DNA from: Nitrospirota bacterium
Lineage (GTDB): Bacteria; Nitrospirota; JACRHJ01
Direction: 5' to 3'
DNA length: 64,000 nucleotides
Assembly (NCBI GenBank): GCA_021784575.1
Contig: JAJYHX010000002.1
Coordinates: 248,001 to 312,000, forward strand
How positions within the stretch are numbered: the stretch's first letter is position 1; each line of letters starts with the position of its first letter. The translations under genes were made by a program, and so were the position numbers. Below, piece by piece: positions 1 to 64,000 of the stretch. Below the pieces are notes generated by a model. That model worked only from the letters and a program-made list of their open reading frames with translations, had not been told where the DNA came from and searched no databases.

Positions 1-471
1 GTCTTCAAGGAACTTGACGAGCGACGGCCCCATCTCCGAAACCAGCGACGGCTCGTCTTCCGCAAGCGCGCCGATCGCCCAGATGGAACCCGCGAGTATC
101 GGCGTATTCCTGTTGGACGGGTCGGAAAGCTCCGGGTCGTCCGAGAGATGCAGGACTGGCCGGATTGCATCACGCGCCATGCCCGGATTGTTCCTGTATA
201 TCTCCGCGATGGCCTGCGCGGAACACCAGCCCACGGTGCTCGATTCCTCGTTCAGGAACCACAGAAGCCGCCTGACCGCCGGCGCCAGCTCCGTCCTTCC
301 CTCAGCCGCGACCAGCCCGAGCAGCGTAACGGCCCTCCACCTGACAAGCTCCTCCTCGGAATATAAAAGACCGAGCAGAATCCGCAGGTTTCCATGTCTT
401 TTTTTAACCAGGTCCATCGCTTCCTGATATTTCCGGCCGAGCAGGAGTTCCGACAGGGTTTCCCTGTCCAT
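1..471 (-). CDS. HEAT-repeat protein downstream of dsrEFH (C-terminus beyond window)
   Basis: An open frame runs leftward from an ATG at 471 to the window edge, giving at least 157 residues with no stop. The N-terminus reads MDRETLSELLLGRKYQEAM, followed by amphipathic helices of HEAT/PBS-lyase type (for example a segment around VRWRAVTLLGLVA near residue 45, and IWAIGALAEDEPS near the edge). It begins 5 bases after the dsrH-like gene stops, so it is the last visible gene of the operon. HEAT-repeat proteins of this kind are found with dissimilatory sulfur genes in anaerobes; a scaffolding or protein-binding role is inferred, no enzymatic residues are visible. Plus-strand frames over this stretch look like shadows. 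Confidence 0.75.
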   Translation of the reverse strand, partial: MDRETLSELLLGRKYQEAMDLVKKRHGNLRILLGLLYSEEELVRWRAVTLLGLVAAEGRTELAPAVRRLLWFLNEESSTVGWCSAQAIAEIYRNNPGMARDAIRPVLHLSDDPELSDPSNRNTPILAGSIWAIGALAEDEPSLVSEMGPSLVKFLED

Positions 472-476
472 GTTTG

Positions 477-773
477 TCAGAGCCAGGTCATCGGCTTGTG
501 CTGCTCGACAAGATCGACAAAATCGGCGTAGTCGATCACCTTCACGCCGGGGGTAAGATTGCCCGCCAGACCCCTTGCGGAAATGTCCGCGCTCAGCGCG
601 TAGACCGGGTGGTCTTTCAAAGCGCTCTTGACGAGGGTTTCCGCCCCGCCGCCGGCTGCGGCGCCGAGCACGGCGTCTTCAATCAGCAGTATCGGGGCAT
701 CCTTCTGCGCCACCCTGATGCAGCTCTCAAGGCTGCTTTTCATATACGGAGATTTGTTTACTATGTGAAGCAC
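477..773 (-). CDS. dsrH: DsrH/TusB-family sulfur relay protein
   Basis: A 98-residue protein of the DsrH/TusB family, the smallest subunit of the DsrEFH (TusBCD) sulfurtransferase hexamer that hands sulfane sulfur to DsrC/TusE in the cytoplasm. The family opening (MLHIVNKSPYMKSSLESC) and the acidic-hydrophobic ILLIEDAVLGA segment are clear. A cysteine near residue 18 falls where the family's active cysteine is expected. It is the third of three genes in order E-F-H, as in sulfur-oxidiser dsr operons. Length is normal. The only doubt is whether it acts in sulfur oxidation, sulfite reduction or tRNA thiolation; the adjacent dsrC and dsrMK favour dissimilatory sulfur metabolism. Confidence 0.85.
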   Translation of the reverse strand: MLHIVNKSPYMKSSLESCIRVAQKDAPILLIEDAVLGAAAGGGAETLVKSALKDHPVYALSADISARGLAGNLTPGVKVIDYADFVDLVEQHKPMTWL

Positions 774-791
774 CTTAAAGACCTCCTAATC

Positions 792-1148
792 TTAAAAAGG
801 CAGGAGCACGTCCTGCTCTTCCATTATTTTGCCTATGCCCGCCGAATCCATCACCTCGACCGGTATGGCGAAATCATCCGTCTTCAGGCCGCGCTTTTCC
901 ATGGATTCCTTGTCCACGTATATCTTCTCGCAGCCGTAGTCCTCCAGCACCGGCAGGGTCTGAACAAACCCCTTTATGCCGAGGGCCGAGGTATCCTGTC
1001 CTTTTTTGAGGGAGAAAACGGCGTCGTCCATGTAGACGGCGGCAAGCTCGTTTTCGTATGCGCCGAAGATGAGGACGACTTCCAGTCCTTCCCAGGCGTA
1101 TATCGTCCCGTGCGGGGCGTTCCTGTTTACGAACATTATCTTTGCCAC
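792..1148 (-). CDS. dsrF: DsrF/TusC-family sulfur relay protein
   Basis: A 118-residue DsrE/F-like fold protein placed between the dsrE-like and dsrH-like genes. It starts MAKIMFVNRNAPHGT and contains the family's alternating strand-helix pattern (VVLIFGAYENELAAVYMDD, then a C-terminal AIPVEVMDSAGIGKIME). DsrF is the middle subunit of the E2F2H2 hexamer and normally carries no catalytic cysteine; the only cysteine here, in YGCEKIYVD, is not at a known catalytic site. Spacing is 18 bases to dsrH and about 50 to dsrE, with purine-rich ribosome binding sites. Family assignment is firm; subunit naming relies partly on gene order. Confidence 0.82.
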   Translation of the reverse strand: MAKIMFVNRNAPHGTIYAWEGLEVVLIFGAYENELAAVYMDDAVFSLKKGQDTSALGIKGFVQTLPVLEDYGCEKIYVDKESMEKRGLKTDDFAIPVEVMDSAGIGKIMEEQDVLLPF

Positions 1149-1199
1149 TTTTTAAATCTCCTTTCCATTAATCGGGATATTGAAAAAACCATATCCCGA

Positions 1200-1556
1200 T
1201 TAGTCTCCGAAGGTGACCACACGCTCCGCCTCGGTGCATATCTCGCTAAGCTGGCCCAGGCCGGATATCCTTGTGTTGTCAACTATAAGTTCCGGTTTCA
1301 TCCCGCGCCTCTTCGCCGCCGCCACGCAGACTACTATGTCCACGCCCTTGGCGCCGAGCTCCGACCACCGCCTTGCGATATGCCTGTCGTCCTGCGGCGG
1401 CTCCATGTGCTTGGCGACGTTCGTCACCGCATCGTCATACATGAACACGCCCTGGATTGTATGGCCCTTGGCCAGCGCCGCTTCGACAAACTTGTAGGCG
1501 GTATCGGAAGCCTCGTGGTTATACGGGCCTTCCTGTATCATTACGCCTATTTTCAT
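1200..1556 (-). CDS. dsrE: DsrE/TusD-family sulfurtransferase subunit
   Basis: The start at 1556 (MKIGVMIQEGPYNHE) is chosen over an upstream ATG because a strong AGGAGG lies just ahead of it and the extra N-terminal residues are not conserved-looking. The 118-residue product has the DsrE fold, and VDIVVCVAAAKRRGM carries the cysteine expected to receive persulfide sulfur before transfer to DsrC. With dsrF and dsrH it would form the heterohexameric sulfur carrier. It is separated from the upstream lipoprotein gene by about 155 bases, so it could have its own promoter, though none is obvious. Confidence is high for family, moderate for exact physiological direction. Confidence 0.85.
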   Translation of the reverse strand: MKIGVMIQEGPYNHEASDTAYKFVEAALAKGHTIQGVFMYDDAVTNVAKHMEPPQDDRHIARRWSELGAKGVDIVVCVAAAKRRGMKPELIVDNTRISGLGQLSEICTEAERVVTFGD

Positions 1557-1711
1557 TTCCCCCTCCTCTTGAGATATTCCTTCCGGTATGAATTGCTTTA
1601 AAACGCCATGCCCTGTTCCGTGAAAATAACAGCCCCGCATCGATTCCCCGTCGGGCCGACAACCCTCCGCAACCGGCCTCGTGCCTCACCAGCCACCACG
1701 CCTGCCCGGGA

Positions 1712-3484
1712 TCAGCTTTCCGACGCGCCTATCTTGCCGGCCTTCTGAAGGGCCTTGTCGAAAATGTCGGCGGCCCTGGCCTTGTCGTGCTTCGCGCAGG
1801 CGGAGGCGATATTCGCCAGCAGGTCGGCGGAGACGGCATTGTCGTTCACGGAAGAGGCGGACTTAACCGCCATGTCCCAGACCATCGGGGAGCGGTAATC
1901 GCCCCTGGCCGCGAAATCCGCCGCAATCTCGGAGAGGTAGCCGACCTTCATGTTGTCGCCGCCTTCCAGTTTCGCCGCGTAATAGATGAACTGGTTCGGG
2001 TCAAGCCTGCAAAGCGCAACCGCAGTCTTCCACTGGAGCGCGCCGCTCTTCGCCGTGGCGGCAGCCGACGCGGCCCTTTTGTAAAGCTTTATCGCGGCGG
2101 CGGGGTCGGTCTGCTCCTTGAGCTTCGCGGCTCCGTAAAGCGCGCGCGCCTGCTCGTAGACCGCTTCGGCGCCGGCGAATCTCGGCACCTTTATCTTATC
2201 GAGGGCCTCCTTGAACGCCTTGTCCCCGTCCTTTGAGGCCGCAACCGCGAGCGACGCGTATATCGCGTCCTTTATTGCCGGATATTTCTCGTCCCCGGCC
2301 AGCTCCCCGGCCTTTTTCGGGTCGGAACTGACCAGCGAATCCGCCACAAGCTCAAGCGCCTTCGCCCGGTCGTACGGGTCGGATATGGACTGCGCAACAT
2401 CGATAACGCCGGACATGTCGGCGGCGTTGCCGGCGGCGGTGGCGGCCTTCATCATGGCCGCGAACTTCGCGTCGTTATGCTCTATCTTCGCGGCATAGGC
2501 GTTTGCATCGGCCGGGTTTGCGCCTGCAAGGGCCATGGCGACGTCGCTCATCGCGTAAGACCTGGCGTACGGCTGCGGTATAGAGGATGCCGTTTCTTCC
2601 GCCGTCGAAAACATCATCCGGGACTTTGCGGCGTCGGAATCCTTCAGCGCGAGGGCGGCATTTGCGAGCACCCTGGCGGAATATGCCATAAGGTTCCCCT
2701 TTTCCTTTGCGAGGACTTCAGCCTTTACTTCGGGAGGGGTGGAATCGGTAATGAGGTCGCTCGTGGGCTGCATGTTCAACACGGCATCCGCAGCATCGCC
2801 CGCGGCGGAAAACGCCGAATCCGCATCGCCGGAGCCGTCCGCCTTCGCCGTCCTGCCTATCTCCATGTATGCCCAGGCCTTTATCCTTGGGTCGGAGATT
2901 TTCGCGGCGGCATCCATGCCCGCCTTGAAATCAAGCGCGGCAAGCGCGGCGGAAACTCCGCGAAGGTCGAGGTCGCGGTATTTCGGGTCCGGTATGGACT
3001 CTGCGTCCTGCGCGGCCTGGTTAAGGATTCCAATCGCCTTTGCCTTGTCGAGCTTCGCTATGCCTTCGGCGATGGAGCGTATTACCCAGACGCGGGTGGA
3101 GGCGTTCGTAATTCTGTCTACAAGCGGGTCGATGGCCTCGTGGTCCTTGGGCCCCCAGCCGCTCGACATCCGGCGCAACCCCGCCGCGTATGTCTGGTTG
3201 GACTGCGCCCGGACCTGCGTCGCAAGCTTCAGGGCGGAATCGAGGGTATCGGACGCGCCGGGGACTCCCTGCATTGCCATCGCCATCCCGAGCTTCCCGA
3301 GCTCGAACGCCTTGAGGTTCATGTTGTCAAGGGTGTCCGCGGCCTTGCTCGCCTGAGAGACTGCGGCGGCCACCACCTTGGGGTCTGCCGTGCCGGTCTC
3401 CTTTTGCCCTTTATACTCGGAACAGGAGGAAAGGAAGGCCAGCAGCGAGACAGCAAATATTATTGCGAATATTCTTTTGAGCAT
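1712..3484 (-). CDS. Large helical-repeat lipoprotein of unknown function
   Basis: A 590-residue lipoprotein: hydrophobic signal peptide ending in the lipobox LSSC with the lipidated cysteine at residue 21. The rest is Ala/Asp/Lys-rich and almost entirely helical, built from irregular ~35-40 residue repeats of the type 'DPxxRAKALxxVAxxLxxxDxxKA', resembling TPR/HEAT-like solenoids. No cysteines for heme or Fe-S binding follow the lipobox. It lies directly upstream of dsrE and 11 bases after the membrane cytochrome gene, so it is embedded in the respiratory operon. A periplasm-facing scaffold for the cytochrome/Rieske complex is plausible but is inference. I do not recognise a named family. 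Confidence 0.7.
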   Translation of the reverse strand: MLKRIFAIIFAVSLLAFLSSCSEYKGQKETGTADPKVVAAAVSQASKAADTLDNMNLKAFELGKLGMAMAMQGVPGASDTLDSALKLATQVRAQSNQTYAAGLRRMSSGWGPKDHEAIDPLVDRITNASTRVWVIRSIAEGIAKLDKAKAIGILNQAAQDAESIPDPKYRDLDLRGVSAALAALDFKAGMDAAAKISDPRIKAWAYMEIGRTAKADGSGDADSAFSAAGDAADAVLNMQPTSDLITDSTPPEVKAEVLAKEKGNLMAYSARVLANAALALKDSDAAKSRMMFSTAEETASSIPQPYARSYAMSDVAMALAGANPADANAYAAKIEHNDAKFAAMMKAATAAGNAADMSGVIDVAQSISDPYDRAKALELVADSLVSSDPKKAGELAGDEKYPAIKDAIYASLAVAASKDGDKAFKEALDKIKVPRFAGAEAVYEQARALYGAAKLKEQTDPAAAIKLYKRAASAAATAKSGALQWKTAVALCRLDPNQFIYYAAKLEGGDNMKVGYLSEIAADFAARGDYRSPMVWDMAVKSASSVNDNAVSADLLANIASACAKHDKARAADIFDKALQKAGKIGASES

Positions 3485-3495
3485 CCTTAGACCTC

Positions 3496-4035
3496 TTATT
3501 CCTTTACGGTTTTCTTAAGCCCCAGGAAGAAAAGCAGGGAGACAATCATCACCACGAGCAGACCAAGCCCTATCACCTTTTCCAGCTTGTAGTCGTCGCG
3601 GAGCTTGTTTATCTTCTCGTAGATCTCTCCCATACCCTTTTTAATTTTCAGGTTCGGCCCGGCGAAGGAGCTTATGGAGTCCACGTCCTTCGTCCTGAGG
3701 TCGGCATACTTTATGTTGTATGTGACCAGGTCCTCCCGCATATACTCCGGGTATCTCATGGTCTGTTCTTCGAGGTCGGTCAGGAACTGGTTGTATTTCA
3801 GGAGCCTGCTTTCCGTGAAATACTGCCCTTCCTTAATCTGGAAAAGCCCCGGGCAGAGCGTGCTCTTCTGCTCCTGGTAAATGCTCCTGTCCCACTTCAT
3901 CAGGCTCCCGAAGGAGGCAATCTCGCCCGCGGTATGGCACTCGGCGCAGTAGTTGTCTTCCGCCGCCGCGTAAGCGGGGATAAAAAGCACGACGAGAGCC
4001 GCTATTAAAAGAACTCCTCTTACTCTCCCTGTCAC
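3496..4035 (-). CDS. Membrane-anchored monoheme cytochrome c
   Basis: A GTG start at 4035 is supported by AGGAG seven bases upstream. The 179-residue product has an N-terminal signal segment, one heme c site (CAECH, residues 30-34), a long charged helical region, and a single C-terminal membrane helix (about residues 153-174) ending in KKTVKE. The topology places the heme outside the cytoplasm, tethered at both ends if the signal is uncleaved. It follows the cytochrome b/subunit IV genes, the position of cytochrome f or c1 in bc-type complexes, although its sequence is unlike either. Likely the electron acceptor of the adjacent Rieske protein; that role is inferred from context. Confidence 0.75.
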   Translation of the reverse strand: MTGRVRGVLLIAALVVLFIPAYAAAEDNYCAECHTAGEIASFGSLMKWDRSIYQEQKSTLCPGLFQIKEGQYFTESRLLKYNQFLTDLEEQTMRYPEYMREDLVTYNIKYADLRTKDVDSISSFAGPNLKIKKGMGEIYEKINKLRDDYKLEKVIGLGLLVVMIVSLLFFLGLKKTVKE

Positions 4036-4053
4036 GGTATACTCCTTTTTTAT

Positions 4054-4485
4054 TTAAGATAAGTGTCCCGCGATTGTAAGGCCGACGAAAATCACGACAC
4101 CGGCGATGATGGTGGCCTTGCCGAGCGTTGACCGATTCTTCCAGCCCCTTGACTGCCCCCTGTCAAGGAATGGCAGCAGGAAAAGCCCCGTTATCGCGAG
4201 CACCTGCACCCCCATGCCTATCAGTTCCGCCACGTTTCCGAAGATGGTGGTCGGGAACATCTTCAGCGTCTGGTACGCCGCGAGGAAGTACCATTCCGGC
4301 TTCACGCCGAGCGGGGTGTTGGTGGTGTCCGCAGGCACCTCCGGCGGCAGGAAAAGACGCGGCACGAAAAAGGCTATCAGGAAGAATATCCCTATTACGA
4401 CGGAGACTATTATCCCCTTGTCTATTACATCGTTCGGCCAGAAAGGTTCGAGCTCGCCCTTCCAGTTGTCTTTATTATATTTCAT
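4054..4485 (-). CDS. Cytochrome b subunit IV (PetD-like C-terminal half of cytochrome b)
   Basis: A 143-residue membrane protein with three predicted helices and the diagnostic PEWYF motif (residues about 63-67: VKPEWYFLAAYQ), which forms part of the quinol-oxidation site in b6f/bc complexes. It corresponds to the C-terminal portion of cytochrome b, encoded separately from the heme-carrying N-terminal half (4687-5343), as in b6f-type organisation. A ~200-base spacer with no recognisable gene separates the two, unusually long for this pair and worth noting. Function: menaquinol or other quinol oxidation in the membrane. Confidence 0.88.
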   Translation of the reverse strand: MKYNKDNWKGELEPFWPNDVIDKGIIVSVVIGIFFLIAFFVPRLFLPPEVPADTTNTPLGVKPEWYFLAAYQTLKMFPTTIFGNVAELIGMGVQVLAITGLFLLPFLDRGQSRGWKNRSTLGKATIIAGVVIFVGLTIAGHLS

Positions 4486-4686
4486 CCCCCTATCCTCTCG
4501 TTATACTTTCGGTTCCGCCATGCAGAAGCGCATAACGCCGGCCTCATTTATAACACGCGCATGATCCTTTAACATCACCCGTCCACCTGCCCAAACTGGT
4601 CTCGCCGAGATATTTGCCGATTCAGGGATGTCCCGCCCGCCTGTCCCGGCTCCCGCACGGCGGCCCCGGTCTCGCCCGCCTGACGG

Positions 4687-5343
4687 CTATAACTGCTCCT
4701 GAATGCCGGACCTTCTTATCATCATGAAATGGAAGGCCATGAGAAGCGACATGATTACCGGAAGCGCCAGGTGCAGGGCGAAGAACCTGCCGAGCGTGGC
4801 GCCGGAGACCGCGTCCGCGCCGCGTATAACCTTCATCATTATCGGCCCGACGACGGGCACGACGGAGAACGAGGTCGTAAGGACCGTGACCGCCCAGTAG
4901 GACAGCTGCGTCCAGGGAAGCAGATAGCCGGAGATTCCCATCATCATCGTGAGCATAAGGAGGAAGAAGCCGGATATCCAGTGAAACTCCCTGGGGGCTT
5001 TGTACGCGCCGGTCATTATAACCTTAAGCATGTGTATCATCACGAGCAGTATCATTACGTTCGCGCCGATGGCGTGCAGGCGCCTGAAGAGCCAGCCGAA
5101 ATAGACGCCGTTGTCTATAAAGACCACGCTGGAAAAGGCCTCCTTGGGGGACGGCCTGTAATACAGCAGCAGGAAGGTGCCGGTGAGCACCTGGATTATG
5201 AAGAGTATGAGGGACATCCCCCCGAAGCAGCCGAAGAACTCGTACCACTTTTTTATCTTGGGCGCTTTCTTGGAGAACACCTCGTCGTCCAGCAGCTCGG
5301 AGATCCCCGTGCGGGAATCGAACCATTCAATCACCTTGCTCAT
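4687..5343 (-). CDS. Cytochrome b6-type diheme subunit
   Basis: The 218-residue product has four hydrophobic helices and two histidine pairs that bind the b hemes (in RRLHAIG and MIHML on one side, FFALHLALP and AFHFMM on the other), plus GYLLPW after the second helix. The start at 5343 is preferred to a GTG at 5352 because GGAGG sits eight bases before it and it directly follows the Rieske stop. It is the N-terminal half of cytochrome b in a split b6/subunit IV arrangement. With the Rieske protein (upstream) and PetD-like subunit (downstream) it forms a quinol-oxidising complex inside the dsr operon. Confidence 0.9.
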   Translation of the reverse strand: MSKVIEWFDSRTGISELLDDEVFSKKAPKIKKWYEFFGCFGGMSLILFIIQVLTGTFLLLYYRPSPKEAFSSVVFIDNGVYFGWLFRRLHAIGANVMILLVMIHMLKVIMTGAYKAPREFHWISGFFLLMLTMMMGISGYLLPWTQLSYWAVTVLTTSFSVVPVVGPIMMKVIRGADAVSGATLGRFFALHLALPVIMSLLMAFHFMMIRRSGIQEQL

Positions 5344-5344
5344 C

Positions 5345-5830
5345 CTATGCACCTCCGACTATCAATTTGGAGCCGACAATCTTATACGCGAGATGCTCGA
5401 GAGGCGCGGGAGGAGGGCCGCCCTTGTTTACCCCGTGCTTGTTGTACCAGCCGTCGTGGCACGGGCACCTGAAAATCTGCTTCGCCGGTTCCCATTTTAC
5501 AGTGCAGCCGAGGTGGGTGCACTTCAGGGATATAGCCTCGATCCCGCTCTTCCGGTTGAAGACCATGAACGAGTATCCGGCGTAAACGCCCCTGGCGGAC
5601 CCGCCTTTTGGTATGTCGTCGAGGTTCAGTATCGCAGGCTCCGGCTTGCCTCTCTGGACGGGCGTGAAGGACGCCAGGAGCGGAACGCCTACGAGGCCCG
5701 CGCCCAGCGCGCCTATGCATCCGGCGAAAGCGCCCAGGAAAGCTCGCCTTCCGGCCATGAATTTCCCGCCGTGGTGCTCTTCAGGCGCCGCCCCGGCGCC
5801 CGCTTTAGCGGTATCTTTGTTTTCTTCCAT
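5345..5830 (-). CDS. Rieske [2Fe-2S] protein of the dsr-linked bc complex
   Basis: A 161-residue Rieske protein. An N-terminal acidic cytosolic tail is followed by GRRAFLGAF (twin-arginine-like) and one membrane helix (about residues 31-55). Cluster ligands are in CTHLGC (C104, H106) and CPCHDGW (C122, H125); C109 and C124 provide the usual disulfide, and a GGPPPAPL loop follows. It accepts one electron from quinol at cytochrome b and passes it to a c-type cytochrome outside the membrane. Its stop is adjacent to the cytochrome b start, implying translational coupling. The family is certain; its partner cytochrome is inferred to be one of the two neighbouring heme proteins. Confidence 0.92.
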   Translation of the reverse strand: MEENKDTAKAGAGAAPEEHHGGKFMAGRRAFLGAFAGCIGALGAGLVGVPLLASFTPVQRGKPEPAILNLDDIPKGGSARGVYAGYSFMVFNRKSGIEAISLKCTHLGCTVKWEPAKQIFRCPCHDGWYNKHGVNKGGPPPAPLEHLAYKIVGSKLIVGGA

Positions 5831-5846
5831 GATTTGAGCTCCCCCT

Positions 5847-6152
5847 TTATTCGTATCCTGACACCCTTTTGACGCCTACATAATCATGGCAGTTGTTGCA
5901 CGAGGTGTTCGCGTCGTGACACAGCATACACTCGTGCTTGTTGTAGTCGCCTCTTTCAAGAATGTCCATGTGGTGCGTTTTCCAGTAATCCACGGGCTGA
6001 TGGTATTCCGGGGAGAGGATTCCCGGAGGAAGCTTGAGCGCAAGCGGCCCCGTGCCCTTCAGCTCCGGCTTGGTGACGCGCTCGTTGGAGCATCCGGCGG
6101 CGATTAAGGCCAGGAGGGATATGAACAGCAGGACGAGTATCGGTTTCCTCAT
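5847..6152 (-). CDS. Small diheme cytochrome c lipoprotein
   Basis: A 101-residue lipoprotein: signal peptide with the lipobox AAGC (lipidated C21), then a proline-rich linker and two closely spaced heme c sites, CMLCH (75-79) and CNNCH (85-89), with HH at 60-61 as possible axial ligands. It abuts dsrK (6153) and the Rieske gene. In DsrMKJOP complexes the c-type cytochrome is DsrJ, a triheme protein; this shorter diheme protein occupies an equivalent genomic place but I see no clear DsrJ similarity. Likely periplasmic electron shuttle between the DsrMK part and the Rieske part, by inference. Confidence 0.8.
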   Translation of the reverse strand: MRKPILVLLFISLLALIAAGCSNERVTKPELKGTGPLALKLPPGILSPEYHQPVDYWKTHHMDILERGDYNKHECMLCHDANTSCNNCHDYVGVKRVSGYE

Positions 6153-7655
6153 TTATATCCCCTCCTTTCCGCCAAGGACTATCGCGCGGCTCACGAGCTG
6201 ATGGACACCTCCGACTTCCTCCATCTCATACCCGTAATACGGGAAGACCTTCGTGAACTGTGCCTTGCATATTGCGCATATGAGCGCGAAGAAGTTTGCT
6301 CCGTGGCTGTCCTTGACGGCTTTATACGCCTGCATTCTCGGCATGACGCCTTTTATGCGAAGGTCGATTATCTCGTCCGCGAGGAGTCCTCCCCCGGCGC
6401 CGCAGCAGAATGTCTTTTCGCGGATGGTGTCGGGGTGCATATCTACGAACTTGTTGCAAGTGGCCCTGATTATAGCCCTCGGTATTTCGAACTGGCCTCC
6501 GGGGCTGTTGCCCATCCTCGACGCGCGGGCGACGTTGCAGGAGTCGTGGAATGTTACTACGAAATCGTCGTTGGCCGTCTTGTCGAGCTTCAGCGCGCCC
6601 CTGTTTATGAGGTCGTACGTAAACTCGCAGATATGCTGCGGGGCGGGATATTTCGGGTCGAGTGAATCGAACGGCCCGATAAGGGTGTTCCAGAAGCTGT
6701 AGGCTACACGCCAGGCATGGCCGCATTCGCCGTGCACAAGTCTCTTGGGCTTCAGTTCGTTTATGGCCACCTTTATCCTGCTCGCGATCTTCTGCATGTG
6801 CTCGTAGTTTCCGTTGAACATGCCGAAGTTGCCGGCTTCGGAGGCGTATGACGAGAGCGTCCAGGAAATCCCGGCCTGGTGGAATACCTTCGCGTATCCT
6901 GCGAGCGACTCGACGTGCGGCGTGGCGAAGAAATCAGCCGAAGGTGTTATAAGCAGAACGTCCGCTCCCTTGACGTCCATCGGGAATTTTACCGGGACGC
7001 CGGTCTGCTCCTTGACATCCTCCTCCATGAAGTCGAGCGTGCTGCGGATGGCGGGCCCGGGCATTCCGAGGTTGTTGCCTATGGTAATAGCCTTGTTGAT
7101 TGTCTGGAGAGGATATTTCGCGCCGAGGCCGACGGTGTCCATCATCTCCCTGGCGGCCATGGTTATCTCCGCCGTGTCGATGCCGTACGGGCAGAAGAGC
7201 GAACAGCGCCTGCACTCCGTGCACTGGTAGAAGTAGGTATACCATTCCTCCAGGACTTCCTTCGTCAGGTCCTCGGCCTCCGCCAGCTTGCCCAATACCT
7301 TGCCTGCGGTGGTGAAGTAGCGGCGGTAGACCTTTCGCAGGAGTTCCGCCCTCGCCACCGGCATGTTGCGCGGATCCTTCGTGCTGAGGTAAAAATGGCA
7401 TTTGTCGGTACACGCGCCGCACTTGACGCAGATGTCCATGTAGACCTTGAGTGAGCGATACTTCTTGAGAAGCTCGGCGAACTTGGCGACCGCCTTCTCC
7501 TTCCAGTCCGGGACAAGCTCCGTGGGGAAGCCCAGGTCGGTCATGTCCTTCGCCGGCGCGTTATGGCTTTTTACAGCCGCCGCGGCGTCTTCTTTTAGGC
7601 CGGGTATCGTTATCTCACCGGTTAACTCGGGGACCTCAACCTTTACCTTTGCCAA
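6153..7655 (-). CDS. dsrK: DsrK/HdrD-like heterodisulfide-reductase-type Fe-S subunit
   Basis: A 500-residue cytoplasmic iron-sulfur protein. Two ferredoxin-type [4Fe-4S] sites appear (C76/C79/C82/C86 and C145/C148/C151/C155), followed by the C-terminal CCG module: HDSCNVAR, then FCCGAGGG, then CAICK, which together bind the noncubane catalytic cluster of HdrD/DsrK. A conserved HGECGHAW precedes it. DsrK, with membrane DsrM, reduces the trisulfide or disulfide of DsrC using electrons from quinol. It lies 13 bases after dsrM and its product partner dsrC is the first gene of the operon. Naming as DsrK rather than generic HdrD rests on the dsrC/dsrM/dsrEFH context. Confidence 0.9.
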   Translation of the reverse strand: MAKVKVEVPELTGEITIPGLKEDAAAAVKSHNAPAKDMTDLGFPTELVPDWKEKAVAKFAELLKKYRSLKVYMDICVKCGACTDKCHFYLSTKDPRNMPVARAELLRKVYRRYFTTAGKVLGKLAEAEDLTKEVLEEWYTYFYQCTECRRCSLFCPYGIDTAEITMAAREMMDTVGLGAKYPLQTINKAITIGNNLGMPGPAIRSTLDFMEEDVKEQTGVPVKFPMDVKGADVLLITPSADFFATPHVESLAGYAKVFHQAGISWTLSSYASEAGNFGMFNGNYEHMQKIASRIKVAINELKPKRLVHGECGHAWRVAYSFWNTLIGPFDSLDPKYPAPQHICEFTYDLINRGALKLDKTANDDFVVTFHDSCNVARASRMGNSPGGQFEIPRAIIRATCNKFVDMHPDTIREKTFCCGAGGGLLADEIIDLRIKGVMPRMQAYKAVKDSHGANFFALICAICKAQFTKVFPYYGYEMEEVGGVHQLVSRAIVLGGKEGI

Positions 7656-7668
7656 TTTAAAATCTCCT

Positions 7669-8394
7669 TTAAGTAAGGTTCGGCGACCAGGGGTTTACGT
7701 GCCTTCTCTCCCTCGGGTTATCCGCCTGATTCCTCGTCGGGCTGAAGAATATTCCCGGCGCATGAACCAGCTTGCTGTACGGGAAGTACGCCAGAAGTAT
7801 CATCACCAAGGTGAAGTGCACGAGAAAAACGGGGTCCGTCGGCACGGCGGAGAAATTAAAGGTGGCAAGCCCGTACACGAAGCCTTTTATATCCACCATG
7901 AACGGCCTCTCGTAGAACTTCATCATCAGGCCGGTACCGGCTATAAAGAAAATCAGGGTAAGGGCGAAGTAATCCGCCAGGGAGGATATGAACACGGTCC
8001 TGTCCACAGTGGTGCGCCTCATAAGGAGGTACAGCACCGCTATCGGGAGGACTATTCCGGCGACTATGCCGATGTATTGCAGCTTCATATCCCAGGCCGG
8101 CAGGGGATAAAGGAAATAACGCAGGTGCCGGAGCACAACAAAAAGAAAGGCCCAGTGAAAGACCACGCCGCCCAGCCATGTCCATTTGTTGCTCCTGTAG
8201 AGGCTCCTGAACAACAACACTTCGCTTAAGACGCGGACGGCTGCGCCGAAAGAAGTCGTGGGGGCTGGCGTAGTGGGTATCTTAAGGGGGGACGGGGTCT
8301 TGGCATATACCATTATCTTGCAAAGGATGCCGAAGACGAAGACAGCCGCCGCTCCATAGGCCATCAGGGAAAAGATTATCGTAAGAAATTGCAT
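7669..8394 (-). CDS. dsrM: DsrM-like cytochrome b (NarI-type) membrane subunit
   Basis: A 241-residue membrane protein with about six hydrophobic segments, of the NarI/DsrM family that binds two b hemes and exchanges electrons with menaquinol. Histidines in suitable helix positions are visible (VFHWAFLFVVLRHLRY and LVHFTLVMILLAYFPYSKLVH). The C-terminal HAPGIFFSPTRNQ is typical of NarI-like ends. It pairs with DsrK (next gene, 13-base gap). It is shorter than the longest DsrM proteins but normal for the NarI-like core. The partner subunits DsrJ/O/P of the full transmembrane complex are not found next to it. Confidence 0.87.
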   Translation of the reverse strand: MQFLTIIFSLMAYGAAAVFVFGILCKIMVYAKTPSPLKIPTTPAPTTSFGAAVRVLSEVLLFRSLYRSNKWTWLGGVVFHWAFLFVVLRHLRYFLYPLPAWDMKLQYIGIVAGIVLPIAVLYLLMRRTTVDRTVFISSLADYFALTLIFFIAGTGLMMKFYERPFMVDIKGFVYGLATFNFSAVPTDPVFLVHFTLVMILLAYFPYSKLVHAPGIFFSPTRNQADNPRERRHVNPWSPNLT

Positions 8395-8428
8395 CGATCT
8401 CCTTCCTTCAAGACCGGTTGACGCTCAT

Positions 8429-8457
8429 CCCGTCCCGCTCCGTCAGAGCGGGACGGG
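8429..8457 (-). promoter_or_regulatory. Intercistronic stem-loop between dsrC and dsrM
   Basis: A perfect 12-bp inverted repeat (8429-8440 with 8446-8457, 5-base loop) lies in the 89-base gap between dsrC and dsrM. No T-run follows on either strand, so it is not a simple intrinsic terminator. Such hairpins often protect the upstream cistron's mRNA from 3' decay, which would let dsrC be made in excess over the membrane complex; that use is inferred. Confidence 0.6.
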
Positions 8458-8483
8458 ACCATCAAAGACCGCTTCCGATTTGG

Positions 8484-8819
8484 CTATACGCAGCCGGTCG
8501 GCTTGGGAAGCCCGGCGATTTTGCAGGCCTGTTTCGCCGGCCCGGCGGGATAGAGCGAGTAGAGATACTTCGTGTTGCCCTTCTCCGGCCCGAGCTTCGC
8601 GCCAATGGCCTTGACCAGTATCTTGATCATCGGGGCTATCTTGTATTCGGCATAGTAATCCCTGAGGAAATTTACCACTTCCCAGTGCGCCTCGGTCATC
8701 TCGACTTCTTCCTGCTCCGCAAGGAAACCGGCGACGTCCTCGTTCCAGTCGTTCAGATTAATCAGATATCCGTCCTCGTCAACCTCGTAAGATTTGCCTT
8801 TGAATTCAATCGTCGGCAT
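8484..8819 (-). CDS. dsrC: DsrC sulfur carrier with both redox cysteines
   Basis: A 111-residue protein of the DsrC/TusE/RspA family. The flexible C-terminal arm ends ACKIAGLPKPTGCV: C99 and the penultimate C110 are both present, 11 residues apart, which is the signature of true DsrC (TusE keeps only the last cysteine). The residues PMIKILVKAIG and GNTKYLYSLYP match the conserved core. DsrC carries sulfite-derived sulfur as a trisulfide or persulfide between DsrAB and DsrMK. It is the first gene of the long operon, preceded by a strong candidate promoter at 9028-9057 and an AGGAGG ribosome binding site. dsrAB must lie elsewhere if present. Confidence 0.95.
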   Translation of the reverse strand: MPTIEFKGKSYEVDEDGYLINLNDWNEDVAGFLAEQEEVEMTEAHWEVVNFLRDYYAEYKIAPMIKILVKAIGAKLGPEKGNTKYLYSLYPAGPAKQACKIAGLPKPTGCV

Positions 8820-9027
8820 CTTGCTACCTCCTGAATTAAGAGAGTTACCCTGCCACCCACAGACGCCCCAGCGACACCTGTGATTCTATAAAATGGCTCG
8901 ACATTCTGCCTTGTTCCGCGGCTTTGTGACCCGGACTTAAGGACGGGAAAAAATAAACTTCGCGTTTTGTTGCCGGAGGTTATAATAATCAGGAATCAAT
9001 TTTAAAACGCTGTTTATTTTCGCTGAT

Positions 9028-9057
9028 AATATAAGTCTGGTAAAGGCTGGTTGTCAA
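9028..9057 (-). promoter_or_regulatory. Candidate sigma70 promoter of the dsr operon
   Basis: Read on the minus strand, a perfect TTGACA (9052-9057) is followed after 17 bases by TTATAT (9029-9034), or after 18 by TATATT. The region between dsrC and the CbiA-like gene is strikingly AT-rich. The implied leader is about 200 bases long, leaving room for regulation upstream of dsrC; I see no strong hairpin in it. Confidence 0.55.
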
Positions 9058-9108
9058 GTTTTTTTAACAACATTAATATAGAAAATTTTAAAACCTTTAT
9101 AAATTTAG

Positions 9109-10503
9109 TTAATAACTGCCTTTAACACCATCGATAGAAGTTTTTCTTATCAAATCCACAAATGCCGGGGCCCAGCCGGGCGTGCCGAGGGAATGAATAT
9201 GCGTATAAGCGGCCAGTATGTTTTTATATACCATACCGTCGCGGGTCCCATCCACTCCCCTCCCCCGCAGCACCTGGAATGCGAATCCGGCGTCCATGCC
9301 GATCCTCTCTGCGCTGGAATGATGGAACTCGTGCGCCCTTATCTCCTGGGCGAATACGGGCCATGAACCCTCCCCCGTGGGGCGTAGCAGGACATAGCCG
9401 TGTCCGACAGGCCGTTTGGACATCTTTATGGTATACGGGAAGACCTCGGCCATGCGGCACATAAGCCCCTCCCATACAATGCCGGAGCAGAGATACATAA
9501 GCCCGCCGCACTCGGCGTAAACCGGCATCCCGGCGGCGGTGGCGTCCTTTACGGCCTTTCTCATGGAGGCGTTCTTTTCGAGGGCTTCCATGTGGACCTC
9601 CGGGAACCCTCCTCCTATATACAGCGCGTCCACTTCCGGCAGGGTCTCGTCGCTGAGCGGCGAAAACGGAATCAACTCCGCCCCGGCCGCACGCAGGGCC
9701 TCCAGGTTCTCCGGGTAATAGAACGTAAACGCCCTGTCCATGGCGACGCCAATCCGGACAACCGGCTCCGGAACGACCGTCTCCTTCAGGCTTATCTCCG
9801 GAAGCGGCGCGGCCGACGAGGCTATTTCGGTTATCCTGTCGAGGTCGAGGTTCTCGGCTATTATGCTCCGCATCTCGGAGATTACCGGAAGAAGCCCTTC
9901 ATCCTCCCTCAGCGGCACAAGGCCCAGGTGCCGCATACGGATTCCCATCTCCTCCCTGTGCGGCAAGGCCCCGAGCACCGGAACGCCGCAGAAACGCTCC
10001 ACGGCCTCACGTAGTTTCTTTTCGTGCCTCGAACCCTTTACCTTGTTTAGAATAATCCCGGCTATTTCCGTATCCGGCTCGAAGCTGCGAAAGCCGTTCA
10101 CGAGCGGCGCAATCCCCCTGGTCATGCCGTAGCAGTCTATTACAAGCAGGACGGGAGATTTAAGGAGCCTCGCAAGGCCGGCGGTGGAGTCTGTCCCCTC
10201 CATGTCCATCCCGTCATAGAGGCCCATGTTGCCCTCTATTATGGATATGTCCGCGCCTTTCGCCCGCCTCTGAAAGCTTTCCAGTATCTTTCCGGCCCCC
10301 ATAATGTAGAAGTCGAGATTATAGGAAGTCCTGCCCGTCGCGGCCTCGTGCCACATCGGGTCTATGAAGTCCGGCCCTTTCTTGAACGGCTGGACCTTAA
10401 GCCCCCTGGCCGAGAGCGCGGCAGATAGCCCTATGGCGACGGTGCTTTTGCCGGAGCTCCTGTGCGGTGCGGATATTGTAAGCCTGGGGATGGAAATATC
10501 CAT
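9109..10503 (-). CDS. cbiA: CbiA/DsrN-family glutamine-dependent amidase
   Basis: A 464-residue cobyrinate a,c-diamide synthase family protein: N-terminal P-loop-like ATPase (SAPHRSSGKSTVAIG) and C-terminal class I glutamine amidotransferase domain with nucleophile cysteine in YAECGGLMYL. CbiA amidates two acetate side chains of cobyrinate for B12; the close homolog DsrN amidates siroheme for dissimilatory sulfite reductase. Its position directly upstream of dsrC on the same strand makes DsrN-type activity plausible, but the sequence alone does not decide. The start at 10503 is chosen over the ATG at 10512 because a TATAAT box overlaps the upstream ATG and no Shine-Dalgarno is present, suggesting a leaderless message. 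Confidence 0.85.
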   Translation of the reverse strand: MDISIPRLTISAPHRSSGKSTVAIGLSAALSARGLKVQPFKKGPDFIDPMWHEAATGRTSYNLDFYIMGAGKILESFQRRAKGADISIIEGNMGLYDGMDMEGTDSTAGLARLLKSPVLLVIDCYGMTRGIAPLVNGFRSFEPDTEIAGIILNKVKGSRHEKKLREAVERFCGVPVLGALPHREEMGIRMRHLGLVPLREDEGLLPVISEMRSIIAENLDLDRITEIASSAAPLPEISLKETVVPEPVVRIGVAMDRAFTFYYPENLEALRAAGAELIPFSPLSDETLPEVDALYIGGGFPEVHMEALEKNASMRKAVKDATAAGMPVYAECGGLMYLCSGIVWEGLMCRMAEVFPYTIKMSKRPVGHGYVLLRPTGEGSWPVFAQEIRAHEFHHSSAERIGMDAGFAFQVLRGRGVDGTRDGMVYKNILAAYTHIHSLGTPGWAPAFVDLIRKTSIDGVKGSY

Positions 10504-10510
10504 GACATGC

Positions 10511-10540
10511 ATTATAACTTTGGTTGACAGCGCCTGTCCA
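10511..10540 (-). promoter_or_regulatory. Candidate promoter of the CbiA/DsrN-like gene
   Basis: On the minus strand TGGACA (10535-10540), an 18-base spacer and a perfect TATAAT (10511-10516) end seven bases before the ATG at 10503. Transcription would start at or next to the start codon. It interleaves with the plus-strand promoter at 10524-10552. Confidence 0.5.
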
Positions 10541-10552
10541 TAAATTTATACT
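10524..10552 (+). promoter_or_regulatory. Candidate promoter of the cysteine synthase gene
   Basis: A perfect TTGACA (10524-10529), 17-base spacer and TATACT (10547-10552) point toward the cysteine synthase gene at 10665. The box overlaps the divergent promoter of the CbiA/DsrN-like gene, so the two genes could share one operator. Confidence 0.6.
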
Positions 10553-10579
10553 GAGAATGGACCTAAATCCAAAACCGCC

Positions 10580-10606
10580 GGGTCCCCGCTTTCGCGGGAA
10601 TGACGG
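10580..10606. repeat. Dispersed palindrome (GTCATTCCCGC family)
   Basis: A short palindrome with arms around CCCGC/GCGGG and flanks GGGT..GAATGACGG sits in the leader of the cysteine synthase gene. Related copies are seen near 12876-12908, 21056-21126, 30551-30590 and 56761-56796. This is a widespread class of intergenic bacterial repeats; here it would form a hairpin in the 5' untranslated region. Confidence 0.6.
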
Positions 10607-10664
10607 ACTTAGAGGCGGGTAATAACGGTCTATAATATACCCCTGAAAGGACGGCAATACATAA

Positions 10665-11573
10665 ATGAGTGTGCTTGACTCCATCGGAAACACCCCTTTG
10701 GTAGAGATACGGAACATAAACCCGAACCCGCGCGTGCGGATAATGGCGAAGCTCGAAGGCGCGAATCCCGGCGGCTCCGTCAAGGACAGGCCGGCGCTCT
10801 ACATGATACGGAAAGCCGAGGAGCAGGGAAGCCTCACAAGGGACAGGATTATCCTTGAGGCGACCTCCGGCAACACCGGCATCGGGCTTGCCATGGTCGC
10901 GGCGGCAAAGGGATACAGGCTTAAGCTCACGATGCCCGCATGTGTCTCGCTCGAGCGCAGGAGCATCCTCCAGGCCCTCGGGGCCGAGATTGTCCTCACC
11001 CCCGCCGCGGAGGGCACCGACGGCGCGATACGCGAGGCGCACAGGGTCCTCGATGCCGCGCCCGAAGTCTATTTCATGCCGAACCAGTTCGCAAACGCAT
11101 ATAACGTAAGCGCCCATTACGAAACCACGGGTCCGGAGATTTATACGCAGGCAAAGGGAGAAGTGGCCGCATTCGTGGCCGGAATCGGCACCACGGGCAC
11201 GATAATGGGCGTCGGAAAGAGGCTGAAGGAATACGATAAATCCATAAAAATCATCGGCATAGAACCTGTCATGGGACACAAGATACAGGGCCTCAAGAAC
11301 ATGAAGGAGGCCATAGTCCCGGCGATATTCGACCCCTCCAGGCTCGACGACAAGCTGACTATAAACGACGACCTGGCATACGAGACCGCGCGCGACCTGG
11401 CCCTCAAGGAAGGCATATTCGTCGGCATGTCATCCGGGGCGGCCATGGCGGGCGCGATTCAGGCCGCAAAGGCCCTCAAATCCGGCACAATCGTTACACT
11501 CTTCCCGGACAGGGGCGACAGATACCTGAGCACCACGCTATTCAAGTCCATCTGCGGGAAGTGTAACCCGTAA
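10665..11573 (+). CDS. cysM: Cysteine synthase (CysM-type, PLP-dependent)
   Basis: A 302-residue O-acetylserine sulfhydrylase. It opens DSIGNTPLVEI, has the PLP lysine in GGSVKDR (K40), the phosphate-type loop TSGNTG near residues 66-71, GIGTTGT for cofactor phosphate binding, and GMSSGAA near the C-terminus. CysM forms use thiosulfate as well as sulfide, which fits the sulfur context; the enzyme could equally use sulfide. Divergent from the CbiA/DsrN-like gene with overlapping promoters. Length and motifs are typical. The CKCNP tail with two cysteines is slightly unusual. It probably heads a transcript that continues into the cytochrome and flavoprotein genes. Confidence 0.9.
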   Translation: MSVLDSIGNTPLVEIRNINPNPRVRIMAKLEGANPGGSVKDRPALYMIRKAEEQGSLTRDRIILEATSGNTGIGLAMVAAAKGYRLKLTMPACVSLERRSILQALGAEIVLTPAAEGTDGAIREAHRVLDAAPEVYFMPNQFANAYNVSAHYETTGPEIYTQAKGEVAAFVAGIGTTGTIMGVGKRLKEYDKSIKIIGIEPVMGHKIQGLKNMKEAIVPAIFDPSRLDDKLTINDDLAYETARDLALKEGIFVGMSSGAAMAGAIQAAKALKSGTIVTLFPDRGDRYLSTTLFKSICGKCNP

Positions 11574-11596
11574 CTTACCGTATTCATGGAGGAATT

Positions 11597-11917
11597 ATGA
11601 AACATACCGCATGGGTTTGGGCGCTCGTTTTCGTTGCGTCCTTATGGTCATGCACGGCATGTGCGGGAAGCCAACCGTCCGTAAAGACCGGGGAAAAGCT
11701 GTTTTATGAAACATCGCTCGGCACGAACGGCAAATCGTGCGCGTCATGCCATAAAACCACTGAAAACATTAAGAAAGACACCGCCAAATATCCCGGCGAT
11801 CCGGCGCTTAAGAATGTAATCAACGGCTGCATCACCGAGAACCTTAAAGGGAAACCCCTTCCTGACGGTTCCGCCAGGATGAATTCGCTCATACTGTACA
11901 TGAGGTCTGTAAAATAA
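11597..11917 (+). CDS. Small periplasmic monoheme cytochrome c
   Basis: A 106-residue exported protein with a signal peptide (or a weak lipobox at C19) and one heme c site, CASCH at residues 48-52, within a class I-like fold (KTGEKLFYETSLGTNGKSCASCH). The C-terminal helix SARMNSLILYMRSVK resembles that of c-type domains; methionines there could be the sixth ligand. It lies 23 bases after the cysteine synthase stop with GGAGG upstream of the ATG. Likely a soluble electron carrier; partner unknown. Confidence 0.82.
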   Translation: MKHTAWVWALVFVASLWSCTACAGSQPSVKTGEKLFYETSLGTNGKSCASCHKTTENIKKDTAKYPGDPALKNVINGCITENLKGKPLPDGSARMNSLILYMRSVK

Positions 11918-11922
11918 ACTCA

Positions 11923-12501
11923 ATGAAAGTACTATGTTTTTCCGGAAGCCCCAGGTCTGGCGGAAATACGGAAATCCTGCTTGCCGAGCTCCTGCGCGGG
12001 GCGTCGGACGCCAGCGCGCAAACAGAGCTTGTTCAGCTAAGCAAGGTGCGTTTCGACCCCTGCATTTCCTGCGGACGGTGCTACAAAACTGGGCGTTGCG
12101 AGGTCGAGGACGCCTTCAAGCCAATCCTCGACAAGATCATAGAAGCAGACCATGTCGTGCTCGCTTCTCCCATATATTTCATGGGGTTAAGCGCCTGGGC
12201 AAAGATACTGGTAGACCGCTGCCAGTGCCTCTGGGCGAGGAAATATATCCTTAGTGAACCTCTTCCCAGGTATCACGGCGATATTCAGAGGCGCGGGGTA
12301 TTTATCTCCACAGCCGGTTCCGGGGTGCCAGAAGCCTTCCAAGGCGCTGTTTTTACAGCGAAATATTTCTTCGACGCCATCGGCGTCCTGCACTGGAAGA
12401 ACCTCCTTTACGCACGCATCGACGCCAAAGGCGAGATAAAATCGCACCCCACGGCCCTGCGCGAGGCATACGAAACCGGGCGCGAACTGGTAAAAAAGTA
12501 G
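11923..12501 (+). CDS. NAD(P)H-dependent FMN reductase / flavodoxin-fold flavoprotein
   Basis: A 192-residue protein of the NADPH-dependent FMN reductase (iron-sulfur flavoprotein-like) family. The FMN phosphate loop FSGSPRSGGNTE is at the N-terminus, followed by a four-cysteine segment CISCGRC...GRC (about residues 45-58) that in some relatives binds an Fe-S cluster, and ASPIYFMGLSAWAK, the flavin-ring loop. It begins 5 bases after the cytochrome c gene, so the two are co-transcribed; a redox partnership is plausible. It ends just before a dispersed repeat. Confidence 0.82.
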   Translation: MKVLCFSGSPRSGGNTEILLAELLRGASDASAQTELVQLSKVRFDPCISCGRCYKTGRCEVEDAFKPILDKIIEADHVVLASPIYFMGLSAWAKILVDRCQCLWARKYILSEPLPRYHGDIQRRGVFISTAGSGVPEAFQGAVFTAKYFFDAIGVLHWKNLLYARIDAKGEIKSHPTALREAYETGRELVKK

Positions 12502-12542
12502 CGTTTTTCACCCACCCGTTTACCCCCGAAACCCGCCCCCGA

Positions 12543-12664
12543 GGCCGTTTTCGCCCCGTTTTCGATACCGCCGAAATTTCGTGAATTTAAAACTTTTTTA
12601 CCTTAATAATCGCCGGGTTTTAGAATCAATCCATAACTGCTACCGACAGTAAACTTCGCCTACC
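12543..12664 (+). repeat. Dispersed long repeat, copy 1
   Basis: Copy 1 of an intergenic repeat also found at 16450-16620 (same strand) and 57148-57345 (opposite strand). Shared blocks are a GC-rich left part (CCGTTTTC, TTCGATACCG), an AT-rich middle (TTTTAATAATC), a GGTTTTAGA..AATCC block and an identical right end CTTCGCCTACC, where similarity between copies stops. No coding potential is seen. The rest of the 437-base gap (12502-12939) holds a possible promoter and a hairpin, listed separately. Confidence 0.75.
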
Positions 12665-12763
12665 CATGAAACTTACTCTTTGGCGCTCGTCCACAATTAT
12701 GAGCAAATTGCCTTATGGTTTCCGGCGGGAATCCAGTAATTTTGCGTTTACATAAAATACAAT

Positions 12764-12792
12764 TTGCTTAATTGCGCAAGTGTAATTATAAT
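12764..12792 (+). promoter_or_regulatory. Weak candidate promoter for the beta-propeller gene
   Basis: TTGCTT (12764-12769) is followed after 17 bases by a perfect TATAAT (12787-12792), in an AT-rich stretch. It would give a ~140-base leader containing two GGAGG-like sites and the hairpin at 12880-12917. Confidence 0.4.
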
Positions 12793-12879
12793 GCGCTTTT
12801 ACTTATCGGATTTTAATCCAACATAAGGAGGTGAGAGCGTTAAAGAGGTGATGTCATACTGAGAGAACCACAGTTCGTC

Positions 12880-12917
12880 ATTCCCGAATGCCTTTATCGG
12901 GAATCCAGATTTTTTTT
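12880..12917 (+). terminator. Hairpin plus T-run just upstream of the beta-propeller gene
   Basis: An 8-bp stem (12880-12887 with 12897-12904) with a 9-base loop is followed by eight Ts (12910-12917). It has the look of an intrinsic terminator, but it sits only 23 bases before the next start codon, so it may act as an attenuator or merely be a member of the dispersed GTCATTCCCG palindrome family. Confidence 0.45.
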
Positions 12918-12939
12918 ATAACACTAAGGAGGCCTTATT

Positions 12940-13467
12940 ATGAGAAATCTGTTCCGTATCTGCCTTTTGACGTTCTCCATGCTCGTCCTTGCCGCCGCCG
13001 TGGCCTCGGCGGATCCAGTATTGAAACAATATAGAGCCGCGATGATGCAGTGGTATCCTAAAATTATCACTGGCAACAGGCTGAGCAACCCCTACGTCAT
13101 AGCCTTCGACGGGAGCCATATCTGGGTGACAAATTATACCGATCCCGCCGGCAGCCTGAGCGTGTTCAATGCGAGCGATGGAAGTCCCGCGACGAGTTTC
13201 GGCACGAACGGCGTAATTACCGGCAACGGGCTGAGCGATCCCGATGGCATAGCCTTCGACGGGAACCATGTCTGGGTGCCGAACTATAATAATCCCGGCA
13301 GCGTGAGCGTGTTCAACGCGAGCGACGGGACTCCGGCGAAGAGTTTCGGCAATAATGGCAACATTACCGGGCTGAACAACCCCATGGGCATAGCCTTCGA
13401 CGGCACGAATATGTGGGTGACGAACGGGGGCTACGGCGTGACGAGGATACCGGTTCTACAGTATTAA
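12940..13467 (+). CDS. Secreted short beta-propeller (NHL/YVTN-like) protein
   Basis: A 175-residue exported protein with a clean signal peptide (ending ASADP) and about three ~43-residue repeats built on the pattern '[43 protein letters not shown]'. This is the NHL/YVTN propeller type, but three blades is too few for a closed propeller, so it may oligomerise or be a shortened version of a longer repeat gene. AGGAGG precedes the ATG. The repeats are very similar to one another at DNA level, so slippage is easy. Function unknown; surface or periplasmic location follows from the signal. Confidence 0.75.
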
Positions 13468-13473
13468 TTTTCA

Positions 13474-13572
13474 CCCTCTCCCGGCCTTCGGCCTGCCCTC
13501 CCCCATCAAGGGGGAGGGTAAATTCCTGCACCCCTCTCCCGCAGCTGGGAGAGGGGCCGGGGGAGAGGGCTT
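13474..13572. repeat. Dispersed GC-rich repeat (CCCTCTCCC family)
   Basis: Two nested palindromic units of the type CACCCTCTCCC..GGGAGGGT and CACCCCTCTCCC..GGGAGAGGG. Related sequence occurs at 29442-29533, inside rsmD at 55535-55580, and at 56877-57000. Non-coding here. It separates the beta-propeller gene from the tRNA cluster. Confidence 0.7.
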
Positions 13573-13628
13573 TTATTTGCCGTAAGAAACTTTTACACCG
13601 CCGTGATATACTTCCTTTGCAAAAACTG

Positions 13629-13657
13629 TTGACATTGCCCGGCGGCTGGTGTATATA
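13629..13657 (+). promoter_or_regulatory. Strong promoter of the tRNA cluster
   Basis: A perfect TTGACA (13629-13634), a 17-base spacer and TATATA (13652-13657) end 13 bases before the tRNA-Pro 5' end, as expected for a tRNA operon. A GC-rich discriminator is not obvious. Confidence 0.75.
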
Positions 13658-13670
13658 TTTCCCTTCTGAG

Positions 13671-13748
<78 letters not shown>

Positions 13749-13812
13749 GTGGGCGGCGGGTTTCGGGCAGGCTGGCCTTAAGGCGGGCCGACTGTCCGGG
13801 CCCTTCAAATAT

Positions 13813-13889
13813 GCGCCCGTAGCTCAGGTGGATAGAGCAACAGCCTTCTAAGCTGTGGGCCGCAGGTTCGAGTCCTGCCGGGCGCGCCA
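13813..13889 (+). tRNA. tRNA-Arg (TCT)
   Basis: Acceptor GCGCCCG pairs with CGGGCGC, CCA is encoded, and the anticodon loop CTTCTAA gives TCT (reads AGA/AGG). 65 bases after tRNA-Pro. Confidence 0.95.
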
Positions 13890-13991
13890 GTTCCTGGGCA
13901 ACGCGGTTATATCGCAGGGCAAGCGGGCGCGGAAATATTCACGAGACGCTATTTCCCGGCCCTTTGACAATATAAAATCGGCCAACCTTGC

Positions 13992-14067
13992 GGTGAGTGT
14001 AGCACAATGGTGGTGCACCAGATTGTGGATCTGGGCGTTGTGGGTTCGAGTCCCATCACTCACCCCA
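13992..14067 (+). tRNA. tRNA-His (GTG)
   Basis: Anticodon loop TTGTGGA gives GTG. A G precedes the acceptor GTGAGTG and faces the discriminator C, the G-1 identity element of tRNA-His; CCA is encoded. Confidence 0.95.
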
Positions 14068-14103
14068 CTGTCTCACCCATGCAGAAGCTGGTCGACCGGC
14101 CGT

Positions 14104-14180
14104 GCGCCCGTAGCTCAGTTGGATAGAGCGTCGGACTTCGAATCCGCAGGCCGCAGGTTCGAGCCCTGCCGGGCGCGCCA
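14104..14180 (+). tRNA. tRNA-Arg (TCG)
   Basis: Acceptor GCGCCCG/CGGGCGC, anticodon loop CTTCGAA gives TCG, encoded CCA. Very similar body to the tRNA-Arg(TCT) at 13813, suggesting duplication with anticodon change. A TCG anticodon, rather than ACG, reads CGA/CGG (and others by wobble). Confidence 0.95.
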
Positions 14181-14264
14181 GTCCAGGGACATCAAGGCCG
14201 CAACAAGCGCGCCTTTGGCCGCCGGAATTCCGGGCGCGCGGAAATTCATGGGCCTCGAGGAAAC

Positions 14265-14341
14265 GCGCCTGTAGCTCAGTTGGATAGAGCAATGGATTCC
14301 GGATCCATGTGCCGGGGGTTCGAGTCCCTCCAGGCGCGCCA
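14265..14341 (+). tRNA. tRNA-Arg (CCG)
   Basis: Acceptor GCGCCTG/CAGGCGC, anticodon loop TTCCGGA gives CCG, encoded CCA. Third arginine tRNA in the cluster. Confidence 0.95.
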
Positions 14342-14441
14342 GAACTCCGGGGCGAAGGAAATTAAATTCGCCATCCCCGCGAGATGACGTGCCGACAGTG
14401 AAAACGGAAAGCGGGAATCCGGCGACTTTTATAATTTATTC

Positions 14442-14517
<76 letters not shown>

Positions 14518-14526
14518 ATAAAATCA

Positions 14527-14560
14527 AGGGGTTACAGCTTAGGCTGTAGCCCCTTTTTCT
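14527..14560 (+). terminator. Intrinsic terminator of the tRNA cluster
   Basis: A 12-bp stem (14527-14538 with 14543-14554, TTAG loop, one G-U pair) followed by a T-rich tail. The stop codon of the convergent minus-strand gene (14532-14534) lies inside the stem, so the element may serve both directions. Confidence 0.85.
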
Positions 14561-15398
14561 TGCCAGATAACCCCTGCTTAAGCGGGTTTTCGGGCGAAAA
14601 ACCGGGGGCGGGAACACCAGTTTCGAGGGTAATTTTCGACAGGCTCCTGACCTTCGCCAGGAAGAGCGCCGTCACCGGCAGGAACAGGAAAACGCCGGTA
14701 ATTCCAAGGGTTATCTCCCCTATCCAGAAGGTCATGAAGAGGTTGAAGACGAGGACTATGAAGTATAGCGCCGGGCCGAGCAGATATGCCTTCCCCGGTG
14801 GCCATAACTCATTAATTTTATTGGATAGTTCTCCGCCGCCTCGCCGGGCGTCCACGGCCCTGTCCACGGTCTTCCAGATGCGCATCGTGAGCACGCCGAC
14901 GAAGAACCAGCCGGCGAAATTCTCAATAGTTACGCCGAAATACGGCCCCGGATAGGGGTAATAATATATCTTGCCGAGAAACCACTTATCCCCCCGAAGC
15001 GCCAGGGGATCGATAACCACGTCGAGAAGCGTCATCAGGAATGCGCCCAACAGTATGGTTTTCCAGGAGAATTTCTCCTCGCGCGGCAGGAATACGCGCG
15101 CCGTCCGCCAGCTCGAATAGGAAAGGAACGTGAAGGAGAGCGAGTCCATGAACGGCACGCCGAAAATCCATAACTCCTTGTTTTTTGTAGACAAAATATA
15201 GTAATAAAGCCCGAAGGGGAAGCCGATGCGGACGGACGAGAATTCCGAAATATATGCCACGGCCCAGGCGATGAGCGTGAATAAAACGGCCTTCCGGAGG
15301 CCTGTCGTCCTTGTGGCGGCATAAAGATAAATCGCAAGAAATACAAAGACATAGGGGCGGAAGAGGACGGTAAGGAAAAGGAGCTTCAGGGTATCCAT
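14532..15398 (-). CDS. Carotenoid biosynthesis (CruF/DUF422-like) membrane protein
   Basis: A 288-residue membrane protein with seven to eight hydrophobic helices. It has the features of the DUF422/CruF carotenoid hydratase-like family: FPFGLYYY, then GVPFMDSLSFTFLSY, MTLLDVVIDPLALR and YYYPYPGPYFGVTIENFAGWF, with conserved aspartates and a glutamate in or near helices. The start at 15398 (MDTLKLL) overlaps the hpnA stop as TGATG, implying translational coupling. Its pairing with a hopanoid-type epimerase suggests isoprenoid or membrane-lipid modification. The exact reaction is not certain. Confidence 0.75.
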   Translation of the reverse strand: MDTLKLLFLTVLFRPYVFVFLAIYLYAATRTTGLRKAVLFTLIAWAVAYISEFSSVRIGFPFGLYYYILSTKNKELWIFGVPFMDSLSFTFLSYSSWRTARVFLPREEKFSWKTILLGAFLMTLLDVVIDPLALRGDKWFLGKIYYYPYPGPYFGVTIENFAGWFFVGVLTMRIWKTVDRAVDARRGGGELSNKINELWPPGKAYLLGPALYFIVLVFNLFMTFWIGEITLGITGVFLFLPVTALFLAKVRSLSKITLETGVPAPGFSPENPLKQGLSGKKKGLQPKL

Positions 15399-16384
15399 CA
15401 CACGTAACCGTTGGCGCGGAACCACATGACGGCCCTCTCAAGCGCATCCTCCACCGGACTCTGCGGGAGACCAAGCTCCCGGATTGCCTTGGATTGGTCG
15501 AAAAACATAAGCTTTTTCGCCATCTTGACGGCGTCGAGCGGCGCGAGCGGCGGCCTCTTCGTAACGTAGTCCGCAAACCTCGTGCTGACGTATGCGATGG
15601 GCAGGACGGACCAGTGCGGAAGCCTTATTCTTGGCGCGGGGATACCGGTTATTCCAGATAGGATTCCGAATATCTCGCCAAGGTGTAAGTCCTTGTTTCC
15701 CAAGATATATTTACTTCCAGGCACCCCTTTTTCCATCGCAAGGATGTGGCCCTGGGCGGCGTCTTCCACGTCTATCAGGTTAAGCCCGGTTTCCACGTAC
15801 GCGAACATCTTTCCCTTAAGGAAATCCAGTATCATCTTGCCCGTAGGCGTGGGTTTTATGTCCCGCGGGCCGACCGGGGTGCTGGGGTTTACAATCACGA
15901 CAGGCAGGCCCCTTTCGGCGAATTCATCCGCCGCGCGCTCGGCCAAGTACTTGGATTTCTTATAGTCTCCGGCCATGTCCGAAAGGCTGACAGGGGTGTC
16001 TTCCGTGCCGGGCGTGCCGTCTCCGGGGTTGCCCAGCGCACCGACCGTGCTGGTGTATACCACGCGCCCGACCCCGGCCCTGAGCGCGCAGTTTAACACG
16101 TTTTTCGTGCCCTGCACGTTCACCTCGTATATCCGGGCGGGCTCCGGCGCCCACAGGCTGTACTCGGCGGCGGCATGATATACCCTGTCGCAGCTATCTA
16201 TCGCCCGTATAAGGGAATTTTCGTCCAGCAGGTCTCCATAGACCACCGTCACGTCAAGGCCTTCCAGGTTCCTTCCGTCGCAGCCGCGCCGGGCGAGGCA
16301 GACAACCTCCTCGCCCCGCGCCAGAAGCCGCCGCACAAGCGCCGCCCCAAGGAAACCCGTCCCGCCCGTTACGAAATTTTTCAT
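15398..16384 (-). CDS. hpnA: Hopanoid-associated sugar epimerase HpnA
   Basis: A 328-residue extended short-chain dehydrogenase: N-terminal NAD site VTGGTGFLGAALVRRLL, acidic DLLD after strand 3, catalytic serine/threonine in VYTSTVGALG, and catalytic YKKSK (Tyr-x-x-x-Lys). Length and the HAAAEYSLWAPEP and IVNPSTPVGPRDIKPTPTG segments match HpnA, an NAD-dependent sugar epimerase/dehydratase found with hopanoid genes. Its precise substrate in hopanoid side-chain synthesis is not settled. There is no Shine-Dalgarno sequence, and a TTGACA promoter lies just upstream, so the transcript may be leaderless. Confidence 0.85.
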   Translation of the reverse strand: MKNFVTGGTGFLGAALVRRLLARGEEVVCLARRGCDGRNLEGLDVTVVYGDLLDENSLIRAIDSCDRVYHAAAEYSLWAPEPARIYEVNVQGTKNVLNCALRAGVGRVVYTSTVGALGNPGDGTPGTEDTPVSLSDMAGDYKKSKYLAERAADEFAERGLPVVIVNPSTPVGPRDIKPTPTGKMILDFLKGKMFAYVETGLNLIDVEDAAQGHILAMEKGVPGSKYILGNKDLHLGEIFGILSGITGIPAPRIRLPHWSVLPIAYVSTRFADYVTKRPPLAPLDAVKMAKKLMFFDQSKAIRELGLPQSPVEDALERAVMWFRANGYV

Positions 16385-16392
16385 TGGAAAAG

Positions 16393-16419
16393 GGTATAAA
16401 AATTATGCGGTTATGTCAA
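16393..16419 (-). promoter_or_regulatory. Candidate promoter of hpnA
   Basis: On the minus strand a perfect TTGACA (16414-16419), a short 15-base spacer and TATACC (16393-16398) end eight bases before the hpnA ATG. The spacer is suboptimal, which lowers confidence. Confidence 0.4.
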
Positions 16420-16449
16420 CAACAAAAGGCGGGGCGAGCGTCCATAAAT

Positions 16450-16620
16450 TTAGCCCCTTCCCCGCACCCCGTTTTTGCCCCGAAATTGCCCGAAAACAGC
16501 CCGTTTTTGAGCCGTTTCCGATACCGGAGAAAAAATACAAAGATTGATTAATTTTCTTTTAATAATCAGTATGTTTTAGATGTAATCCGGAACTGCCATT
16601 GATAATGAACTTCGCCTACC
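16450..16620 (+). repeat. Dispersed long repeat, copy 2
   Basis: Second copy of the repeat seen at 12543-12664 and 57148-57345. It contains GTTTTTGCCCCGAAATTGCC, the TTCCGATACCG block, the AT-rich TTTTAATAATC middle, GTTTTAGA..TAATCCGGAA, and ends at CTTCGCCTACC. It fills most of the gap between hpnA and the flavin reductase gene; no gene is seen in it. Confidence 0.75.
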
Positions 16621-16642
16621 AACGCGGTGGATATACTGGAGG

Positions 16643-17230
16643 CTATTCTTTAGGCTTAAACTTCTTCCCGACGTTAAACGCCTTCCCCACTACATCTCCA
16701 AGCCGCCTGTAGTTCCTGTCCGGGACGGTGAAGATAAGCGGGTCTATCTTTGCGGCGTCGGGGCGTCCGTTCTCGTCGAGGACGGAGCCGTCCGCGTGGA
16801 CTTCCATAATCTGGCCGATTACGAGGTGATGGCTCCCGAGCTCAAGCGTCATAACCACCCTGCATTCGAGGTTCACGGGGCACTGGGCTATGAGGGGCGC
16901 GTGTTCAAGCTTACCGTAAAATATTTCAAACCCGGCTGTTGTTGTCTTGTCCGGCTCGTTCTTGCCGGAGAACATCCCGCAGTAGTCCGCCGCCTCCATG
17001 ATAGATACGTTCGGGACGTTTACGGAGAACATCCTGTGCTCCTTTATGCCTTTCAGCGTGTGTCTGTGCGGCTGGAAGGCGACGGATAGCATCGGCGGCT
17101 CAGAGCAGGCAATCCCGCTCCATGCCGCGACCATGAAGTTGGCCTTGCCGTCAACATCCGCGCCTATTAAGAACGCAGGCATGGGGTATATCGTCGTGGA
17201 AGGGCCGAGGGTAATTTTGTTCATTTTCAT
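16643..17230 (-). CDS. Flavin reductase-like FMN-binding protein
   Basis: A 195-residue protein of the flavin reductase domain (split-barrel FMN-binding) family: PSTTIYPMPAFLIGADVDGKANFMVAAWSGI near the N-terminus, the PPMLSVAFQPHRHT flavin-binding stretch and SVNVP. The start at 17230 follows the upstream flavodoxin stop by one base; a longer upstream frame merely overlaps that gene and is rejected. Co-transcription with the flavodoxin suggests a small flavin electron-transfer pair. The family often acts on flavins, iron or rubredoxin; the real acceptor is unknown. Confidence 0.83.
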   Translation of the reverse strand: MKMNKITLGPSTTIYPMPAFLIGADVDGKANFMVAAWSGIACSEPPMLSVAFQPHRHTLKGIKEHRMFSVNVPNVSIMEAADYCGMFSGKNEPDKTTTAGFEIFYGKLEHAPLIAQCPVNLECRVVMTLELGSHHLVIGQIMEVHADGSVLDENGRPDAAKIDPLIFTVPDRNYRRLGDVVGKAFNVGKKFKPKE

Positions 17231-17231
17231 T

Positions 17232-17708
17232 TTACCCCGCCAGTTTCTTGGCCAGCTTCGCCACGCGCTCGCCGAGGGCGCGGCACTGCCTGGCTGCGCG
17301 CTCGTCGGGGGCGCCGATGGAGACGGGGCCGTAGTGGTCGCCCTTTGGGACACCCTGGATAACCATGCCATGCACAAGCATGGCTTCAAGGATGGCAAGT
17401 ATGACGGTTTCGTTGCCGCCGCCGATGTTGGCGGAGGATGAAAACGCCGCGCCTGCCTTGCCTTCGAGTTTGCCGTGGAGTTTTACGGAGTCGTCGAGGA
17501 ATTTTATTATCTCTGCGGCGGGAAGGCCGTAGTAGGTGGGGGAGCCGATGATTATGCCGTCGAAACTTTCGAGGTCTTCAATCGTCGCGCCGGGAACCGA
17601 GCGGAACGAGACCTCCGCCCCGGCGGACTTCGCGCCCTCTTCTATCAGGCGGGCCATCTTCTCGGTATTGCCCGTCCGGGTGTAGTAGAGAATCAGAACA
17701 CGCGGCAT
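17232..17708 (-). CDS. Flavodoxin / WrbA-like NAD(P)H:quinone oxidoreductase
   Basis: A 158-residue flavodoxin-fold protein. YYTRTGNTEKMA is the FMN phosphate loop, GIIIGSPTYYGLPAAEI the 50s isoalloxazine loop, and SSANIGGGNET the third FMN contact, as in WrbA-like quinone oxidoreductases. Length is between short flavodoxins and WrbA. It is immediately upstream of the flavin reductase gene (stop and start nearly touching). Confidence 0.82.
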   Translation of the reverse strand: MPRVLILYYTRTGNTEKMARLIEEGAKSAGAEVSFRSVPGATIEDLESFDGIIIGSPTYYGLPAAEIIKFLDDSVKLHGKLEGKAGAAFSSSANIGGGNETVILAILEAMLVHGMVIQGVPKGDHYGPVSIGAPDERAARQCRALGERVAKLAKKLAG

Positions 17709-17809
17709 GGGAAAGCCTCCTTGCGCCCGATGAGCCGGGCAGCTGCATTACCTGAAAACCGTGCCATTCATTAAAGCGCAGGCGGGCGGATGTCGAGTCC
17801 CGCCCCGGT

Positions 17810-18169
17810 TTATCTCCGGAGCTTCTCTTCCTCTTCCTGGGCGGTCTTGCAGTCTATGCAGAGAGTCGTGACGGGTCTCGCCTGGAGGCGCTTCAGGCTT
17901 ATCTTCTCGCCGCAGGACTCGCATATGCCGAACGTGCCGTCCTCTATCCTCTTCAGGGCCTCGTCTATTTTCTTCAGGAGCCTCTGCTCGCGTCCGCGGA
18001 GGCGAAGCAGGAGGTTCCTGTCGGACTCCGCGCTGGCCTGGTCTCCCAGGTCGGCGTAGTTTTCCTTGTCGGGCTTCAAGCCCCCGCTTATGGTCTCGCC
18101 CGCCTCCGCCAGCAACTCCGCCCTCTGCGTTTCGAGTTTCTTTTTTATGTCGCCGATGTTGCGGTCCAT
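17810..18169 (-). CDS. DksA/TraR-family zinc-finger RNA polymerase regulator
   Basis: A 119-residue protein with an N-terminal coiled coil (KKKLETQRAELLAEAGE) and a C-terminal four-cysteine zinc finger, CESC..CIDC, separated by the usual ~17 residues (GICESCGEKISLKRLQARPVTTLCIDC). The start MDRNIGD is chosen over an upstream ATG because GGAAGAAG precedes it. DksA binds the RNA polymerase secondary channel and mediates ppGpp control. Several DksA-like paralogs usually coexist, so the exact regulatory role is open. Confidence 0.87.
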   Translation of the reverse strand: MDRNIGDIKKKLETQRAELLAEAGETISGGLKPDKENYADLGDQASAESDRNLLLRLRGREQRLLKKIDEALKRIEDGTFGICESCGEKISLKRLQARPVTTLCIDCKTAQEEEEKLRR

Positions 18170-18338
18170 CTTCTTCCGGCCACCTCTCAGGCTGCTCTTA
18201 AGGTTAAGTCGTTGTAAGTTAAATGCGAAGTTTAACAAAAAGGGTGGGCATAGTCAATTTATTTTAGCAAAAAAGGAGCGACAGGCCAAGACCGCGGTAT
18301 ATTTTGGAAACAGCAAGGGGCATCGATACGTTGTCGGT

Positions 18339-19718
18339 TTAATTCCCGGCCGGCCCGGTCGGATTGACGCGGCGGACAGAGGAACCCAGAGGCAGCCGCT
18401 TGTAGCTGAACACGCCCGGCATCAGGCTGTCCAATCTGGCCTGGTCGTGATACAGCGGAAATATATTATAGCACTCGCTGTTCGGCCCTGATTCCTTATA
18501 GCATTCCACGGCCGCCCTCTCGGGATATACCTTGCTCTTTACTATATTGATAATCTCCTTTTCGTATCTTACCGTATTGAACAGTATGACGGCGAAGAGG
18601 ATTGCCTTTAGGTAGCGGCCGTATTTGAAATCCGAGAGAATGAAGAATAGGCCGGCGGGAATGAGCATTGTATACGTGACATATCTCGGCGCCACGCCAA
18701 AGGACGGGCGGCCTGCCGTTATCAGGGATATGAACAGAAGGGAGAACAGCACAAGGACCGACCCGATAAAAGAACTGCGCGCATTTCTATCCCTGTAAAA
18801 CCTGAAGATACCCGTCAGGCACAGAAGAATTGACGCAAGGGTTAAAAAAAGACTGACGAGAAATTTGGCCGGGGTGCATGGCCCGCAGAGAGCGGCAAAA
18901 TTAAACAAAAACCCCGACCGGACAGCCTGGACGAAATATCCAATCAGGACATCGGGTCTTATCGACAGCCTGCCATTGTGTATTGAGGCTCGCAGCGCCG
19001 CATCCTGGATATTGCCGCCGAATTTGTAGCCGATGAAATAAGTTGCCATAATCAGCGCGTTTGCGGCTGCGGTTGCGATGAAGGCTTTATTGCCTTTTCT
19101 ATCGCGCAGTCGCTCGAACAAAACAAACAAGACGGTAATGAGCGGGAGCAGCAATCCCTGGCTGCACGAATAGGAGGCCAGGAGGGACAACGCCGTCAGG
19201 ACGGCATTCCTGATGGCGGTTTTTTTTATGCCGAGGGCCGCCAGGAGCCACATGACCAGGAAAAACATCGGCAGAACAAAGGCGATCTGAAAACCCCACA
19301 GGAGATTTTGCCACTGAAAGATATTCAGCATTACCAACGGAATAAAAAGGTCCGGCAGGGAGATATTTTTACCCGCCTTGTATTTTATAAAGAGCAGAGC
19401 GGCGGTTGACGAAATTACAAGAAATACTATGAAGCGTATCTCCCATATCTGGCTCCAGTGTGAAAACGACGCCAGTATCTTCATTACCAGGAGACCGAAA
19501 CCGATTCTGTGCTCATTGTGCTGGACAAAAAGTAGCTTCGTCAGCGGCGGATTGTCGATTATATAAGGGCTGATGTCCCACTCGTCCGACAAGGGCATAT
19601 CAACCGCGTATTTTATTATAAGGGAGAAGAAATTAAGGCATATAACGGAGAGGCCCGCAAGAAAAAACGTTGATTTCAAAACCCGTTTGGCGCTCATGGG
19701 CATTCGCGGTTTATCCAT
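18339..19718 (-). CDS. Polytopic membrane protein, glycosyltransferase-like
   Basis: A ~459-residue membrane protein with ten or more hydrophobic helices. The first periplasmic loop contains MPLSDEWDISPYI followed by VQHNEHRIGFG, a layout (acidic DEW and HNEHR after helix 1) resembling GT-C type lipid-linked sugar transferases, but I cannot assign a family. The exact start is uncertain: ATGs at 19718, 19703 and 19697 all lack a clear ribosome binding site. The gene stands alone between the DksA and Hsp20 genes. Confidence 0.65.
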   Translation of the reverse strand: MDKPRMPMSAKRVLKSTFFLAGLSVICLNFFSLIIKYAVDMPLSDEWDISPYIIDNPPLTKLLFVQHNEHRIGFGLLVMKILASFSHWSQIWEIRFIVFLVISSTAALLFIKYKAGKNISLPDLFIPLVMLNIFQWQNLLWGFQIAFVLPMFFLVMWLLAALGIKKTAIRNAVLTALSLLASYSCSQGLLLPLITVLFVLFERLRDRKGNKAFIATAAANALIMATYFIGYKFGGNIQDAALRASIHNGRLSIRPDVLIGYFVQAVRSGFLFNFAALCGPCTPAKFLVSLFLTLASILLCLTGIFRFYRDRNARSSFIGSVLVLFSLLFISLITAGRPSFGVAPRYVTYTMLIPAGLFFILSDFKYGRYLKAILFAVILFNTVRYEKEIINIVKSKVYPERAAVECYKESGPNSECYNIFPLYHDQARLDSLMPGVFSYKRLPLGSSVRRVNPTGPAGN

Positions 19719-19773
19719 AGGGTGAAACAATAACCGCTAATTATGGAAAAGTCAATCTCGTATTGCTTAAACA

Positions 19774-19800
19774 AAAAGGGGTGAATTCATCACCCCTTTG
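19774..19800 (-). terminator. Intrinsic terminator of the hsp20 gene
   Basis: A perfect 10-bp stem (19776-19785 with 19791-19800, five-base loop) followed on the minus strand by a T-run. It lies 32 bases past the hsp20 stop. Confidence 0.85.
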
Positions 19801-19831
19801 AAGGCATGTCTTTCGTTATGGAGAAGCTGCG

Positions 19832-20317
19832 TTATGCCGCCTTTATCTTCTTCGGCTCCTCCCTCGTCTCTATCTCGATTCTCCTGCCCTTTATGGCCTC
19901 GGCTGCGGGCATTCTTACCTCAAGCAGGCCCTTGTGGTATTCGGCCTTGATCTTGTCCGTGTTCACATCCACGGGGAGTGTGATGCTCCTCTCGAAGCTC
20001 CCGTAGGAAATCTCCCGGGAGAAATAATCCTCCTTTTTGTGTTCCTTCTCGCTTTTGCGCTCGCCCTTTATGATAAGCAGGTTCCCCGTTACGTTGATTT
20101 CAACGTCTTTCGGGTCTACGCCCGAGAGCTCCACGCGCGCGACAAGGTCGTTCCCTTCCTTTATGACGTCGATGGCCGGATAATTAACTTCGCCAAACAT
20201 CAAAGGCAGTGAGAGCCAGCGTTCGGTGCGACCGAACATTTTGTTGAACAGGTCGTCCATGTCCCTGTGGAGAGAATTAAGTTCCCTCGACGGATTCCAT
20301 CTTGTCAACGGAAACAT
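19832..20317 (-). CDS. Hsp20/alpha-crystallin small heat-shock protein
   Basis: A 161-residue small heat-shock protein: N-terminal MFPLTRWNPSRELNSLHRDM, then the alpha-crystallin domain (about residues 45-140) with the family's VARVELSGVDPKDVEINV and the closing GLLEVRMPA strand. It prevents aggregation of unfolding proteins in the cytoplasm. It is transcribed alone, with a promoter at 20412-20440, a structured ~90-base leader, a ribosome binding site lying in a hairpin loop, and its own terminator. This arrangement suggests thermal control at translation. Confidence 0.93.
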   Translation of the reverse strand: MFPLTRWNPSRELNSLHRDMDDLFNKMFGRTERWLSLPLMFGEVNYPAIDVIKEGNDLVARVELSGVDPKDVEINVTGNLLIIKGERKSEKEHKKEDYFSREISYGSFERSITLPVDVNTDKIKAEYHKGLLEVRMPAAEAIKGRRIEIETREEPKKIKAA

Positions 20318-20318
20318 A

Positions 20319-20337
20319 CAGCACCTCCTTTGTGCCG
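20319..20337 (-). promoter_or_regulatory. Hairpin enclosing the hsp20 ribosome binding site
   Basis: On the mRNA (minus strand) 20332-20337 can pair with 20319-20324 (6 bp, one G-U), leaving AAAGGAG in the loop and part of the GGAGG in the stem, immediately before the ATG at 20317. This is the layout of a simple RNA thermometer; function is inferred from structure only. Confidence 0.45.
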
Positions 20338-20365
20338 CCCCCCGGGATTTTTAATCCGGAAGGCC

Positions 20366-20393
20366 GGCGGGATTAAAAGGATTTAATCCCGCC
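20366..20393 (-). promoter_or_regulatory. Strong hairpin in the hsp20 leader
   Basis: A perfect 12-bp inverted repeat (20366-20377 with 20382-20393, four-base loop) lies between the hsp20 promoter and the start codon. A weaker hairpin of similar sequence follows at about 20342-20359. Neither has a T-run on the minus strand, so they are leader structures and not terminators. Confidence 0.6.
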
Positions 20394-20411
20394 AATAACA
20401 TTCTTATTTAA

Positions 20412-20440
20412 ATTATAGCTCCGTTTCCGCCGGAAATCAA
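20412..20440 (-). promoter_or_regulatory. Candidate promoter of hsp20
   Basis: On the minus strand TTGATT (20435-20440), a 17-base spacer and a perfect TATAAT (20412-20417). No sigma32-type box (CTTGAA/CCCCAT) is seen, consistent with heat control through the mRNA leader. Confidence 0.55.
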
Positions 20441-20583
20441 ACGTCAACAAATTGATTTTACTGCGCATTTGAAGAATTATACAAAATTCCGCGCGCGCCC
20501 TGAAACCTTTTTTACCCCATATTCGTCATTGATTAATGAAAGGCTTTCCTTTATCCTGCTTTCTCAAGAAGGAGGTAATCAAA

Positions 20584-21045
20584 ATGAAAAGGTATCTTCT
20601 GGCAGCCGCCTTTATGGCGGCAGCACTTTCGCCCGTGTCCGCGTTTGCGGGGCTAAACATCTTCATAAGCCCGCCGCCCATCCCGGTGCCCGTGCCGCCC
20701 GTCCCGCAGGCGCGGGTAGTCGTTGTTCCTCCGATGCCTCCGGGCGTGGTCATTACGCCCGGTCCGCCGTCATACTGGTTCTGGAATTCCGGGCGCTCGG
20801 AGTGGTTCTACTACGACCGCTACCGCCATCCGCACTATGTTCGCGGGCACGTGTTCAGGAACGACGGCAGACATTTCTACCTCTCGCACGGCAGGTGGAT
20901 GCGCGCCCGGCACGACATGGGAAGGCACAGGGGCTGGCGCAGGCACGGAAGGCGCGAAGACAGGGAGGATTGGCGCAAAGACAGGGGAAGATGGCACGGG
21001 CATCATCACGAGCATGAACGCTGGAAGCGGGACAACGGGGATTAG
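20584..21045 (+). CDS. Secreted Pro/Arg/His-rich protein of unknown function
   Basis: The start at 20584 is set by AAGGAGG upstream and by the signal peptide that follows (MKRYLLAAAFMAAALSPVSAFA). The mature protein has a proline-rich stretch (PPPIPVPVPPVPQ), an aromatic middle (SYWFWNSGRSEWFYYDRYRHP) and a very basic, tryptophan-containing tail rich in Arg/His/Asp (about residues 110-153). The aromatic 'SYWFW..EWFYY' core recurs in small exported proteobacterial proteins of unknown role. It may bind nucleic acid, metal or the envelope; nothing decides this. Confidence 0.7.
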   Translation: MKRYLLAAAFMAAALSPVSAFAGLNIFISPPPIPVPVPPVPQARVVVVPPMPPGVVITPGPPSYWFWNSGRSEWFYYDRYRHPHYVRGHVFRNDGRHFYLSHGRWMRARHDMGRHRGWRRHGRREDREDWRKDRGRWHGHHHEHERWKRDNGD

Positions 21046-21055
21046 CGGGCATTTT

Positions 21056-21126
21056 CCGTCATTCCAGTGAAAATGGGAACCCGGCGCTTTTAAAAGTCAC
21101 TGGGTATCCGCTTTCGCGGGTATGAC
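21056..21126. repeat. Dispersed palindromes between the secreted protein gene and murI
   Basis: Two adjoining copies of the GTCATTCC..GGGAACC / GGGTATCCGCTTTCGCGGGTATGAC type repeat, partly degenerate. They occupy most of the 88-base gap between convergent genes and might act as a bidirectional terminator, though no long T-run is present. Confidence 0.5.
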
Positions 21127-21133
21127 AATACTT

Positions 21134-21952
21134 TTATAGTTCCGCTTTCTCGACCTCCGGGATGTCGTATCCCAGGAAACGCTCGCCGATGGTCTTGAAG
21201 CGCTCGGGGGCGTCAGTCACGCAATATCTTATAAAGCCGGTCGGAAGCGACCGGCTTTTCTTTTCGCCGCCGGGATTTAATAAACCATTCTTCGTCAACA
21301 CACGCTTTACCTCCCGCGCCGTCTCGTCCGCAGAGTCTATAAGCGTAACGGACGGCCCCATCACGGAGCCGATTACGGGCTTCAGGAGCGGGTAGTGCGT
21401 GCATCCGAGGACAAGCGTGTCAATTTTCCTGCCCTTGAGCGGCGCGAGATACTCCTTTGCGACAAGCGAGGCAATCTCGCCGGAGAGCCTTCCCTCCTCC
21501 ACGAGCGGCACGAATAGCGGACACGGGAGCGCGGAGATCTCCGTGCCGGGCCGGATGTTCTTTATAAGCTTCGAATAGACCCCGGAGCTTATCGTCCCCT
21601 CCGTCCCGATAACCCCCACGCGCCCGGTTTTGGTGGCGCGCGCGGCGGCGTACGCGCCGGGCATGAGTACGCCGATAACGGGTATGGGCAGGTCCTCGCG
21701 CAAGGAATTGAGTGCGGCGGCTGTCGCGGTGTTGCAGGCGACGACGAGCATTTTAATCCCTTGACGCATCAGGTATTCCGCGACTTCGCCGGAGAACCGC
21801 CTCACCGTCCCGGCGGACTTTATGCCGTACGGGAACCGGGCCTCGTCGCCGAAGTAAATCAGGTTCTCCCCCGGAATCTGCCGCCGTATTTCCTTCAATA
21901 CGGTCAAGCCCCCGATTCCGGAGTCGAATATGCCGATAGGGTGGGTGGTCAT
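21134..21952 (-). CDS. murI: Glutamate racemase
   Basis: A 272-residue cytoplasmic racemase making D-glutamate for peptidoglycan. The two catalytic cysteines are in VVACNTATA (about residue 73) and LVLGCTHYPLL (about residue 184), with FDSGIGGLTVL at the N-terminus and GDEARFPYG after the first strands. It is the last gene of a minus-strand run that begins with the amidase and GerMN genes and is interrupted by the DpnI cassette. Length is typical. Confidence 0.95.
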   Translation of the reverse strand: MTTHPIGIFDSGIGGLTVLKEIRRQIPGENLIYFGDEARFPYGIKSAGTVRRFSGEVAEYLMRQGIKMLVVACNTATAAALNSLREDLPIPVIGVLMPGAYAAARATKTGRVGVIGTEGTISSGVYSKLIKNIRPGTEISALPCPLFVPLVEEGRLSGEIASLVAKEYLAPLKGRKIDTLVLGCTHYPLLKPVIGSVMGPSVTLIDSADETAREVKRVLTKNGLLNPGGEKKSRSLPTGFIRYCVTDAPERFKTIGERFLGYDIPEVEKAEL

Positions 21953-22046
21953 TTATCTAATCCCAAAATATGATTTACGAAACCGGTTCGCGCATAAAAG
22001 GCTCGCGTTGTGCTCCCATGACCCGCGCCCTTAGTTCGCGGCTGAA

Positions 22047-22253
22047 TTAATTCACCCATTCTTTCTTAAAATCTTCAACACAACCTGAATACCAATAATA
22101 ATTCATGTAACTCACTTTATCTGTCTCCGCAGGAATATAGCCAATTTTTTTAAACCCTCTGAAAATTATTGTTTCGCATTCAGTAAAGGGTTCTCCGCAA
22201 TAAAAACATTCTTCCTCTGAATCAAAATCCTCTAATTCAGAATTATCCAACAT
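22047..22253 (-). CDS. Small acidic cysteine-containing protein beside DpnI
   Basis: A 68-residue protein, very acidic at the N-terminus (SELEDFDSEEE), with FYCGEPF and a later SGCVEDF. The start at 22253 has AAGGA upstream and overlaps the dpnI end by 11 bases; an ATG at 22274 is also possible. It is AT-rich like dpnI. In the pneumococcal DpnI cassette a second small gene (dpnD) follows the nuclease gene; this one holds the same position, but I do not claim sequence similarity. Role unknown. Confidence 0.6.
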   Translation of the reverse strand: MLDNSELEDFDSEEECFYCGEPFTECETIIFRGFKKIGYIPAETDKVSYMNYYWYSGCVEDFKKEWVN

Positions 22254-23016
22254 GATACTTTCCTTTGTTATCAATAAATTTCAAAAAGTTGTTATCCCGC
22301 AGAATTTGAAGCTGCTGTCTTATCTTTGCTTTCACATTTTTATTCTGCGGATGTAATTCACTCAAGTATTCTTTAAAAGTATATACTTCTTCGAGTTCAA
22401 AATCCTTTTTCCCGATTTCATTAACGCAGTTCATCACATCGTTAAGCCATCCCCGCGACTCTACCTGAACATTTTTTAAGAAGCTCGTTTTCTTCCACGA
22501 CTCCCGTACCTTCTCTGGCTTTACAATTTTCCCGTTCTCAATTATTTTTATTTTGCCGTCGTCGGCAATATTTTTATAAAGAATGTTACATCCTACCCAG
22601 CCGCGCCTTCTCGCATTTTCAGAAAGCGGCTTCCTCTTCTCGATAATGGAATCTGAAAAGAAAAAGCTCGGGACAAGCGTCAGGTTCTGTACTGAATAAC
22701 TTGTAGGAGCGTAGTGGAGGAAGAAAAAATTCGGCAGCTCCTTTAGATTCATTGCCGTTATCAAGGAATCATAAGCGCCGTCCGTTATCCTGCCGCCCAA
22801 CGATTTCGACTGGCACTTTAGTTGGAACTGCTCACTACATTCAGGACAATAAAAATCGGCAACTTTTTTATTATTCGGGAATGTTTTTATTTCTTTCGAG
22901 GAACAGGCGGGGCAATACATTTGACCGCCGAACCAACATTCGCTCATCACCCGGATACGCTGAGATGGGCTTTTATACCGAAGGAGCGCGTCATCTTGGA
23001 AAAAACAGAGGTTCAT
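22243..23016 (-). CDS. dpnI: DpnI-type methyl-directed restriction endonuclease
   Basis: A 257-residue homolog of DpnI, which cuts GATC only when adenine is methylated. Order of parts: N-terminal PD-(D/E)XK nuclease domain with a four-cysteine zinc site (YCPAC..YCPEC), catalytic VADFYC aspartate, lysine in FQLKCQSK, ITDGAYDSL and NFFFLHY; then RKPLSENARRRGWVGCNI; and a C-terminal winged helix (KIRQQLQILRDNNFLKF) that reads methyl-adenine. At the position where I recall glutamate in DpnI (ELK) this protein has glutamine (QLK), a variant used in Mrr-like nucleases. The start at 23016 overlaps the truncated methylase stop as ATGA. The gene is much more AT-rich than its neighbours. Confidence 0.9.
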   Translation of the reverse strand: MNLCFFQDDALLRYKSPSQRIRVMSECWFGGQMYCPACSSKEIKTFPNNKKVADFYCPECSEQFQLKCQSKSLGGRITDGAYDSLITAMNLKELPNFFFLHYAPTSYSVQNLTLVPSFFFSDSIIEKRKPLSENARRRGWVGCNILYKNIADDGKIKIIENGKIVKPEKVRESWKKTSFLKNVQVESRGWLNDVMNCVNEIGKKDFELEEVYTFKEYLSELHPQNKNVKAKIRQQLQILRDNNFLKFIDNKGKYHVG

Positions 23017-23279
23017 ACGGAAACCATCTTTCCGGCATGACAGGTAATCCCTCCGTTCGATAGAAAATATGGCGGGTCGGCGAAAATCACATCGATGCAA
23101 TTGTCCGGGACTTCCTTTAATATTTGAATGCAGTCGCCGTGGAATAATTTGACCGCATGTGTAGGGTCATAAAAATACGGCTGGAGCGCCGACGAGTATT
23201 TAACCGCTATTTCCCGGACGGAAAAGGAGAACGGATCGAATTTTTCTTCTCTTGCGGGATAAAATTTCGTCTTGCTCAT
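23013..23279 (-). pseudogene. Truncated DpnA-like adenine methyltransferase (N-terminal fragment)
   Basis: An 88-codon frame encodes the N-terminus of an adenine-N6 methyltransferase of the DpnA/M2.DpnII type: KLFHGDCIQIL (the beta-class DNA-MTase opening) and the catalytic motif IV region FADPPYFLSNGGITCHAGK. The frame stops at KMVSV, where a complete enzyme would continue for about 200 residues with the AdoMet-binding FxGxG motif. The stop overlaps the dpnI start, so the break is exactly at the dpnI boundary. Inactive as an enzyme; its translation could still couple to dpnI. Confidence 0.8.
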
Positions 23280-23290
23280 AAAATTTCTCT

Positions 23291-23908
23291 TTACTCCCTG
23301 TTCAGCCCGGTTCTGGGCGCGAAGGGTTTCGTTATGTCGATGTGGCCGGCGAGGGAGTTTTCGACGTTGCCGTCTATGAGTATCTGCACGCGCTTGATGT
23401 TCGGGAAGTCCTCGGTCAGCGTATTGACGACGGAGTATATCGCAAGCGTCTCCGTCCAGGCGCCGCCGGGAAACTGCGTCCGGACGTCGCGCGAAAAATC
23501 CACATACGCCGTCCCGGAGGACTGGTCTATGAACGCGCTCTTTACCTGCGTGACAGCGGGCAGGGCCGGGGCGAGGTTCGCCGAGAGCGGCCCGCGTATA
23601 AGCTCGGAGAGGACTTCCTTCGCTTCCTGCGTCTCGTCCGTGGACTGGGCGACCTGCCTCGTCTCCGGCGAGAGCCCGCTTCCGTCCTGGAGCGGGAAAT
23701 ATATCTTGACCGTCATCTGCGGCCCCTGCGCGGCGCTAACCTCCTTGAAGGCGGGCGCGGCGGCGGCGGGCATTATAAGCTTTGCCGGACGGCTTGTCGC
23801 CTGGAAGAGATAAAACGTGCCGACGGAAAGCGCGGAGGCGAGTATCGCCGCAACGACTATCCAGGGCCAGGACACCCCGTCGCGTTCGTGTTTAACCCTG
23901 TCTTTCAC
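23291..23908 (-). CDS. GerMN-domain membrane-anchored protein
   Basis: A 205-residue protein with an N-terminal membrane anchor (about residues 15-36) and a GerMN (sporulation/germination) domain: VKIYFPLQDGSGLSPE, then VLSELIRGP, VKSAFIDQSSGTAYVDFSRDV and VNTLTEDFPNIKRVQILIDG. These domains occur in cell-envelope proteins beside amidases in non-sporulating bacteria. Its start overlaps the amidase stop by four bases, so the two are coupled; a role in peptidoglycan handling is inferred. Confidence 0.87.
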   Translation of the reverse strand: MKDRVKHERDGVSWPWIVVAAILASALSVGTFYLFQATSRPAKLIMPAAAAPAFKEVSAAQGPQMTVKIYFPLQDGSGLSPETRQVAQSTDETQEAKEVLSELIRGPLSANLAPALPAVTQVKSAFIDQSSGTAYVDFSRDVRTQFPGGAWTETLAIYSVVNTLTEDFPNIKRVQILIDGNVENSLAGHIDITKPFAPRTGLNRE

Positions 23909-24963
23909 TTGACCACCCCCCTCGCGAAATCCTCTATGCCACGGGCCAGCTTGGCCGCGATCCTGTCCCTGTACGCGTCGTCCATAAGCCTCTGGGCCTG
24001 ATCGGGGTCGTCCAGGTCTCCAAGCTCCACCATGACGGCGGGCATGGCCAGGCCGTCGAAACCCGCAAGCCTCGTCTGGTGAAGCACGGGCGCGCGCCCG
24101 TTCATGGCGCCCATATCGAGCATCAGGCTCCTCGCAAGCCTTAGGTCGTCCGGGAGATACGGCGCGTTCTGCTCGTCCCAGACCATCCGGGTCCTGGGCC
24201 TGGCTCCGGCGTTAAGCTCGCCTGCGCCGGGGGTATAGAACTCCGGCCCCTGCCCTGTTGTCCCGTAGGAGCCGGACGCGTGTATGGAGATGAAGACGTC
24301 CGCCCTGGCCGCGTTCGCTATCCCGGCGCGCTCCTCGGGGCTGACTTCGGTATCGCCCGTCCTTGTCAGAACGACCCTGAAACCCATCGCCGTCAAAGCC
24401 TTCCTGAGCCTGAGCGCGATGTCCATCGCAAGCTCTTTCTCCGGCATGCCTCCCGTCCGGAAACTGCCGAAGAAACGCCCGCCGTGGCCGGGGTCTATGG
24501 CCACCGTCCGCACCGGCCTGATGAGCCGCAAAAAACCCGCGTCCTGGTTCTTGTCGCTGCCGTAGAAATCCAGGACAATCCTGTTCGGCTCGCTCAAATA
24601 CGACACCCTGTAACCCGAAGCCGCGGCGGAAGAGAGTGTTATGATAATCGCCGGCTGGTTGTTCACCTGCGTGAAGCTCACCTCCCGGACGATATTGCTT
24701 ACCGCATGTACTGGCGCGAAAGACAGGGACATCGTCCCGGACGAGGGATAAATTACAAGCTGGTTCTGTATCGGGTCGAAGTTCATCCTGAAGGTATCCG
24801 GCCTCAGGTTCCCGGTATCGAAGACCACGCGCGTGAAGGCGTAGTAGTTCCTCGCGCCGAGGTATTTCACCTCCACCTGGCCAACACTCGCCTGGCCGAA
24901 CGCGGCCCGGGCCGCCAGCACGAAAACCAGGAGCGCCATAAATTTTGTAAGCGATAATTTCAT
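23905..24963 (-). CDS. N-acetylmuramoyl-L-alanine amidase (AMIN + Amidase_3)
   Basis: A 352-residue exported enzyme: signal peptide (MKLSLTKFMALLVFVLAARAAFG), an AMIN domain (about 28-140) for septal or envelope targeting, and an Amidase_3 zinc hydrolase domain with AIDPGHGG (first zinc histidine), ELAMDIALRLRKAL (glutamate ligand), SIHASGS (third ligand) and VMVELGDLDDP (catalytic glutamate). It cleaves the stem peptide from peptidoglycan during division. The start at 24963 gives the best signal peptide; an ATG at 24981 is possible. It heads the run amidase-GerMN-[DpnI cassette]-murI. Confidence 0.9.
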   Translation of the reverse strand: MKLSLTKFMALLVFVLAARAAFGQASVGQVEVKYLGARNYYAFTRVVFDTGNLRPDTFRMNFDPIQNQLVIYPSSGTMSLSFAPVHAVSNIVREVSFTQVNNQPAIIITLSSAAASGYRVSYLSEPNRIVLDFYGSDKNQDAGFLRLIRPVRTVAIDPGHGGRFFGSFRTGGMPEKELAMDIALRLRKALTAMGFRVVLTRTGDTEVSPEERAGIANAARADVFISIHASGSYGTTGQGPEFYTPGAGELNAGARPRTRMVWDEQNAPYLPDDLRLARSLMLDMGAMNGRAPVLHQTRLAGFDGLAMPAVMVELGDLDDPDQAQRLMDDAYRDRIAAKLARGIEDFARGVVK

Positions 24964-25070
24964 GGACGATAAATTTAACATAATTGCGCTTTTATTTAAA
25001 GGGGTAGCTTGGATTTTTATCGCAGGGGCGTTATTTTAAAGGCTTTTTAAGAAAAAAACCGCGCTTTTTC

Positions 25071-25079
25071 TGGTATAAT
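25071..25079 (+). promoter_or_regulatory. Extended -10 promoter of the heptaheme cytochrome gene
   Basis: TGGTATAAT: a perfect TATAAT (25074-25079) with the TG extension. No -35 match. Transcription would start about 45 bases before the ATG at 25134. Confidence 0.55.
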
Positions 25080-25133
25080 GTTTCCAAAGCGGGTTACTTA
25101 AAGCCCCCCCAGGCGATTCGAGACGGAGGGATA

Positions 25134-25781
25134 ATGAGCGAGCGCCATGCACTTTCGGGATTGTTGACGGCGGTTTTGATTCTCTGCGCGGCTTCAACCA
25201 CGGTCTTTGCCACACCGGCCCAGGCGGCGGTGGACACCAGCTTCTCCTGCTATCAATGCCATTCCAAGAAAGTGATAACGCCCTGGATAGCCGAGACATG
25301 GCTCGAAAGCGCCCATGCGAAGGCCGGCGTAAAATGCCCGAACTGCCACGGGAACCACGATGCCGGCTTCGATTCGCCGAAGTTCATCGCCCACCCCGGC
25401 CAGGACGTGTGCATGAAATGTCATCCGATAAGCGTCAAGGAGACTCTCGCCGGGGCGCACGCCGGGAAGGTGAAATGCACCTCGTGCCATCCCTGGCATA
25501 CGTTCTCGCTCGATGTCGCCCGAGACCCGGAGATATGCCGGACATGCCACAACTCCGAGCACGCAAAGAGCTATTTCCGCTCGAAGATGTACGTGGTATA
25601 CAAGGTCATGGGGCCGAAATACAGCGCCACCTGCCAGAGATGCCACATGCCGGAGGGAGACCACGACGTAAGCGGCACGGTATCCTCTAAAGAGCTTATG
25701 CTGAAGGTGTGCAACCGATGCCATTCGGCGTCGTTCGCGGGCAAGGTGCTCTCTAAAGGAGAGCTCAAGACGCACTGGTAA
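25134..25781 (+). CDS. Heptaheme c-type cytochrome
   Basis: A 215-residue exported protein with a signal peptide and seven CXXCH heme sites: CYQCH, CPNCH, CMKCH, CTSCH, CRTCH, CQRCH and CNRCH, spread over residues 39-200. Extra histidines (SAHAKAG, GNHDAG, GAHAGK, EHAKS, GDHD) can supply the distal ligands for bis-His hemes. The spacing and the SAHA/GNH pattern resemble the multiheme fold of hydroxylamine-oxidoreductase-like and octaheme cytochromes, but with one heme fewer. GGAGG lies upstream of the ATG. Probably a periplasmic electron conduit or a reductase; no substrate can be named. Confidence 0.88.
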   Translation: MSERHALSGLLTAVLILCAASTTVFATPAQAAVDTSFSCYQCHSKKVITPWIAETWLESAHAKAGVKCPNCHGNHDAGFDSPKFIAHPGQDVCMKCHPISVKETLAGAHAGKVKCTSCHPWHTFSLDVARDPEICRTCHNSEHAKSYFRSKMYVVYKVMGPKYSATCQRCHMPEGDHDVSGTVSSKELMLKVCNRCHSASFAGKVLSKGELKTHW

Positions 25782-25785
25782 TATT

Positions 25786-26097
25786 ATGCTTCCGATAAAA
25801 CTGGACGACGAGATAGAGTTTAACCCCGAGAGGGCGCGGACGAAGATGCTTGTTGATTCCCCGGCCTTCCGGGCGGTGCTTTTCTGCCTCGAAGAGGGAC
25901 AGGGAGTCCCGCGCCACGTATCGCCCGCGGAGGTGGTGATGTTCGTCTACAAGGGGAGCGGGAGCTTTGTCGTCGGTGAGGGCGAATTTAAGATGAAGGA
26001 AGGCGAGATGATAACCTCGCGTCCGAACGAGCCGCACGGCTTTCGCTCGGACGGCGAACGGATGGTAATCCTTGCGCTGATTATAAACGGCCAATAA
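25786..26097 (+). CDS. Small cupin-domain protein
   Basis: A 103-residue single cupin: EEGQGVPRHVSPAEVVMFVYKGSGSFVVG corresponds to cupin motif 1 and RPNEPHGFRS to motif 2, with two histidines placed to bind a metal. It starts four bases after the heptaheme cytochrome stop, so they are co-transcribed. Stand-alone small cupins of this type are often sensors or metal-binding proteins; role unknown. Confidence 0.82.
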   Translation: MLPIKLDDEIEFNPERARTKMLVDSPAFRAVLFCLEEGQGVPRHVSPAEVVMFVYKGSGSFVVGEGEFKMKEGEMITSRPNEPHGFRSDGERMVILALIINGQ

Positions 26098-26099
26098 GC

Positions 26100-26200
26100 C
26101 GGGCGCAAGTTCACCTGCGCCCCCAACAGTGCAGAGCGGCGCGTGGATGACATGCATGGAAGCAGACTCTTCGCGTCGCTCGGAATGACAGGAAAATTCA
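26100..26200. repeat. Inverted repeat and dispersed repeat fragment after the cupin gene
   Basis: A GGGCGCA/TGCGCCC hairpin lies at 26100-26123 and a fragment of the 'TTCGCGTCGCTCGGAATGACA' type repeat at about 26168-26192; the latter is related to sequence at 57012-57046. The hairpin may terminate the cupin transcript. Convergent por genes end at 26274. Confidence 0.5.
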
Positions 26201-26273
26201 GAGGCCGGGCGCAATAAACCGCGCCACTGTTATAAGCATGCGTGGCGGACAGCCCGGCGAATTCACCCGCCGT

Positions 26274-27254
26274 CTACCAGGTCTTCCCTTCTTCCGGGTC
26301 TATTTGCTCGCCGGGGTGTGAGGCGTTGTGCATACCCACGACAGAGCGCCAGTTCTCGTCCACGAGATCCTGGAACTTCTTAAGCATCCAATCGTTTTCC
26401 GGCTTGAAGAGGTGCTTGAACCGCCCCTGGGGTTTCAGCCATTCCGAAATGGGCCTTCTGTTCTTCTTCGGGTTATACGTAACAGTCGCAACGCCGTCCG
26501 CTACTTCATAGAGCGGCCAGAAACAGGTGTTAACGCCGAGCCTGGAAAGCGCGATGGCGTCGTTTGTCTGGGTGCGCCAGCCCCTGTTGCACGGCGCTAT
26601 GATGTTCATGAACTTGGGCCCTTCGATGCTCATGGCCTTCTGGACCTTCGCCATAAGGTCCTTCCAGTTGTGCGGAGACGCCTGTGCCACATACGGCGCG
26701 CCGTGCGCGAGGGCTATCTTCGTCAGGTCTTTTCGCTTCTGGGTCTTGCCCTGCAATACCTTGCCCGCCGGGGAGGTTGTGGTGTCCGCGCCGAAGGGCG
26801 TCGCGGAGGAGCGCTGTATGCCCGTGTTCATGTATGCGCCGTTGTCATAGCAGACATACATGAAATCGTGCCCGCGCTCAAGCGCGCCTGATAGCGCCTG
26901 AAGACCTATGTCGTATGTCCCGCCGTCGCCGCCGAAGGCGAGAAACTTTATCTTCGTATCCGCCGGTATCTTTCCCTGGCGCTTCAGGGACTGGTACATC
27001 GCCTCCACGCCGGAGATGGTGGCCGCCGCGTTCTCGAACGCGCTGTGTATCCAGGGAAGCTTCCACGCGCTATAGGGATAAATCGTCGTGGCGACTTCCA
27101 GGCAGCCTGTCGCGTTCGCGATTATTACCGGCTCGTCTATTGCCGCCAGCACCTGCCTGACGACGATGGGCGCTCCGCACCCTGCGCACATCCTGTGCCC
27201 GCCGGTCAGGAGGTCCGGTTTCTTTGAGAGTTCCTTGAGTTTAAGTACAGACAT
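26274..27254 (-). CDS. porB: Pyruvate/2-oxoacid:ferredoxin oxidoreductase, beta subunit
   Basis: A 326-residue TPP-binding subunit: GHRMCAGCGAP (cluster cysteines) at the N-terminus, the TPP motif AFGGDGGTYDIGLQALSGALE, YDNGAYMNTGIQRS and the further cysteine in IAPCNRGW. With porA, porC and porD it oxidises pyruvate (or a related 2-oxoacid) with CoA, reducing ferredoxin, a central reaction of anaerobes. The start at 27254 (AGGAG upstream) is preferred to a GTG three bases earlier. Last gene of porCDAB. Confidence 0.92.
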   Translation of the reverse strand: MSVLKLKELSKKPDLLTGGHRMCAGCGAPIVVRQVLAAIDEPVIIANATGCLEVATTIYPYSAWKLPWIHSAFENAAATISGVEAMYQSLKRQGKIPADTKIKFLAFGGDGGTYDIGLQALSGALERGHDFMYVCYDNGAYMNTGIQRSSATPFGADTTTSPAGKVLQGKTQKRKDLTKIALAHGAPYVAQASPHNWKDLMAKVQKAMSIEGPKFMNIIAPCNRGWRTQTNDAIALSRLGVNTCFWPLYEVADGVATVTYNPKKNRRPISEWLKPQGRFKHLFKPENDWMLKKFQDLVDENWRSVVGMHNASHPGEQIDPEEGKTW

Positions 27255-27264
27255 CACGTCTCCT

Positions 27265-28446
27265 TTATTCTCTTACCGTTATATACTCGTAAAGGGATTT
27301 CGCCTGGCCTTTGTCCAAAAGCGTAACCAGTTCCTCGAAGACCTTCCGGAGGTCGTCAAGGCCCAGGTCGCGCCCGCCAAGCCCGAATATCTTGTTTATC
27401 GCAACCGGCCTCTTCGGCAGGTCGTATAACGCGCTCCTGACCTCTATGAAGAGCGGGCCGCCCGCGGCGCCGAAGCTGTCCGCGCGGTCAAGCACGCAGA
27501 GGGCCTTAAGGCCCTTCAAGGCGTCCGCAATCTCGAGATACGGGAACGGCCTGAAGAGCCTCGGCTTTAAAAGCCCCGCCTTCACGCCTTTCGCGCGGAA
27601 TTCGTCCACGACGACCTTCGCCGTGCCCGCGGCGGAGTTCAGCGCGACAATGCCTATCTCCGCATCATCCATTTTATAAGTCTCAAACAGCCCGTAGCTT
27701 CGCCCGGAGAGCTTCCCGTATTCCCTGCCGACTTCAATGACGATGTTCTTCGCGCGCTTGTGCGCCTCGTGGAGTTGTTTCCGGGACTCGATGTAGTAGT
27801 CCTGTAGGTGCAGGGCGCCGTATGTGACCGGGTTTGCGAGATCGAGTAGCGGATAGGCCGTCCCCTTATACGGCCCTACGAAATCCCCGACCTGCCGGTC
27901 GTCGAGAAGCTCGAGGTTCTCGATGGAGTGCGAGATTATGAACCCGTCCATGCAGGACATTACCGGCAGGTGCAGGTCCGGGTGCTCGCCTATGCGAACC
28001 GCCTGGATTGTGTTGTCGTATGCCTCCTGGGCGTTCTCGGCGTATAGCTGTATCCAGCCGGAATCCCTCGCGCCCATAGAGTCGGAGTGGTCGCAGTGTA
28101 TGTTTATCGGGGCGGAAAGCGCCCTGTTGACGCAGGAGAGGACTATCGGCAGCCTGTTCCCGGCGGCGATGTAGAGCATCTCCCACATGAGCGCGAGGCC
28201 GTTTGCGGATGTGGCGTTCATCACGCGCCCGCCCGCCGCAGCCGCTCCGATGCACGCGCTCATGGCGGAATGCTCGGACTCGACCGTCACAAGCTCCGTG
28301 TCCACCTGTCCGTTTGCGACGAACGTGGAGAACTGCTGCATTATCTCCGTGGACGGAGTAATGGGATACGCGGCGCAAACGTCCGGGTTTATCTGGCGCA
28401 TGGCGTTGGCCACGGCCACGTTTCCGGTCATAGCTACTTTCTTCAT
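27265..28446 (-). CDS. porA: Pyruvate/2-oxoacid:ferredoxin oxidoreductase, alpha subunit
   Basis: A 393-residue alpha subunit: MTGNVAVANAMRQINPDVCAAYPITPSTEIM is the classic opening (substrate-binding threonine in PITPS), followed by VESEHSAMSACIGAAAAGGR and ATSANGLALMWEM. The C-terminal half has the transketolase C-like fold (GLLKPRLFRPFPYLEI). Overlaps porD by four bases and precedes porB by 10 bases. Confidence 0.93.
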   Translation of the reverse strand: MKKVAMTGNVAVANAMRQINPDVCAAYPITPSTEIMQQFSTFVANGQVDTELVTVESEHSAMSACIGAAAAGGRVMNATSANGLALMWEMLYIAAGNRLPIVLSCVNRALSAPINIHCDHSDSMGARDSGWIQLYAENAQEAYDNTIQAVRIGEHPDLHLPVMSCMDGFIISHSIENLELLDDRQVGDFVGPYKGTAYPLLDLANPVTYGALHLQDYYIESRKQLHEAHKRAKNIVIEVGREYGKLSGRSYGLFETYKMDDAEIGIVALNSAAGTAKVVVDEFRAKGVKAGLLKPRLFRPFPYLEIADALKGLKALCVLDRADSFGAAGGPLFIEVRSALYDLPKRPVAINKIFGLGGRDLGLDDLRKVFEELVTLLDKGQAKSLYEYITVRE

Positions 28447-28814
28447 GCCTTCACCGCCTTCTTCTCTTCGGCCATTTTGAGGGCTGCCGCCTTTGCCTTC
28501 TCAAGCGCGTCGGGCTTTGCTCCCTCGGCCTCGGACATCATCACTATGGATTTCACCTTCGAGGGGCATTCCAGCGCGCAGATGCCGCACCCCTTGCAGT
28601 GCAGGTAGTCGAACTCCCCGCGCTCGCCGTTTTTGTCTACGGTAATGGCCGCGTCCGGGCAGAACACCCAGCAGAACATGCACTGTATGCAGTTCTCCTT
28701 TATCCATATCGGGCGATCGCTCCTCCACGCGCCGGTATTGTATTTCTCGGCGTTACCCGCTTCCTTTATAAGCCCGCCTTCCGGCAGGTCCTTCCATCCC
28801 TTTGGCTTGCTCAT
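28443..28814 (-). CDS. porD: Pyruvate/2-oxoacid:ferredoxin oxidoreductase, delta (ferredoxin) subunit
   Basis: A 123-residue 2x[4Fe-4S] ferredoxin subunit with cluster motifs CIQCMFCWVFCPD and CKGCGICALECPS, preceded by the PorD-type N-terminus (GWKDLPEGGLI). The C-terminal Ala/Lys tail (EKAKAAALKMAEEKKAVKA) is longer than the core needs. It passes electrons from the TPP subunit to free ferredoxin. Coupled to both porC and porA. Confidence 0.93.
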   Translation of the reverse strand: MSKPKGWKDLPEGGLIKEAGNAEKYNTGAWRSDRPIWIKENCIQCMFCWVFCPDAAITVDKNGERGEFDYLHCKGCGICALECPSKVKSIVMMSEAEGAKPDALEKAKAAALKMAEEKKAVKA

Positions 28815-29387
28815 TTAAGACCTCACCTCCCCGTATGCCCTGCTCGCAGCGTCCAGGTTGCTCTGGATTATCTTCTCGGCGAATTTCTTTCCGAAGCTCG
28901 CCCGGATGTCGGCAAGCAGGGTGTCAAGCTTTATTACCTTCGTCGCCTTCACGACCGCGCCCAACATCGGCGTATTCGGCATGATGCGCCCGATGGTCTC
29001 AAGGCTTATCGCGTTCGCGTCCACGCAGAACACTTTCTGCTTGGACTTCAGCTTCATCTTCTTCTTCAGTTCGCCGGGGTCGCCCGGCGTGTTTATGACG
29101 AATATGGCGTCGTCCGTCGCGCCCTCCGTTACGTCCACCGTATCGAGGAGCGTCGCGTCCACCACGGCCACCACCGCCGGGTTCGTCACCTGGCAGTGAA
29201 TTGTCATGGGCGTTTCGCTTATGCGGTTGTACGCCCGAAGCGGCGCGCCCATCCTCTCCGGCCCGTATTCCGGAAAGGCCTGGACGTTCTTCCCTTCGGC
29301 CATGACCGCCTCGGCCAATACCTTGGCCGCCGTGACGGTTCCCTGCCCGCCCCGGCCATGCCATCTTACTTCGAGTATGCCTGCCAT
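28815..29387 (-). CDS. porC: Pyruvate/2-oxoacid:ferredoxin oxidoreductase, gamma subunit
   Basis: A 190-residue gamma subunit: EVRWHGRGGQGTVTAAKVLAEA and FPEYGPERMGAPLRAYNRIS are hallmark segments of the CoA-binding gamma domain. First gene of porCDAB, with GGAGGAAG before the ATG. Complete length. Confidence 0.93.
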   Translation of the reverse strand: MAGILEVRWHGRGGQGTVTAAKVLAEAVMAEGKNVQAFPEYGPERMGAPLRAYNRISETPMTIHCQVTNPAVVAVVDATLLDTVDVTEGATDDAIFVINTPGDPGELKKKMKLKSKQKVFCVDANAISLETIGRIMPNTPMLGAVVKATKVIKLDTLLADIRASFGKKFAEKIIQSNLDAASRAYGEVRS

Positions 29388-29441
29388 TTTACTTCCTCCG
29401 CTGCGTTGCCATGTATTATCCAGGTAATACTGCCTCCAGAA

Positions 29442-29533
29442 TTACCCCTCTCCCTACCCTCTCCCACAAAGGGGCGAGGGTTAAGTTTTTCACCCCTCTC
29501 CCGTTACTGGGAGAGGGGCCAGGGGAGAGGGTT
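29442..29533. repeat. Dispersed GC-rich repeat (CCCTCTCCC family)
   Basis: Two tandem palindromic units (CCCCTCTCCC..GGGCGAGGGTTAA and CACCCCTCTCCC..GGGAGAGGG..GAGAGGGTTA), close to those at 13474-13572. Fills the porC-recR gap and touches the recR stop. Confidence 0.7.
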
Positions 29534-30125
29534 ATTCCACTACCGTCCTTCCCTCCAGCGCCTTCGTAAGCGTCCCAGCGTCGGAGTATTCGAGTATGCC
29601 GCCGACCGGCACGCCGTATGCTATCCTTGTCAGCTTCACGCCGAACGGCTTCAGTTTCTTCGCCACGTAGAGAGCCGTGGCCTCGCCCTTCAGGTTCGGG
29701 TTCGTGGCGATAATGACCTCATCCACGCCGCCCTTCCCGACCAGTTCCACAAGACTACCGACCTTCGTATCCTCCGGCCCGATTCCGTCGAGCGGAGAGA
29801 GCGCGCCCATCAGGACGAAATATCTGCCCTTGTATGCGCCCGCGGCCTCGACCGCCATGAGGTCGGAGATTTCCTCGACGACCATGAGCTTATGGGAATC
29901 GCGCTTCGGGCTTGCGCATATGGGACACAGCTCGCCGTCGGCGATGTTGTTGCAGATGCCGCACGGGCGGGACTTCTCGCCCAGATCCGTAAGCGCCTTG
30001 GCGAGGGAGACCGCCGCGCCTTTGTCGGACTTCACGAAGTGAAGGGCGAGGCGCATCGCCGTCTTCTTCCCGATACCGGGAAGCTTCGAGAACTCGTCTA
30101 CAAGTTTATTTAATGATTCGGACAT
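29532..30125 (-). CDS. recR: Recombination mediator RecR
   Basis: A 197-residue RecR: N-terminal helix-hairpin-helix (LPGIGKKTAMRLALH), zinc finger CGICNNIADGELCPIC, Toprim domain (VVEEISDLMAVEAAGAYKGRYFVL) and the C-terminal Walker B-like segment. Works with RecF/RecO to load RecA at gaps. Follows dnaX and ybaB, the usual order. Confidence 0.95.
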   Translation of the reverse strand: MSESLNKLVDEFSKLPGIGKKTAMRLALHFVKSDKGAAVSLAKALTDLGEKSRPCGICNNIADGELCPICASPKRDSHKLMVVEEISDLMAVEAAGAYKGRYFVLMGALSPLDGIGPEDTKVGSLVELVGKGGVDEVIIATNPNLKGEATALYVAKKLKPFGVKLTRIAYGVPVGGILEYSDAGTLTKALEGRTVVE

Positions 30126-30129
30126 TTTT

Positions 30130-30195
30130 TTTAAGTAACGCCCCCGCCTTCGGCACCCCCTTTTAAGAATTAAGATGGGGTTGTGGGGGAGTCAT
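30130..30195. repeat. Dispersed repeat (AACGCCCCC..TTAAGA..GGGGG family)
   Basis: A palindromic sequence starting AACGCCCCC and ending GTGGGGGAG around a TTAAGA core lies between ybaB and recR. Related copies at 50512-50573, 54926-54985 and 57051-57092. Confidence 0.55.
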
Positions 30196-30199
30196 GGAA

Positions 30200-30538
30200 T
30201 TAAAACAGCCCCGGAAGGCCGCCGCCCATGCCGGGCAGGCCAAGACCGCCGGTTATTTTCCCCATCTCTTCGTTCATCATCTCCTGGGCCTTCCTGAGCG
30301 CCTCGTTCACAGCAGCGGCGACAAGGTCCTGGAGCATCTCGACGTCGTTCGGGTCCACCGCTTCCTTCTCAATCTTTATGGAAAGGATTTCCATCCTGCC
30401 GTTCGCGGCGACGGTCACCATGCCGCCGCCGGAAGCGGCCTCGACGGTCTTGGCCCCAGCCTCTTCCTGGGCCTTCTGTATCCTTTCCTGCATCATCTGG
30501 GCCTGCTTCATCAGGTTGCCGAGAAGTTTTTTTGACAT
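30200..30538 (-). CDS. ybaB: YbaB/EbfC nucleoid-associated protein
   Basis: A 112-residue DNA-binding protein: [24 protein letters not shown] helix, [27 protein letters not shown] sheet, and [18 protein letters not shown] helix, followed by a [15 protein letters not shown] tail common in the family. The typical dnaX-ybaB-recR gene order holds. Confidence 0.94.
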
Positions 30539-30550
30539 CTATACCTCTCC

Positions 30551-30590
30551 CTATGGTGTCATTCCCGCAAAAGCGGGAACCCAGGAATTT
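30551..30590. repeat. Dispersed palindrome (GTCATTCCCGC family)
   Basis: GTGTCATTCCCGC followed by GCGGGAACCCAGGAATTT, close to the copies at 10580 and 56761; located between dnaX and ybaB. Confidence 0.6.
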
Positions 30591-30623
30591 AAGCCCTGGC
30601 TCCAAGAAAATAATTACACCCCA

Positions 30624-32291
30624 TTAATCCCGGTCTGGCTCTTCCACCTCGACCGACTCCGCAACGAAGAGGTCAACCGCCGCCTTGACGAGCGGGTCTG
30701 AGAGCGCCTCCTGCCGCATCTTTTCCTTCCGCGAGCGCTCCTTGTCTTTTTTGTGGTCGGCAAGCGTCTTCTCCTTGCCGCCCCCGTTTGTAATCTTTAC
30801 CTTGAAACCACCCAACGCCTCTGCCACGTTTCTTATAGCTTCAATCTCCTCCGGCTTGAAGGAAGGTATTTTCGTGGACTCGGAAACTGTAAGGATATTG
30901 CCATTAAGTTCCTTTGGCGAGGCCACTTCCATCCTGGAGATAAGCGGCGCTTTGCCGGACTTTTTTATCTCCTCCCGGATTCTGTCCCAGAGGTCTACCG
31001 CCGAAAGCTCGCCGGAAGGTTTTTGCGGCGAGCCGGGGTTCCTGTAGTATGCCTCCGCGTCAACCGGTTGAGCGGCTTCAAGCTTTTCCGGCTTCCGGTT
31101 ATCGTATGAGGCAACGGCGCCCGACACTCCCGAGGCCGGTTGACCGGCCCCGCCCTCTTTCAGTCCACGGACGCCCTTTATGACGTCCTCGACCGTCCCT
31201 ATCGGGCGGGAGGCCGCCTTCACAAGGGACAGCTCCAGTATTATCCTCTTGTTCGCCGCGTCCTTTATGTCCTCCACGGCGCGGGTCAGGAGGTTCAACA
31301 GTCTCACAAGCTCTTCCGGATGGAGCTTCCCGGCCATCTCGCGGTATTCGGCGGCATCCTGCGCGGTAAGGTCGAGCGCGCGGGAAGGATTTTTGGATAT
31401 GCGGCAGACCATGATGTCGCGGAAAAACCCGGCGAGCTCGACGGTGAACCGCCTTAAGTCGTGTCCTTTGTCAACGAGCGAATCGACGAGTTCTACGGCC
31501 CTGGCCGGGTCCTGGGAGATTATAGCCTCGCCCGCCTCACGCACCGCCGCGCGTCCGACAAGGCCCAGGGTCTCGTCTATGTCCGCCTCGCGTATGGCGT
31601 CCTGTCCGCAGAACGAGATGACCTGGTCGAGCAGGCTGAGGCTGTCCCGGACGCTTCCTTCCGCCAGGGCCGCGAGACGGGCCAGCGCGCCGTCCTCGGC
31701 CGTTATTCCTTCCTTGTCGCAGAGACTGCGAAGGTGCGCCTGTATGACGGCTTTCGGCACCCGGCGAAAGTCGTAGTGCTGGCAGCGCGAGAGTATGGTA
31801 GCCGGGAGCTTGTGCGGGTCGGTGGTCGCCAGGACGAACACGACGTGCGCGGGCGGCTCTTCCAGCGTCTTCAAAAGGGCGTTGAACGCCGCTCCGGAGA
31901 GCATGTGCACTTCGTCTATTATGTATACCTTGTAACGCCCCCGCGCGGGCGCGTATTTCACGTTCTCGCGGAGCTCCCGGACGTTGTCCACGCCGGTATT
32001 GGAGGCCGCGTCTATTTCCATCACGTCAACGGAAGAGCCCGCCGTAATCTCGCTGCATGAGGCGCATTCCCCGCACGGCGCCGGTGAAGGCCCTTTCTCG
32101 CAGTTCAGCGCCTTGGCGAGTATGCGGGCGGTGGTCGTCTTGCCCACCCCGCGCGTGCCGGAGAAAAGGAACGCATGAGCAATCCGCTCCATGGACAGCG
32201 CGTTTGTCAGGCTCCTGGTCACATGCCCCTGCCCGATAACATCCTCGAAACGCTGCGGGCGGTATTTGCGGGCAAGAACCGTGTAGCTCAT
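30624..32291 (-). CDS. dnaX: DNA polymerase III gamma/tau subunit
   Basis: A 555-residue clamp-loader subunit: start MSYTVLARKYRPQRFEDVIGQ, Walker A GTRGVGKTT, zinc ligands CGECASC, Walker B IIDEVHML and sensor 1 FVLATTDPHKLPATI. The C-terminal third (about 370-555) is tau-like, with lower complexity. The start at 32291 is set by TTGGAG upstream. Immediately upstream on the same strand lies the SRP RNA gene. Confidence 0.95.
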   Translation of the reverse strand: MSYTVLARKYRPQRFEDVIGQGHVTRSLTNALSMERIAHAFLFSGTRGVGKTTTARILAKALNCEKGPSPAPCGECASCSEITAGSSVDVMEIDAASNTGVDNVRELRENVKYAPARGRYKVYIIDEVHMLSGAAFNALLKTLEEPPAHVVFVLATTDPHKLPATILSRCQHYDFRRVPKAVIQAHLRSLCDKEGITAEDGALARLAALAEGSVRDSLSLLDQVISFCGQDAIREADIDETLGLVGRAAVREAGEAIISQDPARAVELVDSLVDKGHDLRRFTVELAGFFRDIMVCRISKNPSRALDLTAQDAAEYREMAGKLHPEELVRLLNLLTRAVEDIKDAANKRIILELSLVKAASRPIGTVEDVIKGVRGLKEGGAGQPASGVSGAVASYDNRKPEKLEAAQPVDAEAYYRNPGSPQKPSGELSAVDLWDRIREEIKKSGKAPLISRMEVASPKELNGNILTVSESTKIPSFKPEEIEAIRNVAEALGGFKVKITNGGGKEKTLADHKKDKERSRKEKMRQEALSDPLVKAAVDLFVAESVEVEEPDRD

Positions 32292-32322
32292 AGAAACTCC
32301 AAATTTTCCAGGCATCACAAGG

Positions 32323-32433
<111 letters not shown>

Positions 32434-32453
32434 CCGTATGATGTCTGAAGGGA

Positions 32454-32546
32454 TGGCGGAGAGGGTGGGAGTCGAACCCACGGTACACCTTTTGGGCATA
32501 CACGCGATTTCCAGTCGCGCACCTTCGGCCACTCGGTCACCTCTCC
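32454..32546 (-). tRNA. tRNA-Ser (GGA)
   Basis: A long variable arm (class II), acceptor GGAGAGG/CCTCTCC, anticodon loop CTGGAAA gives GGA, and encoded CCA. About 20 bases upstream of the SRP RNA 5' end on the same strand, so the two may be co-transcribed. Confidence 0.95.
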
Positions 32547-32654
32547 GTTTTAAAATAGCGTGGTTCGTGTTCGTTGCTCGTGTTCGTAAAATCAAATTCT
32601 TTAATTCCACCGCGAACACGAACTATAATTCACGAACACGGTTTTTCCAATAGA

Positions 32655-32744
32655 TGGCGGAGAGAGAGGGATTTGAACCCCCGGTGGAGTCACCCCCACA
32701 GTTGATTTCGAGTCAACCGCCTTCGACCACTCGGCCATCTCTCC
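32655..32744 (-). tRNA. tRNA-Ser (CGA)
   Basis: Class II tRNA with acceptor GGAGAGA, anticodon loop CTCGAAA giving CGA, a long variable arm and encoded CCA. About 110 bases upstream of the other tRNA-Ser. Confidence 0.95.
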
Positions 32745-33101
32745 ATACAAGGAATCTGTTTTTATAATATATAACCGGTATGAAAGTCAACAGCCAAAAG
32801 CGGATAACCTCAAAAAAAATAGGACCGGCCTGCCCGGTCGGGAAACCATCGGCAGGAGGGTCCGGATGATTAATAATTCAAAGGGTTGCACAAGACCGGA
32901 AAACTGCGGCTTCAAGCCCGATTTTTTATTTAAACTACGTTATTTTACCAGCACTACCGGCGTATTGCAAGAATAATTATCATTACACGCCAGCGCAGAA
33001 GACCGTATCATTTTTAATATTTTTTTCATTGACTGCGTAAAAAAAATACATTAAGCTTCGTCTTTATAAAAATTTTTTTACGCTAAAAGGAGGCTCTGGC
33101 A
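32745..33101. other. AT-rich intergenic region between tRNA-Ser and the Mor-like gene
   Basis: No open frame of note. It should contain the tRNA-Ser promoter on the minus strand and the promoter of the Mor-like gene. A TTGACT (33029-33034) with a poor -10 17 bases on (TAAGCT, 33052-33057) is the best plus-strand candidate. A CCGGCC/GGTCGG-like imperfect palindrome is near 32822-32842. Confidence 0.4.
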
Positions 33102-33383
33102 ATGGCAATACAGCAGCAGTACGAAGACATGCCGGTATCTTATCTTCCGGAAATCTACCGCGACGTTGTGGATAAAGTGGGGCTGAAGGCGGCCCTTGCC
33201 CTTGGCGAGGAGTTCGGCGGGATGTCGCTCTACCTGCCCAAGATTGAAACGGCCCTCCGGCGATGGCGCGACAAGAATATCCGGGCCGAGTTCGACGGGA
33301 CGAACGTGATAAAACTGGCCCGGAAATACAGGATAACGCCTTCCAGGATAAGGCAGATACTGGAGGTGCAAAAGGAAAAATAG
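33102..33383 (+). CDS. Mor transcription activator family DNA-binding protein
   Basis: A 93-residue protein with AAGGAGG before the ATG. Sequence SYLPEIYRDVVDKVGLKAALALGEEFGGMSLYLP followed by a helix-turn-helix region LARKYRITPSRIRQIL matches the Mor/C family (phage Mu Mor activators and chromosomal relatives). No other phage genes are near, so it looks like a domesticated regulator. Its target is unknown; the adjacent polyprenyl synthase gene has its own promoter. Confidence 0.8.
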   Translation: MAIQQQYEDMPVSYLPEIYRDVVDKVGLKAALALGEEFGGMSLYLPKIETALRRWRDKNIRAEFDGTNVIKLARKYRITPSRIRQILEVQKEK

Positions 33384-33384
33384 C

Positions 33385-33413
33385 TTGACAAAACTGGGGC
33401 CCTAACCTATTAT
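33385..33413 (+). promoter_or_regulatory. Promoter of the polyprenyl synthase gene
   Basis: A perfect TTGACA (33385-33390), a 17-base spacer and TATTAT (33408-33413), directly after the Mor-like gene's stop. The leader then forms an 8-bp GC hairpin (33427-33434 with 33441-33448) without a T-run. Confidence 0.7.
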
Positions 33414-33474
33414 TCTGATTAGTTTCGGGGCGGTTTTTACACCGCCCCTCGCCCCGTTTCAAAGGTCCCCTGAA

Positions 33475-34449
33475 ATGACCATTACCGATGTCTTCGAGAG
33501 CTATAAAAACGACCTCCTGCGTGTCGAAACGCAGATACAGGAAGGTCTTCTGTCCAGGGCCGTCCTCATCAGGCAGGTCGGGAACTACCTCCTCCAGGGC
33601 GGCGGAAAAAGAATCCGTCCGCTCCTTCTGATGATCTCCGCCAATCTCTGCGGGAACCCCGGCCCGCAGGCCGTCAACATGGCCGCGATGGTGGAGTTTA
33701 TTCACACCGCAAGCCTCCTGCACGACGACGTCGTGGACGGCGCAGAGACGCGCCGGGGCCAAGCCGCAGCCAACAACCTATGGGGCAATCAGGCCACCGT
33801 CCTGATTGGCGATTTCCTTTATTCCAAGGCCCTGCACGATTCCGTAAAGCTCGAGAACCAGGCCGTGCTGGAATCCATCTCCTTTGCAACGCAGACGATG
33901 TCAGAGGGCGAGGTGCTCCAGCTCCTGAAGACGGGAGACCCGGACATTACCGAAGACGAATACATGGAGATTATCGAGGCCAAGACCGCCGCCCTGATTT
34001 CCTCCGCCTGCCGCATAGGCGCCATCCTGGGCGGCATGACGCGAGAGAAGGAGGACGCCCTGGCGGGCTACGGCATGGACATCGGGCGGGCTTTCCAGCT
34101 TCTGGACGACACGCTCGACTATACCGCACGGGAGGACAAGCTGGGTAAAGCGCTCGGCAAGGACCTGGGCGAAGGGAAGCCTACCCTACCGCTCATACAC
34201 CTGATTGGAAATTCCGCCCCCGAAGAGGCCGCGAAGATACGTAACATCATCCAGGAACAGTCCCAGAACAGGGAAGACCTCGAATATATCCTCTCGCTGA
34301 TGCGGGAGCGCCGCTCAGCCGAATACGCCGTCAACAGGGCCGAAAGCTACATAGAACGGGCCAAGGGCCGCCTGTCCGTCTTCCCCGCCTCGCCTCACAA
34401 AGACGCCCTCTATGCCGTCGCGGATTATGTCGTCGAAAGAGAGATGTAA
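33475..34449 (+). CDS. Polyprenyl diphosphate synthase (IspB-like)
   Basis: A 324-residue trans-isoprenyl synthase: GGGKRIRPLLLM (IPP site), first aspartate-rich motif LLHDDVVD (residues about 82-88) and second LLDDTLDY (about 204-211). It elongates isoprenyl diphosphates to the long side chain of menaquinone/ubiquinone. It is followed without gap by the AMMECR1 gene and then the second Rieske/cytochrome b set, a sensible grouping if it supplies the quinone tail. Chain length cannot be read with certainty. Confidence 0.92.
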   Translation: MTITDVFESYKNDLLRVETQIQEGLLSRAVLIRQVGNYLLQGGGKRIRPLLLMISANLCGNPGPQAVNMAAMVEFIHTASLLHDDVVDGAETRRGQAAANNLWGNQATVLIGDFLYSKALHDSVKLENQAVLESISFATQTMSEGEVLQLLKTGDPDITEDEYMEIIEAKTAALISSACRIGAILGGMTREKEDALAGYGMDIGRAFQLLDDTLDYTAREDKLGKALGKDLGEGKPTLPLIHLIGNSAPEEAAKIRNIIQEQSQNREDLEYILSLMRERRSAEYAVNRAESYIERAKGRLSVFPASPHKDALYAVADYVVEREM

Positions 34450-34983
34450 ATGGAGTCCTGCCATGACCGCCACGGGCATCACCCGCTGGTAAAGCTCGCA
34501 ATAGAGGCAATCGAGACCTACATAAAGGAACGCCGCATAATAGAACCGCCGAAGGACATTGCTCCCGAACTTGCGGAGCGCGCCGGGGTGTTCGTCTGCC
34601 TGAAGAAGGACGGCGAGCTTCGCGGGTGCATCGGGACATTCATGCCGACGACCGAAGACGTCGCTCACGAGATAATCCGGAACTCCATATCCGCCGCCAC
34701 GGAAGACCCGCGTTTTCCCTGCGTAGACTGCGGTGAACTCGAATGCCTCGATTACTCCGTAGATGTCTTAAGCCCGCCTGAACCCGTAAAGAGCCTCTCC
34801 GAGCTCGACCCGAAGAGATACGGCGTCATAGTCTCTTCCGGCGGCAGGCGCGGGCTTCTGCTCCCAGACCTCGACGGCGTGGACACCGTGGAGGAGCAGG
34901 TTGCCATAGCCAAACAAAAGGCCGGAATCGCCATGACCGAGCCGGTAATGCTGCACCGGTTCGAGGTCAAGAGATACGAGTAG
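34450..34983 (+). CDS. AMMECR1-domain protein (AmmeMemoRadiSam system protein A)
   Basis: A 177-residue AMMECR1-domain protein: [37 protein letters not shown] (the family's LRGCIG signature), then [29 protein letters not shown] and [26 protein letters not shown]. These proteins are usually found with Memo and a radical SAM partner; neither is adjacent here. Biochemical role unknown. Starts one base after the polyprenyl synthase stop. Confidence 0.93.
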
Positions 34984-34986
34984 GGC

Positions 34987-35484
34987 ATGAGAATGGAACC
35001 GGCGGAACTCGTGCAGGCATCAGGGTCAGACAAGACCCGGCGCGATTTCCTGAAAACCGGCATACTGGCCGTCTCCGGCATAATATCCGCCGCCGCAGTC
35101 TATCCCATTATCAGACTTGCATTGCACACGACGCCGCCCGCGCCGCCGGTATTCGTGGACGCGGTATTGCTGTCGGACATGCCTGAGGCGGGCGTCAGGA
35201 GGATAGACCTGTCCCTTGAAAAGGACGGAAGGCCGGACGCGCGCGTGTTTGTCAAGAGAACCCCGGACGGCAATATCATCGCTCTTTCCGCGGTATGCTC
35301 GCACTTGGGCTGTATCGTGAATTACGACAGGATTAAAGACCAGTTCGTCTGCCCGTGCCACGGCGGGAGATACGACGGGAACGGAAAGAACATCTCCGGC
35401 CCTCCGCCTGCGCCGCTTACAAGGCTCCCCGTGCGCATCGCCGGGGCCTACATACAGGTGGGGATAAGGAAGCCGCCCGTATGA
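34987..35484 (+). CDS. Rieske [2Fe-2S] protein of the second bc-type complex
   Basis: A 165-residue Rieske protein with a twin-arginine-like N-terminus (RRDFLKTG), one membrane helix, and cluster motifs CSHLGC and CPCHGGRYD followed by SGPPPAPLTRLPV. It differs clearly from the Rieske protein at 5345. Its stop overlaps the cytochrome b start (ATGA). Confidence 0.93.
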   Translation: MRMEPAELVQASGSDKTRRDFLKTGILAVSGIISAAAVYPIIRLALHTTPPAPPVFVDAVLLSDMPEAGVRRIDLSLEKDGRPDARVFVKRTPDGNIIALSAVCSHLGCIVNYDRIKDQFVCPCHGGRYDGNGKNISGPPPAPLTRLPVRIAGAYIQVGIRKPPV

Positions 35485-36128
35485 GCAATCCCTTTTCCAT
35501 AATCGACAGCCGCCTTAACTTGAGCCGCCACTACCGCCGGATATTCGAGCGCCCGCTCCCGGAAGGCGTCACATATTTCTACTGCCTGGGCGGCATGGCG
35601 CTCTTCTTTCTCATAGTCCTCACGTTCACCGGCGTCGTCCTGTCGTTTTACTATATCCCCTCCGCGTCGGAGGCATACCATTCCATCCGTTTCATAGACA
35701 GCAAACTACCCGGCGGCTGGCTGATGCGCGCGCTGCACGTCTGGGCGGCCTCGGGGATGGTCGCGGCGGTGATGGCGCACATGCTCCGCGTATACATCAC
35801 CGGCTCGTATAAGCCGCCCAGGGAGCTCAACTGGGTCGTGGGCGCGACACTGTTCGTCCTGACGATGGCGTTCGGGTTCTCAGGCTATCTACTGCCGTGG
35901 GACCAGAAGGCATACTGGGCGACGACCGTCGGCACCGCCATGCCGTCAACTATTCCTCTTGTCGGCCATTTTATAATGCAACTCCTCCGGGGCGGGGACG
36001 ACGTATCCGGCATAACGCTTCTCCGGTTCTACGTGATGCACGTATACATACTCCCGCTCGTCTCGATATTTCTGCTCTGGGCGCACTTCCATATGATTCG
36101 CAGGCAGGGGATAAGCGGGGGATTGTGA
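35481..36128 (+). CDS. Cytochrome b6-type subunit of the second bc-type complex
   Basis: A 215-residue diheme cytochrome b N-terminal half: RALHVWAASGMV and VMAHMLRVYITG give one histidine on each of two helices, FYVMHVYILP and LWAHFHMIRRQG the others; GYLLPWDQKAYWATTV is the Qo-side signature. The start at 35481 is fixed by the ATGA overlap; an upstream in-frame extension overlaps the Rieske gene and is rejected. Confidence 0.93.
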   Translation: MSNPFSIIDSRLNLSRHYRRIFERPLPEGVTYFYCLGGMALFFLIVLTFTGVVLSFYYIPSASEAYHSIRFIDSKLPGGWLMRALHVWAASGMVAAVMAHMLRVYITGSYKPPRELNWVVGATLFVLTMAFGFSGYLLPWDQKAYWATTVGTAMPSTIPLVGHFIMQLLRGGDDVSGITLLRFYVMHVYILPLVSIFLLWAHFHMIRRQGISGGL

Positions 36129-36508
36129 TGGACAATAGGCTTAAGAAATTCTACCCGGATTACCTCTTTGAGATTCTTCTAGTCTGCCTCTTCGCGCTGG
36201 AGGGCGCGCTGTTGCTCTCGTATGTCTTCCCGCCGGTGACGGGCAGTCCGGTGGACTTCTCGCGCAACTTCCTTCCGCGCCCGGAGTGGTATTTCCTTGC
36301 GCTCTACCAGATGTTCAAATACTTCCCCGGGAACCTCGCGTTCATAGGCGTCGCGGTGATTCCGGCGGTGATTCTGTTCCTTGTCTTCGCGCTTCCGTTC
36401 CTCGAAAAGACGCATTCCAGAAGGCTTCGGGACAGGAAATTTTCCGCCGTCGCCGCGGCTATCCTTCTCGTATCCGCCGCCGTCCTGACCGTCCTGTCGT
36501 GTTTCTGA
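36128..36508 (+). CDS. Cytochrome b subunit IV-like protein of the second bc-type complex
   Basis: A 126-residue protein with three membrane helices and PRPEWYFLALYQMFKYFPG, the subunit IV Qo motif. It overlaps the cytochrome b stop as TGATG. No cytochrome c gene follows, so this three-gene complex must donate to a c-type cytochrome encoded elsewhere, possibly one of those in this window. Confidence 0.92.
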   Translation: MDNRLKKFYPDYLFEILLVCLFALEGALLLSYVFPPVTGSPVDFSRNFLPRPEWYFLALYQMFKYFPGNLAFIGVAVIPAVILFLVFALPFLEKTHSRRLRDRKFSAVAAAILLVSAAVLTVLSCF

Positions 36509-36513
36509 TTCTC

Positions 36514-36522
36514 TGATATAAT
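36514..36522 (+). promoter_or_regulatory. Extended -10 promoter of the GYD-domain gene
   Basis: TGATATAAT, with TATAAT at 36517-36522, just after the subunit IV stop; only a weak -35 (CTGTCG at 36494). Confidence 0.5.
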
Positions 36523-36546
36523 TTATTCATAAACAGGAGGTGCATC

Positions 36547-36870
36547 ATGCCGATATACGTGACGCTTTACAAGTTTACCGAGCAGGGTGTAAGGAACATC
36601 AAGGACTCGCCAAAGAGGGTGGAGAAAATAAGGGAGGAATTCAAGAAGGCCGGCGCGAACATCAAGGAGTTCTACGCGCTGATGGGCCAGTACGACACCA
36701 TGATAATCGCCGAAGCGCCCAACGAAGAGGTCATCACGAAACTGAACCTGATGGTGGACGCAGCCGGGAACGTGACCTCGCAGACGATGCGCGCCTTCAG
36801 CGAGAACGACTGGAAGAAGATGGTCATGGAGGCGGCGCAGTGGACATCCGAGCTTGCGAAGGCGGCGTAA
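36547..36870 (+). CDS. GYD-domain small protein
   Basis: A 107-residue dimeric alpha/beta-barrel-like protein of the GYD family: MPIYVTLYKFTEQGVRNIKDSPKRVE, then FYALMGQYDTMIIAEAPNEEVI and NVTSQTMRAFSENDW. AGGAGG precedes the ATG. Members are small soluble proteins of unknown role, common in anaerobes. A single-gene transcript by the promoter found. Confidence 0.87.
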   Translation: MPIYVTLYKFTEQGVRNIKDSPKRVEKIREEFKKAGANIKEFYALMGQYDTMIIAEAPNEEVITKLNLMVDAAGNVTSQTMRAFSENDWKKMVMEAAQWTSELAKAA

Positions 36871-36936
36871 AAGGCAGGGGATAGTTGTTTAGTGGGCGGC
36901 AATCAAAAAAAACTCGAAGTCTATGTCTGCCAACCC

Positions 36937-37299
36937 CTAACCCCTGCCCCCCTGCTTCTCGAGTTCTTCTATCCTCTGCTTCAGGAGCGCGACTTCCTGG
37001 CTCATGGTCTTGTTGCGTTCCGATAGCCTCGATATTACCACGGAGAACTGAAGCGAGATAAGCGTCAGGAAAAAAAACGCAATCAGGAAGAACGCCGTGG
37101 GCGTATAGTATATGCCCATGACTTGGCCGAAGGAATTCAGCAAACCCGGAATTGTAGCTACCGCAAGGAGCGCAAACCCCGTGAAGAGCCAGACCAGCGA
37201 GTATTTTTCCTTCAGCCGCCTCCTGCGCACAAGCTCGAATATCAGCGTCAGAAGACCTATGCTTCCGACGATGGAGAATATCTGAATCCTTTCATGCAT
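36937..37299 (-). CDS. DUF2304 small membrane protein
   Basis: A 120-residue protein with three membrane helices and a C-terminal coiled coil (ERNKTMSQEVALLKQRIEELE). RRRRLKEKYSLVWLFTGFALL is typical of DUF2304, which is almost always next to a family 2 glycosyltransferase, as here: the start at 37299 overlaps the glycosyltransferase end by eight bases. Probably an accessory of that enzyme. Confidence 0.87.
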   Translation of the reverse strand: MHERIQIFSIVGSIGLLTLIFELVRRRRLKEKYSLVWLFTGFALLAVATIPGLLNSFGQVMGIYYTPTAFFLIAFFFLTLISLQFSVVISRLSERNKTMSQEVALLKQRIEELEKQGGRG

Positions 37300-38017
37300 C
37301 CCAAACCTCCCGTTCCGGCTTCTTCCGGACAAGCCAGATAAAAAGCACCATCATTACCTTGACCATGTAGTAAACAGATTTAATCGGCGTAATGGAAGAA
37401 TGGCCTCCGCCCCTCGCCCTCATCTTAACCGGCTCCTCAGCGATTCTGAATCCCGCGAGATGCGCCAGCAGCAGGCTCTCAACCTCCGGGTAGTCATCCG
37501 GATATTCCCGCGCAAAAAGGCGTATCGTCTTCCTGCCGCAGGCCCTGAAACCCGATGTCGGGTCAGTGAGCCTGTGCCCGGTCATCGCGGAAAGCACGCG
37601 GGCAAAAAGGGAGATGCCTATCCTGCGCATTCTCGTTGACTTAAACCCCGCAGCGCCAGACCGGCCAAGGAACCTCGACCCGACTACAATATCGGCCTCC
37701 CCCGCCATAATCGGCCCGGCTATTGCGGACATCTCGGACGGGTCGTGCTGACCGTCGCCGTCCACCTGCACCGCGATGTCGTAACCGCCCTGCTCCGCAT
37801 ACCTGTAGCCCGCCTGGACAGCGCCGCCTATGCCCAGGTTAAACGGCATGTTGACGACCGCCGCGCCGGACGCCGCGGCGGCGGAAGCCGTGGAATCGGC
37901 GGAGCCGTCGTTTATCACCACGACGTCCGCATCCGGCATCGCGGAATGAATCTCGGCCACGACCCGCCCCACCGTCGCCTCTTCGTTATACGCCGGGATT
38001 ATCGCAAGGAGTCTCAT
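37292..38017 (-). CDS. Family 2 glycosyltransferase (dolichol-phosphate-mannose-synthase-like)
   Basis: A 241-residue GT-A enzyme: IIPAYNEEATVGRVVAEI, VVINDGSADSTA, VQVDGDGQHDPSEM (DXD-type metal site) and FRACGRKTIRLF. C-terminal basic-hydrophobic tail near the membrane. Likely transfers a sugar from a nucleotide donor to polyprenyl phosphate. Coupled to DUF2304 downstream. Confidence 0.9.
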   Translation of the reverse strand: MRLLAIIPAYNEEATVGRVVAEIHSAMPDADVVVINDGSADSTASAAAASGAAVVNMPFNLGIGGAVQAGYRYAEQGGYDIAVQVDGDGQHDPSEMSAIAGPIMAGEADIVVGSRFLGRSGAAGFKSTRMRRIGISLFARVLSAMTGHRLTDPTSGFRACGRKTIRLFAREYPDDYPEVESLLLAHLAGFRIAEEPVKMRARGGGHSSITPIKSVYYMVKVMMVLFIWLVRKKPEREVWDA

Positions 38018-38022
38018 GGTAG

Positions 38023-38168
38023 TCAGACCTTTTCCGCGACTGTCAGGCTGTGCAGGCTCATAGAGAAAAGTGGCATCGGGAGGTTCTTCCGTATGATTAT
38101 CCTAAATCCCCTGTTAAGAAGCTTCTTCTTTAAATCGCCCGGCGTCCCGCCGAACTCGATAGAGTCAG
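38023..38168 (-). pseudogene. C-terminal remnant, possibly of a methyltransferase
   Basis: Between the radical SAM stop and the glycosyltransferase start, one frame encodes about 46 residues (GGTPGDLKKKLLNRGFRI then SMSLHSLTVAEKV and a stop) that look like the C-terminus of a class I methyltransferase (final strand plus 'LTVAEK'). There is no plausible N-terminal part; the frame upstream only overlaps the radical SAM gene. Interpreted as the tail of a deleted gene. Speculative. Confidence 0.4.
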
Positions 38169-39611
38169 CTAACCCCTGAATATCGTCGCCGCCGCTTTTA
38201 TCTTGTTCCACAGGTCACGCATGCCCTTGACCCTCCTTAGTCTCTTCGCGATGTAAGAAGGCCTGAAGTAGAACTTTAAGTAAGCCTTTCGGATAAGTCT
38301 CTCAAGGTCGTCTTTCGTCAGATGCGGGTACGATATGAAGGACTGTTTTATGGGGTCTATGGCGCGGTACTCGGGCTCTATCATCCAGCCCTGTTCCTTC
38401 GCAATCCTGTTGAATTCGGTATTGGGAAAAGGGGTGCAGACGGATATGAGCGTGTAGTCCACGTTTAATTTGACAGCCTCCCGCACCGTATGGTTTATGG
38501 TCTCCTCGGTCTCAAGCGGACAGCTTCCCAAAAGTATGTTAAGTTCAGGCTCTATCCCGTATTTCTTCAGGTTAGCAACGGCCTTATAGACCATCTCCAC
38601 CTTCAGATCTTTCTTGATATAATCGAGAATTGCCTGGTTGAAAGATTCCACTCCTATCGCGATAAAAGCGCAGCCCGCTTCGGCCATGGCCTTTATTATC
38701 TCCTCGTTCTGCAGATGGTTGGCGCGGGCGAGGCAGGACCACTCCATGTCGAGTTTCTTCAGGCCCGCCATTATCTCCAAGCTGCGTTTTTCATCCCACA
38801 AAAACTGGTCGTCCAGGATAAAAAACGAGCGGTAGCCTTCTTTTTTTATCTGGCGAAGTTCTGTAAGGACGTTGGCCGCGCTCCTCATCCGCACTGGAGG
38901 CTTTTTGTGCCCGAGGCTCGTCTTTTTGAATTCTATTTCCCTCGCGAAATCAAGCGAATTTGGCACGCAGTAGTAGCACCGGTAAGCGCATCCCCGTGAA
39001 GCCATGAGTACGGTGAACGGCAAACGCGAGAGCTTTGGGTTATGGTAGCTGTTTTTATCGACCAGTGAGCGGTCCGGGAATGGCAGCCTGTCCAGGTCAT
39101 CTATTATAGCCCTTGGAGGATTATGGACTATGCGGCCGCCAGACATCCAGGAAATGCCCAGTACTGCGGATAAGTCCTCTCCCTTGACGATTTTCGGAGC
39201 CGCCTCCCTTATCGTATCATCCGGCTCTCCGCGCACGACTATGCTATTACTATCCACAAACGCATCCGGCTCCCCTGTCGGCTCCGTAGCCAGGAATATA
39301 CATTTCGCCCCCGGCCTGTGTTCTCTTATCAGGTCTCTAGCCATCAGATCCGTCTTTTTTGACAGGAAGACGGTATAGAATATATATATATCGCTGTCAT
39401 CGGTCTTCAGGAACCCAATCAGGTCCTCGCGGTCTTCGCCATCTGCGGTAAGGTCTTGCAACAGGACGGAAAAACCCTCCTCTTTCAGGATGGCCGCAAG
39501 GATTAATATAAAAATGTTCGGTGACGGATATATGCCGTAGTTACAGCCAAAAATACGCTCCGCGGCAAGCGCGCCGTCAAGCGGGGGTGGAATAAGAAAA
39601 GTCGCTTTCAT
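38169..39611 (-). CDS. B12-binding domain radical SAM enzyme
   Basis: A 480-residue enzyme: N-terminal Rossmann-like cobalamin-binding region (NIFILILAAILKEEGFSVLLQDL), then the radical SAM core with SRGCAYRCYYCVPN (CxxxCxxC) near residue 205, SFFILDDQFLWDE, and the TIM-barrel strands to ELNILLGSCPLETEET. Such enzymes methylate or rearrange lipid-linked or sugar substrates; its setting among glycosyltransferases suggests surface glycan or lipid modification. Complete length, in contrast to two shortened relatives at 44521-45727. Confidence 0.87.
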   Translation of the reverse strand: MKATFLIPPPLDGALAAERIFGCNYGIYPSPNIFILILAAILKEEGFSVLLQDLTADGEDREDLIGFLKTDDSDIYIFYTVFLSKKTDLMARDLIREHRPGAKCIFLATEPTGEPDAFVDSNSIVVRGEPDDTIREAAPKIVKGEDLSAVLGISWMSGGRIVHNPPRAIIDDLDRLPFPDRSLVDKNSYHNPKLSRLPFTVLMASRGCAYRCYYCVPNSLDFAREIEFKKTSLGHKKPPVRMRSAANVLTELRQIKKEGYRSFFILDDQFLWDEKRSLEIMAGLKKLDMEWSCLARANHLQNEEIIKAMAEAGCAFIAIGVESFNQAILDYIKKDLKVEMVYKAVANLKKYGIEPELNILLGSCPLETEETINHTVREAVKLNVDYTLISVCTPFPNTEFNRIAKEQGWMIEPEYRAIDPIKQSFISYPHLTKDDLERLIRKAYLKFYFRPSYIAKRLRRVKGMRDLWNKIKAAATIFRG

Positions 39612-39633
39612 TTAAACTCCATTATACTGGTTG

Positions 39634-40458
39634 TTACGGTTCTTTTCTAAGTGAGTGATAAAGGAAGAGCTTCAGCACAATCTTAGGAGGTAAGAACATT
39701 AATATCCTTTCCGTTGCGCATCTTGCATCCTCCCGGAATCCCCATCGTTCGATACCGTTTTTGAAATGGCGCTTTTTTAATGCAATACCGGCTAAAAGTG
39801 TCTTCCGCATCGTCGTAATCTTGCCGGCTTGCGAATGGATCCGATACTTAAAAAGCGGCTCCTGAATGTTATGGAACTTCTTCCCGGACTTGTATAACCT
39901 GCACCACAGGTCCCAATCCTCCACCGGCGCGGAGACCTGGTACAACCCCTCTGCTATTACCGCTGCCTTTCTGAACATTACGGTCGGATGCGCGACTGAA
40001 CAGTATAGCCTCAGGGCGCGGACTATTTCTTCATGGCGCTCCGGCAGTCTGCGGTAACCCAACGAAACACCTTTTTCATTTATTATTTCAATGTTAGTCC
40101 CTACAACGCTTATGTCAGGATGCTCCCTAAGAAATTCAAGCTGTTGTCCTAGTCTTGAAGGCATGGATATGTCGTCCGCATCCATACGAGCGATATACTC
40201 ACCACGGCTCAGCCCAATACCCGTATTCAATTGGTCGATCATTGATGTCCGCGTATCATTTAGTTTGTAACGGATCCTGCGATCGCTAAAACCCTCTATG
40301 ACCTCACGGCCCAACCTATCGCTGGGGTCCTCCACGATTACAACTTCCAGATTTTTATAGTCCTGCCCAAGCACGCTTCCAACTGCTTTGGCCAGAAGAC
40401 CAAAATCGGGCTTATAGACCGGGAGCAACACTGAAATTAAATCTTGGCAATTATCCAT
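39634..40458 (-). CDS. Family 2 glycosyltransferase
   Basis: A 274-residue GT2 enzyme: SVLLPVYKPDFGLLAKAVGSVL, DYKNLEVVIVEDPSDR, RGEYIARMDADDISMPSRL (DADD metal site), SVVGTNIEIINEKG and EDWDLWCRLYKSG (catalytic base region). C-terminal basic tail. Adds a sugar to a surface polysaccharide. Base composition is slightly more AT-rich than the core genes. Confidence 0.9.
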   Translation of the reverse strand: MDNCQDLISVLLPVYKPDFGLLAKAVGSVLGQDYKNLEVVIVEDPSDRLGREVIEGFSDRRIRYKLNDTRTSMIDQLNTGIGLSRGEYIARMDADDISMPSRLGQQLEFLREHPDISVVGTNIEIINEKGVSLGYRRLPERHEEIVRALRLYCSVAHPTVMFRKAAVIAEGLYQVSAPVEDWDLWCRLYKSGKKFHNIQEPLFKYRIHSQAGKITTMRKTLLAGIALKKRHFKNGIERWGFREDARCATERILMFLPPKIVLKLFLYHSLRKEP

Positions 40459-40511
40459 AAACTAAATTTCTCCGCCGCTATGATTACCATGACCTTGCCG
40501 TTCATATCATG

Positions 40512-41503
40512 TCATCGGGAGGCCAGTTTTCCATTTGCGAGCCGCCAGGCCCTGAGACCGAAATAGACGGACCCGGCGGCAAAGGCCGCGACTATCAATA
40601 TGACCATTATCCGTCCGATGCCGGACAGGCTGTCGTCGTAAGATAGCATACGGTACCACCACGGCATGATATAGTCCCTAACGTCTATGTCTATGGGTAT
40701 CGGATTGAACGTAAACCTGTAATATATGTTCGAGCGCGGCGTATAGACATAGACTGGGAATACGCCGGTCTGAATATCTGTCCGGCCATACCCGATGTCC
40801 TCCCGAACGTAAGTATCGTCCTGAACCGGACGTAGTTATACCAGAGATAAGCGACAAGACCGCCAAGCCCCCGGCGAAAATGGCTGCAAATTTCGCTGGC
40901 AGCCCTTCCATTTTATTTTCCTTATTCAGCATAAGCAAATAAAAAGCGACGAACAGATATGTTACGAAGGCGTAGGTCTTGGCGCCAATCGCGAGTCCTA
41001 AGACGAATCCGACGGCTGCGAAACCGGCAGCCTTGCCGCCGCTGTCCGCCAAGCGCCTGATAAAATAGAACCCGAATAATACCATGAACACTAAGACAGC
41101 TTCCATGCCGATGGAAGCATACGGCATGGCAAACGTCGCAAGCCCATAGATAATAGATAAAGGAAATGGCGACAGCCAGCCTCTTGTCCTCGTAAAGCCT
41201 GAACGCGAAGAGATACAGTATCGCAGCAGTCAGGGCCGTCACGATGGCGTTCAGACCCTTAGGCAGGAAACAGGTAAACTGCGGGTCCATTCCGGCCTTA
41301 TTAAAAACCAAATCAAGTGCAATGCCCGTTCCCACCATTGGAACGTCGAGTATGCTTCCCATCACGTATTCCACGTATCTCTTCCCATTTATGTCCGACG
41401 TGCCCGCAAGCGCCGCATTGCCCATGTTGAATTGATGCGCCTCCACGGAGTTAAAAACCGCCACGAAAAAACCGCGCTCGTAGCCGTCCAAGTGCGTGCT
41501 CAA
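40512..41503 (-). pseudogene. Frameshifted, internally deleted PMT-type glycosyltransferase
   Basis: Three successive minus-strand frames match the intact protein at 45724-47325. From 41503: THLDGYERGFF to AISFIYYLWA. Then, after a frameshift near 41150, MPYASIGMEAVLVF to AIFAGGLA. Then, after another shift near 40870, AYLWYNYVRF, and finally TGVFPVYVYTPRSNIYY to FGLRAWRLANGKLAS with a stop at 40512. The copy lacks the N-terminal ~35 residues and roughly 170 central residues. It is fused at its 5' end to a GT2 fragment. Confidence 0.85.
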
Positions 41504-41720
41504 CCCCTATGTTGTTCGCGGCGGCAAAACCCAGGTTATCCGCGTTCCGGATCACCGCCGCGCCCGCCTCTTGGGCTATACTGACAGTCCCGTCGGCGGA
41601 GCCGTTATCCACTACTACAATATCCAGGGGATAAGTCTGTCGTTTCAAAGAACATAACAGTGCGCCTATATACTTCTCGCTGTTGAAGGTCACTATGACC
41701 GCGCATACCTTCTGGCCCAT
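41490..41720 (-). pseudogene. N-terminal fragment of a family 2 (rhamnosyltransferase-like) glycosyltransferase
   Basis: The frame from ATG 41720 begins VCAVIVTFNSEKYIGALLCSLKRQ and VVVDNGSADGTV, and reaches NADNLGFAAANNIGVEHA, exactly the first ~75 residues of rhamnosyltransferase-like GT2 enzymes; the DXD metal site and the rest are missing. At 41490-41503 it runs into the PMT pseudogene in a different frame. The join uses a stretch (GAGCACGCA) that fits both parents, consistent with a deletion at microhomology. Confidence 0.8.
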
Positions 41721-42215
41721 CTACTCCGGCTTCCCCTTTTCGGCGTGTTCTATGAAAACTGCGACGGCGTCTATCAACCCTCCCCCGGCCTTTTGTGGCT
41801 CAAGCGTTCCCTTTAGCCCCTTGAGGCGTCCCACCGCCGCCGCAAGGTCCCCGCCTTCATACACCACCTCCACGCCCGGCCGCCCCTTGACGACTTCGGC
41901 TATTTCGAGCTGGTGGTCGTTGAAATGTTCCTTGTACTTCTTGTACCTCGGCACTACCGCTATCGGCACGCCCGCCGTCAGCGCGCCGATTATGGTGCCT
42001 ATCCCCGCATGAGAAACGATTACCGACGCGCTTTTTAAAAACTCCTCAGCCTCCGGGAAGGTAAGGAAATCCCTGTAGCTCGCGTTGCGAGGCTTATACT
42101 CCGAGCACCCGGATTGTATAAAAACCTCATCCCCGGATTGACCGGCAAAAATGTCCGCGGCCTTTACCAGCCTATCGAAAGGGTCTATGCCCTTTCCTAC
42201 CGTAACGTATATCAA
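41721..42215 (-). CDS. PssE/Alg13-like glycosyltransferase catalytic subunit
   Basis: A 164-residue protein: IYVTVGKGIDPFDRLVKAAD, FIQSGCSEYKP, SVIVSHAGIGTIIGALTAGVPIAVVPRYKKYKEHFNDHQLEIA is the UDP-sugar-binding C-terminal half of Alg13/MurG-like enzymes. The start is a TTG at 42215 overlapping the stop of the PssD-like gene; no ATG exists in the right place. With PssD it forms a two-part glycosyltransferase at the membrane. Confidence 0.85.
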   Translation of the reverse strand: MIYVTVGKGIDPFDRLVKAADIFAGQSGDEVFIQSGCSEYKPRNASYRDFLTFPEAEEFLKSASVIVSHAGIGTIIGALTAGVPIAVVPRYKKYKEHFNDHQLEIAEVVKGRPGVEVVYEGGDLAAAVGRLKGLKGTLEPQKAGGGLIDAVAVFIEHAEKGKPE

Positions 42216-42664
42216 ATGAAGCCCCCGACGTATTTGGCCTTCGGCCCGTATTTCTTCAAGAGCGGCTCCCACTGCACCAGGAAGAGGTCGGCGACGCGGT
42301 ACAGTATCCTGCCGGTCAGCGAAGGGTTGAACACCTGAGCGCTGCACTCAACGTAAACCGTCGGGAGGCGGAAGAACAGCAGGTTCACAAGAAAAGAAGG
42401 GAGACCAATCTCCGCGCCGGTGCATACTATCACGCCGGGTCTCTCTTTAAGAAGTATCCTGAACACCTGCCATGCAGTCACGAATACCAGTAGGGGGTTC
42501 CTCACGAAGTGCCGGACCAGGTAAACTTTTTCCTTAAGACCAACCGTTTTTCCGCCGTCCGTTATAAAAAAGATTTCATGCCCTGCTCGCTCCGCCAGGC
42601 CGTCCCCAATCAGCTTAGCCTCTGCCAGATGCCCGCCCTGGCTGGATATTAGGCAGACTTTCAA
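42212..42664 (-). CDS. PssD/Alg14-like glycosyltransferase membrane subunit
   Basis: A 150-residue protein of the Alg14/PssD family: VCLISSQGGHLAEAKLI, EIFFITDGGKTV, GVIVCTGAEIGLPSFLVNLLFFRLPTVYVECSAQVFNPSLTGRILY. It anchors and activates the catalytic PssE-like partner encoded immediately downstream. Overlaps the methyltransferase gene by four bases. Confidence 0.87.
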   Translation of the reverse strand: MKVCLISSQGGHLAEAKLIGDGLAERAGHEIFFITDGGKTVGLKEKVYLVRHFVRNPLLVFVTAWQVFRILLKERPGVIVCTGAEIGLPSFLVNLLFFRLPTVYVECSAQVFNPSLTGRILYRVADLFLVQWEPLLKKYGPKAKYVGGFI

Positions 42665-43539
42665 ACAGGGCCCCCTTTCGCGGATATTTTTTTAAAAACC
42701 ATGAATAAGTTGTCTCCCATCTTAAGTCCGGATATCCCGGCAAAAAATAAATCTATGAACTTACGCATGCGCCTGGGAAGGAAGAGGGGGGCGTAATCCA
42801 GGCTCCCTATCTCCGTCATGATTAATTTAAACCCGGCCCTCTCGAACAGTGTCTTTATGCTTCGGACGGAAAACAGGTTCAAGTGCTGGCCGTGACCATG
42901 ACCGTACCAGAACGTCCTCAAAAGACGCGGCATAAGCCCGTAAATATAAGGCACCCCCAAGATAATATAACCGTCATCTTTCAGCAGACACCTCACCCTG
43001 TCCACGAATGGCTGAAGATCATCGATATGTTCAAGGACATGGTTCATGGTGACGAGGGCATATGAACCCGCAGGATAAACAGGACTGGCGATCTCTTCCG
43101 TTTGAACGTTGAATCCCGCCTCGCATAACGCCCGCGCAATGCCGGGATTCAGCTCGACGCCTTGCGGATCCAGCCCCATCCCCCTTGATATTTGCATAAG
43201 GTGTCCGCTCCCGCAACCAATGTCCAGGTGACGCCCCTTTATCCCGAGATCCTTGATATAACGGGCATACGCCCTGAAGTTCTTAAAGTAATCCTTGTAT
43301 TCACGCGACTCGAAGTCTATTTTCTTAACGTCTGGGTTATAGCATTTCGTCAACCCCTCTTCATCGTATATATCGTACTTGGTACGCTCGGTATACGGAA
43401 GCGGCCTTGGACGGATCAGACCGCACCCGTGACATTTATAAAGTGGATACTTCTTCTTGTCATAGCGCGAAGGCACGCTGAAAAAGGAAAGCTTTTTAAA
43501 AGCGGCCCCGCCGCAGACCGGGCAAGCGATATTATCCAT
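42661..43539 (-). CDS. Class I SAM methyltransferase with N-terminal zinc ribbon
   Basis: A 292-residue protein: N-terminal four-cysteine ribbon (CPVCGG..YKCHGCGLIRPRP) followed by a methyltransferase core with GRHLDIGCGSGHLM (motif I) and VTMNHVLEHIDDLQPFVDRVRCLLKDDGYIILGVP. This architecture is common in polysaccharide clusters, where such enzymes methylate sugars. Confidence 0.9.
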   Translation of the reverse strand: MDNIACPVCGGAAFKKLSFFSVPSRYDKKKYPLYKCHGCGLIRPRPLPYTERTKYDIYDEEGLTKCYNPDVKKIDFESREYKDYFKNFRAYARYIKDLGIKGRHLDIGCGSGHLMQISRGMGLDPQGVELNPGIARALCEAGFNVQTEEIASPVYPAGSYALVTMNHVLEHIDDLQPFVDRVRCLLKDDGYIILGVPYIYGLMPRLLRTFWYGHGHGQHLNLFSVRSIKTLFERAGFKLIMTEIGSLDYAPLFLPRRMRKFIDLFFAGISGLKMGDNLFMVFKKISAKGGPV

Positions 43540-43541
43540 AT

Positions 43542-44513
43542 CTACTCCTTCGTCCCGCGACAGACTGGGTTTGTCGCCGCATAAGTAAGAAATATAAAGC
43601 TCGGAAGAATCACCCTGACAGCCACTATCAGCGCACCCGCTTCGCCCTTGTAGCCGAAATGTTCGAGCACAAGCGCAAAGCTCAGGTCCGCCACGCCGAG
43701 TCCGCCGGGTATCGGCGCAAGCGCCGCCGCCAGGGAATAGACCATAATCGAGGCGACCATTATAAGCACGCTCGCTTGCAAGTCCATCATCTTAAAGAGC
43801 GCAATCCAGCAGGCCATGTCAAGCGCCCAGCAGACGAATGTCAGGAAAAGGTTGTAAAGAGAGAACCGGACAGCGAAATAGCTCCCGGTCGCTTTATAGA
43901 ACTCGTCCAGCCCGCCCGTCAAACCGCGAAGGAAATTCCTGAGCGCGGCGGCTATTCTCCGTCCTCCGATAAAAACAAGCGCCGCGTCCGCCCATACGTA
44001 AACCCGCTCTGCCGCATTACGCGCCACGAGAAAAAAAACGAACACGCCGAGCGCCGCGAATATGCCTGCCAGCACAAAGCCGGAGCGGATATTCCAGAAC
44101 GTCCCGTAAAAAAGAAAGAAGACGGCGGTCAAGACGATAAGGCTCTGGAAGGTTTCTATTACCCTGTCGTAAAGGATTATGGATAAAAGGCTTCCCTGCT
44201 TGTTGCCGCGCAGGAATACCGGGGCCACCTCGCCGCTCCTCATGGGCGAGACCATCCCCCAGAACTTGCTGGAGAAATATGCCGACCTGATCTCGGAGAA
44301 AGTCAAGGATGAGCGTATTCTGTCACGCATCAATGTCCATTTATACATACGCAAATAAGAGGACATCAAATAAAGCATACCGGCCGCAAGGAGCCAGACG
44401 GGCCGGACGCGGGAGAGGGCCTGCCAGGTCGCTCCCAGGCCGATGGAATAAATAACCTCAATAAAAATCAGCGCGCCTGTTGCGGGCAGGACATATCTCT
44501 TGAGAACTTTCAT
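43542..44513 (-). CDS. Flippase-like (lysylphosphatidylglycerol synthase TM domain) membrane protein
   Basis: A 323-residue membrane protein with eight or so helices: YLMSSYLRMYKWTLMRDRIR, YFSSKFWGMVSPMRSGEVAPVFLRG and PGGLGVADLSFALVLEHFG are typical of the UPF0104/LPG-synthase-TM family, which probably moves lipid-linked substrates across the membrane. Two bases from the methyltransferase start. Complete. Confidence 0.87.
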   Translation of the reverse strand: MKVLKRYVLPATGALIFIEVIYSIGLGATWQALSRVRPVWLLAAGMLYLMSSYLRMYKWTLMRDRIRSSLTFSEIRSAYFSSKFWGMVSPMRSGEVAPVFLRGNKQGSLLSIILYDRVIETFQSLIVLTAVFFLFYGTFWNIRSGFVLAGIFAALGVFVFFLVARNAAERVYVWADAALVFIGGRRIAAALRNFLRGLTGGLDEFYKATGSYFAVRFSLYNLFLTFVCWALDMACWIALFKMMDLQASVLIMVASIMVYSLAAALAPIPGGLGVADLSFALVLEHFGYKGEAGALIVAVRVILPSFIFLTYAATNPVCRGTKE

Positions 44514-44520
44514 GCGCTAA

Positions 44521-44822
44521 AACCGGAACACTATGTAATAAAAGCGTTTCATGTAATGCGGGATGTTCCTCATGAAAAGGCCATAACGCCTTATCTATCT
44601 GGCCGCCTTGATTGCGCTCCCATACCTAAGCGACATCGCGGAAATGCCTATCAGGTCGGGCTTTTCTTCTTTCAGGCGCTCGTAAATGTCCTCGAATACA
44701 TTATCAACAATTACCGTATCTTTTATTCCCAGTTTCTTTTCGAGGTACGTCGCAAGATATGCCAGGCCTACCGGTGGAGTTCTATAGAGGCCTTCTCCCA
44801 GAGAGACCAGCGCTAATTTCAT
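44521..44822 (-). pseudogene. Internally deleted B12-binding radical SAM gene
   Basis: The N-terminal 75 codons (MKLALVSLGEGLYRTPPVGLAYLATYL to ISAMSLRYGSAIKAAR) form a B12-binding domain start. A stop at 44595 follows, and the same frame continues as a basic tail (RRYGLFMRNIPHYMKRFYY) that looks like the normal C-terminus of such enzymes. All of the radical SAM core is absent. Read as one gene that lost its middle and then gained a stop. Confidence 0.7.
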
Positions 44823-45727
44823 TTCGTCCCCTTTTTCTTCCCGAAATAATTAAGAAATGCCTTGAACCCATAAAGTTTCCGCTTAAGGTCCGCCATGCTC
44901 CTGATATTCAGGAGCATCCGCGCCATCTGCCTGGGCCTCAGGTAAAAACCCTTCAGGCCCTCGTCTATCAGCCGGTCGATCCTCTCCTTCGGAAGCTGCG
45001 GGAAGAGCTTCATGTCGTATTCCATCTCGTCCACGACCTGCGCCGGTTCCCTGTAGCGAAGCTTCCTGCCGTACATGAGCTGTGTATCCCGGCAGAACAT
45101 GCACCTGCCGAAACAGCCGCGCCCGGAGATAAGCGTCAGGAACGGGAACTTCTTTCCCGCGTCGTAATACCATTCCGGCCTGATGTGATGCCATGCCGGG
45201 AAAGGAAGTTCCGTTACGTCGAGAAGCGGCCGGTCGGGGTTGTGCCGGACGGTTTCCCCGTCCATCCAGTCTATTCCGGCCACGTCGGAAAGTGACGTTC
45301 CCGATGCGATGTCGCGGATTGTATAATCGTATTCCCCGCGCGCCACGGCGTCCACCGCGCCCCGGTCAATAAGAAGCGTATCGGCGGGCAGGGCGCTGAC
45401 ATGGGGGCCTGCCAGCGCGGTCATCGCCCCCGTTAGGTTCTTTATGGTTTTGGCGTAATCTATGTCGTTGTATATGGAAGGGGTTGTGGTATGCAGGACC
45501 GCAAGCTCCGGGCGGAACTGCCGGGCCATGTCCTCCACTTCGCCTTTTTTCATGTTCAGCGCGGCCCCGTCCACAAACTTCACATCGTGGCCCGCCTTCT
45601 CCAGCACGGCTGTGAGTATCAGCAGCCAGTCCGGGTGTCTTTGCACGCGGCCCCTCGATTTGGCCGCCCACCTTGCGCTCCTGCAGAAATCGTCCACGTA
45701 AGGCGGGTTCAGGACAAGTACTTTCAA
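44819..45727 (-). CDS. B12-binding radical SAM protein lacking most of its catalytic barrel
   Basis: A 302-residue protein where relatives are about 450-500. Residues 1-160 form the cobalamin-binding domain (WLLILTAVLEKAGHDVKFVDGAALNMKK, LAGPHVSALP), then the cluster motif SGRGCFGRCMFCRDTQ (CxxxCxxC) is present. At QVVDEMEYDMKLFPQ the frame jumps directly to LPKERIDRLIDEGLKGFYLRP, which belongs near the C-terminus. About 170 residues of the barrel are missing in frame. The cluster could bind, but normal radical SAM activity is unlikely; it is probably a decaying gene or an assembly collapse. Confidence 0.75.
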   Translation of the reverse strand: MKVLVLNPPYVDDFCRSARWAAKSRGRVQRHPDWLLILTAVLEKAGHDVKFVDGAALNMKKGEVEDMARQFRPELAVLHTTTPSIYNDIDYAKTIKNLTGAMTALAGPHVSALPADTLLIDRGAVDAVARGEYDYTIRDIASGTSLSDVAGIDWMDGETVRHNPDRPLLDVTELPFPAWHHIRPEWYYDAGKKFPFLTLISGRGCFGRCMFCRDTQLMYGRKLRYREPAQVVDEMEYDMKLFPQLPKERIDRLIDEGLKGFYLRPRQMARMLLNIRSMADLKRKLYGFKAFLNYFGKKKGTK

Positions 45728-47325
45728 ACACCCCTCCCTTTGTTATCGCTGAGCACGGCCAACCTCCAGGCCTTCATGCCGAAAAACAGGAACCCGGCAA
45801 ACAGGGCTGTTACCAGTAGAACGACCAGAAACATCGGGAATCCGGTCAGGTCCGGCAGGGAAAGAACCTGGTGCCACCATACGCTTATGTAATCTTCATT
45901 CGGGTCGATGACCATCTGTATCGGAGCAAACTTTATCAAGTACGGCAGGTTGGAGTAAGGCCGGTAGTAGTATGCGGGGAAAACGCCGGTAAAATACCTC
46001 TCTATAGTGGCCCATATAAGAAAGACATTCATGCGTATATGCGAAAGCGCGGGTATGTAAAACGCGTTCTGGACCGTATACAGCTTGTTGCGTATCAATA
46101 TTTGCGTGAAAGTTCCGTAATAGACTATCGCGCCCGGTATCTGCACCATGAAACCTGTAATTACCGAGGCATAAAAGGCGAACCGGAACCACCGTCCCGT
46201 CTCCTTCAACTTTTCTATTACAACGCCTGTCATGAGCGTCAGGAAGGGGACCAGTATAAGGTAGTATCGAGTGCCCCAGACCTCGTCCGCCCAGCTCCCC
46301 GTTATGCAGAAGAAGACGACTATGCCGGAGATGAGAGATAAAAAGACCAGGGTCTCGGTGCGGTTCCTCTTCAGAGAGCGGGAGACCGCCCAGAATACGA
46401 AGACGAGCGGCGGCGAATACAGGAAGAAGCTTTTGCCCGCCGAGAAGAACGAAGCGTAAAGGTTATATAGAAAGTTCATGACGGACGGCTGGAATATCGA
46501 CCCCGCCATCGAAAAGGACCTCTGCACAGGCACTATCTCTCCGAACCGCAGGTAGTTATACCAGAAATACGGTATAAGCCCGGCCAGGCCCCCGAGAACC
46601 AGCGTCCCGAGCTTCGCCGGGAGTCCTTCCATCCTCTTCTCGCCGTTTAAACGATATATATAAAACAAGGCGAAGGGATACGTCAGAAAAGCATAGGTCT
46701 TGGCCCCCATGGCCAGCCCGAAGAGCAATCCGGCAAAGGCGAAAAGCCGCGTTTTCCCGGTGTCAGAGCACCGCCTCAGAAGATAGAACCCGAAAAGTAT
46801 CAGGAAGACGAATAATGGATCCATGCCTATGGTCGCATACGGCATCGCGAGCGTGGCGAGCCCGTAAATAAACGCAAGGGCCGCCGCAGTCTTCTCGCTG
46901 CCGTAAAGCCTGAGGGCGAAGAGATACAGTATCGCGGCAGTCAGGGCCGTCAGGATGGCGTTCAAGCCCTTCGGCAGGAAGAAGACAAGCTGCGGGTGCA
47001 TCCCGGCGAGGGCGAATATCGAATCAAGCGCTATGCCCGCTACAACCATCGGCACGTCGAGTATGCTTTCCAGCACGTATTCCGCGTATCTCTTCCCGCC
47101 GACTTCCGCAGTACCCGCAAGGCCGGCCCCGCCCATGTTGAATTGATGCGCCTCCACGAAGTTTAAGGCCGTCGCGAAAAAGCCTCTCTCGTAGCCGTCC
47201 AGGTGCGTGCTGAGGAGAAGCGAATAAAAGCACAGAAGCGAGAGGAATATGGAGAGCGGGACAAGAAAAGCCGCCCTTTTCTTCCCCGCAGGCTTCGAGT
47301 TATTGCCGCCTGTCTTCTTCGCCAT
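45724..47325 (-). CDS. PMT/ArnT-type membrane glycosyltransferase
   Basis: A 533-residue membrane protein with about twelve helices. The first periplasmic loop has STHLDGYERGFF with the acidic D/E expected of GT-C enzymes, and later NYLRFGEIVPVQRS and a large loop near residue 350 (EVWGTRYYLILVPF). It uses a polyprenyl-phosphate sugar to glycosylate an extracytoplasmic acceptor. It is the intact relative of the pseudogene at 40512-41503. Confidence 0.85.
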   Translation of the reverse strand: MAKKTGGNNSKPAGKKRAAFLVPLSIFLSLLCFYSLLLSTHLDGYERGFFATALNFVEAHQFNMGGAGLAGTAEVGGKRYAEYVLESILDVPMVVAGIALDSIFALAGMHPQLVFFLPKGLNAILTALTAAILYLFALRLYGSEKTAAALAFIYGLATLAMPYATIGMDPLFVFLILFGFYLLRRCSDTGKTRLFAFAGLLFGLAMGAKTYAFLTYPFALFYIYRLNGEKRMEGLPAKLGTLVLGGLAGLIPYFWYNYLRFGEIVPVQRSFSMAGSIFQPSVMNFLYNLYASFFSAGKSFFLYSPPLVFVFWAVSRSLKRNRTETLVFLSLISGIVVFFCITGSWADEVWGTRYYLILVPFLTLMTGVVIEKLKETGRWFRFAFYASVITGFMVQIPGAIVYYGTFTQILIRNKLYTVQNAFYIPALSHIRMNVFLIWATIERYFTGVFPAYYYRPYSNLPYLIKFAPIQMVIDPNEDYISVWWHQVLSLPDLTGFPMFLVVLLVTALFAGFLFFGMKAWRLAVLSDNKGRGV

Positions 47326-47394
47326 GCAGACCCCTTCATTAAAAATATTTTTGATATGCCGCCGCCCGCGTCCCGGCGCCTTTGGCCCTGCCGC

Positions 47395-48837
47395 TTATGT
47401 CAAAAGCAGTATCTCGCACTTATGAGACAAGTGGCCGCAATAGTAGTATCTCAACACTATGTAATAAGTGGCCGAAAGGAGCATGGCCGCCATGCACGAG
47501 CCGATGAAGAGCGGACTTCTGACCACTTTGGAGACCGGCCAGTTAAAATATTTCTTACTCGTGTTCGATATGGCAAGCAGTGCCGCCGGAACGATTGACG
47601 TAAAATATCTCCCCTGCACCCCGCCAACGGAATCCGCGCCAACCTTAGTCGCCTCGACAAACATTGCGAAGTTTACGCCCGCAAAGGCAAGCGCAAAAAA
47701 CGCAAGCAGCAGGACGCGGGGCCGAAGCCCCATCCCGGGAACGCCCTGCGGGACGGCGACCGAGGACGCAAGGAGCAACCCTGCAAGCAAATACAGTGCG
47801 TGCGGCAACGTAAAATCGAGCCATCCGAGTATCCCTACAAAGGCCTTGAAAATCGCTCCGTAGTGAACATACCCGTTATAAATTATCCCCAGCATCCTCA
47901 GAGGGTGCGCCAGCGCCACGTGGAACTGATATTTCGGATTGAGCCCGATTGACACGTCTCCCGAATCAATGGCACGCCTAACGGCGAGGCTCCAAGCCGC
48001 CATGAGCGCAAATGTCAGCACAAAACAGCCCGCAAGGAACAAAACCCTGCCCCGCCCGCTGAACCTCTCCTTCGGTATCATCAAAAGCAGTAGGGCGATG
48101 GGCGTGTATACCGGCTTTAAAAACGCAATCGCCATGCAGAACGCCAGAAATATTGCAACCTCTTTCCCGCTGATCGGCTCCGGCGGTCTCTTGAACGTCT
48201 GGTTCAGGACATAGGCGATGAAAAGAAACAGCATACCGTTCAGGACAATGTCGGTGTTAAGCGATGCCCCAATCGAAAGCGACATCGGAAGTAAGGCGAC
48301 AATCATCAACATGTTCCTGCCGAACGGCATTATCCTGAGCGCGGCGAACGTGGCGAAGGCATAGAACAGCAAGGCGAATATCCTCGCCGCATAAAAACAG
48401 CCGAGCGGCGAGAGGCCAAGCGCCCGGCCCGCAAGTATGCCTGCCGTCTGCGGGATATAGGCCACCGGGCAGTAAGCTTCCGAGCCTATTTCCTTGAACA
48501 CGCGCCCGCCGCCGGCCCTGAAGTTATGGGACAGGACATAATCCCGGAAGTTGCCGAACCTGAACTTAACCCACCGGCGGAACCTGACAAGGCGGTAGTC
48601 GAAGCGCCCCGGGAGATTGGCCGCGCCGGCAGGCAGATATGCGCCCGCGCCCGTGACAAAATACCCGTTTTTGTCTCTCTCCCGCTCCAGAAATACCCTC
48701 CCCTCGGAAATAGACCACGACCTCCTGAAGTGAGATTGCTCGTCCGGCGACTGAAAAGGCGGTATCAGAAACACCCACACCAGGCCGAAGAGAAGCGCCA
48801 GAAACAGAAATACGTGTTCTACCTTGATCCTGTTCAT
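47395..48837 (-). CDS. DUF2142 family membrane protein
   Basis: A 480-residue membrane protein: the N-terminus VFLIPPFQSPDEQSHFRRSWSISEG (PPFQSPDE-H) is diagnostic of DUF2142, followed by a glycine-rich periplasmic loop and ten or more helices, with LKPVYTPIALLLLMIPKERF in the middle. Members occur in O-antigen and teichoic-type glycan clusters and resemble GT-C enzymes; the actual reaction is not known. Ends close to the PMT-type gene. Confidence 0.87.
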   Translation of the reverse strand: MNRIKVEHVFLFLALLFGLVWVFLIPPFQSPDEQSHFRRSWSISEGRVFLERERDKNGYFVTGAGAYLPAGAANLPGRFDYRLVRFRRWVKFRFGNFRDYVLSHNFRAGGGRVFKEIGSEAYCPVAYIPQTAGILAGRALGLSPLGCFYAARIFALLFYAFATFAALRIMPFGRNMLMIVALLPMSLSIGASLNTDIVLNGMLFLFIAYVLNQTFKRPPEPISGKEVAIFLAFCMAIAFLKPVYTPIALLLLMIPKERFSGRGRVLFLAGCFVLTFALMAAWSLAVRRAIDSGDVSIGLNPKYQFHVALAHPLRMLGIIYNGYVHYGAIFKAFVGILGWLDFTLPHALYLLAGLLLASSVAVPQGVPGMGLRPRVLLLAFFALAFAGVNFAMFVEATKVGADSVGGVQGRYFTSIVPAALLAISNTSKKYFNWPVSKVVRSPLFIGSCMAAMLLSATYYIVLRYYYCGHLSHKCEILLLT

Positions 48838-48840
48838 ACC

Positions 48841-49770
48841 CTAAGACCTGTTCAAAGTTTTTTTGATATTGCCATCGTCCTCTTTCCTCGTATGCGAAAG
48901 CGACGTCAGCATCTCGCCCAGGAGGCCGGTGGAGATGAACTGGATTCCGAGTATCACGAGCAGGACGGCCAGCGTAAATAGCGGCCTGCCGCCAATCCAC
49001 CGGCCCATGAGCCAGCCCGCCGCGAGGTAGACAAGCGTTAATCCGCCCGCCAACAGCAGGACAAGGCCGGGTATGCCGAAGAAATGCAAAGGCTTTTTTA
49101 TGTAACGCGTTATAAAGAGCACTGTAAGGAGGTCGAAGATGCCCTCAAGGAACCGCTTCGCGCCGAACTTCGTATGGCCGAACCTGCGCGGATGGTGATG
49201 AACCTTCACCTCGCCCACCCTGAAGCCGTTTGCAAAGGCGAGCGCCGGTATGAACCTGTGCTGCTCCCCGTAAATGGAAAGGCCTTTCACCACCTCGTTC
49301 TTGTACGCCTTCAGGCCGCAGTTCATGTCGTGGATCCTTACGCCCGTGAGCCTGGCCGTCAGCCAGTTTATGGCCTTAGACGGGAGCCGCTTGGACAGCG
49401 GGTCCTTCCTCGGGAACTTCCAGCCGGAGACGAGGTCGTATTCATTAAGCTTCGCAATCATGTTCGGTATCTCGGAGGGGTCGTCCTGGAGGTCGGCGTC
49501 CATCGTCACGACGGACTTTCCCTTAGCCTTCTCGAACCCCGCCGCGAGCGCCGCGCTCTTGCCGCGGTTCCTGCGGAAGGACACTACCACGACGCGCGGG
49601 TCTTCCCGGAAGAGCCTTTCCAGGACACCGAGCGAGCCGTCCGTCGAGCCGTCGTCCACGAATATTATCTCGCAGCTCCCGGCGCCCGGCAGGACCTCGC
49701 TTAAGCGCCTGTGCAGCTCCGGCAGGCTCTCTTCCTCGTTATACAACGGTATGACGACAGAAATGTCCAT
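48841..49770 (-). CDS. Family 2 glycosyltransferase with two C-terminal membrane helices
   Basis: A 309-residue polyprenyl-phosphate glycosyltransferase (GtrB/DPM-like): SVVIPLYNEEESLPELHRRL, EIIFVDDGSTDGSLG, VVTMDADLQDDPSEIPNM (DXD), DMNCGLKAYKNEVVKGL and HHHPRRFGHTKFGAKRFLEG, then two membrane helices. The start at 49770 is set by homology; a longer upstream frame overlaps the next gene and is rejected. Usually makes polyprenyl-phosphate-hexose for GT-C enzymes such as the neighbours. Confidence 0.92.
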   Translation of the reverse strand: MDISVVIPLYNEEESLPELHRRLSEVLPGAGSCEIIFVDDGSTDGSLGVLERLFREDPRVVVVSFRRNRGKSAALAAGFEKAKGKSVVTMDADLQDDPSEIPNMIAKLNEYDLVSGWKFPRKDPLSKRLPSKAINWLTARLTGVRIHDMNCGLKAYKNEVVKGLSIYGEQHRFIPALAFANGFRVGEVKVHHHPRRFGHTKFGAKRFLEGIFDLLTVLFITRYIKKPLHFFGIPGLVLLLAGGLTLVYLAAGWLMGRWIGGRPLFTLAVLLVILGIQFISTGLLGEMLTSLSHTRKEDDGNIKKTLNRS

Positions 49771-49775
49771 GTGCC

Positions 49776-50489
49776 TTACAATATCCCCAATATCGATTTT
49801 ATCTTCAGGAGCCAGACAACCGCGAGCGCCTCGAATATTATCCCCTTGTTCATCTTGGAGATGCCGGCCCTCCTGTCGGAGAACACTATGGGGATTTCCT
49901 TCATCCTGAGCCCCTTCTTCTGGCATAGGAAGTTCATCTCTATCTGGAACGAGTATCCGTCGGACTGTATCCGGGAGAGGTCGAGCTTCATAAGCGCCTC
50001 GCGCCTGAAGCATTTGTATCCGCCCGTCGTGTCGCGGAGCCTGAGGCCCGTAATCGTCCTTGCGTATACGCTCGCGAAATACGACAGCATCAGCCTCTTC
50101 AGGGGCCAGTTCAGTATCCTTATGCCGTCTATGTAGCGCGAGCCTATGACGACATCGGCCTCCCTTGCCGCATCGAGGAATTTCGGAATCTCCGCCGGGT
50201 CGTGCGAAAAGTCCGCATCCATCTCGAATATGTAGTCGTAGCCCTTGTCGAGCGCATAGCGGAAACCCTCGATGTATGCCGAACCGAGCCCCATCTTGTC
50301 GGCCCTGTGCATGACGTGGACGCGCGGGTTAGACTTTGCCATGTTGTCCGCCGCCGCCCCCGTTCCGTCCGGCGAGTTGTCGTCCACGACAAGCGCCTCG
50401 GTAATCTCCGAGACATCGAGCACCGCGCCGACAATTTTCCCGACGTTGCTTATCTCGTTATATGTCGGTATGACGACCAAAGCTCTCAA
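49776..50489 (-). CDS. Polyprenol monophosphomannose synthase-like glycosyltransferase
   Basis: A 237-residue DPM1-type enzyme: VVIPTYNEISNVGKIVGAVL, ALVVDDNSPDGTGAAA, IFEMDADFSHDPAEIPKFL (DAD metal site), VIGSRYIDG and DTTGGYKCFRREAL. No C-terminal membrane helix. It would supply polyprenyl-phosphate-mannose to the GT-C enzymes encoded nearby. Confidence 0.93.
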   Translation of the reverse strand: MRALVVIPTYNEISNVGKIVGAVLDVSEITEALVVDDNSPDGTGAAADNMAKSNPRVHVMHRADKMGLGSAYIEGFRYALDKGYDYIFEMDADFSHDPAEIPKFLDAAREADVVIGSRYIDGIRILNWPLKRLMLSYFASVYARTITGLRLRDTTGGYKCFRREALMKLDLSRIQSDGYSFQIEMNFLCQKKGLRMKEIPIVFSDRRAGISKMNKGIIFEALAVVWLLKIKSILGIL

Positions 50490-50511
50490 AATCTGCCGCC
50501 TCGAATTGCCA

Positions 50512-50573
50512 TCATCACTCCCCCGGCTTCGCCTTCCCCATTAATCTCAAGAGTGGGGTAAAGGGCGGCGTTA
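50512..50573. repeat. Dispersed repeat (AACGCCCCC..TTAAGA..GGGGG family, degenerate)
   Basis: CTCCCCCGGCTTCGCCTTCCCC, a TTAATCTCAAGA core and GTGGGGTAAAGGGCGGCGTTACC; related to 30130-30195 and 54926-54985. Lies between the YfhO and DPM1-like genes and slightly overlaps the end of the YfhO gene. Confidence 0.5.
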
Positions 50574-53102
50574 CCTCCGCGCGAACCTGAACCGCCAGAC
50601 GAACACAGACGCTATGAACGCCAGCGCCATTAGCGAAAAGGCCACGCCCAGGTGATACGTCCCCGGAGAGAATTTCAGCATGATGACGTGATTGCCCTTC
50701 GGCATCGGTATCCCGCGCAGGACGCAGTCCGTCCGGTAGATGCGCGTCCTGACGCCGTCCACGTAAGCCTTCCAGCCGGGATACCAGACCTCGGAGGCCA
50801 CGAGGAACGAATTGGCCGGGGCGGACACGTCCATGTCCATCTCGTCCGGTTCATATTTCGTAACCTTTACGCTCTGGCCCGTGAGGTCGGCGGACGGGTT
50901 TATGTAGAAGTCGAGCTTGCCTCTCCCGGAGACCACCGCGGCGTCGAACGGCGGGAAGCGCGGGTCGGAGATTACTCCCAGGGCCTGTTCCGGGTCGTCC
51001 ACCTTCATCAGCCTGTCCACAAGCCACGCGCGGGGCAGCGGGCCCTTTCTCTTGTAGAAATAGCAGTCCGAGTCGCTCAGCAGCTCGTATCTGTCCGCCA
51101 TAATCTTCCTGACCGCCGGGTCCTGTATCGCGCTGAAGTCGTAATCCGGCTGCTTCGGAAGCAGGAGATAGCGCGCGTTCAGGAGGTCGAGTATCGGGCC
51201 GTTGAAGGTTATGCTGCCAACCGTATTCATATAGTATTCGAGCGGCGCGGCATGATAGCCTGTCAGACTTTCGATCCCGTGGATAAGCAGCTGGTTGTTC
51301 ATATCCGGCGCGAACACCCTGAAGGGTTTGTCCTTGTCCGCTTCAAGCGTCTTTATCTGCGGCGTCTCCTTGTAGAATACGCTGTTCAGTTCCTTTACGG
51401 GGACGGTCTTTATCATCGACCAGTCCACCGGCCAGAGGTCGGCGAGTATAATTACGGAGACAATCAGCGTGAGGTATTTCCTGTTCAGCCAGCCCTTCCG
51501 GTATATCGTGAGCAGAGCAAGCGATACCGCCAGCATAAACGAAAAGATGAACATGTTCTTTATGAAGTATGACAGCCGCTGCATGACGTCGTCGTATTCG
51601 CCCCAGAGCATCTCCCGGACCCACTGGTGGTTAAGCCACATGTTCGCCGCGCCGAACATGTCCGACTTCCAGTAAAACGCAGCCGCCAGGACAAACGCGA
51701 GGACTGCGCGGCCTGCAAGGATGAAAATTAAAAGGCCGTCCATCTTCGGCTTCGGCCTGGCGGCGCTCCTGCCCTTTGTCTTGCTTGTCCTGCCTTCCGC
51801 CGCCGCCTTCGTCTTGTAATCCAGCAGGTATTGCACCCCGTGCGCGGCCAGGACGCTCCCGCATATCGGCGAGAGGATCATCACCGCGTAAGGTATGCGG
51901 AAGATGGAGAAGCCGGGGATGTATTTGTATATGTAGTAGTAAAACGGGTTGAACCCGCCAAGCGCGAGGAAACCCGTGAGCATTCCCATCCCAAGGAAAA
52001 ACCACGTGTAACGGCTCCGCCTGAAGAAGGCGCCGATAAGACCCAGGACGACGCCCAGGACGCCGAAGTAGTCGAGAGAGAGCTTAAGACCCATCCTGCC
52101 CCGGTAGAATATCCTGCGGTTCGTGGTTCCCAGAAGCTTTGCCAACCAGGGAGCGGTGGGATTTATGGTGGGCAAGGTTGGGCCGTAGTTCTTGCCCCAG
52201 CCGAACGGGTCGTGCATTATCGTATAGAGCATGTCCTCCGGCGGCATGGAAAAAGACGTCGCGAACCGGTAGGATGACGCGGCGGTCATCGTCCCGCCCT
52301 GGCCGCGCTCCGTGAACTTCTTGTACTGAAACGCGGGAATGAGCACCGCCGCATAGAGTAGCGTTCCTATCCCGAAGGCGAACACGAAACCGCCAGCGCC
52401 CTTCAGCGCCCATTTCCAGCCCCTCGTCCTGAAACCGGCGGCCAGCCTCATAAGGAGGAACATGAGAAGCGTTATCCCGCAGTAGAAAAGTATCTGGATA
52501 TGGCCGCCGTAGAACATAAGCCCGACGAACAGGCCCATTACGGCGACGTTGAACAGGAACTCCCCGTCCAGCAAACGGTCGAGGAACAAAAGCGCAAGCG
52601 GCAGCCACGTCATGGTGAATATCTTCCCGCCGTGTCCGGGATAGACGAGCGTCACCAGGTGCGGCGCGGACATGAAAATCAGCCCGCCGACAAACGACGC
52701 CTGTTTCGACAGGCCAAGATGCCTCAAGAAAGCGAAGAGAAAGCATCCCATGAGGATGAAATGGATTATGTAGAGATAGCCGGTCGCGAACTTCGGCGAA
52801 AACAGGAAGTATATCCAGCTCCCGGGATAGAGGACATGGAACGAGAAACTCGCAAGGAGCGGCATCCCGGAGAATATATAGGGGTTCCAGAGCGGCATGT
52901 AGTGATACCTGAATATGTCCTTCATCCCGACGACCTGCATCGGGTAGCTCTGCGAAACCGTATCCGTGCCGAAGGCGAAGTTCCCGGGCACGAGGTATTT
53001 CCAGAAACACACATGCGCGAGGACGATATAGATGAGTATGTATGTCAGGCTCGTGAAGCTTCCGTCTTTCTCGTCTATGAAATAGGATTTGAACATTGAC
53101 AA
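50571..53102 (-). CDS. YfhO-family membrane glycosyltransferase
   Basis: An 843-residue membrane protein with about thirteen helices and a periplasmic C-terminal part. The N-terminal loop has FGTDTVSQSYPMQVVGMKDIFR and LWNPYIFSGMPLLASFS, hallmarks of the YfhO/GT-C family; the end has the beta-rich region with PRAWLVDRLMKVDDPEQALG, typical of YfhO. In other bacteria YfhO glycosylates teichoic acids or related polymers using lipid-linked sugars. An ATG at 53096 is an alternative start. Confidence 0.88.
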   Translation of the reverse strand: MSMFKSYFIDEKDGSFTSLTYILIYIVLAHVCFWKYLVPGNFAFGTDTVSQSYPMQVVGMKDIFRYHYMPLWNPYIFSGMPLLASFSFHVLYPGSWIYFLFSPKFATGYLYIIHFILMGCFLFAFLRHLGLSKQASFVGGLIFMSAPHLVTLVYPGHGGKIFTMTWLPLALLFLDRLLDGEFLFNVAVMGLFVGLMFYGGHIQILFYCGITLLMFLLMRLAAGFRTRGWKWALKGAGGFVFAFGIGTLLYAAVLIPAFQYKKFTERGQGGTMTAASSYRFATSFSMPPEDMLYTIMHDPFGWGKNYGPTLPTINPTAPWLAKLLGTTNRRIFYRGRMGLKLSLDYFGVLGVVLGLIGAFFRRSRYTWFFLGMGMLTGFLALGGFNPFYYYIYKYIPGFSIFRIPYAVMILSPICGSVLAAHGVQYLLDYKTKAAAEGRTSKTKGRSAARPKPKMDGLLIFILAGRAVLAFVLAAAFYWKSDMFGAANMWLNHQWVREMLWGEYDDVMQRLSYFIKNMFIFSFMLAVSLALLTIYRKGWLNRKYLTLIVSVIILADLWPVDWSMIKTVPVKELNSVFYKETPQIKTLEADKDKPFRVFAPDMNNQLLIHGIESLTGYHAAPLEYYMNTVGSITFNGPILDLLNARYLLLPKQPDYDFSAIQDPAVRKIMADRYELLSDSDCYFYKRKGPLPRAWLVDRLMKVDDPEQALGVISDPRFPPFDAAVVSGRGKLDFYINPSADLTGQSVKVTKYEPDEMDMDVSAPANSFLVASEVWYPGWKAYVDGVRTRIYRTDCVLRGIPMPKGNHVIMLKFSPGTYHLGVAFSLMALAFIASVFVWRFRFARR

Positions 53103-53118
53103 AGAACTCTCCTTGTTG

Positions 53119-53916
53119 CTATTTCCCCAGTAAGTATTCCGCGCCCATCACGAAAACCTCGCGCGCCGCCGGAACCGCCCCCAGGGGTGAGCGCCTCGTT
53201 TTCCAGCCGTAGCGTATCTCGTGCGACGGGCTGAAGAGGTAATATTCCTCGTCGATTACCCAAAGCCCCGTTTCTGCGGCCAGTTTCCTGAAACCGGATA
53301 TGGTCATCCGGCACCGCCTAAGCTCGGCGATTGCCGCCCGCGCCTCTTCCGGCTCGTTCGTCAAACCGGCAAGCATGTCGAAAAGCGCCGCCGGGAGCAG
53401 ACTCAACCCCGGCAGCTTCCTGAGCTTAGATTTCAGGAGCGTCTGCTGGTGCAGGCCGAACGGCGAATAATACGGCGGGAAGGTAACGAGCAGCCTCGCG
53501 CCGCCGGCCATCAGCCCGGCCACTGACTCAAAAAAAGCGGCCTTCCTGTCCCATGGTATGTGCTCTATGACGTCCCTCAGCACCACAAGCCCGAACCCCG
53601 CTCCGCCGTCGTCCAGGAATTCCCTGGCCCCCGGAGCGGTTATATCGCAAACAATGTATCTGAGGCGCGGCGAACCGCATTTCTTCCTGTCAAAGCGTTT
53701 TATCTCAACGCCCGTGCAGTCGGCCCCCCAGTCCGCGAGCGCGGCCGTAAAGCCGCCGTCTCCGCAGCCTATGTCCAGGACCCTAAGGCCGTCCGGACGC
53801 AGGCCCCGGTCCTTGAACTTCGGGACGTAGAAATCCCTCGCCAGGTTATATTGATACGTCCAGTAATAATCCGCCCAAGACGGAAAATCGGACAGGTTCA
53901 GTTTCCTGCTATGCAT
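53119..53916 (-). CDS. Class I SAM-dependent methyltransferase
   Basis: A 265-residue methyltransferase: LRVLDIGCGDGGFTAALADWG (motif I), YIVCDITAPG, GLVVLRDVIEHIPWDRKAAFFESVAGLM and a final beta strand region. Placed between the YfhO and GT2 genes; probably modifies a sugar or lipid in the surface glycan. Confidence 0.88.
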   Translation of the reverse strand: MHSRKLNLSDFPSWADYYWTYQYNLARDFYVPKFKDRGLRPDGLRVLDIGCGDGGFTAALADWGADCTGVEIKRFDRKKCGSPRLRYIVCDITAPGAREFLDDGGAGFGLVVLRDVIEHIPWDRKAAFFESVAGLMAGGARLLVTFPPYYSPFGLHQQTLLKSKLRKLPGLSLLPAALFDMLAGLTNEPEEARAAIAELRRCRMTISGFRKLAAETGLWVIDEEYYLFSPSHEIRYGWKTRRSPLGAVPAAREVFVMGAEYLLGK

Positions 53917-53946
53917 ATTCTGTCCGGCACACGGCGCGCGGCTCGT

Positions 53947-54924
53947 TCATGTCTGTTTTCTTAGCTCCACGCGCCTGAGGCTGTACATCACATCGGGCCT
54001 CGCGCCGCCCTTCCCGGCGAATTTCTTCACGGCCCCCCAGACAAACCCCGCGCCGTAGCCCAGGTGCAGAGCGGCGAAGAGAAACGGCATGACAAAGAAA
54101 TAGAGCGGGTTCTTCGCCTCGAGCGCCGCGGCCAGCGAGAATATAAGGCACAGGATAATATATAACAGGGCCGGGATAAAATAAACCGGATTCCAGACGG
54201 CAAGAAGCCCAAGGCAATAGATCAGGAACAAAGACGGCGCCATGTGCAGGGGCTTGAAGCCCTCCGGGTGCTGGTAGTTCTGGTCCATCCTGCCGCGCCC
54301 GTATGTGAAGACCTGCCTGAGATACGCCCTGAAACTCGGCCTCTGGCTCCTGTAAAGCCAGGCGTCCGGCACGTAAAGGAATATCCTGCCCTCCGAGACG
54401 AGCCGGTTTAAAAGCTCGTTCTCCTCGTTCGGGTAGAGGTTCTCGTTGAACCCGCCCGCATTGAGGAAAGCGGATTTTCTGAAGCTCAGGTTCGCAAGGA
54501 TAAGCTCGTTCTCCGTCCCGCGCCTCTCGGCCCCGAGTTTTTTGTATCTCGCCCGGATTGTCGAGCCGCCGAAAGGCGACGAAAGCGCGAGCCCAAACCC
54601 TTTTCGCAGAAACCCGTCCGAAGGCGGCGTTATAATCGGCCCGCCGACACCCGCGACGGAAGGGTCGGCATAGCGCGCCGCGACAGTCCTGAAAAGACCC
54701 GGCGTGGCGAGCGAGTCGTCGTCGAGGAAATAGAGTATCTCCCCCTTTGCCTCCTTCGCGGCCCGGTTCCTCTGGACGGAAGGCTGACGCCCCTCCGCGA
54801 CCAGCGCCTCGAGCCGCTCACCGGGGTAATCGACGTCCTTCAACGCCTCGAGCGCCCGGACGTATCCCCCCGGCTTCACGGGTATAATTACGGAGATGAA
54901 AGGGAAATCCATAGACCTCTTCAT
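53947..54924 (-). CDS. Family 2 glycosyltransferase with C-terminal membrane helices
   Basis: A 325-residue GT2: FISVIIPVKPGGYVRALEALKDV, LEALVAEGRQPSVQRNRAAKEAKGEILYFLDDDSLATPGLF (DDD metal site), GVGGPIITPPSDG and YPNEENELLNRLVSEGR, then two to three membrane helices (residues about 220-300). The start at 54924 (MKRSMDFPF) is chosen for position; 54912 is an alternative. First gene of the minus-strand glycan run. Confidence 0.85.
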   Translation of the reverse strand: MKRSMDFPFISVIIPVKPGGYVRALEALKDVDYPGERLEALVAEGRQPSVQRNRAAKEAKGEILYFLDDDSLATPGLFRTVAARYADPSVAGVGGPIITPPSDGFLRKGFGLALSSPFGGSTIRARYKKLGAERRGTENELILANLSFRKSAFLNAGGFNENLYPNEENELLNRLVSEGRIFLYVPDAWLYRSQRPSFRAYLRQVFTYGRGRMDQNYQHPEGFKPLHMAPSLFLIYCLGLLAVWNPVYFIPALLYIILCLIFSLAAALEAKNPLYFFVMPFLFAALHLGYGAGFVWGAVKKFAGKGGARPDVMYSLRRVELRKQT

Positions 54925-54925
54925 A

Positions 54926-54985
54926 ACTCCCCCCGCTTCGCTTCCCACTCTTATCTTAAGAGGGGGACAGGAGGGGGCGTTACTT
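54926..54985. repeat. Dispersed repeat (AACGCCCCC..TTAAGA..GGGGG family)
   Basis: AACTCCCCCCGCTTCG, CTCTTATCTTAAGAG core and GGGGGCGTTACTTAAG; clearly related to 30130-30195 and 57051-57092. It lies just upstream of the GT2 start and would be in its 5' leader. Confidence 0.6.
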
Positions 54986-55051
54986 AAGTTTCTGTATATT
55001 ATCACATCCTCAAAACTCCTTCAACAATAAATAGTTTTCTCCATTTTGATG

Positions 55052-55060
55052 TGCTATGAT
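55052..55060 (+). promoter_or_regulatory. Extended -10 promoter of rsmD
   Basis: TGCTATGAT (TATGAT at 55055-55060) ends six bases before the ATG at 55067. No Shine-Dalgarno is present between, so the mRNA would be leaderless. Confidence 0.45.
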
Positions 55061-55066
55061 GCCCGC

Positions 55067-55774
55067 ATGAGGATCTCGGGCGGAGAATCGAAGGGGCGGC
55101 GGATTGCACCGCCGCCACGAAGCCGGTCTGCCGGCCATTCGGGAGTCCGGCCCACGTCGGACAAGGTGCGGGAGGCGCTGTTCTCGATACTTGGCGAGCG
55201 GGTTAAGGATGCGGTATTCCTTGAGCTTTACGCCGGGACGGGCGCGGTGGGCATCGAGGCCGTCTCGCGCGGGGCAAAGCGGGCCGTATTCGTTGACAAT
55301 TCGCCGAGGTCCGTCCGTCTCATCCGCGAGAACCTCGAACGCTTAAGCTGCCGTGACAGGTCCGCCGTAGCGGCAAAGGACGCGCTCGTCTTCCTCAGGA
55401 AAACCGCGCGGGAGCTTGGGCCCTACGACATAGTCTTCGCCGACCCTCCGTATCACGAAGCCCTCTCCCGGCGCGGAGCCTGCCCCGGTATGTATAAAAC
55501 CGGTGCGCCACCATCCACCACGGGTGGGAAGGGTACATTTCCACCCTCTCCCTCGATGGGAGAGGGCGGGGAGAGGGTGAACATTCATGTCCCCGAATTC
55601 CTGGAGCTTCTCGGAAGCGCGGAGCTGTCGGATGTTTTACCGGAAGGCGCGCTCGTCGCCTACGAACACTTCAGGAAAAATCCGGCCCCGGAGCATACTG
55701 GGCGTCTTGTGAAGAAGAAGGACTATCCTTACGGCGATACGGTGGTAAGTCTGTATGTTGTAATGGAAGGATAA
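55067..55774 (+). CDS. rsmD: 16S rRNA (guanine966-N2)-methyltransferase RsmD with an in-frame insertion
   Basis: A 235-residue methyltransferase: MRISGGESKGRRI, VRPTSDKVREALFSIL (RsmD signature), FLELYAGTGAVGIEAVSRGA (motif I), and the catalytic DPPY. Directly after DPPYHE about 40 foreign residues appear (ALSRRGACPGMYKTG, then a Pro/Gly/Ser-rich stretch), encoded by a copy of the dispersed CCCTCTCCC palindrome; the normal fold resumes at EFLELLGSAELSDVLPEGALVAYEHF. RsmD is normally about 190 residues, so the insertion explains the excess. The start at 55067 is preferred to an upstream ATG at 55046. Confidence 0.85.
   Translation: MRISGGESKGRRIAPPPRSRSAGHSGVRPTSDKVREALFSILGERVKDAVFLELYAGTGAVGIEAVSRGAKRAVFVDNSPRSVRLIRENLERLSCRDRSAVAAKDALVFLRKTARELGPYDIVFADPPYHEALSRRGACPGMYKTGAPPSTTGGKGTFPPSPSMGEGGERVNIHVPEFLELLGSAELSDVLPEGALVAYEHFRKNPAPEHTGRLVKKKDYPYGDTVVSLYVVMEG
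55480..55600. repeat. Palindromic repeat inserted within the rsmD coding frame
   Basis: The core (about 55535-55580) contains CACCCTCTCCCTC..GGGAGAGGGCGGGGAGAGGGTG, matching intergenic copies at 13474, 29442 and 56877. The insertion keeps the frame open, adding about 40 codons right after the catalytic DPPY. Confidence 0.75.
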
Positions 55775-55804
55775 GAAAGGCCGGCCATGCGGCCGGCCTT
55801 TCTT
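55773..55804. terminator. Bidirectional intrinsic terminator
   Basis: A perfect 14-bp stem (55773-55786 with 55791-55804, loop ATGC) with A-rich and T-rich flanks, between convergent rsmD and the secreted protein gene. Confidence 0.85.
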
Positions 55805-55822
55805 TGGAACAAAACACGCTTC

Positions 55823-56554
55823 TTACATGCTTATCTCTGTGCCGTCGTTTACAATCCCGACATCCTCGACAGACAGCGAGCCGACGCCTATCGCGGCCCA
55901 GGCCTGCGCCGCCGTAGTCGTCAGGGTCGAGAGGTCCCCGCTTGTCGCCGGGCTTGTGCCGTTCAGGGTATCTATCATGGCATAGACGGTAACCGTATAG
56001 TCGCCCGCGCTCACGTTGGGGAACATGAAATTGAACGAGTGGGCGCTCTGCGTCTGGAGTATTAGGTCGATAATCGACGGCTCGGTAACTAACGAGACCT
56101 GCCCGGTGGTGAGGTTGGCGGTAGCGCCGGTTATTATTCCCTGGAGCGTCGCGGAAAGCGTCTGGATCCTGCAATCATACGCCACGCCGTTATCCACCCC
56201 GTTGCCGAGTTCGGTGGGCAGCGCGTCTGTCTGGTTGCCGTTCGGATCCGTTATCACGCATTTAACCCTTATCTGCGCCGAGGCCGACGCCGTGCTCTTG
56301 TTTCCGTTGCTGGCGACCTGGGTATTGGTGTAAAGCGCGGTCTCCAGGCTCGGCGTGATGAGGAGCGACTGGTTGCTGGGCATATGGAGCGTGGTCGTAA
56401 GGATAGGCGTCCAGGCCATCACCGTGTTCGTCTGCTGGGTAATCAGGGCCTCGTTGCTCACCTGCATCGCGACCTTGCTGGAGGCGGCGAATGCTGAGCC
56501 GGAGACAAGGATAACCGAAAGAACTGCTGCTAAAGCGATTAGCGACTTCTTCAT
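55823..56554 (-). CDS. Secreted protein of unknown function
   Basis: A 243-residue exported protein: clear signal peptide (MKKSLIALAAVLSVILVSGSAFAA), then a Thr/Ser/Asn-rich, beta-type sequence with few charges and only two cysteines (VKCVITD and AYDCRIQ), perhaps a disulfide. Strong Shine-Dalgarno (GGAGG) upstream. No family recognised. The composition resembles secreted surface or fibre proteins. It stands alone, next to a repeat-rich gap. Confidence 0.7.
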   Translation of the reverse strand: MKKSLIALAAVLSVILVSGSAFAASSKVAMQVSNEALITQQTNTVMAWTPILTTTLHMPSNQSLLITPSLETALYTNTQVASNGNKSTASASAQIRVKCVITDPNGNQTDALPTELGNGVDNGVAYDCRIQTLSATLQGIITGATANLTTGQVSLVTEPSIIDLILQTQSAHSFNFMFPNVSAGDYTVTVYAMIDTLNGTSPATSGDLSTLTTTAAQAWAAIGVGSLSVEDVGIVNDGTEISM

Positions 56555-56558
56555 CTGA

Positions 56559-57147
56559 ATTTCCTCCTTTTACGCTTAAAAAAAACAGCTTTTGAACACC
56601 GGATTATTACTCTTTTAGAAAAAACTGCCCCCCTTTCCTTTTTGTATTTGATTCCCTGGTTCTGTTTTTGTGATTTTATGTAAATTACTGAAGCAATATT
56701 ACTTCAAAATCAATATAACTCATACGTCGTGATGTGTCAAGGCGCGCGCGAACGATTACGCCCGTCATTCCCGCAAAGGAGGAACTCCAGGAATTTTCAG
56801 GATATTCGGCTCGTCCCGAACATCCTGACCTTGCTCCCCGCCGGTGCTCATCGTATGGGCGCGAGTTCACTTGTGCCCGGACGTCAGCCCTCTCCCACCG
56901 TCGGGAGCCGGTTCCCTCCCCCAGCAGCGGGGGAGGGCAAAAGTTTACCCCTCTCCCTTTCATGGGAGGGGGTGGCCGAAGGCCGGGAGAGGGTTCGCCG
57001 CCACCTCCACGCCTGGCATTCTGAGCAGCGCGAAGAATCCGCAGTTGTCATAACGCCCCCTCGTTCCCCCTCTTATCTTAAGAGGGGGATGAATGATGAT
57101 GCTATTCGCTAATACTTCAACGCAGGCACCCGTGAGCAATCCTCATC
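56559..57147. other. Repeat-rich intergenic region
   Basis: No gene is supported. It should hold the promoter of the secreted protein gene (A/T-rich 56575-56720). Then come in order: a GTCATTCCCGC palindrome (56761-56796), CCCTCTCCC units (56877-57000), a 'CATTCTGAGCAGCGCGAAGAATCC' type unit (57012-57046) and an AACGCCCCC..TTAAGAGGGGG unit (57051-57092). It is a mosaic of all the short repeat families found elsewhere in the window. Confidence 0.65.
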
Positions 57148-57345
57148 GGTAGGCGAAGTTCATTGTCAGCGGCTATTCCGGATTAGTCATGCAACCGATT
57201 GATTATTAAAGTAAAAAATATTAACAATCACATTTTCTCGGCGGCATCGAAAGCGGCTCGAAAATGGGCCGTTTTTTGGCAATTTCAGGCCAAAAAGGGT
57301 GTGCGGGGAAGGCGTGATTTCGGGGCAAAAAGTGTGCGCCGGGAC
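57148..57345 (-). repeat. Dispersed long repeat, copy 3 (longest)
   Basis: Reverse-strand copy of the repeat at 12543-12664 and 16450-16620. It starts at the same right boundary (GGTAGGCGAAG on the plus strand), keeps the TAATCCGGAA, TTTAATAATC and TTTCGATGCCG blocks, and extends further into two to three degenerate ~33-base tandem units of the type 'CACACTTTTTGCCCCGAAAT'. A plus-strand frame over it (57199-57474) is arginine-rich with no family and is not called. 57346-57479 holds nothing recognisable. Confidence 0.75.
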
Positions 57346-57479
57346 AGGGCGATTCCTGGGCAGAAAACGGGCATGGGGACAGGCACGATTCATCTGACGA
57401 GGCGGCGGAAGGAAGCGTATCGCCGCCGCTTGGCCGAGGGTCGCCTCCAAGGTCGGCGCTGGCAGATTACTTAATAAAA

Positions 57480-58085
57480 TTATAACATTATGTCGTTCAA
57501 GGGTTTTCTGGGCTTCGGCTCCGGTATTTCCTCCGGGTAGCCCACGGGCATGAGCGTAACCGGGAATATCCACGACGGAAGACCGAGAAGCTCCGACACC
57601 CTCTCTTTATCAAAGAGATGAATCCAGCATGTCCCAAGGCCAAGGGAGGTCGCGGCGAGGGCTATGTGCTCCGTTGCGATGGCGGTGTTGAACGCGGCGT
57701 TTTCCCTATATTTCACAAGCTCTTTCTCCTCGTCCGGAGTCAGGAGATCAAGCCCCATTTTGTGTATGTCCTCCTGCGAAAGCACGCCGTTATCAAGAAG
57801 CTCCCGGAAGCGCTCCTTGAGGGTCTTCGAGTAAGACATCGTGTCCCCGCAGACGATTATAACGACCGGCGCCTGCTTTATATGATATTGATTTTTCGAG
57901 GAAAGAAACACCTGCTCCTTCAGGGCGGGGTCGGTTACGACCTTGAACTTCCAGGGCTGCGAATTCACTCCGGAAGGGGCCAGACGCGCCGCCTCCAGCA
58001 GGAACTCAATCTGCTCCGTCGTGACCTTGTCCGGCCTGAATTTCCTTATCGCCCGCCGCCTGCGGATTGCTTCCATGAGGTCCAT
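57480..58085 (-). CDS. Nitroreductase-family FMN oxidoreductase
   Basis: A 201-residue nitroreductase: MEAIRRRRAIRKFRPDKVT (FMN phosphate arginines), LEAARLAPSGVNSQPWKF, and AIATEHIALAATSLGLGTCWIHLFD with VGYPEEIPEPKPRKP at the end. AGGAGG upstream. Substrate unknown; the family reduces nitro compounds, quinones or flavins with NAD(P)H. Confidence 0.92.
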   Translation of the reverse strand: MDLMEAIRRRRAIRKFRPDKVTTEQIEFLLEAARLAPSGVNSQPWKFKVVTDPALKEQVFLSSKNQYHIKQAPVVIIVCGDTMSYSKTLKERFRELLDNGVLSQEDIHKMGLDLLTPDEEKELVKYRENAAFNTAIATEHIALAATSLGLGTCWIHLFDKERVSELLGLPSWIFPVTLMPVGYPEEIPEPKPRKPLNDIML

Positions 58086-58107
58086 GCAAACGCCTCCTTA
58101 ATCTCTT

Positions 58108-58659
58108 TTATTTCCCCGCCGTCAGCTTCTTCTCTTTCAGATACCGCTCCTTTTCGCTGTATACGCAGCCGCAGTATTTCTGGTGATACGAGACGCTCGC
58201 GCGGGACATCTCACGGCCTTCCTGCCAGCCCTTCCGGAAATCGCGGTACAGAAATTTAATCCCCAACTCGCTGGAAATAACGTCCGCCACCTGGACGAGA
58301 AGGTCGTGCTTCTGGTATATGCTGTAGAGGAGCGTCGTGGAGAAGGCGTCGTAGCCGGAGTCCTTCGCCGCCTGGGCGACTTTCCGCAGGCGCATCTCAT
58401 AGCAGGACGCGCACCGCTCTCCCCCGCTTTCGACGACTCTCCTGAAATATTCCTCTATGTCGTACCCCACCTCGCTTGCGAGCTTAAGCTCCTGGGCGCG
58501 GGCATAGTCTTCGAGCGCCTCAAGCCTTTTCTTGAACTCGGCGTAAGGGTGGATGTTAGGATTATAGAAAAATCCGTCCACGTATATTCCTTCCTCGCGC
58601 AGGGACTTGAGCGGATACGCGAGGCACGGGGCGCAACAGATATGCAGAAGTATCCTCAC
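58108..58659 (-). CDS. queH: Epoxyqueuosine reductase QueH
   Basis: A 183-residue Que[10 protein letters not shown] at the N-terminus and [17 protein letters not shown] plus [12 protein letters not shown] later, giving the paired cysteines that bind a [4Fe-4S] cluster with an extra iron. Makes queuosine from epoxyqueuosine in tRNA. A GTG start at 58659 overlaps the ruvB stop (GTGA). Confidence 0.93.
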
Positions 58660-59687
58660 AGAAGCCTCCCCTGTCCCTTATCGCCGGAAGCCGACCGGCC
58701 GGCCCTGCCGTAATGCTTGTAGGCGGCGGAAGTGGCAAGCCGCCCCCTGGGCGTTCGCTCGATAAGCCCTTCCTGGATAAGGAAAGGCTCGTAGACGTCT
58801 TCTATGGTGTCGCGCTCCTCGGCAATTGCGGCTGAGAGGGTATCGACGCCCACCGGCCCGCCGCCGAACTTGTCGATTATCGCAAGCAGAAGTTTTTTGT
58901 CCATGAAATCCAAGCCGCGCTCGTCCACTTCGAGCCTCTCAAGGCCGCTTCTGGCCGCCTCTTCGTCCACGACTTTCCTGCCTTCCACCTGGGCGAAGTC
59001 CCGCACGCGCCGGAGCAGCCTGTTGGCGACCCTCGGCGTCCCCCTGGAGCGTCGGGCAATCTCGAACGCGCCGCCGTCGTCCATGCCTATCCCCAGAAGA
59101 CCGGCGGAGCGGACTATTATTTTTTTCAAGTCCTCCGGCGGGTAGAACTCAAGCCTTGCCGCAACTCCGAACCGCTCCCGAAGCGGCGAGGTAAGCAGCC
59201 CGGCCCGCGTGGTTGCCCCGACGAGAGTGAACGGAGGCAGGTCGAGCTTTATCGAGCGCGCGGACGGCCCCTGACCTATAATTATATCAAGCTGGTAGTC
59301 CTCCATCGCCGGATAGAGCACTTCTTCTATGACCCGGTTCAGCCTGTGTATCTCGTCCACGAAAAGGACATCTCCCTTTTCGAGGTTCGTAAGGATGGCC
59401 GCGAGGTCTCCCTGGCGCTCTATTACCGGCCCGGAGGTGGTCTTTATGCCTACGCCCATCTCCCGCGCGATGATGTGCGCAAGGGTGGTCTTGCCAAGGC
59501 CGGGCGGGCCTGAAAAAAGCACGTGGTCGAGCGCCTCGCCGCGCTCCTTCGCCGCCCGGATAAAGACCTTCAGATTGTCCTTTATCCTGTCCTGCCCGAC
59601 ATATTCCTCAAAGGAGGACGGCCTAAGGGCAAGGTCGAGGGTCGCGTCGTCGGCATTCTTCCCGGGAGAGATTACTCGTTCGTCCAT
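58656..59687 (-). CDS. ruvB: Holliday junction helicase RuvB
   Basis: A 343-residue AAA+ motor: [12 protein letters not shown], Walker [12 protein letters not shown], Walker [13 protein letters not shown], sensor [19 protein letters not shown] and the C-terminal winged helix ([15 protein letters not shown]). Works with RuvA and RuvC at Holliday junctions. It is separated from ruvA by a peroxiredoxin gene. Confidence 0.96.
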
Positions 59688-59731
59688 AAGTTAAAGATGT
59701 TAACAAAAAACGCCGCGCATTTCCATAAAAA

Positions 59732-60295
59732 CTATATCTTGCCCACGATGTCCAGGCCGGGCTTGAGTGTCGGCTTGCCGGGCTCCCATGACGCCGGGCA
59801 GACCTCGCCGCCCGCCTCGCGCACGAACTTTGCCGCCAGGAGCTTGCGGAAAAGCTCCTTTGCGCTCCTGCCGATGCTGTTGTCGTGCATCTCGTACGCC
59901 TTAAGGACGCCGTCCGGATCGATTATAAAACTTCCCCGGAGCGACAGTCCCTCGCCCTCGATGTACGTCCCGAACTCCCGGCATAACCTGCCCGCCGGGT
60001 CTGCGGCCATCGGATATTTTATTTTCTTTATGGAAGGCGAGTTGTCGTGCCAGGCCTTGTGGACAAATACCGTATCAGTGCTGACGCTTATCAGCTCCGC
60101 GCCCTGGCCCTTTATATCATCGTAAATCTCGGCAGCCTCCTCGAGTTCCGTCGGGCATATGAATGTAAAATCGGCGGGATAGAAGACCAGCAGCAGCCAC
60201 TTGCCCCGGTAATTCGATAACTTTACCTTCTTCGTCTCCTCGTTCTGATATGCCTCGACCTCGAAATCAGGAACCGCCTCGCCAATCTTCACCAT
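59732..60295 (-). CDS. Typical 2-Cys peroxiredoxin (AhpC-like)
   Basis: A 187-residue peroxiredoxin: peroxidatic cysteine in FYPADFTFICPTELEEAAE, resolving cysteine in GGEVCPASWEPGKPTL near the end. It reduces H2O2 and organic peroxides. GGAGGTG precedes the ATG. Its place inside the ruvC-ruvA-ruvB run is unusual; 62 bases upstream and 44 downstream leave room for its own promoter. Confidence 0.95.
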   Translation of the reverse strand: MVKIGEAVPDFEVEAYQNEETKKVKLSNYRGKWLLLVFYPADFTFICPTELEEAAEIYDDIKGQGAELISVSTDTVFVHKAWHDNSPSIKKIKYPMAADPAGRLCREFGTYIEGEGLSLRGSFIIDPDGVLKAYEMHDNSIGRSAKELFRKLLAAKFVREAGGEVCPASWEPGKPTLKPGLDIVGKI

Positions 60296-60369
60296 GCGAA
60301 CACCTCCGTTTATTGTTTTTATTTAATTTTAAGTATAACGGAAAAAGCGGAAATGGGAAGGCGAAAAGA

Positions 60370-60969
60370 TTAGCGGGATAATGTCTTCAGCGCTTCCTTT
60401 ATCAATGCCTCGATTGCGGTATCCTCTCCGTGCGCGGCGCAGACCTTCTTCACGGCGTCCTCGGCCATGTTCTTCCTGTAGCCAAGGTTAATAAGCGCGG
60501 AGACGGCCTCGTCCCTTTGGCGGCTGGGGGCGGAAACCCCCGACGGGCCGGGCTCGCGCGCTCCGAGGACCGCGGCCTTGTCCTTCAGTTCCAGGACCAC
60601 CCGCGCGGCGGTCTTCGGCCCGACACCGGGTATGGTGGATATTTTCTTCTGGTCGCCCCTGGCTATGGCGTCGGCAAGCTCTTCGGCGGGAAGCCCGGAG
60701 ATTATCGCGAGCGCGACCTTCGGGCCGATGCCGGAGACGGCTATGAGCGCGAGGAACAATTCCTTCTCCCTCCGCGTAAGAAAGCCGTAGAGAAGTATCG
60801 CGTCCTCGCGCACGTGTGTATGGATATGAAGCGAGACCTGGCTGCCCGTGTCCGGCAGGCCGTAGAAGGAGGAAAGCGGGATAAACGCCCTGTAGCCGAC
60901 GCCGTGGACGTCGATTACGACGCTTGCCGGGTCTTTGGAGATTAAATTCCCGGTTATGCGGGCGATCAT
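60370..60969 (-). CDS. ruvA: Holliday junction DNA-binding subunit RuvA
   Basis: A 199-residue RuvA starting MIARITGNL; helix-hairpin-helix segments VSGIGPKVALAIISG and IPGVGPKTAARVVLELKDK, and a C-terminal RuvB-binding domain (EAVSALINLGYRKNMAEDAVKKV). The start is at 60969, overlapping ruvC by four bases; a longer upstream frame is a shadow of ruvC. Confidence 0.95.
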   Translation of the reverse strand: MIARITGNLISKDPASVVIDVHGVGYRAFIPLSSFYGLPDTGSQVSLHIHTHVREDAILLYGFLTRREKELFLALIAVSGIGPKVALAIISGLPAEELADAIARGDQKKISTIPGVGPKTAARVVLELKDKAAVLGAREPGPSGVSAPSRQRDEAVSALINLGYRKNMAEDAVKKVCAAHGEDTAIEALIKEALKTLSR

Positions 60970-61487
60970 CCTGGTCTCCGTGGAGTCTTGGCGGCTGCGG
61001 CGCGGATGGCGCCTTTCATACCCGCGCTGTGGATATGGCATATTGCGCAGGCGAGCGCGTCGGAGGCGTCGAGAGGCTCCGGGAGAACAGACAGTTTAAG
61101 GAGCGTCTTCACCATCTGCCGCACCTGCGCCTTTTCGGCGCCGCCGTAGCCCACGACGGACTGCTTTATCTCCGTCGGCGTATATTCAAAAACCGGGAGA
61201 TGAAGGTTTACGGCCGCGAGAAGCGCGACTCCCCTTGCGTGTCCGAGCTTCAGGGCGGAGCCTGCGTTCCTGGCGAAGAACACGTTCTCCACGGCCACGG
61301 CGTCCGGCCCATGTTTTGAAATCACCGCCTCGATGCCGTCGTACATTTTCTTGAGGCGCTCCGGAAACGGCAGGCGCGAGGAGGCCCCGATATGCCCGGC
61401 ATCCACGAAACGGATACGGCCGCCTTCACCATCGACAATCCCGAAACCGCTCACCACGCTTCCGGGGTCGATTCCCAGGACACGCAT
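60966..61487 (-). CDS. ruvC: Crossover junction endodeoxyribonuclease RuvC
   Basis: A 173-residue RNase H-fold nuclease: RVLGIDPGSVVSGFGIV (first aspartate), VAVENVFFARNAGSALKLGHARGV (glutamate), and EPLDASDALACAICH (final acidic pair). Immediately follows yebC by one base gap, in the conserved yebC-ruvC order. Confidence 0.96.
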   Translation of the reverse strand: MRVLGIDPGSVVSGFGIVDGEGGRIRFVDAGHIGASSRLPFPERLKKMYDGIEAVISKHGPDAVAVENVFFARNAGSALKLGHARGVALLAAVNLHLPVFEYTPTEIKQSVVGYGGAEKAQVRQMVKTLLKLSVLPEPLDASDALACAICHIHSAGMKGAIRAAAAKTPRRPG

Positions 61488-61488
61488 A

Positions 61489-62241
61489 TTAGGCTATCTT
61501 CTCCATCACGTCGTCGGGGATGTCGAAGTTCGCGTATATGTTCTGGACGTCGTCGTTGTCTTCGAGCGCGTCCATGAGCTTTATCATCTGCTCCGCCTCA
61601 CGGCCTTCGAGGCGGACGTATGTCTGGGGTATCATCGTAACTTCCGCGCTCTCCAACTTCACGGCTTTATCGGCGAGCGCCTTCTTTACAGCCTCGAAGT
61701 CCTGCGGTGCGGTTATTATCTCGTAATTTGATTCTTCAGGCTCGGATTTCATATCCTCCGCGCCCGCGTCGAGGGCAATAGTCATAAGGGCGTCTTCGTC
61801 CGCGCCCTTCTTGTCCACGAGTATATAGCCCTTCTGAGTGAACATCCACGATACGCACCCGGACTCGCCCATGCTCCCGTTGTTCTTGCTCAGGACATGT
61901 CTTACCTCCGAGACGGTGCGGTTCTTGTTGTCCGTGAGGCACTCGATAAGCAGAGCGACGCCTCCGGGGCCATAGCCCTCGTAAATCACCTCATCGTACG
62001 ACACGCCCGGAAGCTCGCCCGTGCCTTTCTGTATCGCGCGCTTGATGTTGTCCTGGGGCATGTTGGCTTCCTTGGCCTTTTCTATCGCCGTCCTGAGGCG
62101 CGGATTGCCCCCCGGATCGCCGCCGCCGAGTTTCGCCGCGACTGTAAGCTCCTTGGTTATCTTGGTGAATATCTTGCCCCTCTTGGCGTCAGCCGCGCCC
62201 TTTTTATGCTTTGTGGTAGCCCACTTTGAATGTCCAGACAT
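61489..62241 (-). CDS. yebC: YebC/PmpR-family transcriptional regulator or translation activator
   Basis: A 250-residue Yeb[29 protein letters not shown] is the diagnostic opening, followed by [13 protein letters not shown] and [21 protein letters not shown]. Family members act in transcription control or in relieving ribosome stalling. Operonic with ruvC. Confidence 0.95.
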
Positions 62242-62260
62242 TATCCAATCCTCTCAATAT

Positions 62261-63751
62261 TTAATGCCCAAAAAACTTTTGGAACACGGTTTTGTTTTTT
62301 TTCTGAAGCACCCTTGCCGACGGCTGGTTCACGGCAGGAAGGCTCGGAGGCTCCTTCGGCCTGTCGACCGGCTGAAGCCTGTCGACAGGCTTCGGTCTTT
62401 CCACGGGCCTCAGCCAGTCCGCCTGCTTCGGCCCATCGATGGGCTTCGGCCTGTCGATGGGATTAAGTCTGTCCGCAGGCGCCGGGGCGGGCGGCAATAC
62501 TTCCACGGCCTCTGTCGCATCGGCCCCCTCGCCGGAAAGCTCCACGTCGAGCGATACCTTCAGGATGACTTCTTTTGTCTCGCCATCGCGGGTCCTGATG
62601 CGCACGGGGAGCGTGAAAACAAGCCCGGTTACTTCCGGCGCCATGGTCTCCGGCCTGTCGCATACCGGAAGCCCCCCGGCCTCCGGCACAGGGTTAACTA
62701 TCACCTCGTCCTTTATATTCCCTGCGGATAGCTCGGGCACAGGCTCCGCGGCGGGCGGTTCCGGCGAAGGCCCGGCCTGCAAAAGCTCGTCAACTGTCTC
62801 TACGGGTTTATCCTGCGCCCGAGTTTCGATGTCTTCAGAGAAAATCTCCGGCGCCGGTTCGGACATAACCGAAACTGGCGCTTCCGGCTCAGGAAATGCT
62901 ATATCCTCCTCAGACCATTCCATTATCGACAGCGGCATGGGCGGTATCTCGGTCTGCGGCTCAGGCTCCGGAAGCTGTTCATGCTGCATCCCCTCAACCG
63001 CTTCCGGTTGTTGCGGCTCAGGCTCCGGCTCCTGGTCGGGCAATGATATATCCGGCGCGGGGACCGCAACCTTTACCTTTATTATCTCTTTTTCAATGTC
63101 TTCGGCTGTCCTGCCGCCTCTCGCGCTCTCGGCGCTGATTTCCTCAAGGTCGATCTGGTGGCCTTCCGGGTCCTGCTTCAGCTCATGCAGTATATATTTA
63201 ACTATCGCCGTAAGGGTCGGGAAAACGCCATCGCCCTTTACGGCGGAGGCCTCGAAATATGGAAGCCCCTGCGGATTTAAGTAATCCTCCATCTCACGGA
63301 CGGGCGAGGCGTCGGGAAGGTCTCTCTTGTTATACTGTATAACTATCGGGAATTGCGCGGCATTTATACCCATGTCCGAGAGGTTCCGCCTGAGGTTTTC
63401 AAGCGACTGGATGTTCTCGTTCATCATCGCGCTTTGGGAGTCCGCAACGAAAACGACGCCGTCCGCGCCCTTTAAAACCAGCTTTCTCGTGGAGTTGTAG
63501 AATACCTGCCCCGGCACGGTATAGAGATGGAAACGCGTCCTGAAGCCCTTGATTTTGCCCAGTTCCACGGGCAGAAAATCGAAGAACAGCGTCCTGTCCC
63601 CTTGCGTGGAAAGGGAAATCAGCTTTCCCCTGTTGTCCGGCCTTACCTTCTCGTAAACGCTCTGGATGTTCGTGGTCTTGCCGGACAGACCCGGGCCGTA
63701 ATAGACTATCTTTGCGTTTATCTCTCTTGTCGCGTAATTGACAAGCGCCAT
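62261..63751 (-). CDS. MglA-like small GTPase with a long disordered repetitive tail
   Basis: A 496-residue protein. Residues 1-195 are an MglA/gliding-type Ras-like GTPase: IVYYGPGLSGKTTNIQSVYE (P-loop), LYTVPGQVFYNSTRKLVLKGADGVVFVADSQ (switch II region) and IQYNKRDLPDA (base recognition, NKRD). Residues 200-496 are Pro/Glu-rich and low complexity, with a conserved-looking island TLPVRIRTRDGETKEVILKVSLDVEL, then about six imperfect 'RPKPVDRLxPxDRP' units near the end. MglA controls polarity and motility with MglB partners; none is adjacent. The tail may be a scaffold for binding partners. Confidence 0.87.
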   Translation of the reverse strand: MALVNYATREINAKIVYYGPGLSGKTTNIQSVYEKVRPDNRGKLISLSTQGDRTLFFDFLPVELGKIKGFRTRFHLYTVPGQVFYNSTRKLVLKGADGVVFVADSQSAMMNENIQSLENLRRNLSDMGINAAQFPIVIQYNKRDLPDASPVREMEDYLNPQGLPYFEASAVKGDGVFPTLTAIVKYILHELKQDPEGHQIDLEEISAESARGGRTAEDIEKEIIKVKVAVPAPDISLPDQEPEPEPQQPEAVEGMQHEQLPEPEPQTEIPPMPLSIMEWSEEDIAFPEPEAPVSVMSEPAPEIFSEDIETRAQDKPVETVDELLQAGPSPEPPAAEPVPELSAGNIKDEVIVNPVPEAGGLPVCDRPETMAPEVTGLVFTLPVRIRTRDGETKEVILKVSLDVELSGEGADATEAVEVLPPAPAPADRLNPIDRPKPIDGPKQADWLRPVERPKPVDRLQPVDRPKEPPSLPAVNQPSARVLQKKNKTVFQKFFGH

Positions 63752-63868
63752 AAAAATCCCCTAACTATAAATACAGATTACTTTTTTAGCATAAACAGCC
63801 CCCCTGTGTCAACGACAGATTTACCAACCGTCCCCGATATTCCCTTTATTCCCGCCCTGTCTCGGCGC

Positions 63869-63897
63869 TTTACTTAATATCGGAATCGGTTTATAAT
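63869..63897 (+). promoter_or_regulatory. Candidate promoter abutting the last gene
   Basis: TTTACT (63869-63874), 17-base spacer and a perfect TATAAT (63892-63897), ending six bases before the ATG at 63904. Suggests a leaderless transcript. Confidence 0.55.
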
Positions 63898-63903
63898 TCC
63901 CGC

Positions 63904-64000
63904 ATGAAATTCTGGAAAAAATTCATCCTGTTCGGCGCGGCGGGGGCGATTCTTCTCGGCGCGGCCGCAGGCATAATCTTCGCGCATATCGGCGAACTGC
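63904..64000 (+). CDS. N-terminus of a membrane-anchored protein, possibly penicillin-binding protein 1A
   Basis: The visible 32 residues (MKFWKKFILFGAAGAILLGA and AAGIIFAHIGEL) form a short basic cytoplasmic start and one membrane helix. This matches the N-terminus of class A penicillin-binding proteins in general form, but the catalytic domains lie outside the window, so the function is a guess. Open to the window edge. Confidence 0.5.
   Translation, partial: MKFWKKFILFGAAGAILLGAAAGIIFAHIGEL

Follow-up and report, generated by a model that had tools for sequence, protein, structure and literature searches.

Why does a gene for a large helical-repeat lipoprotein lie inside an operon for a Dsr membrane complex, between cytochrome genes and dsrEFH? 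The gene occupies positions 1712..3484 of the minus strand in a stretch of 64,000 nucleotides from a Nitrospirota bacterium (assembly GCA_021784575.1, contig JAJYHX010000002.1, positions 248,001 to 312,000), which we refer to as the window. It encodes a protein of 590 amino acids, called here the solenoid. The open reading frame begins at ATG and has the GC content of a coding region (0.61/0.48/0.78 by codon position). It is also under purifying selection; a comparison of two species of the window's genus gave a dN of 0.065 and a dS of 0.375, i.e. a ratio of 0.17 vs 0.02 for DsrK within the genus. The N-terminus carries a lipobox (LSSC) that ends at Cys21. A CXXCH motif is absent from the protein, and no Pfam or NCBIfam family matched at any curated cut-off. 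The original prediction, which was made from the sequence alone and described an uncharacterised lipoprotein with solenoid-like repeats, without cofactor motifs and of no recognised family, is borne out by these data and by the repeat analysis described below.

The genes of the operon follow each other on the minus strand in the order dsrC (8484..8819; DsrC/TusE family, NCBIfam TIGR03342), dsrM (7669..8394), dsrK (6153..7655), a DsrJ-like diheme c lipoprotein with two CXXCH motifs (5847..6152), a Rieske 2Fe-2S protein (5345..5830; Pfam PF00355, with NCBIfam TIGR01416 below cut-off), the N-terminal part of cytochrome b (4687..5352; Pfam PF00033), its C-terminal part or subunit IV (4054..4485; Pfam PF00032), a monoheme c-type cytochrome (3496..4035) and the solenoid. 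Downstream of the latter are dsrE (1200..1556; Pfam DsrE, TIGR03012), dsrF (792..1148; Pfam DsrE/DsrF-like), dsrH (477..773; Pfam DsrH, TIGR03011) and a HEAT-like protein (1..471; Pfam HEAT_EZ), the C-terminal part of which lies beyond the window. The genes dsrA and dsrB come after the HEAT protein and were read in a locus that extends past the window (L011). Only 11 bases separate the monoheme c gene from the solenoid gene. The solenoid gene is hence located where the original prediction placed it, with cytochrome genes on one side and dsrEFH on the other; the start of dsrE had to be moved from 1640 to about 1556, in agreement with a length of 118 aa in its relatives.

This locus resembles the DsrMKJOP systems of sulfate reducers and sulfur oxidisers in that it combines DsrK, a DsrM-type protein and a periplasmic multiheme cytochrome c, with dsrC adjacent and dsrAB near. 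DsrK scored 582 bits against the NCBIfam model NF045796 and passes the curated cut-off of 400. DsrM is a clear relative in a short form, which falls below the cut-off of its model (NF038037; 188 bits vs 300). The diheme protein fails the model for the triheme DsrJ (14 bits vs 100, E 0.048). Unlike in DsrMKJOP, neither dsrO nor dsrP was found between dsrC and dsrH when open reading frames, Pfam and NCBIfam were inspected; the Rieske, split cytochrome b, monoheme c and solenoid genes are present instead, and the Rieske/cytochrome b genes take the place in which one would expect dsrO and dsrP. One gene of the NrfD family occurs elsewhere in the genome (contig C6). As in cytochrome bc1 and b6f, the genes for the Rieske protein, the N-terminal part of cytochrome b and subunit IV are in one operon. 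The genome of the window contains a second, separate Rieske, cytochrome b and subunit IV cluster (34987-36508, plus strand), and for this reason the set in the dsr operon looks like a specialised copy. The cytochrome b of the second cluster shares 46% identity with that of the dsr operon, and a third cytochrome b is encoded on contig C5.

According to the accessible part of PMC10504309, DsrC-trisulfide receives electrons from DsrMK(JOP), of which some organisms possess DsrMK alone. In cable bacteria dsrTMKJ is located apart from dsrOP-like genes (PMC13047784, as far as available), which means that rearranged Dsr complexes are already known. Nitrospirae from an acid pit lake carry dsr genes (PMC9326234, accessible part). 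The portions available of these three articles and of a review on alpha-solenoids (PMC11514114) mention neither a solenoid nor a set of Rieske/cytochrome b as part of a Dsr complex. A search of the literature, mostly of open-access articles, found no paper that describes DsrMK together with a periplasmic solenoid, or in one operon with Rieske/cytochrome b genes.

The protein contains internal repeats well above chance. Its best ungapped self-alignment scored 76, while 60 shuffled versions gave a mean of 40.3 (SD 4.4) and a maximum of 51. Five units of about 33 aa can be delimited (166-198, 304-336, 337-369, 369-401 and 401-433); a profile built from these same five units scores them highly by construction. 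AlphaFold2 predicts an all-helical protein with 30 helices, including the signal helix, and no strands (pLDDT 72.7). The model thus consists of the repeated helix pairs of an alpha-solenoid, as had been anticipated for a structure prediction. The input comprised four sequences at 86-88% identity, and the pTM of 0.59 makes the overall shape unreliable. A Foldseek search with the model resulted in 15 matches at E ≤0.001, all of them to generic solenoids, and the best fold match with VIA was a designed toroid (Z 15.6). The fold class is therefore supported by the model, the exact shape is not.

The solenoid shares its all-alpha two-helix repeats with HEAT/ARM/TPR proteins such as VPS35, the PP2A scaffold, importins and LGN (Foldseek, VIA). 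It differs from them in that no sequence match rises above a Pfam cut-off and that the query-normalised TM-scores are ≤0.32 among the matches listed. The Pfam repeat models (HEAT/ARM/TPR) found no match in the window protein or in its relatives from genomes G005 and G119; TPR_12 matched the relative from genome G092 below the cut-off (16.1 bits vs 30.1, E 0.013). Membership in a known TPR or HEAT family was rejected, since nothing exceeds the Pfam or NCBIfam cut-offs. The only protein of solved structure with a sequence match at E ≤0.01 is TON_1535 from Thermococcus onnurineus (PDB 3zpj), a helical-repeat protein. It was hit by a four-row profile (A5) with E 1.9e-4 over about 58 residues plus two weaker repeats, and by a five-row profile of close relatives (A1) with E 0.11. 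TON_1535 also appears in the fold list, with a Z of 10.9 that is in the range common for helical repeats. The apparent likeness is one of repeat type only, and we know of no cytochrome link for TON_1535.

The A1 profile, built from five rows of the window's own family (f1), matched 10 of 395 genomes of the phylum at E 1e-4: six from f1, three from a second Nitrospirota family (f19; genomes G119, G092 and G234) and G365. The match in G365 is limited to about 110 positions of a 330-aa frame, next to which a 977-aa protein is encoded. It was dropped as a homolog; no CXXCH protein was found in the 12 kb available from this genome. This leaves nine true homologs, in all six f1 genomes and in 3 of the 12 f19 genomes, the f19 count of modules being judged by the monoheme c. 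The wider A5 profile, which like the other later profiles includes the f1 and f19 rows that it recovers, found the same three f19 proteins among 149 genomes of the order of G119, plus weak repeat matches in G061 and G419 over 80-180 positions inside frames of 1077 and 1364 aa. A scan of 84,980 species, with a method that reaches close relatives only, gave four solenoid loci, all titled Nitrospirae. Neither the solenoid nor the monoheme c was found in a plasmid collection. Widespread homologs away from dsr or bc genes, which would have spoken against the original prediction, were not seen among the 395 genomes. The solenoid represents a new, rare family, and the gene cluster around it is a new arrangement for a complex of known type. 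All f1 and f19 genomes with a solenoid contain dsrA, which was detected in 11 of the 12 genomes tested; the exception, G008, belongs to neither family.

Within f1 the dsr synteny around the solenoid is preserved: the second genus (G005) has the whole order, and the five genomes of the window's genus agree with it up to their contig ends. The original prediction proposed an assembly scaffold specific to this variant complex and suggested, as a check, to see whether homologs always lie next to the same Rieske/DsrMK genes. They do so in f1 as far as the contigs extend; the f19 loci do not support the specificity, which was rejected. Beside the three f19 solenoids no dsrK, Rieske, cytochrome b or dsrEFH genes were recognised; what these loci keep is a DsrM-like protein, the diheme c and the monoheme c. 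In G119 the module comprises a DsrM-like protein (259 aa), diheme c (102 aa), monoheme c (177 aa) and solenoid (567 aa), in this order. The same four parts are condensed into two genes in G092 and G234. One encodes a 274-aa DsrM-like protein with a diheme domain at its end, the other a fusion of monoheme c and solenoid of 771 or 774 aa. The fused protein is composed of a signal peptide, the monoheme domain, a membrane helix, a second lipoprotein-type signal and the solenoid. Because the membrane helix of the cytochrome is followed by a lipoprotein-type signal, the topology of the separate proteins is kept.

A separate DsrK is encoded elsewhere in each of the three f19 genomes. In the two loci that were read, from G119 and G092, it sits in an ordinary dsrC-M-K-J operon. 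DsrM and DsrJ of the G119 operon pass their NCBIfam cut-offs (549 bits vs 300 and 175 vs 100), and an NrfD-family gene lies behind DsrJ on the same contig. Judging from these sequences, the f19 module is a relative of the DsrM/J half that lacks DsrK and is present in addition to an ordinary Dsr operon. Its DsrM-like proteins (L021 8837-9661, L022 1365-2189 and L020 13090-13869) are very divergent and lack a histidine that every other DsrM row has at alignment column 317, a loss that may mean fewer hemes b. With this divergence and the missing histidine, the f19 module may do something else. The rows of the f19 module form long branches in a DsrM tree, which was not used for descent.

Which gene, then, does the solenoid accompany? 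The monoheme c gene directly precedes it in every locus read with a flank (the window, L003, L004, L012, L014 and L020). A monoheme c profile matched 8 of the 395 genomes, and all eight are among the ten with a solenoid match. The other two are G003, in which the contig ends inside the solenoid, and G365 with its repeats only; in G002 just the last 33 residues of the monoheme c are present, at a contig end. The diheme c in turn was matched in 27 of the 395 genomes. Nineteen of these 27 loci are outside f1 and f19, and in all 19 the diheme gene lies directly behind DsrK. These DsrC-DsrM-DsrK-diheme or -tetraheme loci of other Nitrospirota share DsrK and the diheme c family with the window; they differ from it in that none of them shows a Rieske, cytochrome b, monoheme c or solenoid gene in the flank read after the diheme c, which spans up to 1500 bases (less than 400 in L039 and L041, due to contig ends). 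For nine of the 19, a longer stretch of 10-19 kb gave the same picture; in this wider reading the window proteins were the only queries for the monoheme c and the solenoid. These counts show that the solenoid tracks the monoheme c and neither the bc genes nor DsrK.

The monoheme c has 179 aa, a signal peptide, one CXXCH motif (C30-H34) and a C-terminal transmembrane helix (154-172), and it matches no Pfam or NCBIfam family. Residues invariant in seven sequences include the CXXCH motif, Thr35, Cys61-Pro62 and Thr74-Glu75-Ser76. No second invariant His and no invariant Met other than the start occur in these seven sequences; among residues of the usual type (His, Met, Cys), Cys61 is therefore the only invariant candidate for a distal heme ligand. 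An AlphaFold model from three close sequences is too poor (pLDDT 49.6, pTM 0.31) to place Cys61. The diheme c has, besides its two CXXCH motifs, two further His at 51 and 61 that are invariant in four rows, so its hemes are possibly bis-His. We hypothesize that the two hemes of the diheme c and the one of the monoheme c would correspond to the three of DsrJ. For DsrJ, a His/Cys heme is described in PMC9562282, where Allochromatium vinosum is discussed.

A comparison of the two f1 genera identified the solenoid as the least conserved of 13 operon proteins, with 40.5% identity vs 45.7% for the HEAT protein, 53.9% for the monoheme c, 77.6% for DsrK, 80.7% for cytochrome b and 88.3% for DsrC. Low conservation together with purifying selection is what would be expected of a non-catalytic subunit. 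The residue after the lipobox Cys (+2) is Ser in the window and Glu in G005. The G119 protein has no clear lipobox at the end of its signal, indicating that lipid anchoring is not universal.

The adjacency to the monoheme c and the fusion with it suggest that the solenoid is a structural part of an electron-transfer machine. On balance we favor the view that it is a periplasmic, lipid-anchored structural subunit dedicated to a module of DsrM, diheme c, monoheme c and solenoid. The genes, the predicted helical fold, the adjacency, the fusion, the co-occurrence and the selection all enter into this view, and we infer from them how binding, stoichiometry and electron path might look. The DsrM-type membrane protein would be the base of the module. 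The solenoid would bind the monoheme c directly and wrap around it or dock it beside the diheme c, which would fix the periplasmic electron path. The predicted assembly scaffold finds reasonable support in so far as the solenoid appears to be a dedicated partner of the DsrJ-side cytochromes; the tie to Rieske and DsrMK does not hold.

Fusion and adjacency would also fit a periplasmic assembly chaperone that holds apo-cytochromes for heme attachment, or inserts them, and is absent from the finished complex. TPR-like solenoids with such a job exist; CcmI and NrfG are assembly factors that handle apo-cytochromes. The fast sequence change and rarity of the solenoid fit a helper of this kind, as does the location of its gene directly behind that of a c-type cytochrome. 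However, the fusion in two f19 species favors a stoichiometric and permanent partner, although a chaperone could also be fused, the 19 other diheme loci manage without a solenoid, and the single TPR match, that in G092, is below the Pfam cut-off. Taken together, we consider the chaperone unlikely. If the solenoid gene were a passenger or a regulator that is in the operon by chance and does nothing for the complex, the low identity between genera would fit. Yet two families whose loci differ in their other neighbors have both retained the solenoid next to the monoheme c, and the two are even found fused; this co-occurrence and the dN/dS of 0.17 led us to reject the passenger, which is highly improbable.

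Another function for a lipid-anchored solenoid is that of a docking platform or tether for a soluble electron acceptor, a component of the outer membrane or cell wall, or another respiratory complex. The 590 residues are many for a protein whose partner is a cytochrome of 179 aa, and one of the Foldseek matches is a periplasmic flagellar scaffold from Campylobacter (E 1.9e-4), which does not rank above other solenoids. In Proteobacteria Ser at +2 of a lipoprotein allows transport to the outer membrane, a rule that may not hold in Nitrospirota. The window protein has this Ser, but the Glu of G005 and the unclear lipobox of G119 do not follow the pattern. Furthermore, no candidate for a tethered partner was found, and in G092 and G234 the fusion anchors the solenoid in the inner membrane, provided that its second signal remains uncleaved. 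A tether thus seems quite improbable.

Under the favored interpretation as a structural subunit, the f1 module would connect to two further parts, DsrK at its cytoplasmic face and the Rieske/cytochrome b unit that stands in the expected gene position of DsrO/DsrP. The solenoid would keep the monoheme c at a place from which it can reach the diheme c as well as the Rieske head. Since the bc genes are in the expected DsrOP position, quinone chemistry may pass through Rieske/cytochrome b. A bolder version, which we regard as speculative and rather doubtful, is a Dsr-bc supercomplex in which Rieske/cytochrome b replaces DsrOP beside DsrKM, DsrJ is split into diheme and monoheme c, and the solenoid is a clamp that repositions the split-off heme. 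The part of the His/Cys heme in DsrJ would then fall to the monoheme c with its Cys61.

These loci bear on the part that the periplasmic hemes of Dsr membrane complexes play in sulfur respiration. They constitute a natural rearrangement with a two-heme J-like protein, a separate anchored heme protein with an invariant Cys, a dedicated solenoid and quinone chemistry that apparently comes from Rieske/cytochrome b. The DsrK-free version in f19 allows one to ask about the role of the periplasmic half alone. Solenoid and monoheme c, two families without assignment, can now be tested jointly.

The loci also revealed some variation in neighboring genes. A doubled version of the diheme c, with four hemes in one protein, follows DsrK in G147 and in family f17 (L057 9651-10181, L058 9083-9724, L059 9302-9826 and L060 9900-10418). 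Relatives of the HEAT protein adjoin dsrC in other Nitrospirota without a solenoid (L054 4783-5430 and L058 12541-13596), so that the HEAT protein is a separate dsr-linked gene. Downstream of dsrAB, L011 (4501-9367, i.e. window -7499 to -2633) encodes an 81-aa protein, a GltD-like oxidoreductase of 559 aa and a pair of genes. The 81-aa protein, which had no NCBIfam match at 1e-10, resembles DsrD in our judgment, and the pair is presumably NfnAB-like. Together with the adjacent dsrEFH, this combines genes that usually go with reductive sulfur metabolism and genes that usually go with its oxidative form. In G002 (clean1511 MAG) dsrA is split into two frames (L002 3806-4711), which reflects either an assembly error or decay.

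Follow-up and report, generated by a model that had tools for sequence, protein, structure and literature searches.

What is a Rieske/cytochrome b (bc) complex doing in a dsr operon of a Nitrospirota bacterium? The window, a stretch of 64,000 nucleotides (G000:C2:248001-312000), comes from a 2.11-Mb assembly of 14 contigs, 96.7% complete; the closest named relatives of the host genome are Nitrospirae MAGs. The eight genes listed in the earlier note, from dsrC to a monoheme cytochrome, are all present on the minus strand (3496-8819). The dsrC product (8484-8819; Pfam DsrC, 3.1e-47) has both redox cysteines, as claimed there, in a C-x10-C arrangement at residue 99. The dsrM gene (7669-8394) encodes a short form of 241 aa whose best NCBIfam family is DsrM, with 188 bits, below the cut-off of 300, and dsrK (6153-7655) scores 582 bits against a cut-off of 400. 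They are followed by genes for a diheme lipoprotein (5847-6152), a Rieske protein (5345-5830), a cytochrome b6-type subunit (4687-5343), subunit IV (4054-4485) and a monoheme cytochrome c (3496-4035). The latter has a CAECH motif and a hydrophobic C-terminus, read from the sequence as a membrane anchor, and yields no Pfam or NCBIfam match.

The spacers are 89 bases between dsrC and dsrM, 13 between dsrM and dsrK, 0 between dsrK and the diheme gene, 16 before the Rieske gene, about 1 before the cytochrome b gene (using the ATG at 5343), 201 between the latter and subunit IV, and 18 before the cytochrome c gene. The word "fused", used for this arrangement earlier, describes gene order and nothing more. 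The genes and their order stand, but the unit does not end with the eighth gene. It continues on the same strand with a lipoprotein of 590 aa (1712-3484), whose gene starts 11 bases after the cytochrome c gene, and with dsrE (1200-1640; true start probably downstream), dsrF (792-1148) and dsrH (477-773). The dsrE and dsrH assignments are based on NCBIfam TusD/DsrE and TusB/DsrH matches over the cut-offs, and that of dsrF on position and conservation. Beyond the window follow a HEAT-repeat gene, dsrA, dsrB, dsrD and a DsrL-2-like gene. The dsrD call relies on size, position and conservation, its product having no NCBIfam match. The DsrL-2-like product is a flavoprotein of 559 aa in which N- and C-terminal FeS regions and the YRR motif can be read, the combination that defines DsrL-2 (PMC7596348). 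On the other side, 289 bases upstream of dsrC, a cbiA-like gene (9109-10512, minus strand; Pfam CbiA and GATase_3) occupies the dsrN position. The 590-aa lipoprotein is kept in the three relatives described below; it has no Pfam match and no assigned function, is repeat-rich and faster evolving, and shows 41% identity to its counterpart in the sister genus.

The diheme lipoprotein decides how much of DsrJOP is missing. Its alignment with DsrJ covers 94 columns (hhalign E 4.6e-14, score 83.7), and 40 block shuffles, with the two recognised heme blocks left intact, scored 33.8 at best. The HM..L and C..CH..C..CH.Y regions are retained; the CVE cysteine and the third heme of the triheme DsrJ are absent. 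Hence the protein, as judged from these alignments, is a shortened DsrJ homologue (DsrJ'), and what is missing is DsrO and DsrP rather than the whole of DsrJOP. The proposal that the bc complex had taken the place of DsrJ therefore fails. As in the DsrMKJOP systems, dsrK, a gene that matches dsrM best and a DsrJ homologue share an operon with dsrC; unlike them, the locus has no DsrO or DsrP, its DsrJ' is a diheme rather than a triheme protein, and a b6-type module comes next.

This module is a predicted b6f-type quinol oxidase. The Rieske protein, recognised by Pfam, has the CTHLGC and CPCHDG motifs, kept in all four genomes with the operon; the cytochrome b subunit, with cytochrome b6 as the best PDB match (2.1e-54), has two pairs of heme-binding histidines and the cysteine of the heme ci site, and subunit IV (Pfam Cytochrom_B_C) has the PEWY motif. 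The split into b6 and subunit IV is that of the cytochrome b6f-type complexes; the differences are the dsr operon setting and the anchored monoheme cytochrome c, found at the locus instead of cytochrome f.

Uniqueness to one assembly would have spoken against the earlier note, but the gene order recurs in two congeneric genomes (L007 from G003, L009 from G022) and in a sister genus (L010 from G013), that is, in four genomes of two genera. The contigs of two other genomes, G031 and G039, end short of the bc region. Where computable, dN/dS of the dsr and bc genes is about 0.02-0.27, so by these estimates the operon genes are under purifying selection, and the arrangement is more than chance. The dsr-linked cytochrome b is 80-100% identical within the four genomes and at most 49% identical to any other among 396 Nitrospirota genomes. 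Among approximately 400 genomes sampled, bc genes adjoin dsrK in one Nitrospirota family only; neither the cytochrome b matches nor the DsrK-clade loci revealed the linkage elsewhere in the phylum, and the dsr loci of Magnetococcales and Thermoleophilia, sampled outside it by one DsrK scan of 36 loci, have no bc genes. The adjacency is a single evolutionary event, which weakens the case for a functional partnership. The two wide gaps noted earlier, 89 bases and about 200 bases, are real, but the latter is specific to this genome: in the relatives, cytochrome b and subunit IV are separated by 15, 66 and 86 bases. A regulatory element in the 201-base gap was rejected for this reason.

DsrP is the usual quinone partner of DsrMK. 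Genome-wide statements on its presence here rest on genome searches with a DsrP cut-off of 350 bits. None above the cut-off was found in this genome and five relatives, the six genomes of the family, whereas seven of nine comparison genomes have one. A dsrJOP set beside another dsrMK, the finding on which the earlier note would have given way, did not appear: no second dsrK was found in this genome. The Nitrospirota loci sampled from the reductive DsrK clade have J, O and P after dsrK in 16 cases out of 16 (in L109 DsrJ is seen in the alignment, and in L116 the contig stops within DsrP). Oxidative-clade Nitrospirota outside the family mostly have dsrC-M-K-J' with neither OP nor bc at the locus, and four checked genomes carry, at a site apart from dsrMK, a tetraheme-DsrO-DsrP triad whose DsrP exceeds the cut-off. 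Since these DsrMKJ' genomes lack O and P at the locus in the absence of bc, the bc module is an addition, and the loss of O and P at the locus is independent of it. The interpretation given in the earlier note is partly supported.

A rival reading is that a triad supplies OP function in trans, with bc irrelevant to Dsr. Contig C6 of this genome encodes a tetraheme cytochrome, a ferredoxin-like FeS protein resembling DsrO but below its cut-off, and NrfD (L006 7739-10268); the triad NrfD is present in all genomes of the family searched. However, this NrfD scores 27.7 bits, which rules it out as DsrP at the family cut-off, and close relatives of the triad are widespread among Nitrospirota, also where DsrMKJOP is present. 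We therefore regard this explanation as improbable, the least likely of those considered, although the persistence of the triad counts against a bc partner of DsrMK. The location away from dsrMK is shared with the dsrOhPh-tetrahaem locus of cable bacteria (PMC13047784); this family lacks the form of the triad with DsrP above the cut-off, which other Nitrospirota have. In another Nitrospirota genome (L144), two tetraheme-FeS-NrfD triads stand side by side and adjoin Rieske and cytochrome b genes.

An alternative with a tentative claim, clearly weaker than that of the reading we favour, is that the bc genes encode a respiratory quinol oxidase of the ordinary kind, which came to lie by dsrMK and is co-expressed under sulfur conditions with no dedicated electron path. 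Other DsrMKJ' Nitrospirota manage without bc; G227 has neither DsrP above the cut-off nor a dsr-linked bc, hence DsrMKJ' may need no partner. Besides the dsr-linked copy, this genome has two other cytochrome b genes, so nothing forces that copy to be reserved for Dsr. One of the two belongs to a second set of Rieske, cytochrome b6 and subunit IV genes away from dsr (34987-36508, plus strand); the other, with a third Rieske gene, encodes a cytochrome b of 440 aa with one CxxCH on contig C5 (L123 9416-11244), in the vicinity of genes resembling those for succinate dehydrogenase and succinyl-CoA synthetase. On the other hand, the zero-base and near-overlapping junctions, the conservation in two genera, the insertion of bc between dsrJ' and dsrEFH, and the lack of DsrP in the same family all speak against a chance neighbour.

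Two trees bear on the direction of electron flow. The family DsrK is monophyletic (99/98) within the oxidative-type clade, alongside proteobacterial sulfur oxidizers. The dsrAB genes, whose type remained to be checked, lie in the same unit just outside the window, and the tree places DsrAB on the reductive side, with Nitrospirota and Actinomycetota sequences and apart from the proteobacterial oxidative type; as the trees include no named cultured reductive reference, the label also leans on dsrD and on PMC10504309. One published study describes clusters that combine oxidative-clade DsrK with dsrD and reductive-side DsrAB, in neighbourhoods that are MK-only or full MKJOP, and does not mention Rieske; our literature search found no paper joining DsrMK with a Rieske complex. 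The genome has aprA followed by a qmo-like set. Heme-copper oxidase above the cut-off and bd oxidase were not detected in this genome, 96.7% complete, so that absence is not proof; nor was nitrate reductase, the four molybdopterin enzymes being formate dehydrogenase-like or NuoG. For want of a sink, this argues against a bc partner of DsrMK. Heme motifs number 307 versus 69 in the reversed-pattern control, an excess of more than 200, and multiheme genes are clustered, hence cytochrome-based sinks or sources are possible. One seven-heme cytochrome c is encoded at 25134-25781 of the window.

The reading that we prefer, at roughly even chances, is that the dsr operon of one family took in a b6-type quinol:cytochrome c oxidoreductase as a putative quinone-to-periplasm partner of DsrMKJ' lacking DsrO and DsrP. 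It draws on the shared gene order, purifying selection, intact motifs, restriction of bc at dsrK to the family, monophyly of the family DsrK, absence of DsrP in six genomes and the heme-motif excess. DsrMK would carry out electron exchange of DsrC with menaquinone, and the b6-type complex would connect this quinone pool to cytochromes of the periplasm, namely the monoheme cytochrome c and perhaps DsrJ'. Net oxidative flow, from DsrC to quinone, cytochrome c and a further acceptor, would agree with DsrEFH, DsrL-2 and a DsrK of the oxidative type; flow may also run in the reductive direction. Coupling would probably proceed via the quinone pool rather than a fixed assembly. The interleaved gene order and the replaced-partner pattern may instead point to DsrMKJ' and the b6-type complex being physically joined in an assembly in which electrons pass directly between them, a conjecture that we consider unlikely, since quinone-pool coupling suffices. 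Equally doubtful is that such an assembly couples Rieske-site quinol oxidation directly to DsrC turnover, as a new type of sulfur-respiration complex.

The role of DsrJOP for DsrMK is unsettled. In this family DsrMK and a reduced DsrJ persist, DsrP goes undetected, and the same operon has gained a predicted quinol oxidase of a well-understood type. Such a lineage is a natural test of whether the role of OP is electron transfer from quinone to the periplasm.

Follow-up and report, generated by a model that had tools for sequence, protein, structure and literature searches.

The extra segment of the rsmD gene described here very probably arose when a small non-coding element that is dispersed in the genome left a copy in a tolerated loop, through a process that also took place in many other genes of the lineage. 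The segment lies in a stretch of 64,000 nucleotides from a Nitrospirota bacterium, here called the window. The window's own genome is called G000. G001–G004 belong to the same genus, G005 to the same family, and G028 to a distant family of the phylum.

The identity of RsmD is supported by the TIGR00095 equivalog model, whose cut-off is just exceeded (118.3 against 117.5 bits), and by a match to Pfam PF03602. An alignment of 15 RsmD proteins shows DPPYH, then a short loop, and then a helix, which begins as VPEFLELL at position 55589 in G000. The loop reads ADARGA in G001, ADEGPK in G003, and EEVGDK in G005, while the rsmD of G002 matches both flanks with 15 nt separating them. The net gain of G000 over G001 is 38 codons, and the original loop residues were replaced rather than merely interrupted. 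A preliminary description of the window had reported a palindromic repeat of about 40 residues at 55480–55600, inserted just past the catalytic DPPY. The alignment with relatives confirmed that the insertion is real and extended it to 44 codons (55457–55588), starting at the first nucleotide after DPPYH, which ends at 55456. G001–G003 and G005 have a short loop or none at this site, and no relative examined shares the segment without similarity to the repeat. At the same loop site, the rsmD gene of G004 carries a different in-frame segment of about 52 codons, with the C-terminus of the gene hidden by an assembly gap. The core of this segment is a different repeat, which has copies in all five congeneric genomes. 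The features are collected in Table 1.

Table 1. Coordinates of the rsmD gene, its insert, further copies of the element and RNase P RNA genes (window positions unless a contig or locus is named).
Feature	Position	Strand	Remarks
Full-length element copy	13472..13572		Outside conserved genes
Full-length element copy	29446..29534		Sole spanning ORF 28434–30110 (+), without Pfam match
rsmD (16S rRNA G966-N2 methyltransferase)	55067..55774	+	235 aa from ATG, frame intact, insert-bearing
Second, smaller palindrome-bearing loop, N-terminal part of rsmD	55118..55142	+	GCCGGTCTGCCGGC, read as RSRSAGHSG; missing in G004 and G005
Catalytic motif DPPYH	55442..55456	+	Invariant across 15 aligned RsmD proteins
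rsmD extra segment EALSRRGACPGMYKTGAPPSTTGGKGTFPPSPSMGEGGERVNIH	55457..55588	+	44 codons between DPPYH and helix VPEFLELL, from alignment with relatives
Peptide GTFPPSPSMGEGGER			Predicted to be read from the rsmD loop
Palindromic element, outer inverted repeat to outer inverted repeat (CCCTCTCCC ... GGGAGAGGG)	55461..55577		117 nt
Module A, GGCGCGGAGCCTGCCCCGGTATGTATAAAACCGGTGCGCC	55470..55509		Second dispersed hairpin; occupies the place of GGCCTTCGGCC or GGCGCTACGCGCC in other copies
Decayed inner palindrome 1 (ACCATCCACCACGGGTGGGAAGGGTA)	55510..55535		
Inner palindrome 2 and right outer arm	55544..55577	+	BoxC/intrastrand-triplex layout CCCTCTCCC-TCGAT-GGGAGAGGG-CG-GGGAGAGGG
Full-length element copy	56886..56996		Downstream of rsmD
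RNase P RNA, G000	C1:45241-45711		L319
RNase P RNA, G002	L321:1490-2039		
RNase P RNA, G004	L317		
RNase P RNA, G005	L320		

The rsmD insert is a palindrome of palindromes. Between its outer arms (CCCTCTCCC at 55461 and GGGAGAGGG ending at 55577) lie two inner palindromes separated by a short linker, the first decayed and the second, at 55544–55566, intact. CCCTCTCCC or GGGAGAGGG occurs at 55461, 55544, 55558, and 55569. The common plan, drawn from 11 aligned copies of about 90–120 nt, consists of an outer inverted repeat, a variable small hairpin, inner palindrome 1, a linker, inner palindrome 2, and the other outer inverted repeat. In the rsmD copy, the variable small hairpin is exchanged for the longer module A, which has copies elsewhere in G000 (for example, C8:80182, C2:160511, and C5:182595). 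Terminal inverted repeats, a criterion for MITEs, are present (CACCCTCTCCC / GGGAGAGGGTG). Judged by sequence, the insert consists of two nested repeat types, the main one with the known BoxC/intrastrand-triplex layout, and its right half follows the BoxC/TM layout. The BoxC/TM motif pattern (Y tract, loop, R tract, short spacer, and R tract, with mirror symmetry) was found in 29 of 54 element copies. The tandem inverted pair is the consensus architecture; both motifs are present by pattern in 4 of the 54 copies, and the rsmD copy has one. As RNA, the insert has a strong predicted fold (z = −4.0). Covariation among the element copies did not exceed that of the controls, and no conserved RNA structure is therefore claimed. 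No Rfam family matched the element at the gathering threshold.

Other repeats are present in the same window. A copy of a third repeat family at 57011–57088 is 73% identical to the segment in the G004 rsmD. Another high-identity dispersed repeat lies upstream of rsmD (54917–54985), with several G001 copies at 82–92%. An array of 18-nt units rich in GCCTGTCGACAGGC palindromes occupies 62354–62485, and similar CCGGTCnnCCGG palindromes make small loops in rsmD and rsmB of the genus.

The element is widely dispersed in the genome and in the phylum. CCCTCTCCC/GGGAGAGGG was counted 184 times in the 2.1-Mb genome of G000, and the compact hairpin form 20 times, against 0 for a reversed-pattern control. 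Of the 61 genomes of the phylum searched, 33 contain the hairpin core, with a maximum of 246 copies. Independent BLAST matches of the insert were obtained elsewhere in G000 (E = 9.8e-13, 1.8e-12, and 6.4e-12). A covariance model built from 11 seeds, including the rsmD copy, gave 80 matches in G000 and 45, 42, 18, 11, and 88 in G001–G005, respectively; most places were counted once per strand, so that places number roughly half of the matches. The copy at 29446 was not counted as a genic insertion because its spanning ORF has no Pfam match. In copies that lie outside conserved genes, 3.5 of the 6 frames are open on average, compared with 2.8 for simple shuffles, and the lengths cover all three values modulo 3. 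The element may have a mild bias toward open frames. The spread of lengths and the share of open frames indicate that an element inserted into a gene without regard to frame would often leave it readable, so that selection would have to retain no more than the cases that are in frame and in a loop.

Full in-frame elements are also found in other genes of the genus. They occur in moeA/glp and a TMEM260-like gene in G000, in fmt, a GH57 glucanotransferase gene, and murQ in G001, and in rsmB, gpmI, and cca in G002. At these sites, the congeners have loops that are empty, shorter, or occupied by a remnant. In moeA, 33 codons in G000 correspond to 3–6 nt between the flanks in congeners, and the murQ, GH57, and cca sites are nearly empty in at least two congeners each. 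In gpmI, the element replaced a short GGAPAG-like loop that is still kept by congeners, and decayed element pieces are retained in the fmt genes of congeners. Shorter repeat-derived pieces were found in kdsA, rsmB, a nucleosidase, an AMP-ligase, a GSU2086-family gene, and bioW. The bioW piece is common to G000, G002, and G003, and the kdsA site to G000 and G001, which indicates that some insertions predate the species. Among the matches listed, 9 of 59 element places in the genus, rsmD included, are in frame in conserved genes whose homologs have empty, shorter, or remnant loops. The family had been considered otherwise intergenic, a view that must be abandoned, as roughly one-sixth of the examined copies in the genus lie in frame inside conserved genes.

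Two further candidates are unconfirmed, namely an nfi-glycosylase fusion in G000 and an epimerase gene in G002. The fusion (L237:868-2322, minus strand, contig C10) combines endonuclease V with an HhH-GPD glycosylase domain and has a palindromic element close to where the two meet. At that site, the congeners are only 7–15 codons shorter, and therefore no clean empty site is claimed. In an LptA/LptD_N-like gene of G000 (L062:338-1177, minus strand), an element overlaps the 5' end of the ORF and would supply a new N-terminal stretch. Outside the genus, 5 of 29 element copies in G028 and 1 of 20 in G005 lie within ORFs that are coding-like on both sides. Pfam assigned G028 ORFs with an in-frame element to Sua5/YrdC, GHMP kinase, an epimerase, and FlgH (L299, L304, L309, and L301). 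These ORFs suggest that the in-frame habit may be wider than one genus.

RNase P RNA is affected in a similar way. It is 364 nt long in G003 (the model has 367 positions), 393 nt in G001, 458 nt in G004, 471 nt in G000, 479 nt in G005, and 550 nt in G002. It is enlarged in five of the six genomes, clearly by half-elements in three of them (G002, G004, and G005). The extra letters are located in P3, P12, and the J18/2 region. Half-element profile matches reach E-values of 1e-6 in G002, 1e-4 in G004, and 1e-3 in G005. The RNase P RNA of G000 holds a degenerate half-element with a weak match (E 0.2), yet the GGGAGAGGG core is present. The half-element profile search detected none in the 393-nt RNA of G001.

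The preliminary description had left a choice between a loop tolerated by RsmD and an inactive gene. The evidence speaks rather for the former: a disordered loop that lies near the active site and is tolerated. AlphaFold2 gave a pLDDT of about 95 for the core of RsmD and 37–53 for the insert, and the insert of the G004 protein was likewise predicted to be disordered. The top PDB matches of the RsmD model in Foldseek were RsmD/YhhF structures. In these predictions, the RsmD fold is intact and the insert is a disordered loop. The dN/dS of rsmD outside the insert is 0.15–0.20 in comparison with G001, G003, and G005, a signal that spans the time before and after the insertion. Few changes could be polarised. 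With G003 as outgroup, the G000 branch had 18 synonymous and 17 nonsynonymous changes and the G001 branch 18 and 20; the corresponding values were 20 and 18 against 18 and 15 with G004, and 14 and 17 against 16 and 10 with G005. A dN/dS of about 0.2 and the lack of clear acceleration on the G000 branch indicate that rsmD does not look dead. It is improbable that rsmD is a recent pseudogene, with an enzyme inactivated by the element and a frame still open by chance. RsmD is dispensable in some bacteria, the insert lies near the active site, 1–3 residues past the catalytic DPPY, and G000 has no other strong RsmD match to compare as a spare copy. However, the frame, the catalytic motifs, and the C-terminal domain are intact, and nonsynonymous changes are not clearly more numerous on the G000 branch than on the G001 branch with the three outgroups (17 against 20, 18 against 15, and 17 against 10). 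G004 has also kept an open frame around its own insert, although the assembly gap conceals its C-terminus, and similar inserts are found in gpmI, cca, and fmt, which are hard to dispense with.

Palindromic repeats are prone to misassembly, and a repeat-driven chimera could in principle have joined rsmD to repeat DNA. Such an artefact is highly improbable, as the repeat has one half of a single rsmD in frame on either side, an independently assembled G001 contig is collinear with the locus (20 kb of the window searched, one syntenic contig), and inserts of this kind recur in several genes of several genomes that were binned separately. The inserts might instead be useful, with the loop or an mRNA hairpin regulating translation or RNA processing and being kept by selection. 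The strong predicted RNA fold (z −4.0) would agree with this, as would the role of NEMIS and similar related MITEs as RNase III sites (PMC2229807). However, presence varies between species, the host genes have no common function, inserts decay to remnants, as at the fmt and kdsA sites, and covariation gives no support for a conserved RNA structure among copies; usefulness is accordingly considered quite unlikely. Removal of the segment by RNA splicing, or its skipping by ribosome bypass, before or during translation is hardly credible. The segment does resemble the bypassed byp palindromes of mitochondria of the yeast Magnusiomyces (cited in PMC6649704), but the inserts found in conserved proteins keep the frame and contain no stop, neither of which would be needed if they were skipped. 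In addition, a Gmk of Rickettsia that carries an insert of this sort is reported to be both translated and active (Abergel 2006, as reviewed in PMC2229807).

In the preferred explanation, insertion into a tolerated loop, the element is a composite palindrome of two inverted BoxC-like units, in which a second repeat hairpin is nested in the case of rsmD. It would have landed in the rsmD loop just past catalytic motif IV. The ribosome would read it as an unstructured surface loop, because the element is rich in GC with few stops and because the insertion that survived preserved the frame, and RsmD would still fold and presumably work. The loop is probably translated and either neutral or mildly costly. 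Insertions are probably frequent and frame-blind, and most genic ones would be purged. The survivors would be those in frame, in or replacing tolerant loops of proteins or RNase P RNA, and these would later decay. The data are consistent with selection after insertion, rather than with an element built to preserve the frame.

The mover was sought among RAYT transposases, and this candidate was rejected. The Y1 family (PF01797) has no match in G000, G002, or G004. The sole full-length Y1 gene of G001 (a 143-aa ORF) has no CCCTCTCC copy within about 2 kb around it, and G009 has 12 Y1 matches yet merely 2 palindromes. No target-site duplication was evident at the empty sites or flanks examined. 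The term mobile therefore rests on presence and absence among genomes. It can be speculated that BoxC-type triplex-forming palindromes need no dedicated transposase and spread when replication stalls and switches template at the structures they form. Throughout the phylum Nitrospirota, they would then be a general source from which essential genes gain new loops in their proteins and RNAs. This broader proposal is rather doubtful.

Descriptions of palindromic inserts that are read in frame in housekeeping genes come chiefly from the reduced intracellular Rickettsiales (Rickettsia and Wolbachia). Scattered MITE fusions apart, a 2024 review treated the same process in other prokaryotes as merely conceivable (PMC10969869). 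In comparison with the open-access literature in PubMed Central, the letters of these genomes point to RPE-like behaviour in another phylum, Nitrospirota, with BoxC-like DNA. Several families, species-wise presence and absence, and the involvement of RNase P RNA would suggest a general route of loop evolution. The widespread, unexplained BoxC/triplex repeats would gain a record of both mobility and tolerance, consisting of many natural insertions with empty-site controls. The affected enzymes can be expressed with and without the loop.

The element shares features with several known repeat systems. It resembles REP/BIME in its short palindromes in mosaic clusters; the GTAG/CGTC tag of REP/RAYT was not apparent in the copy flanks examined, which were read by eye. 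ERIC/RU-1, the 107-bp Correia elements, and Coxiella QMITEs are small non-autonomous repeats that give in-frame fusions, some in conserved genes (PMC2229807, PMC5896051). The Nitrospirota element is likewise a small repeat giving in-frame fusions, but its sequence is different, and the TA termini and target duplications of several of those families are not seen here.

BoxC/PIT/TM_ECO intrastrand-triplex repeats are known from E. coli and more than 260 bacterial genomes, and the BoxC/TM repeat of E. coli K-12, exemplified by CCCTCTCCCTGTGGGAGAGGGCCGGGGTGAGGGC (Table 1 of PMC4666352), was reported to be always intergenic (PMC4666352). The Nitrospirota element has a similar 34–37 nt motif (CCCTCnCCC, loop, GGGAGAGGG, 2 nt, GGGnGAGGG), which also forms tandem inverted pairs, and the exact layout is found at 55544–55577. 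In contrast to E. coli BoxC, it is also found in frame within protein genes, and RNase P RNA contains decayed halves of it.

RPE and WPE are palindromic dispersed repeats of about 100–150 nt that occur in frame in conserved genes, form several families per genome, and lose identity over time (PMC2229807, PMC10969869, PMC4224334, PMC6649704). In Rickettsia, RNase P RNA and tmRNA also carry palindromic elements (review: PMC2229807). The Nitrospirota element, compared with RPE by description, belongs to the same size class of about 100–150 nt and is likewise dispersed, palindromic, and strongly folded. It differs in its hosts, which are Nitrospirota MAGs rather than obligate intracellular Rickettsiales, in its GC-rich BoxC-like sequence and nested families, and in that two families strike the same rsmD loop in two species (G000 and G004). 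Since the host is a member of Nitrospirota and the comparison with RPE is one of description, the element is not filed as an RPE. The analogy with Rickettsia palindromic elements drawn in the preliminary description nevertheless holds for position, in-frame reading, recurrence in other conserved protein genes, and absence from relatives, and it reaches further, to the half-elements in the loops of RNase P RNA.
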